A DNA stretch of 64,000 nucleotides from a bacterium. GTDB lineage: Bacteria; Armatimonadota; Zipacnadia; Zipacnadales; Zipacnadaceae. The notes beneath the pieces are model-generated. The model searched no databases. It had not been told where the DNA came from and saw nothing but the letters and a program-made list of their open reading frames with translations. The stretch is from positions 12,792-76,791 of the forward strand of contig JAUVXR010000009.1 of assembly GCA_030603495.1 (NCBI GenBank), written 5' to 3'. This document shows positions 1-64,000 of this stretch, in pieces. Numbering within the stretch: the first letter of the stretch is position 1; every line of letters starts with the position of its first letter. Position numbers and translations under genes: made by a program.

Positions 1-1340
1 TTAGGAACGGCCAGGTCATAGCGCTCCTCGGTGACCGGAACGAAGTCCAGTCCAAAAGCCTGCGCTGCCGCCCGGATGCCCAGGCCGACGTCGGCACTGC
101 CCTGGCGAATCGCCTCAGCGACCATCGTATGAGTGTAAGCTTCCCGCTCATATCCCGTGACGGCTGCAGTGGCGATATTGCGCTGGTGGAGCAGGAAATC
201 GAGCAGCACCCGCGTGCCCGAGCCTGGTTGACGGTTGATAAAGGTTACGTCATGGCGGGTTAGGTCGGCAAGCTCACGCAGCGCCTGCGGATTCCCCTTC
301 CTGACCAGTAGTCCGACCTCGCGGAAGGCCAGGTTGACCAGGACAAGTGGCAAGTCCGCCAACCAGCGCTGGACGTAGGGAACGTTATACTCTTGGGTTG
401 CTGCGTCGAGTAGATGCGTGCCGGCGATATGCCCCTCACCTCGTCCCAGGGCTGCCAGTCCCTCGGTGCTGCCCGTGCTCAGACAGACGAGGTGCAACAG
501 CGGCGGATGCTGGGCTAAGTGCTCGGCGACGGCGGCCAGCGCCAGGTCGTGGCTGCCCACCGCTACTATGCTGCGCTCGATCTGGTCAGGTGGCACAAGC
601 AGCTCAACATCCGCTACGTCACTGCTGTCGGCGGCCTGATTGATGGCTGTGGACAGTAGCTTCGCATCGTTAGCGACTGGTGGGAGTAAACGGGGTTGGG
701 CGCCCCATTGAGTCAGCGCAGCAGCGAGCATCGGGCCGTTGTATTCCACAAATTGGTCCTTGGCGGGTTCCTGTCCCGCCGGAATGCACTCGGCGCCAGT
801 TGGCACTATCGTAACCGCTGGCTTGCGCCGCACCGCTACGGACCAGACCTGTGCCGCGAGTAGGAGTCCAATATGTCGGGGTGTCAACCGTTGTCCCGAG
901 GTGACGAGCAGTTCCCCAGCAGCGACCTCCTCGCCGACCAGGCGGACATGCTGGCCCGGCCAGGCCGCCGCCAGCACGGTAATAGCCTCGGGCTGTTCGT
1001 GAACATCCTCGATCTTGCACACTGCGTCTTTCCCGACAGGCAAGGCCTCGCCGGTGTCCACTGGTTCTGCCTCTCGTGGAACAGCGAGGGTCACCGGCTC
1101 GGCTTCAGAAGCAGCGAAGGTGAGGGCTGATGCTACAGCGTAGCCATCCATCGCCGCTGCGGGGAAGGTAGGCGAGGAGGCATGGGCATAGATTGCGACA
1201 GCGGTCACCCGATCCAGTGCTGCTGTGGTCGGGATTGTCTCCGCGGGTAGCTCGGATAGCTCTGCGGCGCGAGCGAGCAACAGGCTCAGAGCCTCTTCGG
1301 GATCGGTCATCTTCAAGTAGATTCGTCTGCCTGTAGACAT
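1..1340 (-). CDS. MoeA-like / periplasmic-binding-protein fusion, partial, internally deleted
   Basis: This gene runs off the left edge, so its C-terminus is missing. The ATG at 1340 gives MSTGRRIYLKMTDPEEAL, a typical start for this family. Residues 1 to about 180 are MoeA domains I/II (PAAAMDGYAV motif). Residues 180-240 begin the MogA-like domain (IVPTGAEC). The reading then jumps at about residue 241 straight into a substrate-binding-protein-like domain (VAVGSHDLAL, STGSTEGLAALGRGEGHIAGTHLLD, NRQPGSGTRVLLD). In full-length relatives the MogA-like domain continues with a GGSSAG-type active site and a domain IV. About 100 residues of that are absent although the frame is open. The intact MoeA-type gene lies 10 bp upstream, so the two are probably cotranscribed. 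Family knowledge: these fusions are linked to molybdate/tungstate sensing or molybdopterin insertion. Inference: this copy cannot do the insertion step and may act only as a binding protein. Confidence 0.8.
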   Translation of the reverse strand, partial: MSTGRRIYLKMTDPEEALSLLLARAAELSELPAETIPTTAALDRVTAVAIYAHASSPTFPAAAMDGYAVASALTFAASEAEPVTLAVPREAEPVDTGEALPVGKDAVCKIEDVHEQPEAITVLAAAWPGQHVRLVGEEVAAGELLVTSGQRLTPRHIGLLLAAQVWSVAVRRKPAVTIVPTGAECIPAGQEPAKDQFVEYNGPMLAAALTQWGAQPRLLPPVANDAKLLSTAINQAADSSDVADVELLVPPDQIERSIVAVGSHDLALAAVAEHLAQHPPLLHLVCLSTGSTEGLAALGRGEGHIAGTHLLDAATQEYNVPYVQRWLADLPLVLVNLAFREVGLLVRKGNPQALRELADLTRHDVTFINRQPGSGTRVLLDFLLHQRNIATAAVTGYEREAYTHTMVAEAIRQGSADVGLGIRAAAQAFGLDFVPVTEERYDLAVP

Positions 1341-1350
1341 AGTGCGGTGC

Positions 1351-2588
1351 TCAACTCCATAGGATTACTTGTACGGATTGGCCTTCGGTTACGCCTTCGG
1401 CTCCTTGGGCGATCTCAATCATCCCGTCAGCCTCAGCCAGCGGGGCGAGGGTGGCCGACTTGCCGAAAAGTGGCTCGGCCAACCACTCGCCGCTTTCCGA
1501 GTACAGACGCACCCGGACGTACTCGGTGTACCCGGACCGAGATGATATATTGCGCGTGACGCGGGCGGTCAGACACAAGTCGCGTAGCTCGCTGCCGGTT
1601 AGCCAGGAGAGCACGGGTCGAACGAGCCGGTGGAAAACGATCAGAGCAGAGACGGGATGGCCGGGCAACCCGAAAGCGAGCTTGCCCGCAGACGAGGCGA
1701 TGATCGTGGGCTTGCCCGGGCGTAGCGCGATTCCGTTGACGAAGACGCCGGGCGCGCCCAGGTGCTGGAGCACCTCGAAGGTCAGGTCATGGGCGCCCGC
1801 CGAGCTGCCCCCGGAGATGGTGAGCACGTCACAGTCGGCCAGAGCTTCGGCGGCGGCCTGCTGCAAGGCTTCCACCTGGTCGGGCACTATCCCCATCGGC
1901 ACTGGCTCCCCGCCGCTCTGCCAACACAGCGCCGCCAGGCCATGTCTGTTAGCATCTCGCGTCTGCCCGGGAGCGGGCTTGGCCTCAACCGGAACAATCT
2001 CATCACCCGTACTGACCAGACCCACACGAGGGCGGGCGGCGACTTCTACCTCGGTTTTGCCCAACGCCGCCAGCAGGCAATGTGAGCGCTGGTCAGCAGC
2101 ATTCCCGCCCGTAGCGCCTCAGCTCCCTCGGGCATGTCCTCGCCCACGTGCTGGACGTGCTGGCCAGGAGCTACCGGACGGAAGGCCTGAATGTCGTTTC
2201 CGCCGAGCCGCTCGGCATATTCGAGCATCAGCACGGCATCCGCGCCACCGGGCAGCATTCCGCCAGTGGGTATCTCCACCGCTTGACCGGCTTGCAGAGT
2301 GAGGTAGGGGGGGTGCCCTATCTGCACCGTGCCCACGAGCTCCAGCATGCCGGGGGCGGCAGGCGAGGCGCTAAACGTATCACTGGCGCGGACCGCGTAG
2401 CCGTCCATCGTTGACCGAGGGAAGTGAGGCAATGGTGCATCTGCCTGCACGGAAACGGCCAGAACCTGGCCAGCCGCCTCGCTCAGTGGTACCACTTGGC
2501 AGCTGGTGTCGCGGGCACCAATATGCTCGCGGCACAGTCCCAGGGCTTCGGCCAAAGATGTCAACTCGCGAAATGTATGGTCAGGCAT
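1351..2588 (-). CDS. moeA: Molybdopterin molybdenumtransferase MoeA, single-base frameshift
   Basis: MoeA inserts molybdate or tungstate into adenylylated molybdopterin. The N-terminal part (MPDHTFREL start, PRSTMDGYAVRASD, MLEYAERLGG) ends in frame 1 near 2080. The C-terminal part continues in another frame with all key motifs: VSTGDE, TISGGSSAGAHD, IALRPGKP and FGLPGHPVSA. At about 2079-2082 the reading HIA-CWRRW becomes HIGLLAALGKTEVEV if one base is added, which matches HIGLLLAA in the neighbouring paralogue. The product would be about 412 residues, normal for MoeA. The ATG at 2588 is preceded by AGGTG at 8 nt; a GTG at 2597 is an alternative. Everything else is conserved, so this is either a sequencing or assembly error or a very recent mutation. 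The gene is divergent from mobA across a 135-bp gap. Confidence 0.85.
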
Positions 2589-2723
2589 AGCAACCACACC
2601 TAATTTCGCCCGCCTGGCAAAAGAATCCTTTGCCGGGGCGCTTTCGAGCGAAGGTCGTCACTGCAAGCGCAACGAATGGCTCAGATGATAGGTTCAAACT
2701 GCTGACTGATTAGGGGAGAGCGG

Positions 2724-3320
2724 ATGAGTGAGGCTGATATCGTAGGTCTGGTGCTGGCGGGGGGCCAGGGCCGTCGGCTGAGGCGGGAAAAGGGCTGGCA
2801 TGAAGTCGGCGGGATTCCGATGATAGAGCGGGTCCTGGATGCAGTAGCGGCAGTGGTAGGTGAGGTGGTCGTGGTCGGAGGCGAACGAGCTCCGGCGGGC
2901 GCCCGTTTTGTAGCTGACGACAGTCCCGGAGCTGGGCCGCTCGCGGCCATCTATACCGGTATGAAGGCGGCTTCCGCCGATGTGTATTTGGTGGTGGCGT
3001 GTGATATGCCCTTCATCACAAGCGAGTTACTCCGTCATCTCCTGGTCGCCAGTCGTGGCTTCGACGCGGTAGTGCCAGTGATCGGGGGACGAGACCAGCC
3101 GCTGTGCGCGGCCTACACCTGCGCCTGCCTACCGGCCATCGTCGAGGCCCTGGCAGCCGGCGGCACCCGGGTCGCTGACTTCTTCCCTAAAGTGAGGGTG
3201 TGCCGGCTTGACGAGGCGGAAGTTGAGCAGTTTGGGCCACCCGAAGTGCTATTCTTCAACGTCAATACCCCCGAACAACTTGCCCGGGCTGAGCAGATAG
3301 CCCTGGGGAGCATTGCCTAG
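2724..3320 (+). CDS. mobA: Molybdenum cofactor guanylyltransferase MobA
   Basis: MobA transfers GMP from GTP to molybdopterin to make MGD, the cofactor form used by DMSO-reductase-family enzymes. The 198-residue length is normal. The nucleotide loop LVLAGGQGRRLRREKGW lies at residues 8-25, an arginine-rich version of LAGGxSxRMGxDK. It is followed by DDSPGAGPLAAI and VVACDMPF, the metal-binding Asp region of this nucleotidyltransferase fold. The end FFNVNTPEQLARAE is typical. The start ATG follows GGGGAGA at a good distance. fdhD starts 17 bp after the stop, so the two form an operon, and both point to bis-MGD enzymes such as formate dehydrogenase. Confidence 0.93.
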   Translation: MSEADIVGLVLAGGQGRRLRREKGWHEVGGIPMIERVLDAVAAVVGEVVVVGGERAPAGARFVADDSPGAGPLAAIYTGMKAASADVYLVVACDMPFITSELLRHLLVASRGFDAVVPVIGGRDQPLCAAYTCACLPAIVEALAAGGTRVADFFPKVRVCRLDEAEVEQFGPPEVLFFNVNTPEQLARAEQIALGSIA

Positions 3321-3337
3321 ACTCTGGTGGTGAGCTG

Positions 3338-4135
3338 ATGCGCAGTAAGCCGCACATTGCTAGTTTTTTTGACCAAGAGGACCGGGTATCTGAACGGGAG
3401 TTCCAGGTCCCAGTTGAGCAGCCGCTTGCTTTATCGATCAACGAGCAGCCTGCTGCCGTGATAATGCGTCAGCCCGGCGATGATATCGAGCTGGCCGTCG
3501 GCTACTGTCTGACGGAGGGACTGGTCGGAGATGTGAGCGAAATACTCTCGGCTCGCCACTGTGAATCCGGACCCGATGCAGTTAACGTGTTTATTGAGGG
3601 CACGCCACCGAGCCATGTGCGCCGAGTAGGCACCGGTTGCACCGACGCGCAAGAATCGCCAGAAAGCTTACCTGATGCTTTGACGCCCGGAGGTGAGGTC
3701 GTGTGGGATGCTGCTGACCTGTTGAGTATGTTGCCCCAGTTTCGCGACCACCAGGAGCAGCGCCGCCAGTCCGGCGGCACGCATGGGGCAGCGCTCTTTG
3801 ACCGTAGTGGGAAGCTGGTGGTCCTGCATGAAGATATTGGACGGCATAACGCCGTAGACAAGGTAGTCGGCCATTGCCTCCTGCGGAAGGTGGCGCTGTC
3901 AGAGATGGCGCTGGTGGTGACTGGCCGAGCCAGTTCGACAATGGTGACCAAGACGGTGCGTGCCGGAATCCCGTTGCTGGCCACGATGTCCAATGCTACC
4001 TCCCTGGGGCTGGAGCTGGCCGAGAAGTTGGGTTTGACGCTGGTTACCTATCTGCGGGGCAAGCGCTTTCGGATATGCAGCCACTTGTATCGCATCGCGA
4101 CCCCTAGCGCAGAAGCTAGGCCTGAAGAAGCATAG
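3338..4135 (+). CDS. fdhD: Formate dehydrogenase accessory sulfurtransferase FdhD
   Basis: FdhD passes sulfur from a cysteine desulfurase to the bis-MGD cofactor and is needed for active formate dehydrogenase. The 265-residue length is normal. Visible motifs are the N-terminal EQPLALSINEQP, LAVGYCLTEGLV, the catalytic loop around Cys101 (VGTGCTDAQE), THGAALF, EDIGRHNAVDKVVG, TGRASSTMVTK and SNATSLGLELAEKLGLTL. Many FdhD proteins have two loop cysteines (CxxC); here only one is visible, as in a subset of the family. No formate dehydrogenase subunit lies in the window, so the client enzyme is encoded elsewhere. A 217-bp gap with a promoter for the next gene follows. Confidence 0.93.
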   Translation: MRSKPHIASFFDQEDRVSEREFQVPVEQPLALSINEQPAAVIMRQPGDDIELAVGYCLTEGLVGDVSEILSARHCESGPDAVNVFIEGTPPSHVRRVGTGCTDAQESPESLPDALTPGGEVVWDAADLLSMLPQFRDHQEQRRQSGGTHGAALFDRSGKLVVLHEDIGRHNAVDKVVGHCLLRKVALSEMALVVTGRASSTMVTKTVRAGIPLLATMSNATSLGLELAEKLGLTLVTYLRGKRFRICSHLYRIATPSAEARPEEA

Positions 4136-4257
4136 CCCAGGACCAAGCCACCCAGGAGATGCCTGCCCATGGCACTGTATCCATATCACTCGGGAAATCC
4201 GCAATGCAAGAGAGTATTAGCAAGGCCACTGTGCCAGCTGAGCTTCGCGGCAGTTAC

Positions 4258-4286
4258 TTGCTTGAGATGCGTTTTCGTGCTAAGAT
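4258..4286 (+). promoter_or_regulatory. Predicted sigma70-type promoter for the SPOR-protein gene
   Basis: TTGCTT at 4258-4263, a 17-bp spacer, and TAAGAT at 4281-4286. It lies 67 bp upstream of the ATG at 4353 and would separate this transcript from the mobA-fdhD operon. This is a match by eye only. Confidence 0.45.
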
Positions 4287-4352
4287 TTGCCTGAGTCTTT
4301 CTCGCGTGACGCAGAACTGTTGAGTAGGCCAACCAGGCGGGGGGAGCAGATT

Positions 4353-4985
4353 ATGCCAGCCCGAAAGAGCACAGAACAGCAAAGGCGTGAGACTATTGGC
4401 TTCTGGCTGATAGTGCTGCTCATCTGTGTAATTGCCGGGATTGTCAGCTACCAGGCGGGCCGCAACTGGGTGGGGCAGCGCTTGGCCGAGGTGGACCTGC
4501 AGACTAAGCAGGAGATTGCTGAGCCTACTGATGAGGCTACTATCCCGACCGTGACCATTTCGGAAGAGGCTGAGCTGCCCCTGCAACCGGTGGTCGAGGT
4601 CGAAGAGCGCGCTCCCTCCGAGGGTGAGAAGCTGGAGATGAAGCTGCGGGAGGCCGAAGAGCGCGCGCAGGAGCACGAGCCCCAAGATGGGGCGGAACTT
4701 CATGCGCTGGAGAGCGACCGGGATGCGGCCAGCCAGGAGTCGGAGGGGAGTGGGGCCGGGGAGTGGGTGGTGGTGGCAGGGTCGTTTGTACAGAGCGAAA
4801 ATGCGCAGAATCAGGCTGCGAAGCTGACTGCCAAAGGCTATAGCCCGCTCGTCACGGATATTACCAAGGATGGCATCACCTACCACCGCGTGAACGCGGG
4901 CAGCTTCGCTAAGCGCGAGCAGGCACAGGAGCTCGTGCAGAAGCTGCGCGACGACGACTTCGACGCTACAATCGCCCATCGATAG
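4353..4985 (+). CDS. SPOR-domain membrane protein
   Basis: A 210-residue bitopic inner-membrane protein. Residues 15-35 are a transmembrane segment (FWLIVLLICVIAGIVSY) after a short basic N-terminus. Residues 45-135 are an acidic, Glu-rich, probably disordered or coiled linker. The last 75 residues are a SPOR domain (WVVVAGSFVQSENAQNQAAK, YHRVNAGSFAKREQAQELVQ). SPOR domains bind glycan strands lacking stem peptides and localise proteins to the division site or remodelled peptidoglycan. The architecture resembles FtsN or DedD, but SPOR proteins cannot be assigned by architecture alone. The ATG at 4353 follows GGGGGAG; an in-frame upstream start at 4287 would only add a non-conserved leader. 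Confidence 0.85.
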   Translation: MPARKSTEQQRRETIGFWLIVLLICVIAGIVSYQAGRNWVGQRLAEVDLQTKQEIAEPTDEATIPTVTISEEAELPLQPVVEVEERAPSEGEKLEMKLREAEERAQEHEPQDGAELHALESDRDAASQESEGSGAGEWVVVAGSFVQSENAQNQAAKLTAKGYSPLVTDITKDGITYHRVNAGSFAKREQAQELVQKLRDDDFDATIAHR

Positions 4986-5040
4986 GCGGTAAGTAGTACT
5001 TCCTCAAGTCGCTTTGGACAGAACCATAGGAGGGTGTTTG

Positions 5041-6378
5041 TTGACTAGCTTGCTTGATATTGCTCAGGCGGCAGTAGACGCGGCGATGGCCGGAGGGGCG
5101 GAATGGGCCGATGCGGTCTGTGCCTCGGCCCGATCGGTGCAGGTCGAGGTCGAGAAGAGCAGCATTAGCGACTGCCGCGTAACGCGGGACTACGGCGTGG
5201 GCGTGCGTGCCTTCGTCAACGGTGGTATAGGACTGGCGAGCAACCAGAGCCTGGAGCTGTCCGAAGTACGGGCCTGCGGCGAGCAGGCGGCCGCACTGGC
5301 CCAGGCTACTCATGCCGATCCGGATTTCCTCGCGCTGCCCCCGCCGGCTGAGGTGCAGGCAGTAGCCGATCTCTTTGACGACGAAGTCGCCGGCCTGCCT
5401 TCCGCCCAGGTGGTGCAGTGGTGCCAGGCGGGGATTGAGGAGGCTCGGGAGGTCAGCACCGACGTGGCGCTCTCCGGCGGGGCCAGCCTGGGTGTGGGCG
5501 AATCCGCCGTGGCCAGCTCCACCGGCATCGCTCTAGGCATCCCTAGTACCTCAACGCAGATTGTCTTTATGGCGGTAGTGCACGAGGGCGAGGAAGTCGG
5601 CACTTACTTCGAGTACGACGTCGCCCGCCGTCTGGCTGATTTCGTGCCGGTGGGGGTAGGTCGCCAGGCCACCGAGCAGGCCCGCAGGTTCCTGGGTGCT
5701 CGGCACGTCAAGACCGCCTGCTGGCCAGTGGTTATGGGACCGTTGAGCGCTGGGGGGTTTCTGACAAGCCCTGTTGCTGCTGCCAATGCCGAAAGCGTCC
5801 AGCGCAACCGGACCTTTATGGTGGGCAAAGCCGGGGAACAAATCGCTAGCGCGCTGGTTAGCGTGACTGAAGACCCCTTCGTTCCCGCCGGAATTAGCTC
5901 ACGGGCCTGGGACGGCGAGGGGGTAGCTAAGCAGAGGCGCATGCTGCTGGACAAGGGTATTCTCACCACCTATCTGCACAACTCCTACACGGCCAACAAG
6001 GCGGGAGTCGAGAATACCGCGCACGCTGCGCGCGGCGGCTATACGCCGGACGTTGGCATCGGGCCGAGCAACTTGCTCATCCAGCCCGGCGAGCGTAGCG
6101 AAGCCGAGTTGATTGGTGAAATTGAGGAGGGCTTGTACATCAACTCCGCGCAGGTCGAGCCCGATTCGGCCAGCGGCGATGTCTCGGCCACAGTTGACTT
6201 CGGTTTCAAGATCGAAAAGGGCGAGCTGGCCTATCCAGTCAAGAACACGATGATCGGTGGCGACATCTTCGAGCTGCTCGGGCAAGTTGATGCAGTCTCC
6301 AGCGACTATCGCGAGGAACCCGGCAGCATCATCCCCAGCGTGCGGCTGTCCTCGGCCCAGATCATCGGAGGCGAGTAA
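5041..6378 (+). CDS. PmbA/TldE-type metalloprotease-related protein
   Basis: A member of the TldD/PmbA family, whose partners form a hetero-oligomeric protease acting on unfolded or modified peptides. The protein has 445 residues from a TTG start at 5041, chosen because TAGGAGGG precedes it. Visible family features are the N-terminal AAMAGGAEWADAV, SVQVEVEKSSISDC, the VMGPLSAGGFLTSPV region, the HAARGGYTPDVGIGPSNL stretch and the C-terminal GGDIFELLGQVDAVSSD. There is no HExxxH motif, so it matches the TldE (PmbA) subunit rather than the zinc-bearing TldD. No tldD is in the window. It lies 55 bp after the SPOR gene and may share its promoter. Confidence 0.85.
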   Translation: MTSLLDIAQAAVDAAMAGGAEWADAVCASARSVQVEVEKSSISDCRVTRDYGVGVRAFVNGGIGLASNQSLELSEVRACGEQAAALAQATHADPDFLALPPPAEVQAVADLFDDEVAGLPSAQVVQWCQAGIEEAREVSTDVALSGGASLGVGESAVASSTGIALGIPSTSTQIVFMAVVHEGEEVGTYFEYDVARRLADFVPVGVGRQATEQARRFLGARHVKTACWPVVMGPLSAGGFLTSPVAAANAESVQRNRTFMVGKAGEQIASALVSVTEDPFVPAGISSRAWDGEGVAKQRRMLLDKGILTTYLHNSYTANKAGVENTAHAARGGYTPDVGIGPSNLLIQPGERSEAELIGEIEEGLYINSAQVEPDSASGDVSATVDFGFKIEKGELAYPVKNTMIGGDIFELLGQVDAVSSDYREEPGSIIPSVRLSSAQIIGGE

Positions 6379-6426
6379 GGGCTTACGGACAACTCGCTTC
6401 TTGAATAGAGACTGCTGCAAAAGTCG

Positions 6427-6513
6427 TGGGAGGGGCACCCTTGCCCCGACTATGTGTCGTGAACTCGTCGAGGACTCTGGTCAATATGGTAGGAGCGACA
6501 TTCCTGTCGCGAC
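6427..6513. repeat. Pair of 24-nt REP-like palindromes
   Basis: Two related 24-nt units lie at 6427-6450 and 6490-6513. Both fit TxGGAGxGxCAxxCxTGxCxCGAC. The first folds with a GGGGC/GCCCC stem and the second with a GCGACA/TGTCGC stem, so stem bases differ in a compensating way while the flanks are shared. They fill the gap between the convergent tldE-like and ybeY genes, a typical site for extragenic palindromes that can also act as terminators. Confidence 0.6.
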
Positions 6514-6526
6514 ACAAATGTTGCTC

Positions 6527-6967
6527 TTACGGAGGGCAGATCTCGGTCATTAGCTGCTGCTGGATGCGCTCCATCTTGGCACGCTTCGTCTCCGGCTCGT
6601 CTTCGTAGCCCAGAACGTGCAGTAGTCCGTGCACCGCCAGCAGGCAAAGCTCCCGCTCTAGGCTGTGTCCGTACTCCTGCGCCTGGCGTGCGGCAGCCTC
6701 GACCGAAATTATGATCTCGCCGCCCTGCCCCTCTTCGTCTTCTTCCGCCTGGAAGGCAATCACGTCGGTCGGACCTGAGCGGTCCAGGAGCCGTTGATTG
6801 AGGGCGGCCATCCGCTCGTCATCCACCAGCACAATACTCAGGTTGTCAAGCGCCGCTGCCATTCTCTCGGCGGCGGCTTGCACCACCTGCTCTAGCTGGC
6901 TGAGGTCAGCGGAGATATCCTGGAGACTGCGGATTTCTACTATCATTGGCTCGGCGGTTGGGCCCAT
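6527..6967 (-). CDS. ybeY: Endoribonuclease YbeY (rRNA maturation), altered zinc site
   Basis: YbeY is a small metal-dependent RNase involved in 16S rRNA 3'-end maturation and ribosome quality control. The 146-residue length fits. Visible motifs are LNQRLLDRSGPTDVIAF, GGEIIISVEAA and the helix AVHGLLHVLGYEDEPE. The family motif is HGxLHLxGYDH with three zinc-binding histidines. Here His113 and His117 are present, but the third position reads Glu-Asp (residues 122-123), with Asp123 where the third histidine is expected. Asp could still bind metal, or the protein could be impaired. The start at 6967 is 3 bp from the pgpH stop; ATG at 6946 is another choice. The phoH-pgpH-ybeY order is a common bacterial arrangement. 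Confidence 0.9.
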   Translation of the reverse strand: MGPTAEPMIVEIRSLQDISADLSQLEQVVQAAAERMAAALDNLSIVLVDDERMAALNQRLLDRSGPTDVIAFQAEEDEEGQGGEIIISVEAAARQAQEYGHSLERELCLLAVHGLLHVLGYEDEPETKRAKMERIQQQLMTEICPP

Positions 6968-6969
6968 TT

Positions 6970-9132
6970 TCAGTCGCGGACTTCTTCTGGCTGCCCGTAC
7001 GCCTTGGCCACCTCTTCGGCATCGCGCTCAATTTGATCAGGGTACTTGATCCGTTGGTGGAACATCGTGTTGATGCCGTCAATGAGACTACGCCTGAGCC
7101 GCTTGACATCGGCGAAGGTCAGTGGGCACTCGTCTAACTGCCCCTCGGCGACTTTTTCGTCCACGAGCTTGTTTACCAGCCTCTCGACGTTGGATGGAGT
7201 CGGTTCGTCGAGGGTGCGCGCGGCGGCCTCGACAATGTCAGCGAGCATAACCAGCGCATTCTCTTTCGTCTGGGGCTTGGGCCCGGGATAGCGGAAGCTC
7301 TCCTCAGAGACTTCTTCGTCTTCCCCCGCTTGCTCGCGGGCCTTCTGGTAAAAGTACTGGATCAGATAAGTGCCATGGCTTTGCGGGATGGCGCTGGCGA
7401 TGGCCGGGGGTAAGCCGATCTCTTGGGCTATTTCCAGGCCGTCTTTGACGTGGGCGCTGATGACCATTGCGCTGAGGTGCGGCGTGAGTTTCTCGTGGGG
7501 GTTCTCCCCACCGAATTGGTTCTCCACGAAGAAGTACGGTCGCCTTATCTTGCCGATGTCGTGGTAGAGGGCTGCAGTGTGGGCTAGTAGCCCGTTGGCG
7601 CCGATCGCCTCGGCAGCTTGCTCGGCTAGGCTGGCCACCATCGTGGCCGACTGGTACGTCGCTGGCGCCTCCCGGCGAAGCTGGCGCAGAATCGGTTCGT
7701 TGGGATTCGACAGCTCCATCAGACGTAGGTCAGTGAGCAGGCCCAGCGGGCGTTCCAGGACAATAATCGCGCCGATAGCGAGCAGCGTGGCGGCCACCCC
7801 GCCCAGCGCCGTGGCGCCAACTACATTCCATTGGACAACTGAACTGAAGGCCTCGGTAGTAGCAAGCAGGATCACGGGGTTGGCTAATGCGACCATCACG
7901 GCAGCCTGTGCGACGGTCCGGCTCCAACTGCCCCGGATGGCGCTGACATTGGCGGCGAACAACCCACATATAATCGTGGCCACCACCAACCGCACATCAC
8001 TGGACGGGGTAACGACGCCCACTAGCAAGCCTAGTATCGCGGCAGTCCCGGAGGCGAGCAACGGCCGCGTGGCTAAAGCCAGCAGCATGCATGCGGCCGT
8101 AGCGGCAGTGAGCACGATGGCTTCGAAGTGGGCGGATTGGTGGCTGATGCGGAAGATTAGCGCGGCGGTGATGATCACCACACTGAGCAGGGCTAACCGA
8201 CCTACATCGTCATAGACTCCAGGAGCTAGCCGAGCAGCAAAGGCCCACAGCAGGATGACTATCAGGGTCAGCAGAGCTAGCATGGCCAGTCCCTGGGTGT
8301 AGTCAATGAGCGGGTTGATCAGGCCCACGGCCCGCAGCATATCGAGGTGCAGTGTGGTTACAGTGTCGCCCTCGGCGATAATTACCTCGCGAGCCTGCAC
8401 AGTCCGCTCGATGGGCTGGACCGCCTCGCGCGCAAGTCTCCGCTTTCCTTCGGTCGCCTCGTGATCGAAGGACTGATTGGGCTTGAGACTGAGCCGAGCG
8501 ATTTCAGCGGCCGCTGCGGCAGCCGCGGCCGTCAGGTTCAATCTCTTTGCTCGTTCGGCAATTCGCTCTTGGGCTTGGGCTATGTCGTTGGTGTTCTCGC
8601 GGAGGGGTTTGCCCATTTCGGTTGCAGCCAGGTCCTGCGCTGCAGCCTCGACCTGCTCCAACGTGGTTAGCGGCTTTTCCACCGCTGTCCGCAGCGTTGC
8701 ATTGCTGAGGCCAATGGCCAGGCGCTCCTGGAGCTGTGTCATCTTATCAATAGTCGGCAAGTCCGGCGCGGAATTCTGCCGAATATCACGGGCCTGCGCG
8801 AAGATGTCGCTGATCACCCGCAGTACCTTGTCTTTAGCGTCAGCAATAGGGCGGTATTCGTAGGGGACTCTATCTGCGGCCTCCTCGCGGAGCCTCTCCG
8901 TCTGCTCGGTGGCAATGTAGACTGCGCTGCGGGGAGCAGTAATGGTCCGCTCGGCGGTATCTCCCACCGACCAGTCGACCTTGGTGGGAAGCACCTGAGC
9001 CCACAGACTAAAGAACAGCAGCCCGATTGTGAGTACCGCCAGCAGGATGCGCCGCTGCTGGAGCTCGCTCAATCCGGCCAGCCGCGAGAGCAGGAAGGAG
9101 CGGTTGGTATGCCGGTTCTTTATTGGGGGCAT
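6970..9132 (-). CDS. pgpH: 7TMR-HD cyclic-di-AMP phosphodiesterase, PgpH type
   Basis: A 720-residue membrane phosphohydrolase. After a first transmembrane segment (ILLAVLTIGLLFFSLWAQVL) comes an extracytoplasmic 7TMR-HDED-like region with an Ala-rich coiled segment. Seven membrane helices follow (for example AMLALLTLIVILLWAFAARL, VILLATTEAFSSVVQWNVVG), then a cytoplasmic HD domain with HTAALYHDIGKI, HLSAMVISAHVKDG and IPQSHGTYLIQYF. PgpH proteins hydrolyse cyclic di-AMP. ATG 9132 is preferred: it follows AAGGGAG and lies 34 bp after phoH, whereas the longest frame starts inside phoH. Co-occurrence with phoH and ybeY supports the call. Confidence 0.92.
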   Translation of the reverse strand: MPPIKNRHTNRSFLLSRLAGLSELQQRRILLAVLTIGLLFFSLWAQVLPTKVDWSVGDTAERTITAPRSAVYIATEQTERLREEAADRVPYEYRPIADAKDKVLRVISDIFAQARDIRQNSAPDLPTIDKMTQLQERLAIGLSNATLRTAVEKPLTTLEQVEAAAQDLAATEMGKPLRENTNDIAQAQERIAERAKRLNLTAAAAAAAAEIARLSLKPNQSFDHEATEGKRRLAREAVQPIERTVQAREVIIAEGDTVTTLHLDMLRAVGLINPLIDYTQGLAMLALLTLIVILLWAFAARLAPGVYDDVGRLALLSVVIITAALIFRISHQSAHFEAIVLTAATAACMLLALATRPLLASGTAAILGLLVGVVTPSSDVRLVVATIICGLFAANVSAIRGSWSRTVAQAAVMVALANPVILLATTEAFSSVVQWNVVGATALGGVAATLLAIGAIIVLERPLGLLTDLRLMELSNPNEPILRQLRREAPATYQSATMVASLAEQAAEAIGANGLLAHTAALYHDIGKIRRPYFFVENQFGGENPHEKLTPHLSAMVISAHVKDGLEIAQEIGLPPAIASAIPQSHGTYLIQYFYQKAREQAGEDEEVSEESFRYPGPKPQTKENALVMLADIVEAAARTLDEPTPSNVERLVNKLVDEKVAEGQLDECPLTFADVKRLRRSLIDGINTMFHQRIKYPDQIERDAEEVAKAYGQPEEVRD

Positions 9133-9166
9133 CTGTGGCGCACTCCCTTGTCGGTGACCCGGCGGC

Positions 9167-10228
9167 TTAGCTACCGCCCTCAGCCGCCGCTGTGGAGTTC
9201 GTCTGGGCCTGTTCGTAGGCCTCGACAATGCGCTGGACCAGGTCGTGCCGCACTATGTCGTGGCCGGTGAGCCGGGAGATGGCGATGCCTGGGACTGCGC
9301 CCAGGACCTCAGTGGCGTGCACCAGCCCTGACGTGGCGGACGGGGGCAGATCAATCTGAGTAACGTCGCCGGTGACGATCATTTTAGACCCCAGGCCCAC
9401 GCGCGTCAGTGCCATCTTCATCTGGCCGGTCGAGGTATTCTGGGCCTCGTCGAGCACGATGAAGGCATCATTGATGGTCCGCCCGCGCATGTATGCCAGT
9501 GGCACGACCTCGATCGTGCCACGGCGCAGGTGACGTTGGAGGCGGTCGGCACCCATAACATCAATGAGAGCGTCATAGAGAGGGCGCAGGTACGGGTCCA
9601 CTTTGTCCATCACATCGCCGGGCAGGAAGCCCAGCTCTTCTCCCGCCTCGACGATCGGACGAGTCAGAACGATGCGGTTTACCTGGCCCTCTTTCATGGC
9701 GTTGACTGCCATGGCCATGGCCAGGTAAGTCTTGCCAGTCCCCGCAGGGCCAGTGCAGAAGACCACATCGTTGTCGGCCACCACCTGAACGTACTCAACC
9801 TGGCCGGCGGTCTTGGGCCGGATGGGCTTGCCGCGTGGGCTCACCAGTAGCGCTTCGGCCAGCAGGGCGTCAGCGTCATCGGCAGCCTCGCGCTGTACCG
9901 CCTGCAGCGCATACTTGAGGTCCTGGTCGCTAAGGCTGTGTCGCTGGCGGATGATCGCCAGCAGTCGCTTGAGCAACTGCACGGTGTCCTCCGCTGCCGC
10001 CTCCTCACCGAACACCTGAAGCTGATCGTCGCGGGGAACAATCTGGACGCCGAATTGCTCCTCTATCACCTTCAGGTTCCGGTCGTGGGGTCCGACCAGG
10101 ACTTCCAGTTCGCGATCGCGGTACGTTAGCGACCGCGCGGGTAACCTATTCTCTGTTCTCGTGCTCTCGGAATTCGTAACAGATTCCTCCTCATATAAGA
10201 TCGGTAGTCGCCGCCACGCCCTCTGCAC
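9167..10228 (-). CDS. phoH: PhoH-like ATPase
   Basis: A PhoH-family P-loop ATPase of about 353 residues, linked to RNA metabolism. An N-terminal KH-like segment (EEQFGVQIVPRDDQLQVFG) precedes the ATPase: Walker A FCTGPAGTGKTYLAMAMA, then LTRPIVEAGEELGFLPGD, MRGRTINDAFIVLDEAQN (Walker B), TRVGLGSKMIVTGD and the C-terminal GHDIVRHDLVQRIVEAYE. The start is taken as the GTG at 10228, whose G is shared with the TAG stop of the upstream membrane gene (TAGTG overlap). A strong GAGGAGG at about 10190 lies inside the reading frame but is followed only by an ACG, so a later start cannot be excluded. Confidence 0.93.
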   Translation of the reverse strand: MQRAWRRLPILYEEESVTNSESTRTENRLPARSLTYRDRELEVLVGPHDRNLKVIEEQFGVQIVPRDDQLQVFGEEAAAEDTVQLLKRLLAIIRQRHSLSDQDLKYALQAVQREAADDADALLAEALLVSPRGKPIRPKTAGQVEYVQVVADNDVVFCTGPAGTGKTYLAMAMAVNAMKEGQVNRIVLTRPIVEAGEELGFLPGDVMDKVDPYLRPLYDALIDVMGADRLQRHLRRGTIEVVPLAYMRGRTINDAFIVLDEAQNTSTGQMKMALTRVGLGSKMIVTGDVTQIDLPPSATSGLVHATEVLGAVPGIAISRLTGHDIVRHDLVQRIVEAYEQAQTNSTAAAEGGS

Positions 10229-10695
10229 TAGGGGGTACTCGCGCCTACCTGACGTCCCCACTTGGCTTGCATCTTCTCATAGATCATTGCTCCAACCAGT
10301 CCGCCCGCTATTGCACCAAGTAGCCCGGCAACCGCAAGGGTGATTCGCATCACCCAGAACCATGAAAGTGCGGGGAAGGGCAAGTCGACAAACCAGACCT
10401 CCAGGCCTTGCAGAAAGCATACTGTCCACGCCACTGTACCACCAATGACTCCAGCCTTACGCCCCCAAGTTGGGGTCGCGACGAGTCCTGCTACGATGCC
10501 AGCCGGAATACAAGCGATGAAAAAGAGCGATATGTCATAGAGATATATTTCGACTATCAATGCCACTTTGCTGGTGCCAAGGGGCCCGATTCGGACAGCC
10601 AACAAGGCGTACACTGCGATGATGACAAGAATCGCAACATATGCCACCACTGCCGCAATGAGCACGGCACCAAGATTCCGCATGTGGTGTCCCAT
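10228..10695 (-). CDS. Small polytopic membrane protein, unknown function
   Basis: I do not recognise this 155-residue protein. It has four likely membrane helices: AVLIAAVVAYVAILVIIAVY, LFFIACIPAGIVAGLV, VIGGTVAWTVCFLQGL and ITLAVAGLLGAIAGGLVGAM, then a short basic tail. It sits between the HIT gene (21 bp upstream) and phoH (stop-start overlap), so it is in the same operon. ATG 10695 and ATG 10683 are both possible starts; the second has GGGA at a good distance. Confidence 0.7.
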   Translation of the reverse strand: MGHHMRNLGAVLIAAVVAYVAILVIIAVYALLAVRIGPLGTSKVALIVEIYLYDISLFFIACIPAGIVAGLVATPTWGRKAGVIGGTVAWTVCFLQGLEVWFVDLPFPALSWFWVMRITLAVAGLLGAIAGGLVGAMIYEKMQAKWGRQVGASTP

Positions 10696-10716
10696 TTTTT
10701 CTTTGGCCTACCGCGA

Positions 10717-11058
10717 TTAACCTGGCGGCCAATGCATGCGCCGCCCGGCCAGCAGGTGGAAGTGCAGATGGTCCACGCTCTGCCCGCCGTCGGGGCCCAC
10801 ATTAGTCACAAGGCGGTAACCACCCTCGGCGAAGCCCTCCGCCCGGGCGATCTCCGCAGCGACTAGCGCGCAGTGCCCCAACAGAGCAGCATTGGCTGCT
10901 GAGGCCCCATCCAGATTAGTGATATGCTCCCGCGGAATGATCAAAATGTGGACAGGCGCTTGGGGATTGAGATCGCGGAATGCTACCACCTGTTCATCCT
11001 GGTAGACGATTTCGCTATCAATTTTACCGGTGGCGATCTGGCAGAATATGCAGCTCAT
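10717..11058 (-). CDS. HIT family (histidine triad) nucleotide-binding protein
   Basis: A 113-residue HINT-type protein, a purine nucleoside phosphoramidate or related nucleotide hydrolase. The N-terminal MSCIFCQIATGKIDSEIVYQD, the central FRDLNPQAPVHILIIPREHI and the C-terminal triad SVDHLHFHLLAGR (HxHxH) are all present. ATG 11058 was chosen because GGGAG precedes it and relatives start at xCIFCxI. It lies in the minus-strand operon headed by the MreB-like gene. Confidence 0.93.
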   Translation of the reverse strand: MSCIFCQIATGKIDSEIVYQDEQVVAFRDLNPQAPVHILIIPREHITNLDGASAANAALLGHCALVAAEIARAEGFAEGGYRLVTNVGPDGGQSVDHLHFHLLAGRRMHWPPG

Positions 11059-11085
11059 TGCCAACACTCCCAACTGCCTTGTTGT

Positions 11086-12123
11086 TCATACCCGTATCGC
11101 CCCGAAGCGTTGGCCGCCCAGGGAGAGGGCCTCAATATCGGACAGTACGGCCTCCAGACCCAGGATGGTGCACGAGATCGGATCGGTAGCGACTGTACAG
11201 GGCAGATGCAGCGCTGACCCCAGCAACTGGTCCAGGCCATGCAAGAGGGCGGTGCCGCCGCTCAAGACGATCCCGCCACCGGCGACCTGCTGTTTCTGCG
11301 CGCGGGGCAGCTCCTCGATTAGCCAGTTCAGCTCGTCAATCAACGGCACCAAGGCCTTGGCTAGGATCTGCGGTATCTGCTCAACCTCGATTTCATACGA
11401 CTCGACGTACTGATCGTCCTCAACCATGACCACGTCATCTATGTGAACGGGGCCATTATGCAGGGCGCTGTGCACCGAGCCAGCTTCGTGCTTGAGGTGC
11501 TGGGCGGCTGGATAGGCGATGCGGATTCCGCGTTCAGACTTGACGGCGCGAATGATCATCTCATCGAGGTCATCGCCCCCGAATCGGAACGAGCGGATGG
11601 AGGTGACAAGTCCGTTGTGGAAGACACCGGCGTCGGTACACCCAGCACCGATATCAACCAGAAGGTGGCTATCCTCAGAGTGGAATGGTAGTCCGGAACC
11701 CAGGCCAACAGCGAGCAGCCGCTGTACGGTTACTATCTGGCCGGCACCGGCTGCGGTCAGGGCGTCGCGCAGGGCCCGCTCTTCCACTTGGGTACCGCCA
11801 GCCGGCATCGCTGTCACCACCAGCGGCGAGAGTAGAGGACGATGGCCCAGAGCCCGGCGGATGAACTGGCGCAGCATCGCGACGGCGGCGTCGAAGTCGG
11901 CCACCACGCCACTTCGAACTGGCCGAACGACCTCGACTTCGGCCACACCTCGTGCCCAGAACTGGTGGGCCTCCGTGCCCACGGCTACTGGTTTATGTCG
12001 GCGGTCCTCGAAGGCAACGAAGCTAGGCTCGCGTAATACGACGCCTTCGCCTTTTGCCGCGATGTGCACCCAAGCGCTGCCGATGTCAACGGCAAGTTGT
12101 TCCGTCCAGGGAAGTATAGGCAT
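11086..12123 (-). CDS. Divergent MreB/actin-like ATPase
   Basis: A 345-residue actin-fold protein of MreB length. Recognisable blocks are phosphate-1 (AVDIGSAWVHIA), the conserved VRSGVVADFDAAVAMLRQFI, PAGGTQVEERALRDALTAAG, phosphate-2 (LLVDIGAGCTDAGVF), FGGDDLDEMIIRAVKS and the adenosine loop GGIVLSGGTALLHGLDQLL. It differs from canonical MreB in that phosphate-1 is DIGSAWVHI rather than DLGTANTLVY, and the usual EEPMAAAIG hinge with its catalytic Glu reads VQRLLAVGLG. The ATG at 12123 gives the family's N-terminus; the longer frame adds an unrelated leader. No mreC or mreD adjoin it, while rodA lies 12 kb away. Probably an envelope cytoskeleton paralogue; ATP hydrolysis is doubtful. Confidence 0.8.
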   Translation of the reverse strand: MPILPWTEQLAVDIGSAWVHIAAKGEGVVLREPSFVAFEDRRHKPVAVGTEAHQFWARGVAEVEVVRPVRSGVVADFDAAVAMLRQFIRRALGHRPLLSPLVVTAMPAGGTQVEERALRDALTAAGAGQIVTVQRLLAVGLGSGLPFHSEDSHLLVDIGAGCTDAGVFHNGLVTSIRSFRFGGDDLDEMIIRAVKSERGIRIAYPAAQHLKHEAGSVHSALHNGPVHIDDVVMVEDDQYVESYEIEVEQIPQILAKALVPLIDELNWLIEELPRAQKQQVAGGGIVLSGGTALLHGLDQLLGSALHLPCTVATDPISCTILGLEAVLSDIEALSLGGQRFGAIRV

Positions 12124-12176
12124 ATAGCTAGGCGTAGGACACAGGGACTGACCTGCTATCGGCCAGCTTGGCTGAA

Positions 12177-12205
12177 ATTGTAACACAGGGTCTCGAAAAA
12201 CGCAA
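12177..12205 (-). promoter_or_regulatory. Predicted promoter of the MreB-HIT-phoH-pgpH-ybeY operon
   Basis: Read on the minus strand: TTGCGT at 12205-12200, a 17-bp spacer, and TACAAT at 12182-12177. It lies 54 bp upstream of the ATG at 12123, in the divergent gap shared with the M24 gene. Confidence 0.55.
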
Positions 12206-12250
12206 CGATTGGTCAAACATACGTTCACCTGCGCACTGGGCGCGACGAGT

Positions 12251-12280
12251 TTGACAATCCACGTTGCTGACTGCTATAAT
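12251..12280 (+). promoter_or_regulatory. Consensus sigma70 promoter for the M24-smc-ftsY transcript
   Basis: TTGACA at 12251-12256 and TATAAT at 12275-12280 with an 18-bp spacer: both hexamers are perfect consensus. The expected start near 12287 leaves a leader of about 90 nt before the ATG at 12379. This is the best promoter match in the window. Confidence 0.8.
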
Positions 12281-12378
12281 CCCCGCAGCAGAACCAGCAG
12301 ACTGCTCGCCTACTTGTACCTGCTCACAGTAACGACGCTTCATTCTGCCCAGTGGCGAACATAGGGAAGTGGTCAACG

Positions 12379-13479
12379 ATGACACGCCAGGAAGAGATGC
12401 AAGCGAAACTGGGCCGCATCCGCGAGTTCATGGTCGAGCACGAACTCGATGCGGTTGTCTTCAACAACAAGATCAACTTCCAGTGGCTCACCGGCGGGGC
12501 GGACAACCATGTCGTTATTGACAGTGATGACGGCATAGCACCGGCTGTGGTTACCCGTGATGGCCAGCACATCATCACCAACAACATCGAAGCGGGCCGG
12601 CTCGAAGATGAGGAGATCGGCGACCTACCGTTCGAGATTCATTTTATGAACTGGCACGATGAGAATCGCGAGGCCATACTGGAGCAGATTGTGCACGGCG
12701 ACATCGCCACTGATGGCGCGTGGCCGAGCCAGGCAAAGCCAATGGGCGCAGAACTGGCGCGGCTGCGCTGGAGTCTCCTGGAGCCGGAAATCGAACGCTA
12801 TCGCAAGCTGGGCGGGATTGCTGCGCGCGCATTGACTGAGACCGCGCGCGAGATTGAACCGGCAATGACCGAGCATGAAATCGGTGCGCGCCTGGCTGGT
12901 AAGCTCGTGGCCCAGAATGTCATCGTCTCGGTCCTGCTTGTTGCCGTGGACGAGCGGGTCGCCAGCTATCGTCATCCCATCCCCACCGACAAGCGCCTGG
13001 AGCGAAAAGCTATGCTGGTCGTCGGCGCGCGCAAGTGGGGGCTGGACATATCGGCCACGCGGCTGGTGCACTTTGGCGATCTGCCGGCCGAACTGGTGGA
13101 CAAACACCAGGCGGTCTGCCAGGTGGATGCCGCCTTCATCGCTGAAACCCGACCGGGTGCTGCCGTGCGGAATATCTTCCGCACTGGTGTTGAGGCGTAT
13201 GGGGCAGCCGGACATCCGAACGAGTGGAAGCTTCATCACCAGGGTGGTGCCACCGGCTACGCACCACGCGACTACAAGGGTACTATGGATTGCGACGAGA
13301 CGGTTATGGTAGACCAGGCCTTCGCTTGGAATCCGTCAATAGCCGGGACAAAGTCAGAGGATACCATCGTAGCAAGAGCGGACCAAACCGAGGTCCTTAG
13401 CCTCGATGAGCAGTGGCCGATGCTGGTGGTCGAATACGCAGGCCAGGCAGTGACTCGGCCTGATATCCTGGTGCGCTAA
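12379..13479 (+). CDS. M24 (pita-bread fold) protein with degraded metal site
   Basis: A 366-residue relative of Xaa-Pro aminopeptidases and creatinase. The N-terminal creatinase-like domain (RIREFMVEHELDAVVFNNKINFQWLTGG, split here as two blocks) precedes an M24 domain with GGIAARALTETAREIEPAMTE, HHQGGATGYAPRDYKG and FAWNPSIAGTKSEDTIVA. Family enzymes bind two metals through Asp, Asp, His, Glu, Glu. Here the Asp-bearing strands read VVGARKWGLDISATRLVHFG, with no DxG and Ser where the SDxTR Asp should be. The histidine block and the SEDT Glu remain. It is likely a non-metallo M24 homologue (creatinase does without metal) or inactive. ATG 12379 follows AGGGAAG; GTG 12352 is an alternative. It is the first gene after a consensus promoter, upstream of smc. 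Confidence 0.75.
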   Translation: MTRQEEMQAKLGRIREFMVEHELDAVVFNNKINFQWLTGGADNHVVIDSDDGIAPAVVTRDGQHIITNNIEAGRLEDEEIGDLPFEIHFMNWHDENREAILEQIVHGDIATDGAWPSQAKPMGAELARLRWSLLEPEIERYRKLGGIAARALTETAREIEPAMTEHEIGARLAGKLVAQNVIVSVLLVAVDERVASYRHPIPTDKRLERKAMLVVGARKWGLDISATRLVHFGDLPAELVDKHQAVCQVDAAFIAETRPGAAVRNIFRTGVEAYGAAGHPNEWKLHHQGGATGYAPRDYKGTMDCDETVMVDQAFAWNPSIAGTKSEDTIVARADQTEVLSLDEQWPMLVVEYAGQAVTRPDILVR

Positions 13480-13502
13480 ACCGCAGCAAACGAGGCAGCA
13501 AA

Positions 13503-16500
13503 GTGCAGCTAGAAAAGGTCCAGATGCGAGGGTTCAAGACCTTCGCTGACAAGACTGAGTTGACGTTCGGGCCGGGCATAACGGCTATTGTTGGCCCCAA
13601 CGGGGTGGGTAAGAGCAATATTACTGATGCAGTGCTGTGGGTTCTTGGTGAGCAGGGCCAGCGTGCCCTGCGCGTCGAGAGTGCGGAGGACGTTATCTTC
13701 GTGGGCTCGGAGAACCGCCGTGCTCTGGGCATGGCCGAGGTCAAGCTGACGCTGGACAACTCCGACCGCCGGTTAGCCACCGAATACTCCGAGATCGAGA
13801 TCGCCCGCCGGCTCTTTCGCACCGGCAAGAGCGAGTACATCATCAACCGCGACCAGGTGCGACTGCGCGATGTTCGCGACCTGCTGGTAGACAGCGGGAT
13901 GGGCGCGGACTCGTATTCTGTGGTCGGCCAGGGCGAACTTGAAGCGATTCTTAGCGCCCGGCCCGAGGATCGTCGCGAGCTGCTCGAGGAGGTCGCGGGC
14001 GTACGCAAGTATCGGATCCGCCGTACCGAGGCCGAGCGCAAGCTATCCAGTACCGAAGATAACCTCGTGCGCGTGCGCGATATCATTTATGAACTTCGTG
14101 CCCAGCGTGAACCTTTGGAAAAGCAGGCCGAGGTCGCCCGCGAGTACCAAGGGCTCGCTGAGCGGCTGCACGACTTGCAGCGTGACCTGCTCGCCGTTGA
14201 ATATGCCCGGCGCCGTGAGCAGCGGGGTGCCCTCCTCAACGACAGCGCCGTCGTCGAAGCCGACCTCCAGACTACCCGTAACCAGCTCAGTGTACTTGAG
14301 GCCGAGTACGAGCAGGCGTCAACTCAAGCGACCAAGCTGGCTGATGCGCTTGACGAACTTCGCCGGCAGGCTGGGGACGCTGAGCGTGAGGTGGAGAAGC
14401 GGCGCAACGCTCAGGCATTGGCTGCTGAGAAGCTGCGCAGCGTCAGCGAACGCCGCGGGCAGCTTCAGCAGGCTGCGAAGCAAGCCGAGCAGCGAGACAG
14501 GGAACTGCGTAAAGCTCTCCAGAAGCTCGAGCAGACGCAATCTCGCCACCAGACCGTCGTTGATGCTGAGAAGCAGCGGCTGGAGCAGTTGGCCGCGTCG
14601 CATGAGCAGGAGGAAGCGGAGTATCGCCAACATATCGAGGCCCGAGAAAGCCTGCGAGCGCGGGACGGGGAACTGTCGGCCCAGTCGGCTGCGGTGGAGA
14701 ATGAAGTCGCTGCTATGCAAGGCTTGCAGGTCGAGCTGGACGAGCGTCTCGAGCGGCTCTCCGGGCAGCAAGAGCAGCTCGAGCAGCAGCGTGACCAGCT
14801 TCAGAGCCGATTAGGGGAGCTGCGGGAGGAGAATACCACCCGCCAGCAGCAGGAAGAAGAGATTCGCGGGGGCCTGCGCGAGATGCGTGAGCAGCACGCC
14901 GCCCTGGTCAGGACGCTGCGCGAGCACCGCCGCAAACGTGACCAGCTTGGTGAGGCGGTGGCGGCGGCCGAATCCCGCGAGTCTCTGCTCCAGGAGCTGC
15001 AGCAGAGCCACGAGGGCTACCCCGACGGCCCCCGGGCGCTCCTGGCCGCGGCTGATAAGGGGGAGTTGATCGGGGTTGAGGGGCTGCTCGCTGACTTCCT
15101 GGATGTTCCTAGGCAGCTGGAGGTGGCTGTGGAAGCCGGATTGGGCGAGCGCCTCCATTGGGTGCTAGTGGCCTCAGAAGAAGACGGCCGCCGCTGCCTG
15201 GAATACCTGCGCGAGAACGGCCTGGGCCGCGCCACAGTCCTCGCCACCAACATGCCGCCACCTAGCTTCGCCCCCCGCGGGGCGGCCGGCGTCAGCCGTG
15301 CTGCCCAAGGCGTGGTGGGGGCGATCTCTGCACTAGTCAAATACCCCAGGAAACTGAAACACGTGCTCGACCATGTGCTGGGGGATGTACTCATTGTCGA
15401 GGATCTGACGGCGGAGGCGCGGATTCGCCCGATGCTCGGCGGTCCGGCCCGGGTAGTGACGTTGAGCGGCGAGGTAGTTGGTCCGCTGGGTGAAATCACC
15501 GCAGGCGATCTCGAGGAAGGTGCAGCCCAGTCCTTCAGTCGCAGACACCAGTTGGCTGAACTCGAAGCGAACTTGCAGCAGCTCCGGCGCCACTTGGCTG
15601 CGATGTGGGAGACTGAGGAGAAGCTGGAAAGTCGGGATCAAGAGCTCGCTCAGCAAGTGCGCGAGTTCGAGGGACAACTGGGGGAAGCCAACAAACAGGC
15701 GATGGCCCTCGAGGGGGAACTCGGCCACACTGCCGACCGCTTCCGGGCAGCCAGGTCAGCTTGCGAGGAGTTGGTTGGAGAGATCACGGCCCTGCGCGAA
15801 CGCCACCAGGAAACTGATACAAGGCTGGCAGAGGGCGAGCGGCAGCGGCTGGGGTTCCGCCACGAACTGGACCAGTTGGAAGGCGAGCTCCAGGGCCTGT
15901 CTTCCGAGCAAGTTATGGCGGAGCACCGCGAGAACCAACGCGATAAGCTGACTGCTGCCCAGATCAAAGTGGCGGAGTTGCAGGAGAAGTTTCGCTCCGG
16001 CCAGCTTATGGCTCAGCAGCACGAGCAGGAGCTGAGTCGGGTCGAGCAAGAGATTGCCCACCAACAAGCGCAGTTGGCCGAACTTGAGGACATTGAGCAG
16101 CAGGCCGAGCAAACCTTGCAATCGGGCGGCGGAGACAACGGCGACCTCGAACACCAGGCGGAAACGCTGCACGAGCAGGCCGAAAGCTGCCAGCAGGAAC
16201 TCTCCAAACTGCGTCACACTACCACCGAGCTTGAGCTGGCTCGACGCAAGTTGGTCAATTTGCGGGAAGAGCAAACCGAACAGTTGCACCGGCTTGAGCT
16301 GCGCCAGGCCCGGCATGACTCTGAGCTGGAGCATATCGTCGTAGAGCTGCAGGAAGTCTACGAGCTGACGCCGGAAGAGGCGTTGGCGCAACGCCCGGAG
16401 GAGTTCAAGCTGACGGCGGCTCGGCGTGAAGCTAATGAGCTCAAACAGCAGATCCGCGCGCTCGGGTACGTCAATGTCAGCGCGATTGAGGAGTGCCAGC

Positions 16501-17141
16501 GCCTGCGCGATCGGGAGGACTATCTCAGCTCCCAGCTCGACGACCTGAAGCAGGCCCGGGACGACCTCGAGCAGGTAATTGCGGAGATTGATGAGACCGC
16601 CAAGGACGTTTTTCTGAAGAGCTTCGAGCAGGTGGCCCAGTTCTTTGACGATCTATTCCGGCGGCTATTCGACGGCGGCAGCACGCGCCTAGAGCTAACC
16701 GAGCCCCAGGACCCGCTCAGTGGGGGAGTCGAGGTAATCGTACAGCAGCCCGGGCGTCGCTTCCAAAACCTGATGGCACTGTCGGGCGGCGAGAAGGCGA
16801 TGACGGCTCTTGCCCTGCTCTTTGCGATGATTCGAGTCAAACCAGCGCCCTTCTGTATTCTTGACGAGATTGATGCTGCTTTGGATGCCGCAAACTCCCG
16901 TCGCTTTGCCGAGATGCTCCGGGACTTTGCCCAGGACTCACAGTTCATCATTATCACCCACAATCCCGAAACGATGGAGATTGCCGATACGCTGCATGGC
17001 GTGACCATGGAGCAGCCTGGTGTCTCGAAGTTGATATCTGTGGAGTTGGCAACGGCCCAAAAGGAAGCCGAACGCTGGGCGGCGAGCAATGGGCAGCAGT
17101 CTCGGGAGCCGGTTCCCGACGTGGAGTCTGCGCCGGCCTGA
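13503..17141 (+). CDS. smc: Chromosome segregation protein SMC
   Basis: The full-length 1212-residue condensin ATPase. The head has KVQMRGFKTFADKTEL and Walker A GPNGVGKSNITDAVLWVLGE. Two long coiled coils (about residues 165-500 and 660-1000) flank a Gly-rich hinge near residues 505-640 (EGYPDGPRALL, VAVEAGLGERLHWVLV). The C-terminal head has the signature LSGGEKAMTALALLFA, Walker B FCILDEIDAALDAANSRRFA and the His switch IIITHNPETMEIADTLHGVT. SMC organises and segregates replicated chromosomes with ScpA/ScpB, which are not in the window. The start is GTG at 13503, 23 bp after the M24 gene. The stop overlaps the following ATG as TGATG, coupling it to ftsY. Confidence 0.98.
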   Translation: MQLEKVQMRGFKTFADKTELTFGPGITAIVGPNGVGKSNITDAVLWVLGEQGQRALRVESAEDVIFVGSENRRALGMAEVKLTLDNSDRRLATEYSEIEIARRLFRTGKSEYIINRDQVRLRDVRDLLVDSGMGADSYSVVGQGELEAILSARPEDRRELLEEVAGVRKYRIRRTEAERKLSSTEDNLVRVRDIIYELRAQREPLEKQAEVAREYQGLAERLHDLQRDLLAVEYARRREQRGALLNDSAVVEADLQTTRNQLSVLEAEYEQASTQATKLADALDELRRQAGDAEREVEKRRNAQALAAEKLRSVSERRGQLQQAAKQAEQRDRELRKALQKLEQTQSRHQTVVDAEKQRLEQLAASHEQEEAEYRQHIEARESLRARDGELSAQSAAVENEVAAMQGLQVELDERLERLSGQQEQLEQQRDQLQSRLGELREENTTRQQQEEEIRGGLREMREQHAALVRTLREHRRKRDQLGEAVAAAESRESLLQELQQSHEGYPDGPRALLAAADKGELIGVEGLLADFLDVPRQLEVAVEAGLGERLHWVLVASEEDGRRCLEYLRENGLGRATVLATNMPPPSFAPRGAAGVSRAAQGVVGAISALVKYPRKLKHVLDHVLGDVLIVEDLTAEARIRPMLGGPARVVTLSGEVVGPLGEITAGDLEEGAAQSFSRRHQLAELEANLQQLRRHLAAMWETEEKLESRDQELAQQVREFEGQLGEANKQAMALEGELGHTADRFRAARSACEELVGEITALRERHQETDTRLAEGERQRLGFRHELDQLEGELQGLSSEQVMAEHRENQRDKLTAAQIKVAELQEKFRSGQLMAQQHEQELSRVEQEIAHQQAQLAELEDIEQQAEQTLQSGGGDNGDLEHQAETLHEQAESCQQELSKLRHTTTELELARRKLVNLREEQTEQLHRLELRQARHDSELEHIVVELQEVYELTPEEALAQRPEEFKLTAARREANELKQQIRALGYVNVSAIEECQRLRDREDYLSSQLDDLKQARDDLEQVIAEIDETAKDVFLKSFEQVAQFFDDLFRRLFDGGSTRLELTEPQDPLSGGVEVIVQQPGRRFQNLMALSGGEKAMTALALLFAMIRVKPAPFCILDEIDAALDAANSRRFAEMLRDFAQDSQFIIITHNPETMEIADTLHGVTMEQPGVSKLISVELATAQKEAERWAASNGQQSREPVPDVESAPA

Positions 17142-18157
17142 TGTGCTACGGTTGCTGGGTGGTTTGTGGAGGGAGAGCCGGTCTCCTGTGCGCCGTGGCT
17201 TTAGCGAAAGCGTATAGCCCACCTACTATCGCGGCAGGGCGCTGCTTCTACAAGGTCTTGCATACCCAGAAAGGAATTACACCCTTGCTCAAGGGACTGT
17301 TTCGCCGCGTCGGTGCGGTGCTAACCGGGCGCGCGGTTATTGATGACGAACTCCTGGAAGACCTCGAAGCTGCCCTGATCCAGGGCGACGTCAGTGTGCC
17401 CGTGGCCGAGCAGATGGTCGAGCAGCTTCACCAAGAGGCCGAGTCGCGGCAGATCACGGAACCCGTGGGCCTGCTCAAGCTGTTGGCCGAGCAAGTCGAG
17501 CAGATGCTCAAGCCGTACGAAGCGCCTCTCAACGTCGGCGAGCAGAGGCCGACGGTCTTTCTGATGTTGGGCGTCAACGGCGTGGGCAAGACCACCTGCA
17601 TCGCCAAGATCGCCCACTGGTACCAGTCCGCCGGCAACAAGGTGCTGCTGGTGGCTGGTGATACTTTCCGCGCAGCGGCGGCGGAGCAACTTGAGGTATG
17701 GGCAGAGCGGGTGGGCTGTGACATCGTCCGCCAGCAGTCCGGCTCCGATCCGGCCGCAGTGGTCTATGATGGATTGGAGGCTGCTAAGGCTCGGGGCTGC
17801 AACCTGGTCATCGTGGACACCGCTGGTCGCCTGCACACCAAGCGCAATCTGATGGAAGAGTTGCGCAAGATGGACCGGGTGATCGAGCGCCAGCTCGGCC
17901 GACCCGCCGACGAACGGCTGCTGGTCATTGACGCGACCACTGGTCAGAACGCCATCAATCAGGCGCGGGTGTTCAACGAGGCGGTGGGGGTGACCGGCCT
18001 GCTGGTCGCCAAGCTCGACGGCACGGCCAAGGGCGGGGTAATGCTGAGCGTCACGCAGGAGCTGGGCCTACCGATCAAGCTCATCGGGGTAGGGGAGAAG
18101 GTGGGCGACCTCCGCCTCTTCTCCGCGCAAGAGTTTGCAGGGCAGATGTTCAATTAG
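17141..18157 (+). CDS. ftsY: Signal recognition particle receptor FtsY
   Basis: The SRP-receptor GTPase that docks ribosome-SRP complexes at the membrane. The NG domain is complete: N helices (FRRVGAVLTGRAVIDDELLE), G1 GVNGVGKTTCIAKIA, GDTFRAAAAEQLEVWAER, VDTAGRLHTKRNLMEEL, AKLDGTAKGG and GVGEKVGDLRLFSAQEF. The ATG at 17141 overlaps the smc stop (TGATG), giving 338 residues with an unusual hydrophobic 48-residue N-terminal extension. A TTG at 17285 preceded by AAAGGA would give a 290-residue protein that begins exactly at the NG domain. Which is used cannot be decided here. The smc-ftsY pairing is common in bacteria. Confidence 0.95.
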   Translation: MCYGCWVVCGGRAGLLCAVALAKAYSPPTIAAGRCFYKVLHTQKGITPLLKGLFRRVGAVLTGRAVIDDELLEDLEAALIQGDVSVPVAEQMVEQLHQEAESRQITEPVGLLKLLAEQVEQMLKPYEAPLNVGEQRPTVFLMLGVNGVGKTTCIAKIAHWYQSAGNKVLLVAGDTFRAAAAEQLEVWAERVGCDIVRQQSGSDPAAVVYDGLEAAKARGCNLVIVDTAGRLHTKRNLMEELRKMDRVIERQLGRPADERLLVIDATTGQNAINQARVFNEAVGVTGLLVAKLDGTAKGGVMLSVTQELGLPIKLIGVGEKVGDLRLFSAQEFAGQMFN

Positions 18158-18389
18158 GAGCGGGGCCAACGAGTGACAGAGGATTTGGTCACCAGAGGTT
18201 TTGCTGCCCGGTGCGGTCCTCAGCTATCCGTGGCGGTCCGCGATTATATGCCCTGGGACCAGCAACACCTTCACCTGCGGTTGCATCCGGCCTCCTCACG
18301 AAAGACGGAGGGAGCATAAGGGAGATGAATAAGCATGTCGGAACATGGTAAAGGAAATGCCGTGGTCCACTGTGAGGAGGCGATCCGTT

Positions 18390-20522
18390 ATGAGAACTCT
18401 CTGGCTATTGGTTCTTGTGCTGCTTCTCAGCCCCACTGTTGCATTTGCTGATGGTGGCTTCTTCAAGCAGGCTCCGCTCCCAGGAAGAGTGGCCGGGGCA
18501 GGGGAGGTCAGTTCCGCCTCTCAGAAGGCCATCGTAATCCGGGAAGGCGACAGCGAGGTACTGCTACTGCAGACTACGTACGGCGGCCCCGCTGCTGAGT
18601 TTGCCTGGGTGATTCCTGTGCCTGGGCGGCCAACCGCAACCGATGTTTTCCCTGCTTCTACGGAGTTCGTCGATGCGATATTCCTCGCGACGCAGCCCAC
18701 CATCCAGACACATATAGTTGACCCGCTCAGGCGCTATGGCCGTGGCATGAAGGCGGGGCTGCAAGCCCCAGCAGCACCTCCCGGAGGCCTGCCTGGCGCA
18801 CCGGAGCGGGTAACAGTGTGGGAGCGCATGGAGGTGGGCGACTACGATGCAGCAGTGCTGTCAGCCACAAGTGCAGCAATACTCGTTGAATGGCTCAACG
18901 AAAACGGCTTTGTATTCCCGCCCGAGGCCGAGGAGATTGCGGCTGGCTATGTACAGAAGCAATGGTATTTTGTAGCCTTGCGAATACGCCCCGGGTTGCA
19001 GCAGGAACAGCCGGTGCTGCAAGATGTTGAACCCATTGGTATCCGGTTCCCCGCCGAACGGCTAACCTATCCACTAGGAATCTCGGCGGTGAGCGCTCCG
19101 GAGAAGACGTCACTGCTCCTGGCTGTGCTGGCCGATGCGCCAGTCACCTGCAATGAGTTAATAGTAATGGAACCAGAAGTCAAAACAGAGCGCCCGCCGG
19201 GTTCATGTTATACGTCCGTGGTCAAGGAACTCCTCGACCGGGGCAATGGGGAGGCGCTTTTCTGTGAGTACCGAGGTGCGGTTGACACGAACCGGTACGG
19301 GCAAATGATACATCGTGCCCTAAGAAGTGTACGCTCAACCGACGAAGATGCGTGGAAGATGGGTCAGCTTGACCTCACGGAGATGTCGTATGATGCCAGC
19401 GAGATAGATCCCGCTGCGCCCCGTGATTGGTCGCAGTTGCAGGCCACGCGTTTCTTCGGGCTACTGCCCAAAGTGGCACTCTTGGACTTGACATTTTCTC
19501 CCGCCCGACAGGATGCTATAGTAGTACATGTCACGCGGCGGGCAACCTTGCCTGTGCCTCGGTGGGCACAGATTTCGGGGTCGCCGCTCTTTGTGGTCAC
19601 ACTACACGTCATCCTATTTGCACTGTTACTGGTCGGTTTCCAGCGACTTTTGCGCAGGCCTCGCGCCGCAGCGGACCAGGCGCCGGAGCTGGACCGGACC
19701 GCTATGCTTACCTTTAGCATACTGGTAGGCATTTTGCTATCCCTGGCGGTAGGGCTGCTTACGCTAAACGCCATTGACTGGGAGGTCGCTCAAGCACTGG
19801 CAGCAGCGCTTGTTGGTGCCGAAGATACTGGCGACTACGCACTCCTCATACTGCAACTGCTTTATTGCCTAGTCGCCTGGTGGGCGGCCTCAAAGCTCAT
19901 CCGCGGCGCTTCCGCGGGGCAATGGGCGAGAGCCATGGTGCTCACGATAGTCTTCGGAGGAGTCTTTACGTGGCTTTTCAGTGAACTGTTCTTCATCGAC
20001 CCCGACGACTTTGCTAGTCCGCATCTGGCTATGTCTCTGCTTACCCTCTGGGCACTGGCCTGTGCCGCATCTGCCCTTATAGTCCGGAGCCCTCTTGGCT
20101 CAGCAAGGGCCCATCTGCCAGGTGATGCAATCCTGTTCGCTCTTGTGAGTACTGCAGTCCTTAGCCCGTTCTTAATGAAAACGCACAATGCTGTGCTGGA
20201 GACCCGGCCCTCCCGATACGAGATTACGCAGCAGTTGGACGAGGCTCTGCAAGAATTGGACGAAGCTCTCGGCGCGTTCAAGGATCAGACTGGTTGCTAT
20301 CCAGAGCGCCTGCTTGACCTGACTAAGACTCAGTCGACCTATGGTCTGGACTCAAGCGGCAATCGGGTGCCCCTCACCTCGCCACTGCAAACTGCCGTGC
20401 TCCAAGAGTTGCCCACCGACCCACTGACCGGGCGTTCGGATACGTGGGTCTATGATGTGCTGGCTCCTCAGGTAGTAGACTCCGGCGCTTACGAGATCAT
20501 GGTGGAACGTTCAAGCCCGTGA
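18390..20522 (+). CDS. DUF2330 membrane protein with a pseudopilin-like C-terminal domain
   Basis: A 710-residue protein. A signal peptide (residues 1-20, MRTLWLLVLVLLLSPTVAFA) is followed directly by DGGFF, the usual start of mature DUF2330 proteins. The DUF2330 domain spans about residues 20-340 (SSASQKAIVIREGDSEVLLL, TTYGGPAAEFAWVIPVPGRP). About six membrane helices follow (residues 405-610). The last 95 residues look like the soluble part of a type II secretion/type IV pseudopilin: LDEALGAFKDQTGCYPERLL, LPTDPLTG and a WVYDVL ending. DUF2330 has no established function. ATG 18390 follows GAGGAGG. The 232-bp gap upstream holds only an unconvincing 48-codon frame at 18173-18319. The gene converges on the TPR-zincin gene. 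Confidence 0.75.
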   Translation: MRTLWLLVLVLLLSPTVAFADGGFFKQAPLPGRVAGAGEVSSASQKAIVIREGDSEVLLLQTTYGGPAAEFAWVIPVPGRPTATDVFPASTEFVDAIFLATQPTIQTHIVDPLRRYGRGMKAGLQAPAAPPGGLPGAPERVTVWERMEVGDYDAAVLSATSAAILVEWLNENGFVFPPEAEEIAAGYVQKQWYFVALRIRPGLQQEQPVLQDVEPIGIRFPAERLTYPLGISAVSAPEKTSLLLAVLADAPVTCNELIVMEPEVKTERPPGSCYTSVVKELLDRGNGEALFCEYRGAVDTNRYGQMIHRALRSVRSTDEDAWKMGQLDLTEMSYDASEIDPAAPRDWSQLQATRFFGLLPKVALLDLTFSPARQDAIVVHVTRRATLPVPRWAQISGSPLFVVTLHVILFALLLVGFQRLLRRPRAAADQAPELDRTAMLTFSILVGILLSLAVGLLTLNAIDWEVAQALAAALVGAEDTGDYALLILQLLYCLVAWWAASKLIRGASAGQWARAMVLTIVFGGVFTWLFSELFFIDPDDFASPHLAMSLLTLWALACAASALIVRSPLGSARAHLPGDAILFALVSTAVLSPFLMKTHNAVLETRPSRYEITQQLDEALQELDEALGAFKDQTGCYPERLLDLTKTQSTYGLDSSGNRVPLTSPLQTAVLQELPTDPLTGRSDTWVYDVLAPQVVDSGAYEIMVERSSP

Positions 20523-20652
20523 TGCCTAGAATAATCACTGGGCTCACCGGTAAGCCTCCGTGCGAGGGCAGCGCCGGGGGGCCAGGCTTGTTTTGTGCAG
20601 GTTAAGCAACTAGACGGAGACGATCGCCAAATTTACGCTCGGCAGGCTGGTG

Positions 20653-22395
20653 TTATACCTGCGGAGCCTGTTCTATTCGTATGCCCTGGAGGTGCAACTG
20701 GTCGGTGTCACCGCCGACGGAGAGGCGGACGGTATGCCAGCCAGCCTCGTCAGTGAAGATAGTCAGGGGACTGGGGCTGACCAGCGTTTGCTCGCCCAGT
20801 CTGAATTCCAGGTTCACACTCTCGCCGGACGGGACTGCCTCAGCGGCAATCACCCAGGCGCCGGCCGGCAGGAAGACCGGCAGCAGGGCGGTGTCGCCGG
20901 GGCCCAAGGTTATCTCCTCGCGGCGCACGGCGCCTTCCTGAGTAAGCTGAGCCAGTCGGCTTTGGGCTGGGTTCAACGCGCCGGCATTCACGCGCCACGC
21001 CTGGACTTCCAGGTTGCGGGTTACGATCTCGCGGTAGGTCGCAAGAAAGTCGGTCGGGGCTGGGTTTTCGCCGGGAGTATTGTCGAGAATCTCAGCCAGG
21101 ACCTGAGGCCCCTGCGCGGCCAGCACCCACAGGCAGAAGCCGGTGAAGTAGTCCATCGCCTCGGCAGACTTGGCCTGGACCAGCGCCGATTCCGGCCCCT
21201 CCCGCAACCACAGGTCCAGGGCTGGCCGACACTGTTCCTGGATGTAATCGGCCACCTTCTGGCCGTCACCATTTAGGACTGCTCCCACCGCATCAGCTAC
21301 TGTCTGGCTTGGCCAGCGCGCGCCGGTGACCAGCTCCGCCTCCGCCGCCAGCCACTGCGTGAAGAGCCGCTCACCCAGCAGTCCGCCACCCATTTCCTCG
21401 GGTTCATCGAAGCGACCAACGGCGGGGAGCAGCGAGTGGCCCAGTTCGTGGGCGACCTCCCGCGCCCATTCCGCCGCGGTGCGCGGCTGATCAATGTCGT
21501 AGAAATAGATGTTGTTCTCGTATTGCTCGGCGCCCGCCGGACCGGGTTCGCACAGATAGACGTGCACCAGGCCTTCATCGTCGCCCGTGGGCGGCCGGTT
21601 CAGGTACATGGCCGCATACCCAGAAAAGCGCAGGAGCAGGTGAGTGATGGTTGTGGCCAGTTGAGAGTAGTCATTATCCGCGTGGCTGATGGTCTGGGAG
21701 GGGTATTGCACCACGAAGCGGAGGTCCGTTACCTGCGAATTGGGCCGCCCCACCAAGCCGTAACAGACGCGGTTCACTGTGGCATAGGCGCGCCCGTATT
21801 GGCCCGCGGGAATCGGTATCCGTGGCGCCGGGTCGCTGCGTCCCATCTCCTCGGGGAAGAGCAGCGAGGTAGTATATGCGAAATCAAGGCGGCGCCTGGA
21901 CCTCAGCGCATCAGCGCCCGGCAGCCTAACCTGACACTTATCAACTACCACGGAAATTGGACTGTATTTCAGATAGTCCAGCTTCACCCAGCGAGGAAAG
22001 CGAGCTTGGTAGAACACATAGCGCATCCGTGCCCGTGCATGGCTATGATTGGGCGCCAATTGCAGGACTTGCCCATAGCAGTCAACAGCCCGTTCGATCT
22101 CACCGCTGGCCTCGTGCAAGAATCCGAGCTGGGCATGGACCTCAGGATAAGTCGGATCCGCCTTCAGTGCGACCGCAAGCTGCTTCCTGGCCTGTTCATG
22201 CTGGCCCTGGTCGAGTAGCTCCTGCGCCTGCTCGACCAGCTCTACAGCCTCGGTCCGATCCGCGTAAGCGGGGGCTATCGCCCACGGCAAAACGAGGACC
22301 ACCACCATAGTGGCTGCCACGCTTGCGGCAGACCGGATAGCCTTATCGGCGAGGGCTTTGGCTACGGCGGGATGCTGATGCGTTGTCCATCTCAT
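20653..22395 (-). CDS. Exported TPR protein with HELGH zincin motif
   Basis: A 580-residue protein. An N-terminal signal or anchor segment (AASVAATMVVVLVLPWAIAPAYA) ends near residue 46. TPR repeats follow at about residues 50-130 (AQELLDQGQHEQARKQLAVA, YPEVHAQLGFLHEASGEIER). A middle domain carries VAHELGHSLLPAVGRFDEPE at about residue 314, a HExxH zinc-peptidase motif with an acidic stretch 7-12 residues later that could supply the third ligand. The C-terminal 100 residues are beta-rich and look like a carbohydrate-binding or pre-peptidase C-terminal-type domain (ITLGPGDTALLPVFLPAGAW). I do not know a named family. ATG 22395 overlaps the upstream stop as ATGA, so translation is probably coupled. 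Confidence 0.7.
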   Translation of the reverse strand: MRWTTHQHPAVAKALADKAIRSAASVAATMVVVLVLPWAIAPAYADRTEAVELVEQAQELLDQGQHEQARKQLAVALKADPTYPEVHAQLGFLHEASGEIERAVDCYGQVLQLAPNHSHARARMRYVFYQARFPRWVKLDYLKYSPISVVVDKCQVRLPGADALRSRRRLDFAYTTSLLFPEEMGRSDPAPRIPIPAGQYGRAYATVNRVCYGLVGRPNSQVTDLRFVVQYPSQTISHADNDYSQLATTITHLLLRFSGYAAMYLNRPPTGDDEGLVHVYLCEPGPAGAEQYENNIYFYDIDQPRTAAEWAREVAHELGHSLLPAVGRFDEPEEMGGGLLGERLFTQWLAAEAELVTGARWPSQTVADAVGAVLNGDGQKVADYIQEQCRPALDLWLREGPESALVQAKSAEAMDYFTGFCLWVLAAQGPQVLAEILDNTPGENPAPTDFLATYREIVTRNLEVQAWRVNAGALNPAQSRLAQLTQEGAVRREEITLGPGDTALLPVFLPAGAWVIAAEAVPSGESVNLEFRLGEQTLVSPSPLTIFTDEAGWHTVRLSVGGDTDQLHLQGIRIEQAPQV

Positions 22396-23369
22396 TGGTG
22401 GCACTCGATGTGGTTGGCGATCTCTTCGGCTAGATCATAGTTGGCCCGGTCCAGCAGCGCATAGCAGACAAATATCTTGTTCTCCTGTTGACAATGCCAG
22501 GCATAGCCCAGCAATCGGTCCGCGCACTGCCGTCCGGTAATGTGCCGTGCAAAACTCTTCAACCCCCACAAGGGCGTCATACGGTTACCGCTGAACGAAA
22601 CTGCGGGGTGGCCGCGAAACTCCCGCTCCTGGGACTGCGGGCCATACCGGCGCAGCTCCTTGCCCAGCGCTGTCTGAAGCCACTCATTGAGACTCTCCTC
22701 GCGAAGCAGGGTTGCGGCCATGCCCCAGCGTCCCACGGTTACCGTCTCGGTCTCGCGGGCAAATGACAGCTTTATGAGGCCGGGAAACATCTCCTGGGTA
22801 CTGAGCGCGAAATCCTTGGGCATCTGACAGGCAAAGCCGTAGGCGGCCCAGGTCACCCAGTCATCACCGGGATGGTCCTTGATTGTGCTCAGCACTTGCT
22901 GGGCCGTGGCCAGAAGTTGAGCGTCGTCAGGCAAGCCCATAACCTGGGCAACGACTGTGCGCTCGCACTGCTTACAGACCCAGACTACCCCGTAAGCCTG
23001 TTGTACGTCTTCCCGGCCACGTGGACGCCCAGGCGACGAGGTGCTCCATGCAAAAGTCTGGAGACTATCTTTGTGCATCTGCCGCTTACTGACGACGTGT
23101 GCATCCCGCTCACTGGTGAACTGCCGCTTATCTCGCCGCGCCCGCTTCTCGATAGAGGCCAAGTACTTGTCAAGGGTCTCTGGCAGATCCACGAAGCCGG
23201 GTGTACTCACCCACTTGATTTCCAGCCGCGGCATGTCACGGTCGTCAACTCGCAGATAGCCTTCTTTCTCGTCGGCGGAGACAGATGCCAGCGACCAGTC
23301 CGCCGGCACGCGGACGGTCATGCCGTCCCATCCGATTAACTGTTGGCCCTGCTGGTTGCCTTTAGTCAT
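22392..23369 (-). CDS. Unknown protein coupled to the TPR-zincin gene
   Basis: I do not recognise this 325-residue protein. It has no clear signal peptide and starts with a hydrophilic N-terminus (MTKGNQQGQQLIGWDGMTVR). It seems to hold two similar halves, each opening with an aromatic strand followed by P-x-D-W/F (VRVPADWSL near residue 18, CQMPKDFALS near residue 185), so an internal duplication is possible. One CxxC pair (VWVCKQCERT) is visible. It sits 24 bp after rodA and overlaps the next gene by ATGA, so rodA, this gene and the zincin gene form one operon, suggesting an envelope or quality-control role. Confidence 0.6.
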   Translation of the reverse strand: MTKGNQQGQQLIGWDGMTVRVPADWSLASVSADEKEGYLRVDDRDMPRLEIKWVSTPGFVDLPETLDKYLASIEKRARRDKRQFTSERDAHVVSKRQMHKDSLQTFAWSTSSPGRPRGREDVQQAYGVVWVCKQCERTVVAQVMGLPDDAQLLATAQQVLSTIKDHPGDDWVTWAAYGFACQMPKDFALSTQEMFPGLIKLSFARETETVTVGRWGMAATLLREESLNEWLQTALGKELRRYGPQSQEREFRGHPAVSFSGNRMTPLWGLKSFARHITGRQCADRLLGYAWHCQQENKIFVCYALLDRANYDLAEEIANHIECHQ

Positions 23370-23393
23370 TTCGTGGCCAAGGGTACGGGCTAG

Positions 23394-24512
23394 TCAGAAA
23401 GCTATCTTCCGTTTGCGCATATGAATGCTCTGGAGGATGCCGACTGCGGCAAAGTTCGCTACCATACTGCTGCCGCCGTAGCTAACAAAGGGCAGCGTCA
23501 TTCCCTTAACCGGGGCCAGGCCCAACGCCATCCCAATGTTGGCGACGATATGAATGAGGAACATTGCAGCTACTCCCGCCGCCAGCAGGCGGCCTAGGAT
23601 GTCTTTGGCCGCCCAGGATATGGCTAGACTCCGCCACATTAGCATCGCCAGCAGCCCCAGCATCACCGTTGATCCGACGAATCCCCATTCCTCGCCGACG
23701 ACCGTGAATATGAAGTCCTTTTCCTGATGAGGTATGAACGACAGACGGCTCTGAGTGCCCTGGTAGAGGCCCTTGCCCAGAAAGTGCCCTGAGCCGATGG
23801 CAATCAGCGACTGCCGAATCTGCCAGCCAGCTCCATACTGCTCATTCTCCGGATGCATAAAGGCGGTGAGTCGCTCCTTGTGATATGGGCGAATAATGTC
23901 GGCGCCCCAGGCGGCAGCAAACAGCATCATCAAGGCGAAGCCAAAGGCAGCCAGGTGGGTCAGCTTCGCCCCCGCCAGGAAGAGAACAAAAAACCAGATG
24001 AATCCTAGCACCACCGGTGTCCCCAGGTCCGGCTGCAGGAATATCAGTGCTGAGGGCACCAGGATATAGGCCAGCGAGCGTACTACGGTCTCAAAGGTCT
24101 GCTGCTCTCCACGCATCCGGCTAGCAAGGTATGTACCCAGGACAATAATGACGGCAATCTTGGCCAATTCCCCGGGCTGCACGCTGAGCGGGCCAAGTGA
24201 CAGTCGCCGCGCGCTGCCATAGGCGATCGGGCCGATGGCAAGCACTAGCAGTAGCAACGCCATCACCAGCCCGTAAATGAAGGGGCTGAGAGTGGGCAGG
24301 CGGTTGTAGTCAACCATCATCACCAGGAGCATAACCACCAGCCCGACGAGTATCCAAATAAGCTGGAGGCTTACAGTACGGGTAGGAGGCTCGTCGGCCA
24401 TGGCTAGCTGGGCCTGGGTGCAGCTATATATCATCAGCGCCCCGTAGGCGCACAGCAACAGTACGACGGCAAGGAGCATCAAATCAGTTCGCGAAAACAA
24501 GGCTCTGTCCAT
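23394..24512 (-). CDS. rodA: SEDS peptidoglycan glycosyltransferase RodA
   Basis: A 372-residue SEDS-family polymerase for lateral wall growth. It has about ten membrane helices from LLAVVLLLCAYGALMIYSCT onward. Family motifs include SLGPLSVQPGELAKIAVIIV, QPDLGTPVVL, AFMHPENEQYGAGWQIRQS, AIGSGHFLGKGLYQGTQSRL, FIPHQEKDFIFTVVGEEWGF and GMTLPFVSYGGSSMVANFAA. RodA works with a class B PBP and MreB; the PBP is not adjacent here. ATG 24512 lies about 12 nt after the expected transcription start of the extended -10 promoter. Confidence 0.95.
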   Translation of the reverse strand: MDRALFSRTDLMLLAVVLLLCAYGALMIYSCTQAQLAMADEPPTRTVSLQLIWILVGLVVMLLVMMVDYNRLPTLSPFIYGLVMALLLLVLAIGPIAYGSARRLSLGPLSVQPGELAKIAVIIVLGTYLASRMRGEQQTFETVVRSLAYILVPSALIFLQPDLGTPVVLGFIWFFVLFLAGAKLTHLAAFGFALMMLFAAAWGADIIRPYHKERLTAFMHPENEQYGAGWQIRQSLIAIGSGHFLGKGLYQGTQSRLSFIPHQEKDFIFTVVGEEWGFVGSTVMLGLLAMLMWRSLAISWAAKDILGRLLAAGVAAMFLIHIVANIGMALGLAPVKGMTLPFVSYGGSSMVANFAAVGILQSIHMRKRKIAF

Positions 24513-24530
24513 AGCTCTTCAGTGCCCTTT

Positions 24531-24539
24531 AGTATAACA
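24531..24539 (-). promoter_or_regulatory. Extended -10 promoter for rodA
   Basis: On the minus strand TGTTATACT (24539-24531) is an extended -10 element (TGnTATACT). No good -35 is visible at 17 bp. The predicted start, near 24524, gives a very short leader before the rodA ATG. Confidence 0.5.
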
Positions 24540-24584
24540 GAAACACAAGGGGCAGGGAAGGTTTCCCGATTCGGCCGGCTGGGG

Positions 24585-24590
24585 TATAAT
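24585..24590 (+). promoter_or_regulatory. -10 element directly before the ogt start
   Basis: TATAAT at 24585-24590 is perfect consensus and ends 6 bp before the GTG at 24597. The -35 side (TTTCCC near 24562) is weak. A start about 7 nt after the -10 would place the first base on the GTG. Confidence 0.5.
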
Positions 24591-24596
24591 GACACT

Positions 24597-25151
24597 GTGC
24601 GCAGACCGTCAGATCGTGGGGGCTACCACAACCGTTCTGCTGGGGCCATAGCCAAGCTCCTATTCGAGACAGACTGGGGCTGGTGTGGGGTGGTGGGTGA
24701 CGCACGGGGCATTACCCGGGTAGTATTGCCTGGACCGACCAGAAAGGCCGTCGCCGCGGCAATCGGTGGCTCGGGGAAGGATGGGAACTCCGTTGTCCGT
24801 CAGGCGGCGCGGCAGATCCAGGAATATCTGGGGTGCCGGCGCCAGTACTTCACTGTACCAGTTGATTGGGAACTTATCTCGGGCTTTGCGCGTCAAATAC
24901 TTAAGGCCTGTGTGCGAATTTCCTATGGGGAGACGGTCAGTTACGGTGAGTTGGCGACTCGGCTGGGTAAACCTGGGGCGGCGCGAGCGGTGGGGCAAGC
25001 GCTGGCGGCGAATCCGGTGCCGCTGCTCGTGCCCTGTCACCGCGTAATGCGCGCGGACGGCAGTCTCGGAGGCTTTTCGGGGGGGCTTGAGCTCAAGTGC
25101 CGCCTGCTGCGGCTGGAGGGTGCTTTGTTAATAGGAGGGGCGGGTGAGTAG
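24597..25151 (+). CDS. ogt: Methylated-DNA-protein-cysteine methyltransferase
   Basis: A suicide repair enzyme that moves the alkyl group from O6-alkylguanine to its own cysteine. The C-terminal domain is complete: SYGETVSYGELATRLGKPGA (Tyr and helix-turn-helix region), RAVGQALAANPVPLLVPCHR with the acceptor Cys in PCHRV, and GFSGGLELKCRLLRLEG. The N-terminal domain is short and divergent. GTG 24597 is proposed because an upstream in-frame start at 24522 would run through the TATAAT box. The resulting mRNA would be leaderless, 184 residues. rodA is divergent. Confidence 0.92.
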   Translation: MRRPSDRGGYHNRSAGAIAKLLFETDWGWCGVVGDARGITRVVLPGPTRKAVAAAIGGSGKDGNSVVRQAARQIQEYLGCRRQYFTVPVDWELISGFARQILKACVRISYGETVSYGELATRLGKPGAARAVGQALAANPVPLLVPCHRVMRADGSLGGFSGGLELKCRLLRLEGALLIGGAGE

Positions 25152-25203
25152 GTGCTCTATAGCCACGGTGCGACCGGCCCAGGCATTTAGCCTGTCAATA
25201 CAG

Positions 25204-25232
25204 TTGACTTCTTTCGCGTGTTGTTGTAGAAT
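25204..25232 (+). promoter_or_regulatory. Strong predicted promoter for the giant secreted protein gene
   Basis: TTGACT at 25204-25209, a 17-bp spacer, and TAGAAT at 25227-25232. The start would be near 25239, giving a 5' leader of about 210 nt before the ATG at 25453. The leader region (25240-25452) holds no gene I recognise, and its length leaves room for an RNA regulatory structure. Confidence 0.65.
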
Positions 25233-25452
25233 TGCATGGGATTAGGTTTGGCATTCACGCTCAGCTAGGGTTGCATGGTGCTGAGACGGGCAGTTTTGGT
25301 GCCGGGGGCCGGATGGGGTGGGCAAGTGCCCGGTTGCAGCAGATGGCAGGCTGAGAATCCGCAAGAGGATCGGCCGTCCCGACATGCCAGATACGCGGCA
25401 CAAAACGCAGCACAGCTCGCGTCAACCCGCTCGAACTCCAGGAGGGAGAGTA

Positions 25453-28400
25453 ATGCTGACACGGCACAGCTCTTTTGTTATCCTCGCTCTTGCTCTAATT
25501 CTCGTTGCCACCTTCACCGGTGCTAGTATCCTACCTGTAGACGCGGCAAGTCTCAGCTTGGGTTACGGTGGCAACGGTGTGTGGCCACAGACGGCCACGG
25601 CCAACTCCCAGAGATGGTTCCGGGTTCACCTTAACTGGAATGCCACGAAAAACACTGAGGGCTTCGCCGCTGAGAGAATTGACGGTCTGCGTCTGTACGG
25701 GCCTTCCTACAGTTGGTACCCAGCCGCACCCAGCGGTGCGACGTATGCGTGGGAATTGTACTCGAGCAAGGGCATATTTGACGCAGGGACGCGATACGCA
25801 GGTCCGGACGGCGTTCGGTTAACGTTCGTGGCCTCACCGACGAAGGTGTATTATATCCCTGAGCCTGGTGTTAGCTACGACGCCGGGGAGATGGCCGGCT
25901 GGGAGCTGACAATTACCACCGGGCTGGGGGATGGCAACAACTATCTTATTGATGACAATGCCAGTGACTTCGGCGGCACCTATATCACTCTGGATACCGG
26001 TGACCCCCTCGACGATGAGGTATGCCCTGACCTGGAGATAACGTCCAAGCCTTCCGATACCAGAGTCTACTACGATCCGATTCCGGCAGTCAGCTATTAT
26101 CCCAACCATACCCTGGGTGGATTTATCTTGAGATTCTCGCTTGGAGAGGCCCGGGGCCAGGAGTTTGACATTGTAGATAACAGCCAGACCGGCTTCGGCT
26201 ATTTCATAGACGTCGACGAAGATCTGCCGACCGACCTGCTACAAACATTGGACGCCGACAGCATAGCTTCGACGACAAAGTTCTATTACAGCGGTGCGAC
26301 CTTTGATGAGAATGAGCTGGAGGGTCAGGTAATAGTTATTACCAGCGGCACGGCTACAGGGGATGAGCGGGAAATCTCGTACAACGGCACAGACGGCACT
26401 GGTGACTACATTGAGACGACCACAAATCTGCCCGCTGGCTTTGCTGCAACCGATACTTTCGAACTGAAAGACGTAATGAACGTCTGTGATCTCGCCCAGG
26501 TCGAGAACGTGCTGGCTGCCAACGACCTGCCCGTCCATTTCGGCGTGGTCAGGAACACTCCCGAAGCTTCCACCGGGGACAATCCCATGCGCGTTTTCAC
26601 TGTGGGCCCGTTCTCCAACTACCACGATGACTACCTGGTGGGCTGGATACCGACCACGTGTCCCAACCCCGAATTTGACAATTTCGAGTTCTGGCTGTAT
26701 TACAGCACGTTTGACGCCGATCAGCCGGACAATTATAAGAGCGAGGATCCCATAAAGGCCAAGGGCAAGCACGTTACGGTGCCGGTCGCGCGCCGCTCCT
26801 GGGAGGTAGAGGAACTCTCGGAGTGTGGCGAGCTGCAGGCATGGTATTCCGGGGTGGGGACCGGAGTTGATCCCTTGGTTACCGCCCGGTCGGCAGCGGG
26901 CGGCCCGACTGACCCGGACAACGGCTCCGGCAGCGATGAGTACACCTTCCGCATCAAGTATTTCAGCGGGACGTGGAATTGGCCGGAACTCCGCAACCAT
27001 TGGTGGCGTCATACTACGCCTTATGAGGAATTCGGCAACGAGGGCGTTATTGGCGGTTGTGGTTACGCCCGCTTCGACTGGTTTGGCTACAACGTAATGA
27101 AGGTGTGGGGAAACAATACGGCGGTGTGGAACCATGATGACAAGTATGGGATGCCCGATCTTCTCCCTGACCTTTTCGAGGACCGTTGGATATACACTCC
27201 TCACGATGACCCGTACGCGGATATGACGGGAGATGTCCTCGAGTTGGTCATCGAGTCGTATGGACTGGATCCGGAGGCGGTGCTGATAGTTGATGGCGAC
27301 TATAATCGGCCCCATTTTATGGTTCGGGAGAGCGGGAGCACCTGGGCGGGGGGCTTTGTCTACAGGTATATTGTGCGGCCCACCAACTATCTACAATTGT
27401 TCCACAACATCTTCACGCTGCAGTTTGATACACCGTATATCGACGCCTGGGACGTCGCCTATTTGGGCTTGCACGGTGAGCCCACAAGCAACGTCTACAC
27501 CAGTATGCGTGCTGGCGGGCACACCTACGAATTCTTGACCTGCCGCGACTGGGAACCGCCGGTGTGGGGAGTCGGGGGGGCCACCGAAAATGACGTGGGT
27601 AACTTCACGGCGGCCGGCCCGTGCGGGCTGGCCCTGCAAGGTCGGCCCGGGTATGCCATTGAGGCCGCCCATGTGGTCAACGATCAGTGGGACGCTCTTC
27701 TATATGGCCCCTGTGATCTTAACGTCCGTGTGGAGACGGTTGAGACGTGGTATGAAGATGCTGAGCCGGCCGGATACGGCTACCCCTACGATAGCCAGGA
27801 TCCCACCCAATACCCGAAAGTTGATCCAGTGCTGACGGCCCATCCTTACTTCGAGGATGGTCTGCTCAGTGCGGCCGAACGGGGCTTCATCTGGCCCCTC
27901 TATTACTTGGAGGCCCTCGGGCCCCAGGCACCAGGGTCGTTGCCTAACCCCTTCAACCATAACCCGACGACTGAGCCGTGGGGACCGTTGGCTGGCCCCA
28001 CATACCCGACGGATGTGTATGGCGGCTATAATCCAGGCAATCCCCTTGACCCGTCGGTTAAGGCCATCTCACCATTCCGCTTCACCAACGAGGACACCAT
28101 CTGGCCCAACTACGTCAATATCCACAAGGACATTCATCCTACCACGCCCTTCCGGGGCGGCAAGTGGACGACTGATACCACCTTCGTCTTCCGCATCAAG
28201 TATTGGCAGTCCGACAACCTGACTCCGACCTCTATGCAGGTATGGATCCGCAAGACCGGCGAAGACGGCACCCCGGCGGGCGACTGGGCCAGGAAGTCGA
28301 TGGGGAAGGTCTATCCGGCCGACATTACCTATACCGACGGCGTGGTGTATTACTACGAGATAGACGCGGCCGACTTGCCCGGTGGAGGCGGGGTCGGCGA

Positions 28401-31400
28401 CTACCAGTACTACTTCCGCTCCAGCGATGGTACGCACATCGCGATCTATCCGAATCGGCCCGCCGATGGCCCGGGCTATATTGGCGTGCCGCCGGGGGAC
28501 AACGATTACTACTGGTTCCGCGTGAATACGCAGCCAGTGTTGCTCAACCAGTCGGTGACACCCATGGCAAGGCCGTCGGCTGAGCCTCCCCAGGGGGACT
28601 TCCTCTGGGATGTCACCTATGCCGACGATGACGGCGAGGTGCGCGATGCGGGTCGCCTGGGCGACCGGCCCTTCAAGAGCATCCTGTGGATAGACCTGTT
28701 CGGCGATGTCGAAGGCCAGGCCGAAGTGGTCTCGGTTGCGGGCAATGTCATCACTTACGAGGTGGACGGCGGCAGCGGTGACCCGTATGCGGCGAGTTCG
28801 CTCGTGGGCATGCAGGTGCTAATGGAGACGGGTTCGGCAGAGGGAGACGAGTTTGCTATTACCGCCAACACTGTCTCCGGGCCCCAGGGGACGATAACCT
28901 GTACCGGCCTGAGCGGAGTCGGGGCGACCGACGAGTTCGATATAGTGGACTGGTTCGCTGCGCAGATGGACGAAGCCAATCCGGCCGACACCAACTACCG
29001 TAATGGCGCAGAGTATACTACTGACACCACCAAGCTAGGCTTCCAGTTGGCTCCTGGCATGCATTTGTACTACTACGAGTTCTGGGATAACTGGGCATAC
29101 TGGATAGACTGGCAGCAGTACTTCATGACCTCCGATCCCGATCCGATTGACCAGAAGGTCGAAGGCGAGATGGTCCGCCTGCCCGAGACGGGATACTATG
29201 AGACTCCCTACACGCCGCCACCGGCGCCGACTTACTCCATATCGGGCACGGTGTATGACACCGACGGCACAACGGCGCTTGAGGGTGCCACCCTCAAGTG
29301 TTATGATGGTGCGTTCCTAGACCCCGATAACCTGGTTGACGAGCAGACTAGTGCCTCCGATGGCACCTATGAATTCGAAGGCCTTCCTGACGACGATTAT
29401 CGCGTCATACCGAGCTACGGTGTGTGGTTCTTCGATCCTACTGAGGAAGATGTGACGGTGTCGGGGGCGGACGAGACCGGCTGGGACTTCAAACTGGTAG
29501 CGACCTACTCGATATCGGGCACGGTGTACGATATTGGTGGTAGCGACCCGCTGGAGGGGGCCACCCTTAAGTGTTATCGTACCCCCTACGGGGATCCCGC
29601 TGACCTGGTTGACGAGCAGGACAGCGGGTCGGATGGCACCTACGAATTCGAAGGTCTGATCAACGACGACTACCGCGTGATCCCGAGCTACGGTACATAT
29701 ACCTTCGACCCCACCCAGACAGATGTGATTGGGTTGGCGGCGGACGAGATCGACGTGGACTTCGAGATGCAACCCGGTGACTGGAGCATATCGGGAACCA
29801 TTCTCGACACCGGCAGTGACCCCGTCGAGGGCGTCACCGTCAGCACAAACGGCACCTCGGATGTGACTGATTCATCCGGTGACTACATACTGGGCGATCT
29901 GCCCAATGGCAGTTATGATGTGGACCTGACTTCGCCGGTTGGCGAGTACTATACCTACTCTCCGACTCCGCCGGTGACAGTAGTCATCAGCGATGACGAC
30001 GAGATTCAGGACTTCACGGCCACGGAAACGACCTTCAGTGTGAGCGGCACGGTTCTGGACTTTGAGGACAATCCCATAAGCGGCATTGACGTGACCGACG
30101 GGACCAACACAGACACCACGGTTGGCGATGGCACCTATACCATCACTGGCGTCTCAGCGGGTTTGGTTACGATCACGGCCGAGCCGGGCGGAGGCTTTGT
30201 ATTTGTGCCCCAGAGCCAAGATATCACCGTACCGGGGCCTGGGGATACAGACGTGACGGGTGTGGACTTCACCGGCTATGCAGGAGTCGGGCACAGCTAT
30301 TCGGCCGGTCTGCACCTGACGGGCGTGCCGCTGCAGCCGATTCCAGGCGCGGGCTATGCTGAGGATGTCTTCCTGACCGACCAGGTCTGGTGGTGGGATC
30401 CGACGCAGTCGCCGCCGTATATCGGCGCCACCCACCCGGATGCGGATAGCCTGCTCCAGGTAACGGCGGGTAAAGGTTTCTTCGTCAACTATGCTACCGC
30501 CACTGACATAAATGTGGCGGGCACCGCCGTGCCCACCGGCGTACCGTTGGTTATGCCCCTGGGCGACCAATGGAATATGATCGCTAACCCGTTCACGAAC
30601 AACCTGGAGATGACGAATGTTAGGTACACGGACAGCGGGACACGCCTACCGTTCGCTTACGTGTACGACCCGATTGATGGTTATCTGCTGGTAACATACC
30701 GCACAGGCGTCAATGTCGAGCGCAGTTACATCGAGCCGTGGGAGGGCGCCTGGGTGCATGCCAAAACCCCTCAAACCACGACAACTATCCAGATGACGGC
30801 TAGCCCGCTGGGCGTTGAAGAAGAAGGTTCGCAGGAGCTTGACCTCGGCGAGTTGGGCTGGGTTATCCCCGTAGCGGCACGGATCGGCGACCGCAAGGAC
30901 CTCACCGGGGCAGTGGGTGTTACCGACGGTGGCGTCGAGCCGTACAGCATACCCAATCCGCCGCGGGCGCCGGAGAGCGTGGACCTCTACTTCGTGGGCG
31001 AGGGCGGCACTCAGCTCGCTCAGTCAATCACTGCGGCAACCGGCGGATCGGCGAGCTGGGACTTCGTCGTCGCTACTGACATTCCCGATAGCGATGTGGA
31101 GGTGCTGCTGCCGGATCTTAGTCGGGTGCCGAACGACCTTTCAATCATCATCACCGACCTGGACGCGGGCCAGATGGTCTACGGACGGACAACGCCAAGC
31201 TATGTCTTCCGCAGCGGCGAGCAAGGCGCAGTCCGGCGCTTCCGGCTTGAGGTCGTACCCCAGCAGATCGGTGGGCTGGTGATTACCAGCGCGACGGCAC
31301 AGGCGGCTGGGGCCGGAGCCGTCATTACCTACGGGGTCAGCCAGGCGTGCGCGGTCAGCGTGGAGGTTATGAATATCTCCGGGCAGGTCATCAAGACTGT

Positions 31401-31566
31401 AATCGCCGAGCAGGCAGTTACCGCCGGTATGCATACGCAGTCATGGAACCTGCGTAGCAACAGCGGCACAGTCGTGCCCCGGGGTATGTACCTGGTCAAG
31501 ATCGAGGCTGTGGCCGACAATGGGCAGTGCACTACCGCAGTCTGCCCCATGAGCATAAATCGCTAG
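25453..31566 (+). CDS. Giant secreted multidomain protein (2037 aa)
   Basis: ATG 25453 follows AGGAGGGAG and gives a signal peptide (residues 1-32, LALALILVATFTGA core, VDAA cleavage region). Residues about 130-340 hold three loosely repeated units (KVYYIPEPGVSYDAGEM, RVYYDPIPAVSYYPNHTLGG, KFYYSGATFDENELEGQVIV), each followed by a Gly/Asp-rich turn; a fourth related stretch is near residue 1100. A large unassigned middle, rich in Trp, Tyr and Asp, spans about 340-1250. Residues about 1260-1610 are four carboxypeptidase-regulatory-like (CnaB-like) beta-sandwich repeats. The C-terminus (about 1930-2037) is a FlgD-like Ig domain (GMHTQSWNLRS, PRGMYLVKIEA). No LPXTG or PEP-CTERM anchor is seen. 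Pro/Asp/Gly composition suits a surface or matrix protein. A lipoprotein with the same fold follows 52 bp downstream. Confidence 0.85.
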   Translation: MLTRHSSFVILALALILVATFTGASILPVDAASLSLGYGGNGVWPQTATANSQRWFRVHLNWNATKNTEGFAAERIDGLRLYGPSYSWYPAAPSGATYAWELYSSKGIFDAGTRYAGPDGVRLTFVASPTKVYYIPEPGVSYDAGEMAGWELTITTGLGDGNNYLIDDNASDFGGTYITLDTGDPLDDEVCPDLEITSKPSDTRVYYDPIPAVSYYPNHTLGGFILRFSLGEARGQEFDIVDNSQTGFGYFIDVDEDLPTDLLQTLDADSIASTTKFYYSGATFDENELEGQVIVITSGTATGDEREISYNGTDGTGDYIETTTNLPAGFAATDTFELKDVMNVCDLAQVENVLAANDLPVHFGVVRNTPEASTGDNPMRVFTVGPFSNYHDDYLVGWIPTTCPNPEFDNFEFWLYYSTFDADQPDNYKSEDPIKAKGKHVTVPVARRSWEVEELSECGELQAWYSGVGTGVDPLVTARSAAGGPTDPDNGSGSDEYTFRIKYFSGTWNWPELRNHWWRHTTPYEEFGNEGVIGGCGYARFDWFGYNVMKVWGNNTAVWNHDDKYGMPDLLPDLFEDRWIYTPHDDPYADMTGDVLELVIESYGLDPEAVLIVDGDYNRPHFMVRESGSTWAGGFVYRYIVRPTNYLQLFHNIFTLQFDTPYIDAWDVAYLGLHGEPTSNVYTSMRAGGHTYEFLTCRDWEPPVWGVGGATENDVGNFTAAGPCGLALQGRPGYAIEAAHVVNDQWDALLYGPCDLNVRVETVETWYEDAEPAGYGYPYDSQDPTQYPKVDPVLTAHPYFEDGLLSAAERGFIWPLYYLEALGPQAPGSLPNPFNHNPTTEPWGPLAGPTYPTDVYGGYNPGNPLDPSVKAISPFRFTNEDTIWPNYVNIHKDIHPTTPFRGGKWTTDTTFVFRIKYWQSDNLTPTSMQVWIRKTGEDGTPAGDWARKSMGKVYPADITYTDGVVYYYEIDAADLPGGGGVGDYQYYFRSSDGTHIAIYPNRPADGPGYIGVPPGDNDYYWFRVNTQPVLLNQSVTPMARPSAEPPQGDFLWDVTYADDDGEVRDAGRLGDRPFKSILWIDLFGDVEGQAEVVSVAGNVITYEVDGGSGDPYAASSLVGMQVLMETGSAEGDEFAITANTVSGPQGTITCTGLSGVGATDEFDIVDWFAAQMDEANPADTNYRNGAEYTTDTTKLGFQLAPGMHLYYYEFWDNWAYWIDWQQYFMTSDPDPIDQKVEGEMVRLPETGYYETPYTPPPAPTYSISGTVYDTDGTTALEGATLKCYDGAFLDPDNLVDEQTSASDGTYEFEGLPDDDYRVIPSYGVWFFDPTEEDVTVSGADETGWDFKLVATYSISGTVYDIGGSDPLEGATLKCYRTPYGDPADLVDEQDSGSDGTYEFEGLINDDYRVIPSYGTYTFDPTQTDVIGLAADEIDVDFEMQPGDWSISGTILDTGSDPVEGVTVSTNGTSDVTDSSGDYILGDLPNGSYDVDLTSPVGEYYTYSPTPPVTVVISDDDEIQDFTATETTFSVSGTVLDFEDNPISGIDVTDGTNTDTTVGDGTYTITGVSAGLVTITAEPGGGFVFVPQSQDITVPGPGDTDVTGVDFTGYAGVGHSYSAGLHLTGVPLQPIPGAGYAEDVFLTDQVWWWDPTQSPPYIGATHPDADSLLQVTAGKGFFVNYATATDINVAGTAVPTGVPLVMPLGDQWNMIANPFTNNLEMTNVRYTDSGTRLPFAYVYDPIDGYLLVTYRTGVNVERSYIEPWEGAWVHAKTPQTTTTIQMTASPLGVEEEGSQELDLGELGWVIPVAARIGDRKDLTGAVGVTDGGVEPYSIPNPPRAPESVDLYFVGEGGTQLAQSITAATGGSASWDFVVATDIPDSDVEVLLPDLSRVPNDLSIIITDLDAGQMVYGRTTPSYVFRSGEQGAVRRFRLEVVPQQIGGLVITSATAQAAGAGAVITYGVSQACAVSVEVMNISGQVIKTVIAEQAVTAGMHTQSWNLRSNSGTVVPRGMYLVKIEAVADNGQCTTAVCPMSINR
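29232..30280 (+). repeat. Four tandem carboxypeptidase-regulatory-like units within the giant gene
   Basis: Units begin at about 29232, 29508, 29784 and 30032, with a period near 275 bp. Each opens with a (Y/W/F)S(I/V)SGTV strand followed by GATL or GV and ends with a DGTY...GL/V...DY block. Units 1 and 2 are very similar at the DNA level (shared GGCACCTA, GAATTCGAAGG and CCGAGCTACGG stretches), pointing to a recent duplication; units 3 and 4 have diverged. Confidence 0.75.
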
Positions 31567-31618
31567 TCGTTGACCCCTCACTGAACACCGAGCGATTCGA
31601 GAGGGTGTATGTCTGAGA

Positions 31619-32020
31619 ATGCATACTAACAGTACCAATATCGTCGTGGCAGCAATTGCAGCAGTAGCCATCACCGTCGTGGTGATAGCAGGGTGTGGTG
31701 GAGGGGCGGCGGGGCCGACGAATGTCGGGAGCGTGACCGGGTACATCCTAGATGTTGTGAGTGACGATGGCATCGGCAACATGGTGGTGACCATTGGCGG
31801 ACAGCAGGGCACGTCCGATGCTGGATTGAGCGGGTTCTTTACGGTCAGCAGCATCCCCCCAGGCGACCACGATGTGTTCGTTACGCCCACACCACTTTTC
31901 ACGCCGATCGGCGGCTCGCCGGTTGCCGAGGTGCCGGTGACCGCCAATGCGACCTACTACATGGGCACCATCCTGGTGATTGACCCCCAATACGACGAAG
32001 ATGAGCTACCCCCGTTATAG
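31619..32020 (+). CDS. Small lipoprotein with a carboxypeptidase-regulatory-like domain
   Basis: A 133-residue protein. The hydrophobic signal AAIAAVAITVVVIAGC ends in a lipobox (IAGC, Cys about residue 26), so it is probably lipidated. One beta-sandwich repeat follows (VGSVTGYILDVVSDDGIGNM, TSDAGLSGFFTVSSIPPGDH), the same fold as the repeats in the upstream giant protein. The tail is acidic (PQYDEDELPPL). The 52-bp gap suggests cotranscription, and a shared surface role is a fair inference. A hairpin downstream may end the transcript. Confidence 0.75.
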   Translation: MHTNSTNIVVAAIAAVAITVVVIAGCGGGAAGPTNVGSVTGYILDVVSDDGIGNMVVTIGGQQGTSDAGLSGFFTVSSIPPGDHDVFVTPTPLFTPIGGSPVAEVPVTANATYYMGTILVIDPQYDEDELPPL

Positions 32021-32070
32021 GTGAAGGATCGCCGGCTTAGGCGATTGCAGAGCATTACTGTGAAGCATGT

Positions 32071-32097
32071 CGCGCCGTCCTCGTGGAGGGCGGCGCG
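32071..32097 (+). terminator. GC-rich hairpin ending the giant-protein/lipoprotein transcript
   Basis: A perfect 12-bp stem (one G-T pair) with arms 32071-32082 and 32086-32097 and a GTG loop. No U-tract follows, so it could equally be an mRNA-stabilising or extragenic palindrome. Confidence 0.5.
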
Positions 32098-32119
32098 TCA
32101 CTGTTATGAGGTAGATGAC

Positions 32120-32263
32120 GTGGGGATAAGCGCACTATTGCGCGACACCGGAGTCGCACGGCACAGATTGCCTCTGGGGACGAATATCTACTCTTCTACG
32201 GCCATCGCCGACGGGCGTCTCTACATTGGTGCTGGCAATGGCTGGCTTTGTTGTGTGGAGTAG
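32120..32263 (+). pseudogene. Remnant of a PQQ-type beta-propeller repeat protein
   Basis: The frame ending at the TAG at 32261-32263 reads LGTNIYSSTAIADGRLYIGA followed by GNGWLCCVE, a clear match to a PQQ-like WD-type propeller blade (YSSPAIADGRVYVGSxDGxLYCL). Nothing upstream of about 32120 fits a propeller, so only the last blade survives. It lies between the hairpin and the gmk promoter. Confidence 0.55.
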
Positions 32264-32266
32264 TAA

Positions 32267-32295
32267 TTGCGTCGGCCGTCCCCTTGTGCTAAACT
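32267..32295 (+). promoter_or_regulatory. Predicted promoter for gmk and downstream housekeeping genes
   Basis: TTGCGT at 32267-32272, a 17-bp spacer, and TAAACT at 32290-32295. It lies 67 bp upstream of the gmk ATG at 32363, inside the gap after the propeller remnant. Confidence 0.45.
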
Positions 32296-32362
32296 ATGAG
32301 AGGTGCATTGGATGCTGCTTGATCCCGGGATAGCTAGTCCGCAATCCGATCTGTGCTCTATT

Positions 32363-33010
32363 ATGAATGATGCTCGCCCAGGTATCTTGATAGTGGTATC
32401 GGGCCCTTCTGGTGTGGGAAAAGGGACCATCATCAATGCCTTGCTCGAGTCGAATCCGGAGATTGAGGTGTCGGTATCTTGCACGACGCGTCAGGCTCGA
32501 GCAGGTGACTGCGACGGTGTGGACTATCATTTCGTCAGCGGGGCCCGGTTCGACGAGCTGCGCGAGTCCGGCCAGCTTCTGGAGTGGGCCTGTGTACACA
32601 ACAAGGACCTCTACGGCACGCCCCGCGGGCCGGTGGAGAAGGCTCTGGCTGCGGGGCGGACGATAGTGCTGGAAATTGACTACCAGGGCGCGAAATCGGT
32701 CAAAGAACAGCTCGGGGAGGAGGCTGTACTTGTCTTTGTTGCTCCGCCCTCCTGGGAGGTGCTGCTGGAACGGCTGCAAAAGCGGCATACTGAATCGCGG
32801 GAGGCCATCAAAGAGCGCCTGGCCAGTGCCCACCGGGAAATCAGTAACATCGGCATGTACGATTATGTTATAATCAATGATGAGCTATCGGCAGCGATCG
32901 CTGAGTTGCAGGCAATCCTGCTCGCCGAGTACCAGTGCACGGCTAGATTTGATTGGCGACAACTCCAGAAGCGCTTGCTTGAGCAGGCGGCGGTCTTCGA
33001 CTCATCCTAA
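32363..33010 (+). CDS. gmk: Guanylate kinase
   Basis: Phosphorylates GMP to GDP. The 215-residue length is normal. Visible motifs are the P-loop IVVSGPSGVGKGTII, SVSCTTRQARAGDCDGVDYH (GMP-binding Ser/Arg/Tyr), LEWACVHNKDLYGTPRGPVE, VLEIDYQGAKSVK, the lid RLQKRHTESREAIKERLASA and YDYVIINDELSAA. ATG 32363 places the P-loop in its usual position; upstream in-frame starts lie within the promoter. It heads a tight run of core genes. Confidence 0.97.
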   Translation: MNDARPGILIVVSGPSGVGKGTIINALLESNPEIEVSVSCTTRQARAGDCDGVDYHFVSGARFDELRESGQLLEWACVHNKDLYGTPRGPVEKALAAGRTIVLEIDYQGAKSVKEQLGEEAVLVFVAPPSWEVLLERLQKRHTESREAIKERLASAHREISNIGMYDYVIINDELSAAIAELQAILLAEYQCTARFDWRQLQKRLLEQAAVFDSS

Positions 33011-33031
33011 GCGGGGCATTGACGATAGGAT

Positions 33032-33625
33032 ATGAACGAGAAGGCTATTGCGGAAATCGGTAAGCAGGTAGCGGGACGGCGCATTGTCGTGGCGGTGACC
33101 GGGGGCATCGCCGCGTACAAGGCGTGCGAGCTGGTCAGCACTCTGGTCAAGTTGGGGGCAGAGGTCCGGGTGGCTATGACCCCGAATGCCACCCAATTCG
33201 TGGGGGCTGCAACCTTTCGCGCGCTGTCCGGCCATCCGGTCGCCTGCGATATGTTCGCTGAGCCGCAGAGTGATGAGATAGCCCATGTCTCCCTCGCAGA
33301 GTTCGCGGAGCTGATTGCAGTAGTACCGGCCACGGCCAATCTGCTGGGGAAGGTCGCGGCGGGCATCTGCGACGACTTCGTTACCACCATAATCTGTGCT
33401 GGACGGGGGCCGGTGCTGGTGGCACCGGCAATGAACTGGCGAATGTGGGAGAACCCGATCGTCCAGCGCAACTGTCAGACTCTAGCCGAGTTGGGCTACC
33501 ACATCGTGGCACCTGAAATAGGTCGTCTGGCCGATGGCGAGGAGGGGTGGGGCCGCTTGGCCGGTTTGGAGACGATCCTCGCTGCCATTGTGCAAGCTTT
33601 GGAGGAGCCGGGAACTGGTGGCTGA
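33032..33625 (+). CDS. coaC: Phosphopantothenoylcysteine decarboxylase (CoaC half of CoaBC)
   Basis: An FMN-dependent decarboxylase of coenzyme A synthesis, 197 residues. The flavoprotein fold shows VVAVTGGIAAYKACELVSTL, the active-site His region HVSLAEFAELIAVVPATANL, GKVAAGICDDFVTTI and APAMNWRMWENPIVQRN. In most bacteria this is the first half of a fused CoaBC protein. Here it ends in TGA at 33623-33625 and the CoaB half starts 8 nt earlier in another frame with its own ribosome site. Confidence 0.93.
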   Translation: MNEKAIAEIGKQVAGRRIVVAVTGGIAAYKACELVSTLVKLGAEVRVAMTPNATQFVGAATFRALSGHPVACDMFAEPQSDEIAHVSLAEFAELIAVVPATANLLGKVAAGICDDFVTTIICAGRGPVLVAPAMNWRMWENPIVQRNCQTLAELGYHIVAPEIGRLADGEEGWGRLAGLETILAAIVQALEEPGTGG

Positions 33626-34289
33626 TTCGCCTCTTACGGGCCAACGGGTGCTTGTTACTGCCGGGCCGACCCGCGAGTATCTCGATCCGGTGCGGTTCAT
33701 CAGCAACCCGTCCTCCGGCAAGATGGGCTTTGCCCTGGCCCGAGCCGCCCAGGCACGCGGGGCGCAGGCAACGCTGGTTAGCGGGCCGACCGCTCTGAGA
33801 GCGCCGCCAGGAGTCAAGCTAGTCGCCGTCGAAAGCGCTGAACAGATGCACGAGGCGGTAATGGCCGGGCTGGCCGGGACTGATGTTTTCATTGGTGCTG
33901 CAGCGGTGGCCAACTTAAGACCGCAGGTGCGGGCTGAGCAGAAGATACCCGCCCGCGAAGCAGGCCTGACGGTGGAACTGGTGCCGACGCCTCATATTCT
34001 GGGCGACGTGGCGGTTTCCCGGCACCGTCCGGCCGTGGTAGTGGGCTTTGCCGCCGAGACAGAGCACCTGCGGGAGAATGCGGCACGGAAACTGCGGGAG
34101 CGGCATCTGGACCTCATCGTGGCCAACGATCTGACCGTCGCCGGCGCGGGCTTTGCCACAGATAGCAACGAGGTCACCATAATACGTGCAGACGGTATGC
34201 TGCGCGAGGTGAGCCAGCGGTCCAAGAGCGATGTCGCTGAGATCATCCTCGACGAGGTTGAGCAGATATTGCCTGCCGCGCCCGAATAG
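33618..34289 (+). CDS. coaB: Phosphopantothenate-cysteine ligase (CoaB half)
   Basis: The CTP-dependent ligase that joins cysteine to 4'-phosphopantothenate, 223 residues. Visible motifs are [67 protein letters not shown] and [20 protein letters not shown]. The lysine usually found in AAAVADWRP-K motifs is offset ([15 protein letters not shown]). GTG 33618 is preceded by GGAGGAG at 10 nt. The gene overlaps coaC by 8 bp in a different frame, so the two proteins are made separately but coupled. Confidence 0.92.
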
Positions 34290-34312
34290 AAGTTAGAAGG
34301 GAGACAACGTCA

Positions 34313-35467
34313 TTGGCCAACCGAGTTTTCCAATTTACCTCAGAATCAGTTACCGAGGGACACCCCGACAAGATCTGTGATCAGGTCTCGGATGCCATTC
34401 TGGACCGAATCATCGCCGATGACCCAGTAGCTCGTGTGGCAGTCGAGACAATGGTGACCACCGGGACATGCCTGGTGGCCGGGGAGGTGACTACCCAGAC
34501 ATACTGCCCGGTCGAGCACGTGGTCCGCGAGACCGTGCGAGAGATCGGTTATACCCGGGCCAAGTACGGCTTTGACTGCGATACTATCGGGGTGCTGACT
34601 GCGATTCATGAGCAGTCCCCGGACATCGCCCAGGGCGTGGATACTGGTGGAGCAGGCGACCAGGGAATGATGATCGGCTACGCCAGCAACGAAACCCCAG
34701 AGTATATGCCGATGCCGATTATGTTGGCGCACAAGCTGTGCCAGCGGCTGGCAGTGGTACGTAAGACCGGCGAGCTTGCTTACCTGCGCCCTGACGGCAA
34801 GAGTCAAGTAACGGTTCGCTATGAGGATAACCAGCCGGTGGAAGTTACCAAGGTTCTGCTAGCCGTGCAGCACCGGCCCCGCATGAGCCAGACTCAGATC
34901 CGGGCCGATATGATTGAGACAGTTGTGTTGCCGGTCATTCCTGATCAGCTACGCGCTGGCGACCTGGTCGACAACGTACTTGTCAACGGTACGGGCAGCT
35001 TCTGTGTGGGTGGACCGCAGGCTGATACTGGCCTGACTGGCCGCAAGATAATCGTGGACACCTATGGCGGATGGGCGCGGCATGGGGGCGGCTGCTTCAG
35101 TGGCAAGGACCCGACCAAGGTTGACCGCAGTGCCAGCTACATGATGCGCTATCTGGCCAAGAACATCGTCGCCGCTGGTCTGGCGGAGCGCTGCGAGGTG
35201 CACATCGCCTATGCCATCGGTGATGCCGAACCGTTTTCGCTGAGCGTATTCGGCCTCGGCACAGAGAAGCTACCGGAGGCTGAGATCGAGAGGCTTATCG
35301 CTGAGAACTTCGATCTTACTCCGGGAGGGATCATTCAGTACCTCGATCTGCTTCGGCCCATCTACAAGAAGACTGCCGCGTACGGCCATTTCGGGCGAGA
35401 GGAGCCGGAGTTTACCTGGGAAGGGCTGGATGCCGTGGACCTGCTGCGAGAGAAGGCGGGAATCTGA
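34313..35467 (+). CDS. metK: S-adenosylmethionine synthetase
   Basis: Makes SAM from ATP and methionine; 384 residues, normal. Motifs: [95 protein letters not shown] and [18 protein letters not shown]. The start is TTG 34313 with GGGAG upstream. It feeds the radical SAM and corrinoid-linked chemistry seen later in the window. Its TGA stop appears to overlap a CTG start of priA. Confidence 0.98.
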
Positions 35468-37983
35468 GCGCCTCGCGACCACCACAGGACGCGTTACCCT
35501 CCAGGGCGGGGACTTATGCTCAGGTACTGGTAGACTACGCTGCCCGCGACGTTGACCGACCCTTTACTTATGGGATCCCACGTGAGTTGGCCCCACAGGT
35601 TGTCATCGGCAGTCGCGTGCTCGTACCGTTTGGTCGGCAAAGGCTGGCCGGCGACGTTGTGGGATTCACTGCTGAGCCGCCGCCCGCCCGGTTGAGATAT
35701 GTTATCTCCTTACTGGTTGACGCGCCGGTCTTTGACCAAGACCAGTTGGAACTGGCGCGGTGGGTGGCTGACCGATACGGCTGTTCGCTGCGCGACGCTC
35801 TGCGGTGCGTCACGCCCCCGGGAATCTCCCGCTCGCGCTTCACCACAGTTTCGCTGACCAGCACGGGTGAGGAGCTGGTGGTGACCGAGGCGCTTAGCCA
35901 GGCACCTCGCCAGGGGCAAGTCCTGCGCCTGCTGCAGGAAGCTGGGGGTGTGATGGATCTTGATGACCTGGTGCAGGCGCTGGGACAGGACGAAGGACAA
36001 GGCCTGTCGCGTAGTGCGGTGGGCTCAGCGGTGCGCAGTTTGGAAAAGAAAGAGCTATTGGTCCGCAAGCGCGGCTTGCGGCCGGCGGCCACTGGGCAGC
36101 ACATGCAGCAGGTGGTGGAGCTCTTAGAAGAGGCCGGGAACAGGCCTGAGCTCGTGCAGACGCTGTCTAAACGGGCACCACGTCAGGCGGAGGTTATGCG
36201 AATACTTGCACAAGCGGGCGGTCCGGTACCGGTCGCCGAGCTTTCCCGCAGCGCGGTAGGTGCGTTGTCCCGCAAGGGTCTCGTGCGAGTACTGCAGCGA
36301 CGTTGCCATCGTCTGCCCTACGAGCCGGGGCTCGGTAATGTCGACAAACACCCTCTCCCGCCCACGGAATCTCAAAGGAAGATTCTCCAGCACATACAGA
36401 AAGCGCTCACCGCGCGCCGGCACGAAGCCCTTCTGCTGCACGGGATTACTGCCAGCGGTAAGACCGAAGTCTACCTCCAGGCGATTGAGACAGCGGTGAG
36501 GCTCGGGCACTCGGCGATTGTACTGGTGCCGGAGATCGCCCTGACACCGCAGATGGTAGGCCGATTCCGGGCGCGATTCGGGGAGCGCCTGGCCCTGCTG
36601 CACAGCAGGCTGAGCGCCGGAGAGCGCTATGACGAGTGGGAGCGCATCCAGCGCGGCCAGGCAGACATCGTTATTGGCGCCCGTTCGGCGGTCTTCGCGC
36701 CTTGTCGTGACCTGGGTATAATCGTGGTGGACGAAGAGCACGAGCGGGCTTACAAGCAGGAGAGTGCACCACGGTATCAGGCAACTGCGGTGGCGGCTGA
36801 GCGGGCGCGCCGCAGTGAGGCTGTGCTGCTAATGGGCTCCGCCACGCCCTCGCTGGAAGCCTACTACCGTGCCCTGTCGGGTCAAGATTTGTCGCTGATG
36901 ACACTGCCGGAGCGCATTGACAGGCGCCCGCTGCCCCAGGTCGAGATCATTGACCTGCGCAGCGAGACGCTGATGGGTAAAGGTGGCACCTTCAGCCAGA
37001 TGATGCTGGAGGCGATTGAGGATCGGCTGACGCGCGGCGAGCAGACTATCCTGTTTCTGAACCGTCGAGGCTTCTCAACCTTTGTGATGTGCCGCGAGTG
37101 CGGCCATGTCCTGCGCTGTCCCGACTGCGCGGTGTCGCTCACCTACCATCACGGCAGTCGCACTATGCGCTGTCACCACTGTGATTACAGTCTACCTGTG
37201 CCCGACATTTGTCCCAATTGCGAAGGTGTGGACATCGGTTTTCACGGCCTGGGCACTGAGCGGGTTGCCGACCAGGTGCAGCGGGAATTCGAGCAGGCAG
37301 TAGTAGCGCGGATGGACCGAGATACGGTCCGCCGCAAGGGCGCTCACGGGGATATTCTGCGGTCCTTTGCCCAGGGCGAGGCCAATATATTGGTGGGCAC
37401 CCAGATGATCGCCAAAGGCCTGGACCTAGCTAACGTCACACTCGTGGGGGTGTTGAATGCCGACGTGGGGCTGTACCGGCCCGACTTCCGGGCCGCGGAG
37501 CATACCTTTCAACTGCTGACACAGGTGGCCGGGCGCGCCGGGCGCGCCGATAAGCCCGGCGAAGTGCTGGTGCAGACCTACAACCCCGACCACTATGCTG
37601 TAATCGCTGCGCAGGGGCACGACTATGTCGCGTTCTATGAACGGGAGATCACCGCTCGTCGTGAGAATCTGTATCCGCCTTTTGTGGAGTTGGCTAATCT
37701 CGTCTTTACTGATGAAGACGAGGATAGAGCGCTCGGCATAGCCCGACGCGCGGCGGTTTGCCTCCAGGAGATAGGGGTCTTCTTCAAGCAGGGCGAGGTC
37801 CAGTTTCTGGGACCTGCCGAGGCCCCCTTGCACAAGCTGCGCGGCCGCTATCGCTACCAGATGCTGCTAAAGGCGAAGGATATACCCAGCCTGCGTCGAA
37901 CGATTGAGCAGCTTACGGTGGCTCTAGGCGATACTGAGCCGACGCAGATCTTGTGCGATATTGAGCCAGTAGATATGATGTAG
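35464..37983 (+). CDS. priA: Primosomal replication helicase PriA
   Basis: A 3'-5' helicase that restarts stalled forks; about 839 residues. The helicase core has the Walker [40 protein letters not shown] ([13 protein letters not shown]), [14 protein letters not shown] and [17 protein letters not shown]. Eight zinc cysteines lie in [13 protein letters not shown] and CHHCDY...CPNCEG. The C-terminal domain is intact. The conserved N-terminal 3'-binding domain ([20 protein letters not shown]) is encoded upstream of the first ATG/GTG/TTG (TTG 35587). The only suitable in-frame start is CTG 35464, overlapping the metK stop as CTGA. I annotate that start with moderate confidence. Confidence 0.92.
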
Positions 37984-38019
37984 AGCAAGACGGGATCTTT
38001 CCTTAGGAAGTGGAGACGC

Positions 38020-38607
38020 ATGGCCAGGCTGCCAATTCGAATTTACGGGGACAGGGTGCTGCAAAAAAGGGCTAAGCCTGTACGGCAGGTAGATGCCGCC
38101 CTGCTAGAGTTGATCGAGGCGATGATCGAGACAATGTCTGTGGAGATAGGAGCGGGACTGGCCGCGCCCCAGGTAGGCGAGTCGAGTCGCCTTATTGTCG
38201 TTGGAGCAGGCGGCGACGAAGACGGCGAGATACTGCGTCTGATAAACCCGCGCATTGTAGCTGCCTTGGGCAGCCAGGACAGCATGGAGGGATGCTTGAG
38301 CCTGCCCACGCTACGGGGCCAGGTGCAGCGAAACGAAGAGGTAGCTGTTAAAGCTACCACCCCCGCCGGTAGCGAGATCACCATCGAGGCTGCGGGGCTG
38401 CTGGCACGCGTTCTTCAACACGAGATTGACCACCTTGACGGCGTCCTGTTCACCGATCGGGCCGACCTTGATAGCCTCTGCTGGCTGCTTCCCGATGCGG
38501 ATACTGAGGATGGCTACCGGTTGGAGCCGACCACTATGAAAGAGGCCCAACGTTGCTTTGCGCGGATGCGACGTAAGCGCGCGGGGGAAGGAGGATCGGA
38601 GCCGTGA
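38020..38607 (+). CDS. def: Peptide deformylase
   Basis: Removes the formyl group from nascent proteins; 195 residues. All three active-site motifs are present: GAGLAAPQVG, EGCLSLP (metal Cys) and QHEIDHLDGVLFTDR (HExxH). The C-terminus carries an extra 35 residues with an arginine-rich tail. ATG 38020 follows GTGGAG. The stop overlaps the fmt start as GTGA, the classic def-fmt pairing. Confidence 0.97.
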   Translation: MARLPIRIYGDRVLQKRAKPVRQVDAALLELIEAMIETMSVEIGAGLAAPQVGESSRLIVVGAGGDEDGEILRLINPRIVAALGSQDSMEGCLSLPTLRGQVQRNEEVAVKATTPAGSEITIEAAGLLARVLQHEIDHLDGVLFTDRADLDSLCWLLPDADTEDGYRLEPTTMKEAQRCFARMRRKRAGEGGSEP

Positions 38608-39551
38608 GGGTAGTCTTCTTTGGCACACCTGCGGTGGCGGCTGAATATCTGCGAGCGATTGACCGACGACACCAACTCGTCGGGGTGGTCACGCAGCCTG
38701 ACCGACCCCGGGGGCGGGGGCGAAAGGTCTCTCCGTCGCCTGTGAAGCAGACAGCTCTGGAGTTGGGGATTGCTGTGGCCCAGCCGACGAACTTGTTGGC
38801 TGACGCTTTCCCGCAACAACTGCGTGCCTGGGCCGCCGAGGTTTTTGTGGTGGTCTCGTACGGTGAAATACTGCCTCTGAGCCTTATTAAGATGCCCCCG
38901 CAGGGGAGTGTGAATGTGCACTACTCACTGCTGCCCAAGCTGCGGGGGGCGGCGCCGGTTCAGCGGGCGCTGATGGAGGGGTTGACAGAAACGGGGATTA
39001 CAGTACAATATATACACGAGGAGTTCGATGCAGGTGACGTCATCCTGCAAACGATGCTGGCCATCGAGCCGGAGGACAACGCGGTCACCCTGACGCAGCG
39101 ACTGACGGTCCCAGGCATTCCGTTGCTGATGCAGGTCCTGGATCTGCTGGTAGCCGGCGAAGTCGAGGCCCAGCCTCAAGATCGCGAAGCGGCGACCTTG
39201 GCACCGTCCCTGACCCGGGAAGATGGCCTTATTGACTGGTGTCGGCCGGCTCGGGAGGTCGTCAACCAGGTCCGCGGATGCTTCCCATGGCCCGGTGCGA
39301 ACTGCTTGTTCGGCGACCAGCGTCTCAAGATCACCCAGGCCGCCGTAGTGGGGGCTGAGCAGTACGGGGGAGGAGACTGCGGGGAAGTCGTAGAAATCAT
39401 ATCTGGCGAAGGTTTCGTGGTCCAAGCCAAGCCCGGTGCAGTTCTAATAAGAGAGTTACAACCTGCCGGCCGACGGATAATGTCTGCAGCCGATTTCGTA
39501 AGGGGAGCTCGACTCAAAGAGGGCACCCGACTTGAGCCCATCTCGATCTAG
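38604..39551 (+). CDS. fmt: Methionyl-tRNA formyltransferase
   Basis: Formylates initiator Met-tRNA; 315 residues. Motifs: RVVFFGTPAVAAEYLRAI, VTQPDRPRGRGRKVSPSPVK, VVSYGEILPLSLIKMPPQGS, NVHYSLLPKLRGAAPVQRAL (HxSLLPxxRG), TGITVQYIHEEFDAGDVILQ and the C-terminal domain with CFPWPGANCLFGDQRLKI. The GTG start at 38604 is coupled to def. Confidence 0.97.
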   Translation: MRVVFFGTPAVAAEYLRAIDRRHQLVGVVTQPDRPRGRGRKVSPSPVKQTALELGIAVAQPTNLLADAFPQQLRAWAAEVFVVVSYGEILPLSLIKMPPQGSVNVHYSLLPKLRGAAPVQRALMEGLTETGITVQYIHEEFDAGDVILQTMLAIEPEDNAVTLTQRLTVPGIPLLMQVLDLLVAGEVEAQPQDREAATLAPSLTREDGLIDWCRPAREVVNQVRGCFPWPGANCLFGDQRLKITQAAVVGAEQYGGGDCGEVVEIISGEGFVVQAKPGAVLIRELQPAGRRIMSAADFVRGARLKEGTRLEPISI

Positions 39552-39610
39552 ACTGTCGGGTTGCTTCCGGCTCTTATACGCTCACGGATTTTCGTGCCAA
39601 GGAGCTTCCC

Positions 39611-39958
39611 ATGGACCGGCTTCTGGAACAAGCAGACGAGTTGCGGCGCAGCGGGCAATACGATAAGGCACTTAGCTTATACGAGCAAGTCCTGGCCGAG
39701 CAGCCAGAGCTGGTCATGGGCTGGTCGGGTCTAGCCCATACGGTAATGAACCAGGGGGAGTTCGAGCTGGCGCTGCAGCATTTCCAACGGGCTGCCGCGC
39801 TTGCCCCCCAGGAACAGCGCGTTGTCTACGATATAGCCATGCTCCACACAATGTTGGGGGACTACGACAAAGCACGGCCGCTGTTTAGTCGTGTTGTGGA
39901 GATAGACCCGAAGAGCAAAGCGGGGACCGAGGCCCAAAAACAGTTGAGTTATTACTAA
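39611..39958 (+). CDS. Small TPR protein
   Basis: A 115-residue soluble protein made of about three TPR units (ADELRRSGQYDKALSLYEQV, GLAHTVMNQGEFELALQHFQ, IAMLHTMLGDYDKARPLFSR). It has no signal peptide. Function unknown; TPRs mediate protein contacts. It sits between fmt and the RACo gene with 28 bp to the latter. ATG 39611 follows AAGGAG. Confidence 0.8.
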   Translation: MDRLLEQADELRRSGQYDKALSLYEQVLAEQPELVMGWSGLAHTVMNQGEFELALQHFQRAAALAPQEQRVVYDIAMLHTMLGDYDKARPLFSRVVEIDPKSKAGTEAQKQLSYY

Positions 39959-39986
39959 CAAGCGGTTGCCTTATGGAGTGGGTTGT

Positions 39987-41828
39987 ATGCCACAGTTTGG
40001 CCAGGTCACTTTCGAGCCGGCGGGGATAAGTGTTCAGATTCCCGCCGGTAGCACGATATATGAAGCGGCGCAGGCGGCCGGTGTGAGCATTGATGCCCCG
40101 TGCGGCGGCCAGGGCAAGTGCGGCAAGTGCCAGGTCGTCGTGACCAGGGGGCTGGTGAGCGAGCCAAGTGTCCTGGAAGAGGAGCACCTGACCGCGGGGG
40201 AAATGCAGCAGGGAGCTCGGCTCGCCTGCCAGACCCAGGTACAAGGTGAGGTCGTCGTCCGTCTCCTGACCGAGGAGACAGTGATCACTGGGAAGGCCTT
40301 GGACGGGGACGGATTACGCTCTGTGCCAGTGGCCCCCAACGTGCACCGGTACGATCTAGAGATTCCTGCGCCTAGTCTCGACGACCAGCGCAGTGATTTC
40401 CGCCGGGTCGCGGACGCCCTGCCCGACACATGGACGGAGTTGACTGCCTCCGTGGGCGCTCTGCGTAGTCTCGCCTCGGCGCTGCGTGCGGACGAACAGA
40501 AGATATCACTTTGCACGGTCGGCACCGAGCTGGTTGACGTCCGCCCGGCCTTCGCCCGTAGCCATTGCCTGGGCGTGGCGGTGGACCTGGGCACCTCCAC
40601 GGTGGCGGCTTACCTGCTGGACTTGGAGACGGGCGCGCAACTGGCTACGGCGGCCACGGGCAATCCCCAGGCGCAGTTCGGCGCCGATGTTATTTCCCGT
40701 ATCGAACACTCGAACAGTAACCCCGACGGCCTGCGTCAACTGCGCGCCGAAGCGGTCCAGGTTGTCAACGAGTTGATTCAGCAGGCAGTAGCGCAGGCGG
40801 GTGCCGATCTGCGCGATGTCTACGAAGTGACCGTGGTCGGCAATACCTGCATGCACCACCTTTTCCTGGGACTGGAGCCGCGCTACTTGGCGCAGAGTCC
40901 CTACGTTCCCGTGACTACTGAGCTGCTTAGCCTGGGCGCTGCAGAGGTGGGTATAGATATCCACCCCCGCGGCAAAGTGTTCTGCTTGCCATGTATCGCA
41001 GGCTTTGTGGGCGCGGACGCCGTGGGGGTAATCGTTGCCGGTGAGTTGACGCGGCGCAGCAGGCCGGTGCTTGCGGTAGATATCGGGACCAACGGTGAGC
41101 TGGCGCTGTGGTCCGGGCAGCGTTTGCTTACGGCGTCTTGCGCAGCCGGACCGGCCTTTGAAGGGGCTGAGATAGAACACGGTATGCGCGCGGCGCCCGG
41201 CGCGATAGATCATATCGCAGTGGTGCAGGGCGATATTGTGGTGCATACTATTGGCGACGAACCGGCGCGCGGCATCTGCGGTTCGGGTTTGGTTGATGCC
41301 ATGGCAGTCGTCTTGGAGATGGGGTTGGTAGACAAGGCGGGACGAATCGTCAACGATGAGGTCTCATCGGACCTGCCTGGCACCTTGGCCCAGCGCCTGC
41401 AAGGGAAGGGCCCCCAGCGGCAGATAGTACTGGCCGACTCGTCCCAGAGCGCCGACGGCCCCGTGACTTTTACGCAAAAGGATATCCGCGAACTGCAGTT
41501 GGCCAAAAGTGCAATTCGGGCCAGTAGCGAGATGTTGCTGGAACGGGTGGGCCTGAGCGCGGACGACCTGGCGGAGATTCTCATCGCCGGAGCCTTCGGC
41601 AACTTCATTGACCCGGCCAGTGCCCTGCGGATGGGGTTGCTTCCTGAGGTCCCGGCAGATAGAATATCGGCGATAGGCAACGCTGCTGGCGCCGGCGCAA
41701 TTCTGGCCCTGCGCTCATGTGTTGAGCGTGAATACAGCCGCCACATCGCGCAGGTCGCGGAGCATATTGAACTGTTCCGCAGCTCTGAATTCCAGACGAG
41801 ATTTGCAGAATATATGATGTTCGAGTAG
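39987..41828 (+). CDS. RACo-type ASKHA ATPase with ferredoxin domain (corrinoid-protein activator)
   Basis: A 613-residue reductive activator of corrinoid proteins. An N-terminal [2Fe-2S] ferredoxin domain carries Cys39, Cys45, Cys48 (APCGGQGKCGKCQVVV) and Cys81. A linker follows, then a DUF4445/ASKHA ATPase: GVAVDLGTSTVAAYLLDL, NPQAQFGADVISRIEHS, VVGNTCMHHLFLGLEP, LAVDIGTNGELALWSG, ICGSGLVDAMAVVLEMG and IAGAFGNFIDPASALRMGLL. Family knowledge: these proteins use ATP to drive re-reduction of Co(II) to Co(I) in methyltransferase corrinoid proteins. The corrinoid protein gene is 108 bp downstream, which fits. ATG 39987 follows TGGAG. Confidence 0.92.
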   Translation: MPQFGQVTFEPAGISVQIPAGSTIYEAAQAAGVSIDAPCGGQGKCGKCQVVVTRGLVSEPSVLEEEHLTAGEMQQGARLACQTQVQGEVVVRLLTEETVITGKALDGDGLRSVPVAPNVHRYDLEIPAPSLDDQRSDFRRVADALPDTWTELTASVGALRSLASALRADEQKISLCTVGTELVDVRPAFARSHCLGVAVDLGTSTVAAYLLDLETGAQLATAATGNPQAQFGADVISRIEHSNSNPDGLRQLRAEAVQVVNELIQQAVAQAGADLRDVYEVTVVGNTCMHHLFLGLEPRYLAQSPYVPVTTELLSLGAAEVGIDIHPRGKVFCLPCIAGFVGADAVGVIVAGELTRRSRPVLAVDIGTNGELALWSGQRLLTASCAAGPAFEGAEIEHGMRAAPGAIDHIAVVQGDIVVHTIGDEPARGICGSGLVDAMAVVLEMGLVDKAGRIVNDEVSSDLPGTLAQRLQGKGPQRQIVLADSSQSADGPVTFTQKDIRELQLAKSAIRASSEMLLERVGLSADDLAEILIAGAFGNFIDPASALRMGLLPEVPADRISAIGNAAGAGAILALRSCVEREYSRHIAQVAEHIELFRSSEFQTRFAEYMMFE

Positions 41829-41936
41829 AATCTAGAGGTATCTGCACAGCAGATGAGGAACCATCTGCCCGTGGTCTACGAAATCACCACGCAGTAGATG
41901 CTATTAGTGAGACCTATAAAAACAGGAGGATGACAG

Positions 41937-42575
41937 ATGGCAGACTTACAAGCTCTAGCGGAAATGGTAATCAATGGTAATCGTGACGAGGTGACCCGGA
42001 TGGTACAGGAGGCGGTTGACGAGGGAGTTAGCCCCGAGTCAATCGTCAACGAGGCACTGATTGCGGGAATGAATGAGGTAGGCCGACGGTTCAAGGCCAA
42101 CGAGTTCTATGTGCCGGAGGTGTTGATTGCTGCACGGGCTATGCACGCGGGAATGGACATCGTCAAGCCGCTGCTGGCCGAAAGCGGAGTCCAACCGCGT
42201 GGCGTCGTGGCTGTTGGCACGGTCCAGGGCGACCTCCACGACATCGGCAAGAACCTGGTGGCGATGATGCTTGAGGGCGGCGGCTATGAGGTCGTTGACC
42301 TGGAAGTCGATGTCACTGCCGATGCCTTTGTGGCGGCGGTAAGCGAGCACTCTCCCAACATCCTGGCACTGTCGGCGTTGCTGACCACCACTATGCCGGC
42401 AATGCAGACCACGATTGACGCGCTGAGTGCCGCTGGCGTGCGCGACAGCGTCAAGGTTATGATCGGCGGGGCACCGGTTACCCAGGCCTATGCGGACGAG
42501 ATCGGCGCCGACGGATACGCGCCGGATGCCGCCTCCGCCGTTGACCTGGCCAACGAGCTTGCGCCGGCCGGATAG
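41937..42575 (+). CDS. Corrinoid (B12-binding) methyltransferase protein, MtbC/MtaC type
   Basis: A 212-residue cobamide carrier that accepts a methyl group from a substrate methyltransferase. Residues 1-85 are the helical cap (MVQEAVDEGVSPESIVNEAL). Residues 88-205 are the Rossmann-like B12 domain with GDLHDIGKNLV holding the Co-ligating His101, LSALLTTTMPAMQTTIDAL and GGAPVTQAYADEIGADGYAP. AGGAGG precedes the ATG. The RACo activator is directly upstream. The cognate methyltransferase is not adjacent; a URO-D-family candidate lies at 57.5-58.5 kb. Confidence 0.93.
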   Translation: MADLQALAEMVINGNRDEVTRMVQEAVDEGVSPESIVNEALIAGMNEVGRRFKANEFYVPEVLIAARAMHAGMDIVKPLLAESGVQPRGVVAVGTVQGDLHDIGKNLVAMMLEGGGYEVVDLEVDVTADAFVAAVSEHSPNILALSALLTTTMPAMQTTIDALSAAGVRDSVKVMIGGAPVTQAYADEIGADGYAPDAASAVDLANELAPAG

Positions 42576-42683
42576 CAACTGTGCGCACCAGGCCAACGGT
42601 CGTGCGTAGGATTCGTGGCATGCTAGTTGCACGGAGGCTAGGGGCCTATTGGCGGCCATGCGTAGCTTGCTTACGTCTATCAA

Positions 42684-42712
42684 GCCGCAGCTACTGTCTG
42701 TGTAGCTGCGGC
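42684..42712 (+). terminator. Hairpin after the corrinoid protein gene
   Basis: A perfect 11-bp stem (GCCGCAGCTAC with GTAGCTGCGGC, arms 42684-42694 and 42702-42712) and a 7-nt loop. There is no U-tract, so termination is likely but not certain. Confidence 0.5.
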
Positions 42713-42729
42713 CTGAGGTACTAGCACAG

Positions 42730-43209
42730 ATGAATGCTGACCAATCAACTGGCGATGCCCAAGATCGCAAAGGACGGCCTGCTATGTGGGTCCCACTTGT
42801 CGTGCTGCTTGGTGCGATACTCCTGGGGGCGGCCGGCCAGATCTGTTTGAAGTTCGGCTTGGCCGACCTCGGCGCCAAGTCGCTGTTCGTGGTGATCACC
42901 GCGATGTTCCGTAACTGGTTTGTGCTGGGCGGGTTCCTTGCCTACGGTGCAAGCTCCCTGCTTTATCTGTTCGTGTTGTCCCGCCTGGATGTTAGCTATG
43001 CCTACCCTATGGTCGCCCTGAACTACATATTCGTGACCATCCTCGCCTGGTTGATCCTCAAAGAGAGCGTACCAGCGGTGCGGATATTGGGGCTGGCGAT
43101 AATCCTTGTAGGGGTGATGGTCTTCGCCACGGGCTACCGTGGCTCAGATACTGGGGAAGGCGACCAGCTCAGCAGCGCGGTCATCGAAGATGCCCACGCT
43201 CAAGGATAG
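42730..43209 (+). CDS. Small EamA/SMR-like transporter
   Basis: A 159-residue, four-helix membrane protein of the drug/metabolite transporter superfamily: VPLVVLLGAILLGAAGQICL, WFVLGGFLAYGASSLLYLFV, YPMVALNYIFVTILAWLIL and ILGLAIILVGVMVFATG. The LDVSYAYPMVALNYIFV stretch resembles ArnE/ArnF-type flippases and SMR pumps. Four helices mean it must act as a dimer. It is followed by a YfhO-type protein, so a lipid-linked sugar role is possible. Start ATG 42730. Confidence 0.8.
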   Translation: MNADQSTGDAQDRKGRPAMWVPLVVLLGAILLGAAGQICLKFGLADLGAKSLFVVITAMFRNWFVLGGFLAYGASSLLYLFVLSRLDVSYAYPMVALNYIFVTILAWLILKESVPAVRILGLAIILVGVMVFATGYRGSDTGEGDQLSSAVIEDAHAQG

Positions 43210-43278
43210 CTGGCGGACAGGGGCCTCCCAGGCCAGGGAGCACGTCAGAAGGTGAGCACTTTCGTGGTGGTGGTATGA

Positions 43279-45405
43279 GTGCCGTTGTGCGGCAGAGCTA
43301 ACTGTGCGCGAATGATTGCTGTCCTCGTGTTGGCTGCTGTGAGCATCGGCTTCTGGTATCCCTGTCTGTTCGAAGGCAAGGTGCCGGTGGCTGGCCAGCA
43401 CCAGACGTGGATGCTGCCCTGGCGGGAGGCCCAGCCGCCAGAGATGACCACGAGGCACTGGGACCCGTTGCTCTGGGATAGCGTTGCCCAGTTTTATCCG
43501 TGGCGGCTGCTGCTGGAACGCGGGCTGCGCAGCGGCGAAATCCCGATGTGGTCCCCTTATCAGTACTGCGGCTACCCCCTGGTGGGCAACGGGCAGTCCG
43601 GCATCTTCTATCCGCCTAACTGGCTGCTGGCGCTGCTGCCAACCGGCAAGTTCCTGGGGCTAAGTCTCGCTCTGCATTTTTTCTTCGCGGGCCTGCTCAC
43701 CTTTTGTTTCTGTCGCCTGTTGCGTCTGTCGATTCTGCCGGCGTTGTTTGCCGGCCTGGCGTATTCCTATGGCGGATTCATGGTCACGTGGGCGCTGCTG
43801 CCTACACTGGTGGCCGGCGCTGCTTGGCTGCCCGGTGCCTTGGCCGGTATTGAGTTGGCACTGCGGGCGCGAGCGCGGGCAGGGATGGTACTGCTGGCTG
43901 CCTGCCTGGGGTTGACACTACTGGCCGGGCATATGCAGATTGCCGCCTACGTGTGGATGATCGCCGGGACATACGCAGTAGGCCGGGTGTTGTATCGCCT
44001 GCTGCACAGGCAGCCGGTCGTGTGGTGGCCACTTGTTGCCGGCGCCGGCCTGGGGCTGATGCTGGGGATGGCCCAGGTGCTGCCCACAGTCGAGCTGGGC
44101 CTATACTCCCCACGCGGCAGCGACGTGGTCAGCGAGGCGGGTTGGCAATTTCAACTGCAACGCTTCCTCAAGCCGCACGAGCTGGTTACCTTTGTTTTCC
44201 CTGATGCGCTAGGTACCTCGGCAGCCGGTGACTACCGGGGGATGAAGCTCGGCATCCCCTACAGTGAGCATTGCGGCTTCGCGGGCGTGGTAACCTTGCT
44301 CCTGGCTCTGGTCGCTGTAGTATACCGGCGCGACCGGCTCAGTTGGGCTTTCCTGGCGGCCACACTGGTTGTACTTGCCGTGATTATGGGCGGGCCGCTG
44401 GCGCGGCTGCTTTACTTCTATGTGCCGAAGATCGGCCTCACCGGCAGCTTTGCCCGCCTGCTGTTTGTCTACATCTTGTGCGTCGCAGTGCTGGCGGCTC
44501 TGGGGTTGGATCATCTAATGCGCCGGATATCTCCGACTCATCGCTTCCAAAGCGTGGTCTATTATCTTCTTGGAATAGGACTCATTGCGGTGTTGCTCGG
44601 GGAGTTGTTGCCCTGGGGCCGGCGGTTCATACCGATGATCTCAACCGAGCGAGTATATGCCCAGACGGAGCTGACGCGCCAGCTTCAGCGGTGCGATCCC
44701 GCGGAGGGCCGTGTCCTGGCGATCACGCCGCGCCACGCCTGGAGCCTGTTTGAGACTCCCCCAGCACTCCTGCCTCCCAACTCAGCTACGGTCTACGGTT
44801 ATCACAGCGTGCAAGGGTACGATTCGCTGTCTATTGACCAGTACTATTCAGGACTTGCGGCGAAGATAGCCGTAGGCACACCGGCCCCAATTGAAAACGG
44901 CAACATGATGCTGCTGCAGAACTACAGTTCGCCATTGCTAGCGGCCGCGGCGGTAAAGTGGATTGTTTCAAGGGAGCCGCTCCGCTCGGCCAACCTAGAG
45001 TTGCTCTGGTACGGCGAAGGTGCCTATCTCTACCAGACCAACGCGCTTCCCCGTTTTATGGTGCTGGGCCGGGAGGGAGCGATCACCGAGCCTACTGCCG
45101 TAGATCTCTGCCTCAACTCTATGCGGTTAGACCTGCCTGATTCCTCTGGGAGCAGTTTGCTTGCCGCAGATGCCTGGTACCCGGGTTGGCACTGTTTCGC
45201 GGAGCAGAAGGCCGTGCCTATTGAGCAGTCGGGGGATGCTTTCCGTCGGGTGGCGATCCCTGACGGAGCCACCCGTCTGTTTATGGCCTACTACCCGGCC
45301 ACCGTCTTGTGCGGCCTGTTCCTATCGCTGACGGCGCTGGCGGTCGTAATAGCTGTAGGTTGCGGGTCATTGTCTTACTTTCGCGGAACAAATAAACCAA
45401 TATGA
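43279..45405 (+). CDS. YfhO-family polytopic membrane protein
   Basis: A protein of about 708 residues with roughly twelve membrane helices in the N-terminal two-thirds and an extracytoplasmic C-terminal domain. Family features: the N-terminal WDSVAQFYPWRLLLERGLRS, GEIPMWSPYQYCGYPLVGNG and YPPNWLLALLP, then AYSYGGFMVTW. YfhO-type proteins are GT-C-like glycosyltransferases linked to lipoteichoic acid or other surface glycosylation. The start is uncertain: GTG 43279 has a GGTGGTGG stretch upstream, ATG 43312 is the alternative. The stop overlaps the radical SAM start as ATGA. Confidence 0.82.
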   Translation: MPLCGRANCARMIAVLVLAAVSIGFWYPCLFEGKVPVAGQHQTWMLPWREAQPPEMTTRHWDPLLWDSVAQFYPWRLLLERGLRSGEIPMWSPYQYCGYPLVGNGQSGIFYPPNWLLALLPTGKFLGLSLALHFFFAGLLTFCFCRLLRLSILPALFAGLAYSYGGFMVTWALLPTLVAGAAWLPGALAGIELALRARARAGMVLLAACLGLTLLAGHMQIAAYVWMIAGTYAVGRVLYRLLHRQPVVWWPLVAGAGLGLMLGMAQVLPTVELGLYSPRGSDVVSEAGWQFQLQRFLKPHELVTFVFPDALGTSAAGDYRGMKLGIPYSEHCGFAGVVTLLLALVAVVYRRDRLSWAFLAATLVVLAVIMGGPLARLLYFYVPKIGLTGSFARLLFVYILCVAVLAALGLDHLMRRISPTHRFQSVVYYLLGIGLIAVLLGELLPWGRRFIPMISTERVYAQTELTRQLQRCDPAEGRVLAITPRHAWSLFETPPALLPPNSATVYGYHSVQGYDSLSIDQYYSGLAAKIAVGTPAPIENGNMMLLQNYSSPLLAAAAVKWIVSREPLRSANLELLWYGEGAYLYQTNALPRFMVLGREGAITEPTAVDLCLNSMRLDLPDSSGSSLLAADAWYPGWHCFAEQKAVPIEQSGDAFRRVAIPDGATRLFMAYYPATVLCGLFLSLTALAVVIAVGCGSLSYFRGTNKPI

Positions 45406-46769
45406 AAATACTGCTTATCTTTCCCAGATTCAGATACGCCTCGGGCGATCCCCCGCTGGGCATAGCTTACCTGGCGGCGGTGCTGCGCCAAATTGGCGCC
45501 GAGGTCGAGATACTTGACGCCACGTTCGTCAAGCAGCCGCTGCGGGTGCTGCGCGATAAGCTGCAAGCAGCGCACTACGATGTCGTCGGCATCACCGCCC
45601 TGACCTCGATGATCTCGGAGGTCCGCGACATTGCCGCGCTGGTAGAGCGAATAGACCCAGCGACAACGGTGGTGGTTGGTGGGCCGCATGCGACGATGCT
45701 CCCCGATGAGACTCTTGAGCTGCCCGGAGTGGATGCGGTGGCCGTCGGCGAGGGCGAAGTGAGCTTCCGGCGGCTGGTCGAGGCAGATTTGGACTTCTCG
45801 CGGGTTCCGGGGTTTCGCTACCGCAGCGACGGACAGACTGTGGACACCGGCTCCCCGCCGCTCGTCGAGGACCTGAACACCATCCCGTATCCGGCCTGGG
45901 ACCTACTGCCAATGGCGCAGTACCTGCGCGTGTGGTATCAGCTAGACGCGGTGGCATACGGCCTGCGCGGTACTTCCATAATCGCCTCACGCGGGTGTCC
46001 CTATGATTGTGCTTACTGTCAGCCGACCCTACGCGAGATCTTTGGGCGGCGCATGCGCTTCCGCTCTGTAGACAACATACTGGGTGAGCTGGCTGAACTT
46101 GAGGCCCGCTACGCCGTTGATGGCGTGATGTGGCTGGACGATACATTCGGCATGAATCGCCTCTGGCTCACCGAGCTATGCCGCGCGCTTATTGACTGGA
46201 ACAGCGGGCTGGTCTGGGGCTGCAATCTGCGTGCGGATATTGTCGAGCGGGAGACACTGGCCATGATGCAGGAGGCGGGGCTCCGGATCGTCCACCTGGG
46301 GATTGAATCAGCCACCCAGCGAATCCTCGACGAGGTCTACCAGAAGGGCATCACTGTCGAGCAGGTGCGTGAGGCGGTGTATACCGCCAAGGACCTGGGC
46401 CTGTGTGTGCGCGCCTATTTCATGCTGGGAGCGCCGACCGAGACCGATGAGGAGATTCGGGCCACCATTCGCCTGGCCAACGAACTACCGCTCGATGACG
46501 TCACCTTCAGCATCACCACGCCCCTGCCCGGGACTCATCTGTACGAGAAGACTCGGGAGCTGATTGGTGGCGACTTCTCGGCGTTTGACTACTACAAGAG
46601 CGCGGTTTATGATAGCCACAGCGTTCTGCCAGCGCCTCGCCTGGATCGGCTAAAGAAAGCCGGTTATGCGCAGTTCTATTTGGGCCGCAAGCGCCTCTGG
46701 CGGACCATCCGCTCGGTGCTGGGTATATCTGGGCTGCGCAAAGCGCTGCTCAAGATAGAGCGCTTCTGA
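45402..46769 (+). CDS. B12-binding-domain radical SAM protein
   Basis: A 455-residue enzyme. Residues 1-130 are a cobalamin-binding Rossmann domain (KILLIFPRFRYASGDPPLGI, VVGGPHATMLPDETLELPGV). The radical SAM barrel follows with the cluster motif RGCPYDCAYCQP (CxxxCxxC), WLDDTFGMNR, LRIVHLGIESATQRILDEVY and YFMLGAPTETDEEI. Such enzymes catalyse methylations or rearrangements, including on lipids (HpnJ-like) and surface polymers. It is translationally coupled (ATGA) to the YfhO gene and 13 bp from another membrane protein, so a membrane-lipid or glycolipid substrate is a reasonable inference. Confidence 0.9.
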   Translation: MKILLIFPRFRYASGDPPLGIAYLAAVLRQIGAEVEILDATFVKQPLRVLRDKLQAAHYDVVGITALTSMISEVRDIAALVERIDPATTVVVGGPHATMLPDETLELPGVDAVAVGEGEVSFRRLVEADLDFSRVPGFRYRSDGQTVDTGSPPLVEDLNTIPYPAWDLLPMAQYLRVWYQLDAVAYGLRGTSIIASRGCPYDCAYCQPTLREIFGRRMRFRSVDNILGELAELEARYAVDGVMWLDDTFGMNRLWLTELCRALIDWNSGLVWGCNLRADIVERETLAMMQEAGLRIVHLGIESATQRILDEVYQKGITVEQVREAVYTAKDLGLCVRAYFMLGAPTETDEEIRATIRLANELPLDDVTFSITTPLPGTHLYEKTRELIGGDFSAFDYYKSAVYDSHSVLPAPRLDRLKKAGYAQFYLGRKRLWRTIRSVLGISGLRKALLKIERF

Positions 46770-46782
46770 GTAACTGAGTGTT

Positions 46783-48516
46783 ATGACAGCAGCTAAGCGC
46801 CCGATAATCAGTCGCTCCGAAACCCTAATCGTGCTGGGGCTGGCCGTCGTGGTGATGGCCCTGACCACACTGCCCTACTTGTGGGCGCTGCAGATGGCCA
46901 ACCCGGGCGATTACTTCGCCGGCTTCATCTGGGGTGTGGACGACGGCAATGTCTATCTCTCGTGGATTCGCCAGGCAGCTGAAGGCCAGTGGCTGCTGGC
47001 CAATCAATACACCATCGCGCCGCAGGACCCGCACTTCTTCAATATCTTCCTTCTGCTCCTGGGTAAGATTTGCGCTTTGACGGGCCTCGCGCCTGTCGTC
47101 GTCTTCCACCTCGCCCGCCTGCTTGGCGGCATATTCCTGCTTTACGCCTTCTTCTTGCTTGTTGCGGAGGTGACGGCAAGCTGGCGTATCCGCTTGGCCA
47201 GCGTAGCGATCGCGGCGCTGTCGTCAGGATTAGGATGGATCGTCTACCTCCAGGCGCGAGCCAGCGGCTTGCCGCTGGGAGTATGGTCCGATAGGGGGCC
47301 GATGGATGTCGCCTTCGGTTGGCAGGTCCAGCCCGAAGCTGTCACCGCTCTCGCGCTGCTCCTGAACCCTCTGTTTGTCACCGCAATGGGTCTGCTGTGT
47401 CTGGTCTTCCGGCACGGGCTGCGGGCTGCGCGGCCAGAGTCTGGCCTGCGCGATGCTGTCATCTGCGGCGCCCTGCTACTGATTCTGGGCAACATTCATT
47501 CCTACGATGTCTTTATCGCGTATTCGGTGCTGTTTGTGTGGTTCATGATAGCTGCGGCGAAGGGCCGACTCCAGTGGAGTTGGGCGGTCGCGCGCTACGC
47601 AGTGATCGCGCTGCTGGGCGCAGCCGCTCCGCTGTGGGCCTACTATGCTTCACATGCTGACCCAGCCTACCTCGTCAAGGTCCAGACGCCCACCTACTCG
47701 CCGGCACCAATTCACTATGTGGTGGGCTACGGCCTGGTGCTGTTGGCAGCGATAGGCGGGGTTGTCTGGGTGATCCGTGGGATGAGAACATCTGCCAGTG
47801 ATCGGGGGGAGAGCCTCAGCGCAGAGTGGCTGTTTCCTGTAGTCTGGGTGGTGCTCGGGTCAGGGCTGTTGTATCTGCCGGTCTCGTTCCAGCGCAAGCT
47901 CATTGAGGGGCTGCACCTGCCGCTATGTCTTCTGGCGGCGGCCGGGTTGGTCAGAGTGCATGAGTGGGTTGGTCGCCGGGTGTCATTCGCATTGCTCCTC
48001 GTAGTGTTCGTGCTGCTGACCGTCCCGTCCAACATTGTGTTTGTGGCCGACTCCCTCGAGCACGTGGCGGTCAATAATGTTGATATGCTCCGCTACCTGA
48101 TGCCGCCGGTATACCTGACGGCGGCAGAGAAAACAGGTTTGACATGGCTGGCGACGAATGCTCCGCCCGATGCGGTGGTATTAGCCTCTTCGCTTATCGG
48201 CAATCATATTCCCGCGCACACCTCCTGCCGGGTGGTCGCTGGTCATTGGGCAGAGACACTGAATCTGGGCGAAATGCTCGAGCAGTTGGGGTATTTCTAC
48301 TGGCCAGGCCTGGACCCAGCGGCCCGTGAGCAGATCCTGCGCAACACCGGCACCGACTTCGTTTTCTATGGGCCCTTGGAGAAGCTCGTCCAGCAGGGCA
48401 TGGCGCGCAGCGGCCGATTTGACCCCGAGGCCGCTTGGGACCCGACCCTCGGCTTGCCTGACTTGAAGCTTGTGTTCGTCGGTGGAGATGTGCGCATATA
48501 TCAGGTGCGAAAATAG
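46783..48516 (+). CDS. Polytopic membrane protein, GT-C-like, unknown
   Basis: A 577-residue protein with about ten membrane helices (IVLGLAVVVMALTTLPYLWA, VSFALLLVVFVLLTVPSNIV). The first loop carries acidic residues (GFIWGVDDGNVYLSWIRQAA), as in GT-C enzymes where an Asp pair binds the lipid-phosphate sugar donor. The soluble C-terminal 130 residues (TNAPPDAVVLASSLIGNHIP) resemble the tail of oligosaccharyl- or arabinosyl-transferase-like proteins. I cannot name the family. It follows the radical SAM gene by 13 bp. Confidence 0.65.
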   Translation: MTAAKRPIISRSETLIVLGLAVVVMALTTLPYLWALQMANPGDYFAGFIWGVDDGNVYLSWIRQAAEGQWLLANQYTIAPQDPHFFNIFLLLLGKICALTGLAPVVVFHLARLLGGIFLLYAFFLLVAEVTASWRIRLASVAIAALSSGLGWIVYLQARASGLPLGVWSDRGPMDVAFGWQVQPEAVTALALLLNPLFVTAMGLLCLVFRHGLRAARPESGLRDAVICGALLLILGNIHSYDVFIAYSVLFVWFMIAAAKGRLQWSWAVARYAVIALLGAAAPLWAYYASHADPAYLVKVQTPTYSPAPIHYVVGYGLVLLAAIGGVVWVIRGMRTSASDRGESLSAEWLFPVVWVVLGSGLLYLPVSFQRKLIEGLHLPLCLLAAAGLVRVHEWVGRRVSFALLLVVFVLLTVPSNIVFVADSLEHVAVNNVDMLRYLMPPVYLTAAEKTGLTWLATNAPPDAVVLASSLIGNHIPAHTSCRVVAGHWAETLNLGEMLEQLGYFYWPGLDPAAREQILRNTGTDFVFYGPLEKLVQQGMARSGRFDPEAAWDPTLGLPDLKLVFVGGDVRIYQVRK

Positions 48517-48609
48517 CCGCGTCGGTTGTGTAGTCTCCTGGGCCAATTTTCCCGCGCGCTGCCAGAACATTGCGACGGGTAGAGCGTCTAACTATCTGGA
48601 GGCAAGTTG

Positions 48610-49758
48610 GTGAACCGGTTTGCACATAACAAAGCTCTGATTGCTGTCACCCTCGCAGTGGCCCTGACTGTGGCCCCGGCGTCAGCGCGTGAGTGGAGCG
48701 AGGAGTACGAAAAGAAGGTGGGTGATAGGGCGGTTGAGGCTGTCCTCGAAGAGTACGAATTGTATGAAGACGAGGAAGCTCAGCAACATATTGAGCAGAT
48801 AGTAGCGCGGCTGGTCCCCTACACCCAGCGCCCCGACCTGAAGTACAAGGCTTACTTGATAGACCGTGACGAAGCCAATGCCTTCACCGTGCCGGGAGGG
48901 CATGTCTTTGTCACCAAGGGGCTCCTCGAGGAGGTCGAATCTGAGGCGCAACTGGCCGGTGTAGTTGCTCACGAGATGGCCCATAATTGCACATACGACT
49001 CGCTCGACCAACTCAAGCGTGCCCAGGATATGTCTTTGGCTATGGCGGCGGCCGTTCTGGTGGCTGTGCTCACTGGGCGCGGCAGTGAAGCCACATACGG
49101 GGTAATGATCGGGGGGGAGATAGTCACCCGGGGGGTGCTGTCCACCTACTCGATTGAGATCGAGACCCGAGCCGACCGCAATGCCGTCGCATACCTGCTG
49201 GCGGCTGGGTACGACGTGGTGGGGCTACTCACCTTTATGGAGGAGCTGGCCCGGGAGGAACGCAAGAAGCCTACTACAGAGCTGGGCATTCTTCAGACTC
49301 ACCCCCTCTCCACCAAGCGCGTTGCAGATCTGATTGACTTGCTGGACGAGGCCGACGTGATAATAAACCGCCGGGCCGTCACTAAGTGGGACCTGCCCGT
49401 CGTCGAGACCGGCGAAATAGGCGGCAAGCCTGTCCAGATTCTCAAGCTGTGGGACGAGCCGCTGTTCGCCTTCGCCCACTCGCCTGGTGGCGGCGACGTT
49501 GCCTCGCGAGGGGAGCGGATGGTTGAAGTGCTCACCGAGCTGCTGCGCGAGGGTGTGCGAGCTTTTGAGTTCTATATAGTCCAGGAGAAGAGCGAAACCG
49601 CGGTTTCCGCCCGTGGACAGAAGCTGCTTACCGTATATCCTGAGGACGCCGCGCTGGCGGGCAAGTCAGTGGGCGACACCGCTGCGGCAGCCAGTCAGGC
49701 TATTCGGCGGGCACTGTACCAGGAGCGGCTGAATCGCCTTTACGGCGACGCCGAGTAA
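48610..49758 (+). CDS. M48-family zinc metalloprotease, exported
   Basis: A 382-residue protein with a signal peptide (ALIAVTLAVALTVAPASA). The M48 domain has NAFTVPGGHVFVTKGLLEEV, VVAHEMAHNCTYDSL (HExxH at about residue 120) and the third ligand in EIETRADRNAVAYLLAAGYD. It has the BepA/YfgC-like domain without C-terminal TPRs; its last 120 residues are unassigned. Such enzymes degrade misfolded outer-membrane proteins, consistent with a diderm cell. GTG 48610 (GGAGG at 7 nt) is preferred over TTG 48607. Confidence 0.9.
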   Translation: MNRFAHNKALIAVTLAVALTVAPASAREWSEEYEKKVGDRAVEAVLEEYELYEDEEAQQHIEQIVARLVPYTQRPDLKYKAYLIDRDEANAFTVPGGHVFVTKGLLEEVESEAQLAGVVAHEMAHNCTYDSLDQLKRAQDMSLAMAAAVLVAVLTGRGSEATYGVMIGGEIVTRGVLSTYSIEIETRADRNAVAYLLAAGYDVVGLLTFMEELAREERKKPTTELGILQTHPLSTKRVADLIDLLDEADVIINRRAVTKWDLPVVETGEIGGKPVQILKLWDEPLFAFAHSPGGGDVASRGERMVEVLTELLREGVRAFEFYIVQEKSETAVSARGQKLLTVYPEDAALAGKSVGDTAAAASQAIRRALYQERLNRLYGDAE

Positions 49759-49875
49759 CCATTTAGGGGCAATTGTTGCTGCCATGGGGATCCACGGGCT
49801 TTGTCTGGTCGGCAACGGGGAGCACAGGCTCGGCGACCGCAGGCAATAGAAGACGATGATAACGGCGCGGCTGCC

Positions 49876-50691
49876 TTACTCTTCTTTCTTCTTGCGGAAG
49901 GTTATCCCGGTGACATCTGTGGCTCTCATCCACTCATCCTCGACCGAGATAACGACCTGGGGCGAGCGGAATTCTTCGCCTTTTTCCGTCTTCACCCGCA
50001 CGTTGCCGGTCAGAGTGACAATGTCCTCGATCTCTTCGTAAACAGCCTTATCCGCCCAAGCGGTCTTGTCCTCCTGTACTGCCTTCACCGGTCCGGGGAA
50101 CGTGACCCGCTTGACATCGTCGGCATACTCATAGACTATCTTTGGGCAGGTGATGGTGGTCTTCTTCTCGCGGTACTCTTCGAACTTGCTGGGCTTCTCT
50201 TCCTCTTCTGGGGACTCCTCGACTTCGGAGTTCTCATCTTGCTTCTTTTGCGTAATTACAGTTACATTGCCGACTACAGTCGTGATTTCAGCGTCGAAGT
50301 CAGTAGTAGCCAGGTCTCCGGTAATGGTTGATTCGGGTCCTACGATTTTCAGGTGGCCGGTGGCTCGAGCGGTGTCGTCGGCCTCGTTGTACCATGCTTC
50401 GTCGCAGTACAGCTTTATGTCCTGGTGACTGAAAACGACATCGCCGGAGAGGTAATAGACTTCCTGCGTGGCGTTGTATGCCAGCTCCTTAGCATACTCG
50501 AGCCTGACAACATCATCGTCCTCTTCGCTAGCTTCCTCGGCCTCGGAGTCCGGCGATGGTGATGCTGAGGGACTAGACTCCCCGGCCCTATCATCGCCAC
50601 GCTGAGCCAGCGCCGGCAAACCAGATATGAATGGCCCCGCCAGCAGAATCACTCCACCCAGCATTACGCTCACAGTCAACCAGCGTTTCAT
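49876..50691 (-). CDS. LptA/OstA-like periplasmic protein
   Basis: A 271-residue protein with a signal peptide (VMLGGVILLAGPFISGLPALA), an acidic Ser/Glu linker, and OstA-like beta-jellyroll strands (YYLSGDVVFSHQDIKLYCDE, ATGHLKIVGPESTITGDLAT, KAVYEEIEDIVTLTGNVRVK). LptA forms the periplasmic bridge for lipopolysaccharide transport. A Glu/Lys-rich insert (residues about 150-175) splits the fold. ATG 50691 overlaps the LptC-like stop as ATGA. The gene converges on the M48 gene across a 117-bp gap with no clear terminator. Confidence 0.8.
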   Translation of the reverse strand: MKRWLTVSVMLGGVILLAGPFISGLPALAQRGDDRAGESSPSASPSPDSEAEEASEEDDDVVRLEYAKELAYNATQEVYYLSGDVVFSHQDIKLYCDEAWYNEADDTARATGHLKIVGPESTITGDLATTDFDAEITTVVGNVTVITQKKQDENSEVEESPEEEEKPSKFEEYREKKTTITCPKIVYEYADDVKRVTFPGPVKAVQEDKTAWADKAVYEEIEDIVTLTGNVRVKTEKGEEFRSPQVVISVEDEWMRATDVTGITFRKKKEE

Positions 50692-51404
50692 GGCTCCTGC
50701 AGCTCCCTTATATCTCTTAGCTTCTCCTGGGCCTCTTCCGCGTGGAAGACCATCTGTATGTCCTCCAGCCGGAAATCGCCGTTCTCGATGTTGTATTCCA
50801 GGTTGCGGCCGATGACCATGTTATCTCCCGTGTATATTCGGACCTGCTCCGGACACTTAACCAAGTCTTGGTCAACGAAGTAGTCCAGGTTCCCGGCGGT
50901 AACGATCGCCTGCTTGCTCTTGAGCGTCACCTGCCCCGGACACTTGACTAGTTGCTCCTCCTGGTGCCAGCTTACCTTCTCTGTCGTGATAATTGCGCTG
51001 CGGTAGGAGACAACGCGCACGTTCCCAACGACCTCAAAATCTCGGCTGGTCGTCTGGCCGCTGATCTCATCGGCAGTAACTCGCACCAGCGGAGCGCCCG
51101 CCTGGCCGTAGATGATGGCCTCTTCCAGTCCTTTGGCCTCGAGAATTTGACCCCCGCTGGCCATGCGAAGTTCCCGAAGCAGGGCGCGCCACGCCAACTG
51201 GCCGTCCTCTGTGTGCTTTATCACTGGCCACTCGATGGTCACTCCGGGGGGCTGCTCACCCGGCGACGGCATGGGAGGTGTGGGACCCGGTGCTGGCCGT
51301 TGGGGCCAGATAATCACCAGCATAAGCCCCACCGCTGCCGCACTCGCCAGGGCCCCTGCTCCCAGAAGGATACGATAAGTTTTTCGGTTGGGAGTTTGCT
51401 TAAT
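50688..51404 (-). CDS. LptC-like protein, possible ATT start
   Basis: A protein of about 238 residues: one N-terminal membrane helix (ILLGAGALASAAAVGLMLVI), a Pro-rich linker, then LptC/OstA-type repeats (LEEAIIYGQAGAPLVRVTAD, NVRVVSYRSAIITTEKVSWH, GDNMVIGRNLEYNIENGDFR). LptC anchors LptA to the LptBFG transporter. The first standard start (GTG 51332) falls inside the membrane helix. Upstream the frame is open back to a TGA near 51470 with no ATG, GTG or TTG. ATT 51404, 8 nt after GAGG, would encode a basic N-terminus (KQTPNRKTYR) and the whole helix. I use that start provisionally. Confidence 0.75.
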   Translation of the reverse strand: MKQTPNRKTYRILLGAGALASAAAVGLMLVIIWPQRPAPGPTPPMPSPGEQPPGVTIEWPVIKHTEDGQLAWRALLRELRMASGGQILEAKGLEEAIIYGQAGAPLVRVTADEISGQTTSRDFEVVGNVRVVSYRSAIITTEKVSWHQEEQLVKCPGQVTLKSKQAIVTAGNLDYFVDQDLVKCPEQVRIYTGDNMVIGRNLEYNIENGDFRLEDIQMVFHAEEAQEKLRDIRELQEP

Positions 51405-51515
51405 GATAATGACCTCGACAAGTCCTCTGTCCCTGAGCTGGTGACCCCCGCGGAGAATACGGACTTCCCCCTTAGATCAGCGTCAGCCTCCACGCGGGGT
51501 AAGCGGAAAACTGGA

Positions 51516-54500
51516 CTACTCATCAATCTGCAGCAGATCGTCGTTCTCTAGGTCTTCAGCGGCGCCCTGAAGCCACGCTCCAAACAGCGCCTGGGCCTCC
51601 TGTTTGGTCAGGGCCCGGCCCGCTAGTAGATCGCGCAATTGCCCAAAGTCCCGGGGGATAAGCGTCTTCCCGGCCAGAACGCGATTTATGTGTCCGATGA
51701 CGTCGTCGGTGAGCAGCTTCAGCACCTGCGGCGCACTGGGCTCGACAGTGAGTTCGGTAATTGCGTGGAGCTTAGCATTGACATCGCCCTGCTGGGGCAA
51801 GGCCAGAGCGTAGGTACTAAGCTTCGGACGCAGGCTCGGGCTGCTGAGCGCAGCGAAGTACTCGCCCAGGCCGTGCTCAGTAGCCTCGACCAGTTCCTGG
51901 GCTGAGGGCAGTTGAAGCTCCTGGCCGAGCCGGATGTGGCATTGGGGGCATATCGGCTCATTGTCCAGATCGTCCGCCAAGTCAGCATTGCTGCACTGCT
52001 GGGCCAGAAAGCTCTGGATTATCTCTCCCACCTGGGCCGCGTCCTGCTCCACCTTGATATCCAGGCCCTGTAGCTGGGCCAACGCTCGGTATTCCGGACT
52101 GGCGCGGAAGCGCCGGTAATGCTCGAAGATCGGGTTGCGGTGCGCACGGCTGTGCCAGTTGAGGTAGTGGCGCTTATGGCGAATTAGGAAAACCTGCACC
52201 ACCCGGTGGAACGACAGTTGGTCGCTGATGATCTCTTCGCCGCTTGCCAGCACCGCCAGCAGGCCAGTACGGCGCTTACCGAGATCGGATTCTCCGGGCA
52301 GTTGCAGCAGAGGACTGGTGAGGTACCGCTGGATTCTGATTAGCTCTGGGCCGATCCGGTTGAGAAACTCCTCCAGAATGGTGATCCGCCTGAGTAGGCT
52401 GCGCAGTAGCGTACTGCCCTGCCCGTCTTCCAGGTACGGTTCCAGTTTGCCGATAAACTCGCTGATGCCCTCCGGGCTGGACTTGGCCGGGTCAATCATC
52501 TCGTAGAACTCAGCGGCAGCCGAGATGTCGAGCGCGCAGTTAGCCCATTGCTCAGGAGCCTGGCCCAGCGCTTCGGCCAATTCGTCAAGCTGTCGCTCAA
52601 CTTGCCCGATCCGGTCAAGTTGGACCTCGCGGGCCGCGACTAGCTGCTCCCAGATCTCGTGCTGAACGCGTAGACTTGGTCCAGGGATGCCCTGGTCGAG
52701 CACAATGCGCGTGACCTTGCCCAGGGCCTGCCAACTACTCAGCGGCAGCAGAGCAGGGCGGGCGATGTAGTGGACGTGACCGGCGAAGGGCAGGGGAATG
52801 TCCTCGAACCGCACCGGCTGGCGCTCGGCATCCAGCGCTATCAGGTATCCTAAGCGAACCAGCGTGGCAATGGCCAACTCGAACAAGTGCGGCGGCAGTC
52901 CCAGGGGCGATTTGAGCAGGTGTTGGGCTAGGTCCGGGCACGACAGCGGTCGCCCCTGTTCGTGTTGCGGGGTCTGATCCCGCTGGCGGATACGATTGAG
53001 AATCTCCTCGGCCGCCGCGCTGTTGCTCGCGTCGAGGCGAAGCTTATCTCCCTCGATCTCGACTAGCCTGAGGGGAAGCAGGAAGGCCTCCGCCAGTTCC
53101 CGGATAGCCGACCCGGGCGAGCAGGTCAGTTCCCCAACAGTGACCAGCTCGGCAACAAGCCGATTGATCTGGTCCTGGTTGGTGAGCACGCGATGCGGTG
53201 CGACCGCGGGAAAATCGGGAAAGAGAGCGCCCAAGCTGGGCGCAGCGATCTTGGATAGTGTGACGGTCCAGTCACCAGCAGTCGGCAGAAGCTGCTCGGC
53301 AGGCATCAGCAGCCCGCTCAGCGTGGCTATCTCCCCGTGGTAGTACGCTTCGGTAGCGATTTGCCGAACCTGGCTGTCCAGCGTCATCCGCTCTTCCACC
53401 AGGCGGCTGCGCCAGGCACTCTGGAGCTCGACCTCGGGCGGCGGCTGCTGCAACAACTGGTGGCAGGCAGCGGCTTGCTTGACGATTGCCATTTCCTCCG
53501 CTGTCAACGCCCGCGGCAGCCACGCCACGAGACCACTGTACCACCGGGCCTTGCCCGCACTCTCCTGGAGGTGCGACCAGACGGCCTCCTGGTCTGGTAC
53601 ACGCAGCAGCTCGCCTACGAACACCTGGCAGTCCTCGGGAGTAGCGGGGTCCGCTAACTCGGCGGCGTATGCCTCCAGTTGCGGCGCAGTCAGACTGGCC
53701 AGATTGGCAATCTGAACAGCGGCGCAGCGAGTCGTGTTCTGCCAGATGACCTCATACGGTTGGTTGCGGGTCAGCTCCGTTAGCGGGAATACGGGGCTGT
53801 CGCAGGCCGCGACGATGCGCTGCCACAGACGCGCATCATCGTCAGCGAACGTAGCCTTCACGGCGTTGAGGCGCTGCCGCACCAGGTCGCTCAGATTGGT
53901 GTACGCGTCAATAAGGTAGACGGACGACTCTGGGTCGGGACCACGCCGCACGTCTACGTAGCTGCTGGTCAGGCGCAGCGTCTCGAGTATCTGCCTGGCC
54001 TGTGGGCGATTTAGGCGGGCGGCCCCGCTGGCATCTGTCCCCATGCATTCAGCGATCGTTTTCGCCGATGCGGAGACGTTACCCAGACGCAGCACGATCA
54101 TACAGCGAATCACGTCCAGCGCCACGTCGGGATTCTCCGGCACGAGTTCGGTGATGTTGCGCTCGTAGAAGTCAAGCACCTCGTTGAAGTAAGGGCTGGC
54201 CTCAGGATGCGAGGCAACTGTGGCTTGCACATACTGGATCAACTCGGGGGGACCGATCAGTTGGCTGCTCGGCCGGTCAGCGAACGCGCCTAGCCCCCCT
54301 ATCGCCGCCGAGGCCGCCACAAACTGCAGCAAGCCGTCGGCAGCCCCCCCAAAGCGCTGAGTGATGGCTTGCAGGCACTGTTGTGCCAGGGGGTGGAGCG
54401 GGTAGGTCTCTGCCAAATCTTCGTCAGTGAAACTCAGCTCACCGAGCGCTTCTTGGTAACTCGCCCGCGCTTGCTCGCGGGCGGCCCTCAATTCTGTGGG

Positions 54501-55544
54501 GCTAGTGCGGCTCACTATGCGCTGGCGGGCGACCCGCGTCATCTGCTGGCTGGAGAGAGTGAAGGTCGCATCATACAGGGCGCGCAGGCTGCCCATCAAG
54601 TACGGTTCCAGGCCGACAGTGTGTTCCAGACCGTCTTCAATCGCCGCGATAATATGCACAGGCTCAATCTTACTGCGCTGGCCGAGGAACTCCAGAAAGC
54701 TGCAGTCGCTGTGAATGGCCTTACGGTCAACACTAGCCAGGAAGGCAGAGAGGTCGTCAATCAGCCAGACGACGCCCTGGAGGTGTTGTTCGAGCAGAAG
54801 TTGCAACAGCCGTGAGAGTCGTTCGATGCGCGACTGGCGGAAGTCCAGCGGATAACCCAGTTCCTGCGCCACTCGCTGAGCCACGGTAATGGCCTCGGCG
54901 GGACTGCGCCGCCGCAATTGCTCCCAGGTAGTATAGCCACCAGGCTCGTGTCGCGCTCGGTCGTTGAGTTCATCGGCGTAACGCGGGACGATGTGACGCT
55001 CTATTAGGTCAAGTGCGTATGATTGCTGGGATAGCGGTACAGGCGCGTCATACTTCGCACGGGCCAACTCCTGTGCGGTCCGGTCGAAGATGATGTCTTC
55101 GAGGTGTTCTTGGTCGCCGCGGTGCTCGTCGAGGGGCACCGGCACGACCAGCACTGGTCGGGCTTGCTCGATTCTTCGGACGCCCGGCGCGAAATGGGCG
55201 TGGTTGCTCAGTAAGAGCCGCCGCCCTGCCGCGTATTCCAACAATAGCGCCACTACGGCCAGCAGGTGTGACTTGCCGCTGCGTGCTGGCCCCCCCACCA
55301 GCATGGCGGAGCCCTCGCCACCGTCGCTCATCACTGCATCAATGATCCCGCTCAGCGCATCTTCGGCCTCATCGCCCTCCGCGGCGATGTAGTCCTCCAA
55401 CACGCCTCTCATCTGAGCAGCCACGGGCAACGATAGCTCGTCAGGCTCCCGCGCCAGCTCCTCGCGCAGCGAGGCGAGGTTGCTCAGCGATACCAGCTCG
55501 ATGTCTTCGGAGATGCTTATTAGATCCCCAATAGTTGGTCGCAA
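51516..55544 (-). CDS. Giant P-loop ATPase resembling BREX/DUF6079 (PglY-like) proteins
   Basis: A 1342-residue cytoplasmic protein with no signal peptide. An N-terminal helical segment (residues 1-75) leads to Walker A MLVGGPARSGKSHLLAVVAL at about residue 80-100 and a Walker B-like VVWLIDDLSAFLASVDRK near residue 260. Next come a sensor-like stretch (EPVHIIAAIEDGLEHTVG) and YPLHPLAQQCLQAI. The C-terminal 900 residues are mostly helical and unassigned, with one CxxC pair near residue 1195 (ICPQCHIRLG) and no obvious second pair. Size, Walker placement and the DYI...GSGKSHLLAV block resemble DUF6079/BrxC/PglY ATPases of BREX phage defence, but no methylase, PglZ or Lon-like partner is nearby. 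The TTG start follows AGGTG. It is 111 bp upstream of the LptC-like gene on the same strand. The assignment is by eye. Confidence 0.7.
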   Translation of the reverse strand: MRPTIGDLISISEDIELVSLSNLASLREELAREPDELSLPVAAQMRGVLEDYIAAEGDEAEDALSGIIDAVMSDGGEGSAMLVGGPARSGKSHLLAVVALLLEYAAGRRLLLSNHAHFAPGVRRIEQARPVLVVPVPLDEHRGDQEHLEDIIFDRTAQELARAKYDAPVPLSQQSYALDLIERHIVPRYADELNDRARHEPGGYTTWEQLRRRSPAEAITVAQRVAQELGYPLDFRQSRIERLSRLLQLLLEQHLQGVVWLIDDLSAFLASVDRKAIHSDCSFLEFLGQRSKIEPVHIIAAIEDGLEHTVGLEPYLMGSLRALYDATFTLSSQQMTRVARQRIVSRTSPTELRAAREQARASYQEALGELSFTDEDLAETYPLHPLAQQCLQAITQRFGGAADGLLQFVAASAAIGGLGAFADRPSSQLIGPPELIQYVQATVASHPEASPYFNEVLDFYERNITELVPENPDVALDVIRCMIVLRLGNVSASAKTIAECMGTDASGAARLNRPQARQILETLRLTSSYVDVRRGPDPESSVYLIDAYTNLSDLVRQRLNAVKATFADDDARLWQRIVAACDSPVFPLTELTRNQPYEVIWQNTTRCAAVQIANLASLTAPQLEAYAAELADPATPEDCQVFVGELLRVPDQEAVWSHLQESAGKARWYSGLVAWLPRALTAEEMAIVKQAAACHQLLQQPPPEVELQSAWRSRLVEERMTLDSQVRQIATEAYYHGEIATLSGLLMPAEQLLPTAGDWTVTLSKIAAPSLGALFPDFPAVAPHRVLTNQDQINRLVAELVTVGELTCSPGSAIRELAEAFLLPLRLVEIEGDKLRLDASNSAAAEEILNRIRQRDQTPQHEQGRPLSCPDLAQHLLKSPLGLPPHLFELAIATLVRLGYLIALDAERQPVRFEDIPLPFAGHVHYIARPALLPLSSWQALGKVTRIVLDQGIPGPSLRVQHEIWEQLVAAREVQLDRIGQVERQLDELAEALGQAPEQWANCALDISAAAEFYEMIDPAKSSPEGISEFIGKLEPYLEDGQGSTLLRSLLRRITILEEFLNRIGPELIRIQRYLTSPLLQLPGESDLGKRRTGLLAVLASGEEIISDQLSFHRVVQVFLIRHKRHYLNWHSRAHRNPIFEHYRRFRASPEYRALAQLQGLDIKVEQDAAQVGEIIQSFLAQQCSNADLADDLDNEPICPQCHIRLGQELQLPSAQELVEATEHGLGEYFAALSSPSLRPKLSTYALALPQQGDVNAKLHAITELTVEPSAPQVLKLLTDDVIGHINRVLAGKTLIPRDFGQLRDLLAGRALTKQEAQALFGAWLQGAAEDLENDDLLQIDE

Positions 55545-55697
55545 TCTGTTTCACCTGTGCCCCAGTGGCCCGGCTGCTTGTTGGCAGAGGCCAAGGCGGT
55601 CACTTCAAGCGCTACAGAACACCATTATATTCGCGGCGCGATTTCGGATTCCTCCTGGCGAAGAAGGAATATGCAATGTGGCAGGGAAAGTACCGGC

Positions 55698-55835
55698 AGC
55701 TTCGTGCGCTCGGTGCGCACCAGCCAGCCGGTTCCCGTCACCGGCGAAGACGGACTGCGGGCAGTGGAAGTCGTCCGGGGAGCATACCAGTCTGTCGAGC
55801 GAGGTGCCCCGGTGAGCTTGCCGCTCGAGAATTGA
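55698..55835 (+). pseudogene. C-terminal remnant of a Gfo/Idh/MocA-family oxidoreductase
   Basis: One frame reads SFVRSVRTSQPVPVTGEDGL then RAVEVVRGAYQSVERGAPVS and ends LPLEN-stop. This matches the invariant end of Gfo/Idh/MocA dehydrogenases (FVxAIRTGxxPxVTGEDGLRALEVVLAAYxS). The first 300 residues of such an enzyme are absent; upstream sequence to 55545 does not fit in any frame. Confidence 0.6.
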
Positions 55836-55863
55836 TGCCAGCACGAAAAGGAGTCACTGACAC

Positions 55864-56517
55864 GTGAACAAGGTACTCGGATACATAATAATTGCCATCG
55901 CGATTATCTACATGCTGGTGTCAGCCGGCGACTTCCTGCCCAAGTACACCGCAGTGCCGTACCTGGTCGACCACCAGGAAGAGCTGGGCCTGAGCACCAG
56001 CACTACGAATTTGCGCTTCCACATGATGTGGGAGATGGTCGTGGACGTCATCGTCGCCGTGCTGCTGGCCATTGTCGGCTGGTGGGTGACCACCACCGAA
56101 ACGGAGCAGTACGGCTATATGATGGCGGTGGGTCTGGTACTGCTGGCCTTCGTGGTCATCTGGAATGTCCCTCTGATCCCGTTTCGCGTCGCCCGCGTCT
56201 CACCGCAGGGGGCATTCTACAACGCCAAGGTTAGATTTGAAGTCAACGGCGATACGACCCGGCGATGGGTGATCATCCCTCGCCGTGAAGGGCAGCGAGT
56301 CGGCTTAATCGAGAAATATCAGGACCCCAAGTTGATCGGCAAGAAGGAGGTGCTCCTCGAGTTTGACGACAACAGTGCAGCTCTTGCCGCCTATAATAGC
56401 TCCGCTCCACCTATAGCGATATTCGGCCAGATGCGCGGCACGCGCAACCTAGCCGTCAAAAAATACATCTATACGGTGCCGGCTGTGAGAGTGCTCGAGG
56501 TAGGCACAAGCGAATAA
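55864..56517 (+). CDS. Membrane protein of unknown function
   Basis: I do not recognise this 217-residue protein. Three membrane helices lie in the first 105 residues (VLGYIIIAIAIIYMLVSAGD, MMWEMVVDVIVAVLLAIVGW, GYMMAVGLVLLAFVVIWNVP). A beta-rich soluble domain follows (VSPQGAFYNAKVRFEVNGDT, WVIIPRREGQRVGLIEKYQD). The GTG start has AAGGAG 11 nt upstream. It is coupled (TAATG) to the next membrane gene. Confidence 0.65.
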   Translation: MNKVLGYIIIAIAIIYMLVSAGDFLPKYTAVPYLVDHQEELGLSTSTTNLRFHMMWEMVVDVIVAVLLAIVGWWVTTTETEQYGYMMAVGLVLLAFVVIWNVPLIPFRVARVSPQGAFYNAKVRFEVNGDTTRRWVIIPRREGQRVGLIEKYQDPKLIGKKEVLLEFDDNSAALAAYNSSAPPIAIFGQMRGTRNLAVKKYIYTVPAVRVLEVGTSE

Positions 56518-56888
56518 TGGCCGTGCCGCAAAGAGAAGACCCGTGGTGGTTTGTGGCCGTTGCCACACTTATAGTGGTGCTGGCGTTGTCTGTGGTCATC
56601 CCGGTCCGCCTCATCGGCCCGGTCTTCGGACACTCCGGCCGTGTCGCGGACTCGCCCGATGCAACCCTCGAACTGCCACCCCCTCCGCCCCCGGGCCCAT
56701 TTCTGCCCGTGGTGGCGCTGGTACTGGGTGGTGGTCTGGCGGTTCTCTCTATCTGGAAAGCCTACGATGAACGCGAGGTGAATTCCCGCTGGGCCTGGAT
56801 GTTGGTCGCAGCGGGAATTGTCTTGCTGTGGGCTGTGCTTATGCTGCGGATGACCGTCGGTTGGTCACCCGCACTGGCCGCAGGCTAA
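56517..56888 (+). CDS. Small membrane protein of unknown function
   Basis: A 123-residue protein with three likely helices: VAVATLIVVLALSVVIPVRL, LPVVALVLGGGLAVLSIWKA and WAWMLVAAGIVLLWAVLMLR. A proline run (LPPPPPPGPF) precedes helix 2. The ATG shares its A with the upstream TAA stop. It may form a complex with the preceding membrane protein; function unknown. Confidence 0.65.
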   Translation: MAVPQREDPWWFVAVATLIVVLALSVVIPVRLIGPVFGHSGRVADSPDATLELPPPPPPGPFLPVVALVLGGGLAVLSIWKAYDEREVNSRWAWMLVAAGIVLLWAVLMLRMTVGWSPALAAG

Positions 56889-57067
56889 TCAGTCACCAAC
56901 AGCCAAAGTCACACTCTCGGTGCTGCGGAGGTCTTCCTGCCCTGTGTCAGGGGTGTGGTTACCTGGTGGCGAACAACTCAACCCGCCCGCCGCGTCCAGG
57001 GCTGTCACGGCATTTGCGACTGGCCAAATCACCGGCCGGGACCTCGTGCTCGGGGCCATGGCTTCCG

Positions 57068-57349
57068 TTGCTGTTGGCCGAGCCTAATCTGCTGCTACGC
57101 TTCCCCAGGAATCTGGCATTGACTTCAGCCGAGTTGATCACCATATACACGATGATGGTCGTCGCCTCAGCTATCCCTACTATGGGCCTGACCGCGCAGG
57201 TCATCCCCATTGCCAGCGGCGCGTACTACTACGCCAGCCCCAAGAACAACTGGGCTCAGAGCTTTCTGCCGCACATCGCCGCGTGGACAGCCCTGGACGC
57301 GCCGGTGACTACCCATCTCCACGAGTTTAATTTTGCCTCCTTGGGGTAG
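57068..57349 (+). pseudogene. Remnant of a DUF6785-type integral membrane protein
   Basis: The frame ending at 57349 reads LLRFPRNLALTSAELITIYT, then MMVVASAIPTMGLTAQVIPI and ASPKNNWAQSFLPHIAAW. This matches the start of DUF6784/6785 proteins (LTxAELLxIYxMLxxASAIxGxxxxxxLxPxLxxxxYFATPENxW). A stop follows about 90 residues in, where relatives run for over 600. An adjacent frame near 56994-57065 (GRDLVLGAMASVAVG) could be the first helix of the same gene, shifted. The remaining sequence between 56889 and 57476 shows nothing else. Confidence 0.6.
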
Positions 57350-57476
57350 CACGTAGCCACAGCCATACCTCGGGCTAGGCGAGGTGGGTGTCTACGCACA
57401 AGGCAGGCTTTTCCCGAGAAGGAGGCAGAGGCCCGCCCCGCATCTGTCTATCTCGCAGTCTTGTCGTTACGCGCAG

Positions 57477-58454
57477 TTACTTAGGGCTCGGGGGCCAATC
57501 ATCGTTGAGTTCGTGGAAGGCCTCGCGAATCCATTGGTAGGTCTGTTCACTCATCCCCAAGCATGCGTAGTCCTCAATGTAAGCGATAAAGCCGCCGCCG
57601 AACTGTCCGAGATTATCCCGCAGCCGCCGTACATAAGCAATGATTTCCTCGCGACTACCGGACAGCGCACGGCGTTGGTGGTCCACCGAGCAGGCGAAGC
57701 ACACGCACCCGCCGAAGTCTGCCGCTAGCCGCTCCACTCCAAACAGGTCCGGCTGCAGCAGCTCCAGCACCTCTACGCCAATCTCAATCAGGTCGCCGAT
57801 AATGGCGTAGACGTTGCCGCAAGTATGGAACCAGACCTTCTTCCCACTCTCGTGGACTAGCGAGAATTGTTCGGCGTAGCGGGGTTTGAAGATGGCTCGC
57901 CACTGGTCGGGCGAGATGATTAGCCCCTCCTGGGTGCCCCAATCGTCGCCGAAGACGACGGCATCGAAGGGCAGGTCGCTAACCTGTTCGATGAGCCCGT
58001 TCTCGAAGCCGCAGACCAGATCCAGCACCCGCTCTACCCGCTCCTGGTGCCAGCACAGATCGGTGAGGAACTCATCGAAGCCGCGCAGGAAGGTGGCCTG
58101 GTTAAACCCAGTGATACCCAACTGGAACTTGAGGAACTTGTGGCGGTGCATAGCTATCCACTCAGCCAGGTGATCCAGTCGTCCAGCAGCAGTGGGCTCT
58201 GGTGGTACGTAATGCTCAATCAGGCTCCAGTCGAGCAACGGAGGGTTCAACGGCTGGCCCATAGTGCCATCCAGCGACTGCCAGACATAGCCCCACTCCG
58301 TCATCCCTGGGTCCACACACTGGAAATCGGGCGGCGGCACCCAAGTGGCGGCTACCGTGTCCGAGTATTCGAAGTCTCGGTTATGGTAGTTGATGGGCAC
58401 ACGTGGCGGGTGGTCGAAGGTTATGGCTCGGTTGACGATCTTTTTGGGATCCAT
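57477..58454 (-). CDS. Uroporphyrinogen decarboxylase-family methyltransferase (MtaA/MtbA-like)
   Basis: A 325-residue TIM-barrel protein of the URO-D superfamily. N-terminal ITFDHPPRVPINYHNRD, central FDAVVFGDDWGTQEGLIISP, the likely zinc-site strand KKVWFHTCGNVYAIIGDLIE (HxC) and a later Cys in GGCVCFACSVDHQ fit corrinoid-dependent methyltransferases rather than true HemE. AGGAGG lies 11 nt before the ATG and a perfect TATAAT -10 at 58484-58479. It could serve the corrinoid protein at 41.9 kb, though distance makes this only an inference. Next to it lies a broken paralogue. Confidence 0.82.
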   Translation of the reverse strand: MDPKKIVNRAITFDHPPRVPINYHNRDFEYSDTVAATWVPPPDFQCVDPGMTEWGYVWQSLDGTMGQPLNPPLLDWSLIEHYVPPEPTAAGRLDHLAEWIAMHRHKFLKFQLGITGFNQATFLRGFDEFLTDLCWHQERVERVLDLVCGFENGLIEQVSDLPFDAVVFGDDWGTQEGLIISPDQWRAIFKPRYAEQFSLVHESGKKVWFHTCGNVYAIIGDLIEIGVEVLELLQPDLFGVERLAADFGGCVCFACSVDHQRRALSGSREEIIAYVRRLRDNLGQFGGGFIAYIEDYACLGMSEQTYQWIREAFHELNDDWPPSPK

Positions 58455-58659
58455 ATTCTGACATTCCTCCTATGCTTCATTATACTATTTAGGATTCCCT
58501 GTTCATTGCACTGGTTCCTGCGGAGGTGGATTATTCACCTGGAAACACCCCAGTTGGCAAGACTTCTGAGGAAGATTCCGCGCTGAATTGAACAAGTATG
58601 ACAGCTCTTGGACCCCTGCTCTCTTACCTCCCACTGCTAAGTGGGAAATGCGGGTACGA

Positions 58660-59006
58660 AGGTCTCCCCGCCGGCGGCCTCCAGTATCCGGCCAGAGAAC
58701 AGCTGACCACCTCCCAGTACGACTGCTGCCAGCCGTCGCCGGTAATGGTCTGACAGCGGCGCGGTACATCCCGGAGGTCATAGGAAGTGCCGTCAGCGTC
58801 AACTTGCAGCGGTGGGCCGATGTAGGTGGTCCTGCGATGTAATAACGGAAGTCAACTCCGAACCCAGTCAGCAACTCCTCGCGGCTGGCAAGGCTCAGGT
58901 GGCTGAGCAGCTTATCGTCCATCTCGCGCGTAGACCAGAAATCCATCGGTACGCGGTCCGGCTCCTGATGGCGCAGCGCTTGCTTTACGCGTTCCTGCAC
59001 TGTCAT
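58660..59006 (-). pseudogene. Truncated, frameshifted URO-D-family gene
   Basis: From ATG 59006 the frame reads MTVQERVKQALRHQEPDRVP and MDFWSTREMDDKLLSHLSLA up to GVDFRYYIAGPP, a standard URO-D-methyltransferase N-terminus. At about 58826-58831 one base is missing: the correct sequence continues in another frame as YIGPPLQVDADGTSYDLRDV and QQSYWEVV. Similarity fades near 58690. About two-thirds of the gene is gone. It lies 49 bp or more upstream of the intact URO-D gene on the same strand. Confidence 0.8.
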
Positions 59007-59122
59007 AAGTTATCTCGCTGATTGCGGCGACCGTCTTTGAATCACGGGCTTTGTGCCAGTGAGTCGGTGGGGGCTTGCTCTTCTTTGGTGCGGCAAGTGT
59101 CTCGCCTGCGGCCGCAGCTCGG

Positions 59123-59141
59123 CCTCTCCCGCAGGGAGAGG
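59123..59141. repeat. Short palindrome, REP-like
   Basis: CCTCTCCC-GCA-GGGAGAGG, an 8-bp perfect stem at 59123-59130 and 59134-59141, followed by GGTCGGGGGTGAG. It sits between the URO-D pseudogene start and the GH116 stop; it may terminate GH116 transcription or be an extragenic repeat. Confidence 0.4.
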
Positions 59142-59196
59142 GGTCGGGGGTGAGCTGGCCGTTTCCTATTCGCCCTTGTTCTTGACGCCCAACTCT

Positions 59197-61774
59197 CTAC
59201 TGTCCCCCAATTGTAAAGCTGTCTCCGGCGCCGAGCTGGAGACTCTTGGGGAACTCGATGACCTCTGGCTCGACATTTGGAGCCGCTTGCAGCTCGAGCC
59301 GGTTGAGCGCTATTTCGCCGTACTCGACTGACAACCAGGCATTCAGTCCGTTTTCACTGGAGTGGTGAGCGTATGAGCCCCAAGCGGTCGGCACAGACCA
59401 GAAGCAGCGAAAGTCGTCGGTGTTGACTTTTGGCGCAAAGCACATTGATTTATCCACAGCGGAATAGTGGAAGCCGGACAGGGCCAGAATTAGGCTCCAG
59501 GCCGCCATCGCCCGGGCATAGTGGTGGCCGCATTCCGGCTCATCCCACGGATTTCGCTTTTCGCCGTCGTGTCGCTCACGTGTGCTGCGGACAATCTCCA
59601 AGGCCGGATCAATCATTTGCTCGTAGATCAAAGAGGCCGCCAACATATACTCAAAGCCGGTCCACACCTCGCAGAAAAAGTGGAAGGGGAGTTCGGGCCG
59701 CTCGCCGTGTGGCCAAGTGCCGATGACCAATCCCGCCTCGTCGCCGAGGGCGTAAGTGCGTGCTACATTACTATGTTCGCTCAAGGTACGTTTGTAGTTG
59801 TAGCGAAAGATTGCCTGGAGAGTTCGGCGAACATGTTCCGGCTCGAGCAGATAACCCAGATCCGAGGTATGGGCAAACCACTGACCTACGAGCTGGTCGG
59901 CGAGGCAACCCGGTCCGGTTTGATGAATCGGCTCACCCGTCAGCGTGACGTCGCCGACCAGTGTATCCGGTATTATGAGTCCCGGGGCGACTTGCTCGGA
60001 GGGCTGCGGGCGAATATCCTGGAAATAATACTCGCCATTGAAGCCGTGTTTGTCCCACCAACTACTCCCACTAGTGAACAGCTTTTGGTAGCAGTCAGCG
60101 GCTTCGTCGTCACCCACCGCGCCGGCCATTTCTTCGGCAGCCCGCAGCGCACCCAGATACCAGAAGCCGGTCTGCGGCGTCGGCCCGTGGTACTCAATGT
60201 CGTAGGTGTTATGCTGCACGCCCTCCATCACACCGTCCCGGTTCCCATCCCATCCACCGGTGATCCACGCAAACTCCAGGGCCTTCTTTGCCTGTGGCCA
60301 CAGCTTTCTCAGCCATTGGGTATCGCCCGACAGTTGCCAGTCACGGTGCAGGCGCATGATTGTACCCATCTGTCCGTCAGCAACAGCCGTACCGCCTTGA
60401 CCAGTACCCAGCGGTAGGACGGTGCGGTACCTCATCAGGCCCCGCTCGTCGGTATCGTTGAGAAACTCCGTATTGCGCATTGAACGTGTCAGAGTGGGGA
60501 AGAGGAAGGCCGTGGCCTGCTCGTAGTTCCAAACGTGGGTGCAGGTGCCCGCACAGCAACCGTGTCGGGGAGCGCAACCTTCAAAGGCATGGAACTCGCC
60601 GTCAGCGGTGCGCATACAGGTCTGCGTGCGGAGGGTCGAGACGTTGCTCATCGCCGCGTCGAGCACGAAGTCCGGCAGCGTACTGCTCAGCATTGAGCGT
60701 ACATAGCGCGAACTTTTTTCTTCTAGGTCGGCAAGATTGCGAGCAGTGTAGTGCGCTGCTTCCCAGGCATCAGCAAAGCGTTCGGTGTAGTGATTACCGA
60801 GCCAGTTCTGCTCAGCTGCTTCCCCACTCCAGCCGCAGCCGGTGACGGTACGGTTGGGAAAATGCCAGGCTAGGATGAACGGGAGCTCGACGCTTTCGCC
60901 CGCCGCGAGCTGCGCGTGCAGCGCCAGAGCGCACAGATGGGTCTGATAGGCTCCACTGGGGTAATTAGGTTCAGTATCGGCCAGCCGTCCGTCGTCAGTT
61001 ATATCATCCCAGTACGCCAGTAAGCTGGAATTCCGCCAGCCGGGACGCGGGCACAGCAGCCGATAGCTTACCTCATCCCATGTACTCAGCAAGGCCATGC
61101 TCCCGAATCGCGGTGAGTCCTGAGCATACTTGCTTGAGGTGAGGCGAATCCCGTGGGCATTATCCTCGGAGACGAATTCGTTCAGGTTCTCCCCGAAGCA
61201 CGCTGCTCCCAGACTAGTCAGATCCTCCGAACCATCAGCACCAATAGGGTTTGCCAGGCTTAGGGCTATGGTCGCGTTGACCAGTGCGCTGCCGGTGTTG
61301 GTCAGCTGATAACGTAGGATAGCCACCTGGCAGTCCCGATTCGTCCGCGTCCAGCGGTATGAGCGGATTAAAAGCTTCCAGGGCAACACTGATAGGCAGT
61401 TGGGCGTCGGCGAACTCGATCCGGGCGAAGGGATAGGCACCAGTAAAAATTGCCCGCTCCAACCGCGGCAGGCCGGCGGCCTGTTCAAAAGGCAGCCCGC
61501 CCCCGCTTGAATAGGGCGGCTGGAGGCGCGATTCCAGCACCCGGGTCAGCGGTGGTTCGCCCTTCTGCTCCACCCACAGTGTCGCAAAGCTGAACGGCAT
61601 CACAAAGCCCTTTCCGGGACGGTTGAATATTTCCCAATCCCGCAGTTGTCCGCGGCCGCCTAGGGATACCGTGCCCGTGCCGATTCCGCCGAGGGGGAAG
61701 GCGATCTCGCGTAGTTGCCGCCCGCTGAATCGCCGCACCTTACCACTGTCAAATATTTCGGTCAGATTGCTCAT
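59197..61774 (-). CDS. GH116-type glucosylceramidase/beta-glucosidase, single-base frameshift
   Basis: A GBA2-like beta-glycosidase of about 858 residues, split over two frames. Part 1 (61774 to about 61330) has GRQLREIAFPLGGIGTGTVS, LRDWEIFNRPGKG and the ARIEFADAQLPISVALEAFN strand. Part 2 continues with AILRYQLTNTGSALVNATIA, FEGCAPRHGCCAGTCTHVWN, DGQMGTIMRLHRDWQLSGDT, WITGGWDGNRDGVMEGVQHN, YDIEYHGPTPQTGFWYLGAL and CLADQLVGQWFAHTSDLGYL. Removing one C at about 61326-61327 joins ESGLPVAILRYQLTN perfectly. I cannot place the catalytic Glu and Asp with certainty, but the conserved FEG, CLADQ and YDIEYHG blocks are intact. No signal peptide. ATG 61774 follows GGTGGAG. Likely a sequencing error or a very recent break. 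Confidence 0.88.
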
Positions 61775-61847
61775 CTCTCCACCTTTCAGTCTGCCATATT
61801 CTTTCGGGATAGGCTCCCATAGAGACTGTTGTAAAAGCTACTCATGC

Positions 61848-61876
61848 AGTATAGCAAAGGGTGGTCTTGCGGTCAA
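61848..61876 (-). promoter_or_regulatory. Predicted promoter for the GH116 gene
   Basis: On the minus strand TTGACC (61876-61871), a 17-bp spacer, and TATACT (61853-61848). It lies 74 bp upstream of the GH116 ATG. The rest of 61775-62070 shows no gene. Confidence 0.65.
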
Positions 61877-62070
61877 TGGGGTAGTGTGCTAGAATGGAAA
61901 TGAGTAGTGCAGGGACAGTTTTCCAAGTTCAGTTTCGTCTCCGACTTAGTCAGTGACTGTTACTGCTTGGACAGGGGACTCCGCTGAAGCTTCTTCCCTC
62001 TCACAAAGCGGAAGCCGTCAAAACCCTCTCTTTCTCTTGGTCAATCATCCTCTCAAGCTCAGGCCGCCGA

Positions 62071-62616
62071 TCAAGGGAGCAGGTAATCTGCTATTGTCTG
62101 CCCCAGCACCTGATAGCCTTCGGGGGTGAAGTGGACGCCGTCGGGCGCCAGGAGCGCTTCGGGATCGTTATCCATCACTGCACGGTACAGGTCTATTGAC
62201 TCCACCTTTCTCTCCGCCATCACGGCATCCGCGATCTCATTGTACGCGATGACATCCTCGTTCTGCTGGTGCTCGTGAATTACCGGCGTTGTCCGCGCCC
62301 AGATCAGCCGCGGCGAGTAGGCCAGCCCTTGCAACCGCGCCACGATGTCCCGCAGATTCGCCTCGTATTGATCCGCCGGTGTGGCTGGCTCGTCCTCATC
62401 CCGCGCGACATCGTGCAGCCCACAATTGAGCAAAACCACGTCCGGGTCATATCCCGCCAGCCAGTCGTCGAGGTTCTCGGCAATCCGCGTGGAGGGTCCG
62501 GCATTCGCTGGACAGTGCACTACTGCATACCTCTCAGCAAGTGGCATTACCAAGACCGCAAGATAGCCCAGCGAGATCGAGTCGCCGATAGAGTAGACCA
62601 TCTTATACTTACGCAT
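62071..62616 (-). CDS. SGNH/GDSL-type esterase
   Basis: A 181-residue SGNH hydrolase without signal peptide. Block I is VYSIGDSISLG with Ser13, block III is VVLLNCGLHDVARDED (Gly-x-His/Asn region) and block V is LLAPDGVHFTPEGYQVLGQT with the catalytic Asp-His pair. Such enzymes remove acetyl or other acyl groups from polysaccharides, which fits the neighbouring GH116 enzyme. AGGAGA precedes the ATG at 6 nt. Confidence 0.88.
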   Translation of the reverse strand: MRKYKMVYSIGDSISLGYLAVLVMPLAERYAVVHCPANAGPSTRIAENLDDWLAGYDPDVVLLNCGLHDVARDEDEPATPADQYEANLRDIVARLQGLAYSPRLIWARTTPVIHEHQQNEDVIAYNEIADAVMAERKVESIDLYRAVMDNDPEALLAPDGVHFTPEGYQVLGQTIADYLLP

Positions 62617-62928
62617 GGTAGTCTCCTGTTCGCTTGTGTTCCTTCGCGCTTTCTACTCGGCTCGCCGTGGTTCCCCGTCCAACTCCAGCGCGATGACCGA
62701 GATGTGCAGCCGACATCTCTCAGACGGTATGCCAGCGATGTCCCTAGTCCCGGCCAACGTTATAGCTTACCGCTGGTTCGACACAGTCCGGCGTTCAATG
62801 GTCTCAGGGAATTGGCTCTTAATAGCGTATCAACCTTATCGGCCAGCACCTGAAGCCATCTTGCCGCCGGCCAGCTGGCTAAGCTGTCGCTGTGGTTGCG
62901 CTGCTGTTCTTCGTGCTGTTCGGGGCTT
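62617..62928. other. Non-coding gap with possible gene fragment
   Basis: No intact gene. On the minus strand between about 62741 and 62650 a short frame reads DIAGIPSERCRLHISVIALE and ends LDGEPRRAE-stop. The VIALELDG ending resembles the last strand of some glycoside hydrolases, but this is too short to assign. Confidence 0.35.
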
Positions 62929-63807
62929 TCAATGGTGTATCGACCGAATGGCTGGTAGATCTACGCATAAGCTAGACTCGCGAGCCTCGCGCAGGACCTT
63001 GAAGAACTCGTCAGCAGTGGGCGGCAGCGGTTTAGTCATACTCGTGGTATGCCCACTCCCACTCTCTATCGGGGTGCCGTCGGGAAGCTGCCAAAAGTTC
63101 GACTCGTGACCAAATATCCATGCGTAGCGGGGCGATAAGTGGCGCATTGTCTGCCATTGCCGAGCGAACACCTCTGCTGAAGTCCTGACGAAGTCCACAT
63201 TCGCGCCGAACGCTAACGAGCAGTTTGCGCGAAACCACTGCGGGTCGTCCGACATGGCCATCGTAAGGCCGTACTCCAGGCCGTAGAAACAGGTAAGCCA
63301 AGTTACATCAGTTATGGTGTAGGTAGACTCGCAGAGCACCACGATGCCCCGGGGCGGTCTGCGGCTAGATAGACCGTTGAAAAAGTCCATCCACAGGCCA
63401 AACCAGGGAACTTCCGGAGAGCTGTAAGCGGTGATGTAGGCTCCATCGCCGAGCACCAGGATCTCCGCCTCCGGAAATTCCTCCAGAATGACCTGCGCCA
63501 CATCGGCGCCCATGTTGCGTATGCGCTGCTCTAGTTCGATACGCTTATGGGCCGGGTAGTCTCTGGGATCCCAAAGCTTGTCCGCGCAGTTGTACGGCTC
63601 CGTGTCGAGAGCTACCCCGCGACAGCCGGAGGCTTTGGCGATTCTTGCCAGGGCACGAAACGTAGGGACAATATTGGCCATCAGATCATCATCGAACCAG
63701 TCCCACTCGGGAAGGTCCACCCCGGCGTGGACGAAGTTGGCGTCCGCGCCGGCGGCGCAAAGAGCCGCTACGGTCTGCGGCAAGTCCTTGTATATCTCGG
63801 CAACCAA
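62929..63807 (-). CDS. TIM-barrel-like protein, possibly a glycoside hydrolase; start uncertain
   Basis: At least 292 residues. It reads like a barrel: ANFVHAGVDLPEWDWFDDDL, GCRGVALDTEPYN (acidic pair on a strand end), AEILVLGDGAYITAY, RGIVVLCESTYTITDVTWLT and YAWIFGHESNFWQLPDG. The strand-end DTEP and CEST acids could be catalytic, but I do not recognise the family. The listed start, TTG 63807, is not convincing: sensible coding continues upstream in frame (SGGTGRIGPPRWYSGPDLVA) to about 63857, where GGAGG lies, without any ATG, GTG or TTG. It is encoded on the same strand as the SGNH and GH116 genes. Confidence 0.6.
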   Translation of the reverse strand: MVAEIYKDLPQTVAALCAAGADANFVHAGVDLPEWDWFDDDLMANIVPTFRALARIAKASGCRGVALDTEPYNCADKLWDPRDYPAHKRIELEQRIRNMGADVAQVILEEFPEAEILVLGDGAYITAYSSPEVPWFGLWMDFFNGLSSRRPPRGIVVLCESTYTITDVTWLTCFYGLEYGLTMAMSDDPQWFRANCSLAFGANVDFVRTSAEVFARQWQTMRHLSPRYAWIFGHESNFWQLPDGTPIESGSGHTTSMTKPLPPTADEFFKVLREARESSLCVDLPAIRSIHH

Positions 63808-64000
63808 GTCGGGCCCTGAGTACCAACGCGGTGGACCGATTCGTCCTGTCCCTCCACTTACGTGAGACCGTTGAGAAAGCCTTCGATGATTGCCAGCAGA
63901 CGGTTTCGTCGCAGAAACGGAGTTAAGAGACTTAGGATTTCAGCTTCAGATTAGTTCAGATGTCGCGTCCTTATCTGCTGCTGACCACCTATCAGGGCGG
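63808..64000 (-). other. Right edge: short open segment of an upstream gene fragment
   Basis: On the minus strand a short frame between in-frame stops ends at a TAA near 63858 and reads EILSLLTPFLRRNRLLAIIE then GFLNGLT. It could be the C-terminus of a further, broken gene, or chance. Nothing else is visible. Confidence 0.25.

What the first reader, a model, noticed from the sequence alone, without database searches (positions are those of the whole stretch)
51516..55544. Orphan 1342-residue BREX/DUF6079-like ATPase without defence partners
The N-terminal P-loop block, the Walker B-like IDDLS and the total size resemble PglY/BrxC-type DUF6079 ATPases, yet no methyltransferase, PglZ, Lon-like or restriction gene is nearby. 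It shares strand with LptC/LptA-like genes 111 bp downstream, and an accessory zone full of gene fragments begins right behind it. It may be a single-gene defence factor or an ATPase recruited to envelope work.
Basis: partly seen in the sequence, partly recalled or inferred. Interest (0 to 1): 0.75.

Follow-up and report, generated by a model that had tools for sequence, protein, structure and literature searches.

The report
Disarmed stand-alone BREX ATPase, core gene
A large protein that looks like the central motor of a bacterial anti-virus system is kept by nearly every species of one bacterial order without the rest of that system and with its motor's catalytic residues missing, so it has probably been taken over for a permanent, non-motor job, perhaps on the chromosome.

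Summary
The ORF at 51516-55544(-) is real: 1342 aa, intact, DUF6079/BrxC family. Its predicted N-terminal half (AAA+ plus first winged helix) matches solved BrxC of Acinetobacter BREX best. It is an orphan: no methylase or PglZ beside it, and PglZ and BrxB were not detected in its genome.

Relatives change the picture. The organism is an Armatimonadota MAG (Candidatus Zipacnadia/WS1). The gene is found in essentially every genome of its order (19/19 high-quality), one copy per genome, and its tree follows RpoB. It is under strong purifying selection. In at least one same-order genome it coexists with a separate canonical BREX locus. That is a vertically inherited core gene, not a mobile defence gene. 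The lpt linkage holds only within the window's family.

All 37 order members examined lack the Walker-B glutamate, the arginine finger and the sensor-2 arginine, while Walker-A lysine and Walker-B aspartate are kept. All 25 relatives outside the order keep both arginines. A BrxA-like gene sits directly upstream in several lineages but is undetected in the window's.

Best reading: a domesticated, catalytically disarmed BrxC homologue working as a static, possibly DNA-associated scaffold. Lineage, conservation and disarming are well supported; the cellular role is inferred.

The parts
51516..55544 (-). stand-alone BrxC/DUF6079-family protein, 1342 aa, TTG start
54216..55412 (-). AAA+ module, residues about 45-443
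   Evidence: AF2 model pLDDT 86.6; residues 3-545 match BrxC 9zdx at Z 20.7
55269..55292 (-). Walker A GPARSGKS (residues 85-92), intact
   Evidence: Lys91 kept in 36/36 order members with the column present
54753..54773 (-). Walker B VVWLIDD (residues 258-264): Asp263 kept, catalytic Glu replaced by Asp264
   Evidence: order 35 Asp + 2 Gly, 0 Glu; relatives outside the order 23/25 Glu
54576..54578 (-). arginine-finger position (R330 of Acinetobacter BrxC), Leu323 here
   Evidence: 0/37 Arg in the order, 25/25 Arg outside
54336..54338 (-). sensor-2 position (R430 of Acinetobacter BrxC), Asp403 here
   Evidence: 0/37 Arg in the order, 25/25 Arg outside
53895..54215 (-). first winged-helix region, residues about 444-550
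   Evidence: inside the stretch aligned to BrxC 1-550; domain name after PMC13326643
52695..53894 (-). alpha+beta region (about 551-740) followed by further helical/winged-helix-like region (about 741-950); boundaries inferred
   Evidence: AF2 model of residues 541-1342, pLDDT 89.7; order of parts as in BrxC (PMC12839542); no PDB match
52140..52694 (-). long paired helices, coiled-coil-like, residues about 951-1135
   Evidence: AF2 secondary structure
51939..51995 (-). C-x14-CxxC motif (Cys1184, Cys1199, Cys1202), possible metal site
   Evidence: invariant in 28 aligned members; also in PglZ-linked DUF6079 proteins of other Armatimonadota, absent from the type-1 BrxC in L180

Best explanation
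It is a domesticated member of the BrxC (PglY, DUF6079) family. An ancestor of several Armatimonadota lineages kept a BREX-type BrxC, at first with a BrxA-like DNA-binding partner, after PglZ and the methylase were gone. In the ancestor of the window's order the AAA+ module then lost the residues needed to hydrolyse ATP and to pack subunits through an arginine finger. What remains is a protein that can probably still bind nucleotide (Walker A Lys and Mg-binding Asp kept) but should not cycle. It most likely works as a static dimeric scaffold, held together by its C-terminal helical region, that uses its winged-helix and alpha+beta parts to sit on DNA and organise or mark chromosome regions. 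SHOWN here by computation: family, fold of the N-terminal half, universality, vertical descent, purifying selection, separation from canonical BREX, loss of the catalytic residues, linkage of the BrxA-like gene in some lineages. INFERRED: residual ATP binding, lack of hydrolysis, dimerisation, DNA binding, any cellular role.
For: Family: Pfam DUF6079 above cut-off, 18/19 relatives; AF2 N-half matches BrxC 9zdx Z 20.7 over 469 residues, next ORC/Cdc6 at Z 14.4. Core: match in 36/36 order genomes of 80% completeness or more, 19/19 high quality (in G033 only a weak 19-bit fragment). Vertical: distance correlation with RpoB 0.93, highest of 2000 permutations 0.33; 24 of 34 splits shared, 0.24 expected; four families monophyletic in both trees. 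Selection: dN/dS 0.12-0.24, RpoB 0.08-0.16. Disarmed: 0/37 arginine finger, 0/37 sensor-2 Arg, 0/37 Walker-B Glu in the order against 25/25, 25/25 and 23/25 outside. Not BREX: PglZ profile hits in 1 of 41 order genomes, and weakly; one order genome (G031) carries a separate BrxA-BrxB-BrxC-methylase locus and three more have a BrxB match, two of them with a DUF6079 start beside it. Former partner: BrxA-like gene directly upstream in 8 genomes of three families, above Pfam's BrxA cut-off in two. Published analogue: R330E in Acinetobacter BrxC abolishes AAA+ self-association and phage restriction; E269Q keeps ATP-dependent DNA binding (PMC13326643).
Against: No experiment and no co-conserved pathway names the function. 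The protein is acidic throughout (net -62), as is a canonical BrxC (-54), so charge neither supports nor excludes DNA binding. The C-terminal half has no solved relative. The window's lineage has no detectable BrxA-like partner. The PglZ profile search may miss divergent members: it listed none in G031, whose BREX locus ends in an ORF that reads as PglZ-like by eye. The exact branch on which each catalytic residue was lost is uncertain because family f4 and G042 are placed differently in the two trees. Asp can partly replace the catalytic Glu in some NTPases.
Confidence: 0.5

Rival explanations
1. A constitutive, lineage-wide defence protein: a single-gene (or BrxA-like plus BrxC) immune factor fixed in the order, acting by binding foreign DNA and blocking its replication or transcription without ATP cycling.
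For: Every close characterised relative is a BREX, Ssp or DUF499 defence protein (PMC12839542). Sister lineages f23 and G052 carry BrxC with PglZ and PglXI-type methylase. BrxA-like partner kept in part of the order.
Against: Universal, vertical, single copy, not in islands; coexists with canonical BREX in the order; catalytic and self-association residues lost, and loss of R330 function abolishes BREX defence in Acinetobacter (PMC13326643).
Confidence: 0.25
2. Envelope function: the protein works with the downstream LptC/LptA-like genes in outer-membrane assembly.
For: Same strand and adjacency in the window and in G001, G006 and G011, with lptA alone recognised in G004 and G005.
Against: Linkage only in two genera of family f1; other families have unrelated downstream genes; gap 80-340 bp, no signal of co-transcription. 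No membrane or export feature was seen in the predicted secondary structure.
Confidence: 0.05
3. Still an active, if slow, ATPase with rewired catalytic residues (Asp264 as base, other Arg or Lys as finger).
For: Walker A Lys and Walker B Asp are strictly kept; Asp replaces Glu in 35/37.
Against: Family f4 has Gly at that position; the finger position carries Leu, Ala, Gly, Ser, Asn, Thr, Met, Ile, His or Tyr; sensor-2 is Asp in 34/37. I did not search systematically for a compensating conserved Arg.
Confidence: 0.2

Closest known systems
BrxC/PglY AAA+ ATPase of BREX (Acinetobacter BrxC, PDB 9zdx, 9zll)
   Same: DUF6079 family, same predicted fold of the AAA+ plus winged-helix half, same order of parts, similar length
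   Different: stand-alone core gene without PglZ, BrxB or methylase; arginine finger, sensor-2 Arg and Walker-B Glu lost; carries a C-x14-CxxC motif not found in the type-1 BrxC checked (L180)
BrxC of the type-3-like BREX loci of other Armatimonadota (G052, G058, G202, G203)
   Same: sister lineage in the tree; Cys motif of the same kind
   Different: next to PglZ and/or a PglXI-type methylase (BrxA-like next to PglZ in G203); catalytic residues intact
Stand-alone BrxC homologues of other Armatimonadota families (f14, f18, f24, f30, f36)
   Same: no PglZ or methylase of the types searched recognised beside them; moderate clade support (84)
   Different: arginine finger and sensor-2 Arg intact, Walker-B Glu intact in nearly all
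DUF499 and SspC ATPases
   Same: weak profile similarity in the AAA+ part
   Different: DUF6079 scores higher than DUF499 in Pfam
ORC/Cdc6 AAA+ initiators (non-hydrolysing ORC subunits as an analogy, from general knowledge)
   Same: fold of the AAA+ part (Z 14.4); precedent for non-cycling AAA+ scaffolds on DNA
   Different: lower score than BrxC; different C-terminal parts

Membership tests
BrxC/DUF6079 protein family | profile match above the curated cut-off | tested here: met
   37.2 bits against 23; 18/19 relatives
BrxC/DUF6079 protein family | N-terminal AAA+ plus winged-helix fold of BrxC | tested here: met
   Z 20.7, rmsd 5.9, 469 residues to 9zdx_C; best non-BrxC Z 14.4
BrxC/DUF6079 protein family | C-terminal alpha+beta, winged-helix and coiled-coil parts | tested here: inconclusive
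   element order of the AF2 model agrees and the DUF6079 profile matches residues 1086-1218, but there is no solved structure to compare
Active BrxC ATPase | Walker-B Glu, arginine finger, sensor-2 Arg | tested here: not met
   D264, L323, D403 here; 0/37 in the order for each residue
BREX system | PglZ next to brxC | tested here: not met
   no PglZ among the neighbours
BREX system | PglZ anywhere in the genome | tested here: inconclusive
   no PF08665 hit in the own genome, one weak hit in 41 order genomes; the profile may miss divergent PglZ (see G031)
BREX system | BrxB | tested here: not met
   no PF08747 hit in the own genome; very divergent BrxB-like proteins could be missed
BREX system | BrxA or BrxA-like partner | tested here: not met
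   not found in the own genome or family, although present in families f4, f5 and f8
BREX system | methyltransferase PglX next to brxC | tested here: not met
   no methylase recognised among the translated neighbours or the clustered neighbourhood
Mobile defence gene | patchy, transferred distribution in islands | tested here: not met
   universal in the order and congruent with RpoB; no relative found on viral contigs. Across the whole phylum presence is patchy: 43 of 205 genomes
Lpt envelope pathway partner | conserved linkage to lpt genes | tested here: not met
   adjacent only in genera g1 and g3 of family f1
Any phage-defence system | protection in a phage assay | not testable with these tools
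   needs experiment

The most novel reading that the evidence does not exclude
A defence AAA+ ATPase was domesticated in a whole bacterial order into a catalytically dead, possibly essential chromosome-associated scaffold, in steps that can be followed in living lineages: BREX-type locus, then stand-alone BrxC (with a BrxA-like partner in some lineages), then disarmed BrxC.
Probability: 0.35. Interest if true: 0.85.

Novelty: new variant of a known kind. Interest (0 to 1): 0.62.

Why it matters
BrxC is treated as a defence component only. The BREX survey read here assigned hits to types by gene neighbourhood and discarded the small unassigned fraction (PMC12839542), where an orphan like this one could fall. 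A core, vertically inherited, catalytically disarmed BrxC would show that the DNA-binding scaffold of BREX is useful without motor, nuclease or methylase, would be a clear case of defence-to-housekeeping domestication, and would offer a natural separation-of-function variant for asking what the BrxC AAA+ motor contributes.

Tried and rejected
Lpt partnership: dropped, linkage lineage-restricted. Mobile defence gene: dropped after the RpoB comparison; a first run of that comparison had two RpoB sequences read from a wrong frame and was repeated. NCBIfam gave only spurious sub-threshold hits. HHalign of the BrxA-like alignment against one canonical BrxA sequence gave nothing usable; Pfam's BrxA model gave the support instead. 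Net charge as a DNA-binding test was uninformative because canonical BrxC is equally acidic. Foldseek of residues 541-1342 found no solved relative. Viral contigs: none of 31 candidate stretches is a relative. A weak hit in G033 (19 bits) was not counted as an orthologue. A residue alignment row from G204 was out of frame in its N-terminal part and was left out of the residue counts.
Full report
Observation. The ORF 51516-55544(-) is intact, 1342 aa, starts at a TTG shortly after an in-frame stop and has orthologues of the same length. Pfam places it in DUF6079 (PF19557, 37.2 bits, cut-off 23), the family to which BrxC/PglY belongs (PMC12839542); 18 of 19 relatives scanned also match. PADLOC gives weak SspC and BrxC hits. 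LptC-like and LptA-like genes follow on the same strand, 183 bp downstream if the first standard start codon is used.

Fold. AlphaFold2 on residues 1-600 gives pLDDT 86.6. Foldseek's six best PDB chains are all BrxC of Acinetobacter BREX, and VIA-align puts 9zdx_C at Z 20.7 over 469 residues (model residues 3-545), with ORC/Cdc6 next at Z 14.4. Residues 541-1342 give pLDDT 89.7: an alpha+beta region, further helical or winged-helix-like parts, long paired helices and a C-terminal helical part, in the order described for BrxC (PMC12839542). No solved structure matches this half, so that part of the assignment rests on the DUF6079 profile and on element order.

Organism and distribution. Orthologues in named records belong to Candidatus Zipacnadia, WS1 and other Armatimonadota MAGs; the class is described in PMC10290634. 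In the order, all 36 genomes of 80% completeness or more have a match, 19 of 19 high-quality ones (G033's is only a weak fragment). Most have a single place; where two places are listed in one genome they cover different, consecutive parts of the protein. In the phylum, 43 of 205 genomes of 90% completeness or more have a relative.

Descent. Trees of the protein and of RpoB for 37 genomes share 24 of 34 splits (0.24 expected under label permutation). Pairwise distances correlate at 0.93 (highest of 2000 permutations 0.33), 0.91 within the order. Families f1, f3, f5 and f6 are monophyletic in both. dN/dS between close pairs is 0.12-0.24, against 0.08-0.16 for RpoB. A shared upstream neighbourhood (a 216-259 aa membrane-protein-like family and Gfo/Idh/MocA-like oxidoreductases) recurs near the gene in families f1 and f5, as expected for a gene that has long stayed in place. 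This is how a core gene behaves.

Relation to BREX. No PglZ was detected in the own genome; in the order only G036 has a weak match. BrxB was not detected in the own genome. Four order genomes (G028, G031, G032, G035) carry a BrxB match elsewhere, three of them with a DUF6079 start beside it; G031's locus reads BrxA-sized, BrxB, BrxC, methylase-sized and, by eye, a PglZ-like ORF, which the PglZ profile search did not list, so that search is not exhaustive. The stand-alone gene and canonical BREX coexist as separate things. In family f23 the DUF6079 protein is followed by PglZ, with a PglXI-type methylase nearby in G058 and G202 and a BrxA-like gene in G203; G052 has BrxC, methylase, helicase and PglZ. 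In G055 the gene has a methylase-like neighbour, so it may not be strictly stand-alone. In the ML tree the stand-alone sequences (with G055) form a clade with moderate support (UFBoot 84); the smallest group holding them and the f23 sequences, which also takes in the G052 BREX protein, has 99. The order without f4 has 97.

BrxA-like partner. A gene of about 280-370 aa lies directly upstream, same strand, in G017, G022 (f4), G023, G035, G038, G039, G040 (f5) and G042 (f8), and elsewhere in the genome in G049, G053 and G058. Pfam BrxA is above cut-off in two members (25.3 and 27.0 bits against 23) and below it in three others. It was not found in families f1 (the window's), f2, f3, f6 or genus g8.

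Catalytic residues. In the Acinetobacter BrxC structure ATP is contacted by K78 (Walker A), E269 (Walker B), R430 (sensor 2) and, from the partner, K326 and R330 (PMC13326643). These positions were transferred by HMMER alignment to the PDB chains and a joint alignment. In 37 order members Walker A Lys is kept (36/36 present) and Walker B Asp (37/37), but the Glu position is Asp (35) or Gly (2), the R330 position is never Arg, and the R430 position is never Arg (34 Asp). Sensor-1 Gln is kept in 4. In 25 relatives outside the order (9 BREX-type, 14 other stand-alone, 2 same-class), R330 and R430 are Arg in all and the Glu is kept in 23. Loss of three or four separate catalytic positions in a gene under purifying selection points to a change of function rather than decay. 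Published mutants tell what to expect: E269Q lowers ATPase but keeps ATP-dependent DNA binding and stabilises AAA+ pairing; R330E blocks AAA+ self-association and abolishes phage restriction (PMC13326643). Note that R330E left the ATPase rate of the isolated domain unchanged there, so loss of the finger speaks to assembly more than to hydrolysis; and charge reversal is harsher than the natural Leu. This is a guide, not proof.

Mechanism. Most likely a static dimeric scaffold, probably nucleotide-bound, using its winged-helix and alpha+beta parts on DNA. DNA binding is inferred from family, not shown; net charge does not help. Constitutive defence remains the main rival.

Limits. The named order records are MAGs. 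RpoB is one marker. Genome-wide absences depend on profile sensitivity. The placement of f4 and G042, and hence the exact branch of each loss, is uncertain. Residue alignment at 13-14% identity to Acinetobacter BrxC was cross-checked with intermediate sequences, not with a coordinate superposition.

Noticed in passing
window 56828-57349 and 58503-59006: Remnants of genes intact in sister genome G001 (L025): only residues 93-165 of a 666-aa membrane-like protein remain, and a uroporphyrinogen-decarboxylase-like gene is broken into two frames.
   Followed up: partly
window 59197-61774: A large glycosidase-like gene appears as two overlapping ORFs (763 and 179 aa) in different frames on the minus strand: frameshift or sequencing error.
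   Followed up: no
window 55864-56517: 217-aa membrane-protein-like ORF, divergent from the ATPase gene, conserved near it in families f1 and f5, often with two Gfo/Idh/MocA-like oxidoreductases; no Pfam family.
   Followed up: partly
L168 5555-9259 and L167 6315-10079: In family f30 the stand-alone BrxC homologue lies between a trpG/pabA-like gene and nadB- and lysC-like genes in two genera.
   Followed up: no
L171 5812-12465: In G203 a DUF6079 protein, PglZ and a BrxA-like protein lie in a row with no methylase seen in the fetched stretch: possible minimal BREX variant.
   Followed up: no
G050:C15 about 22886-23701 (L174 6863-7702): BrxA-like gene in a genome where no BrxC homologue was found.
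   Followed up: no
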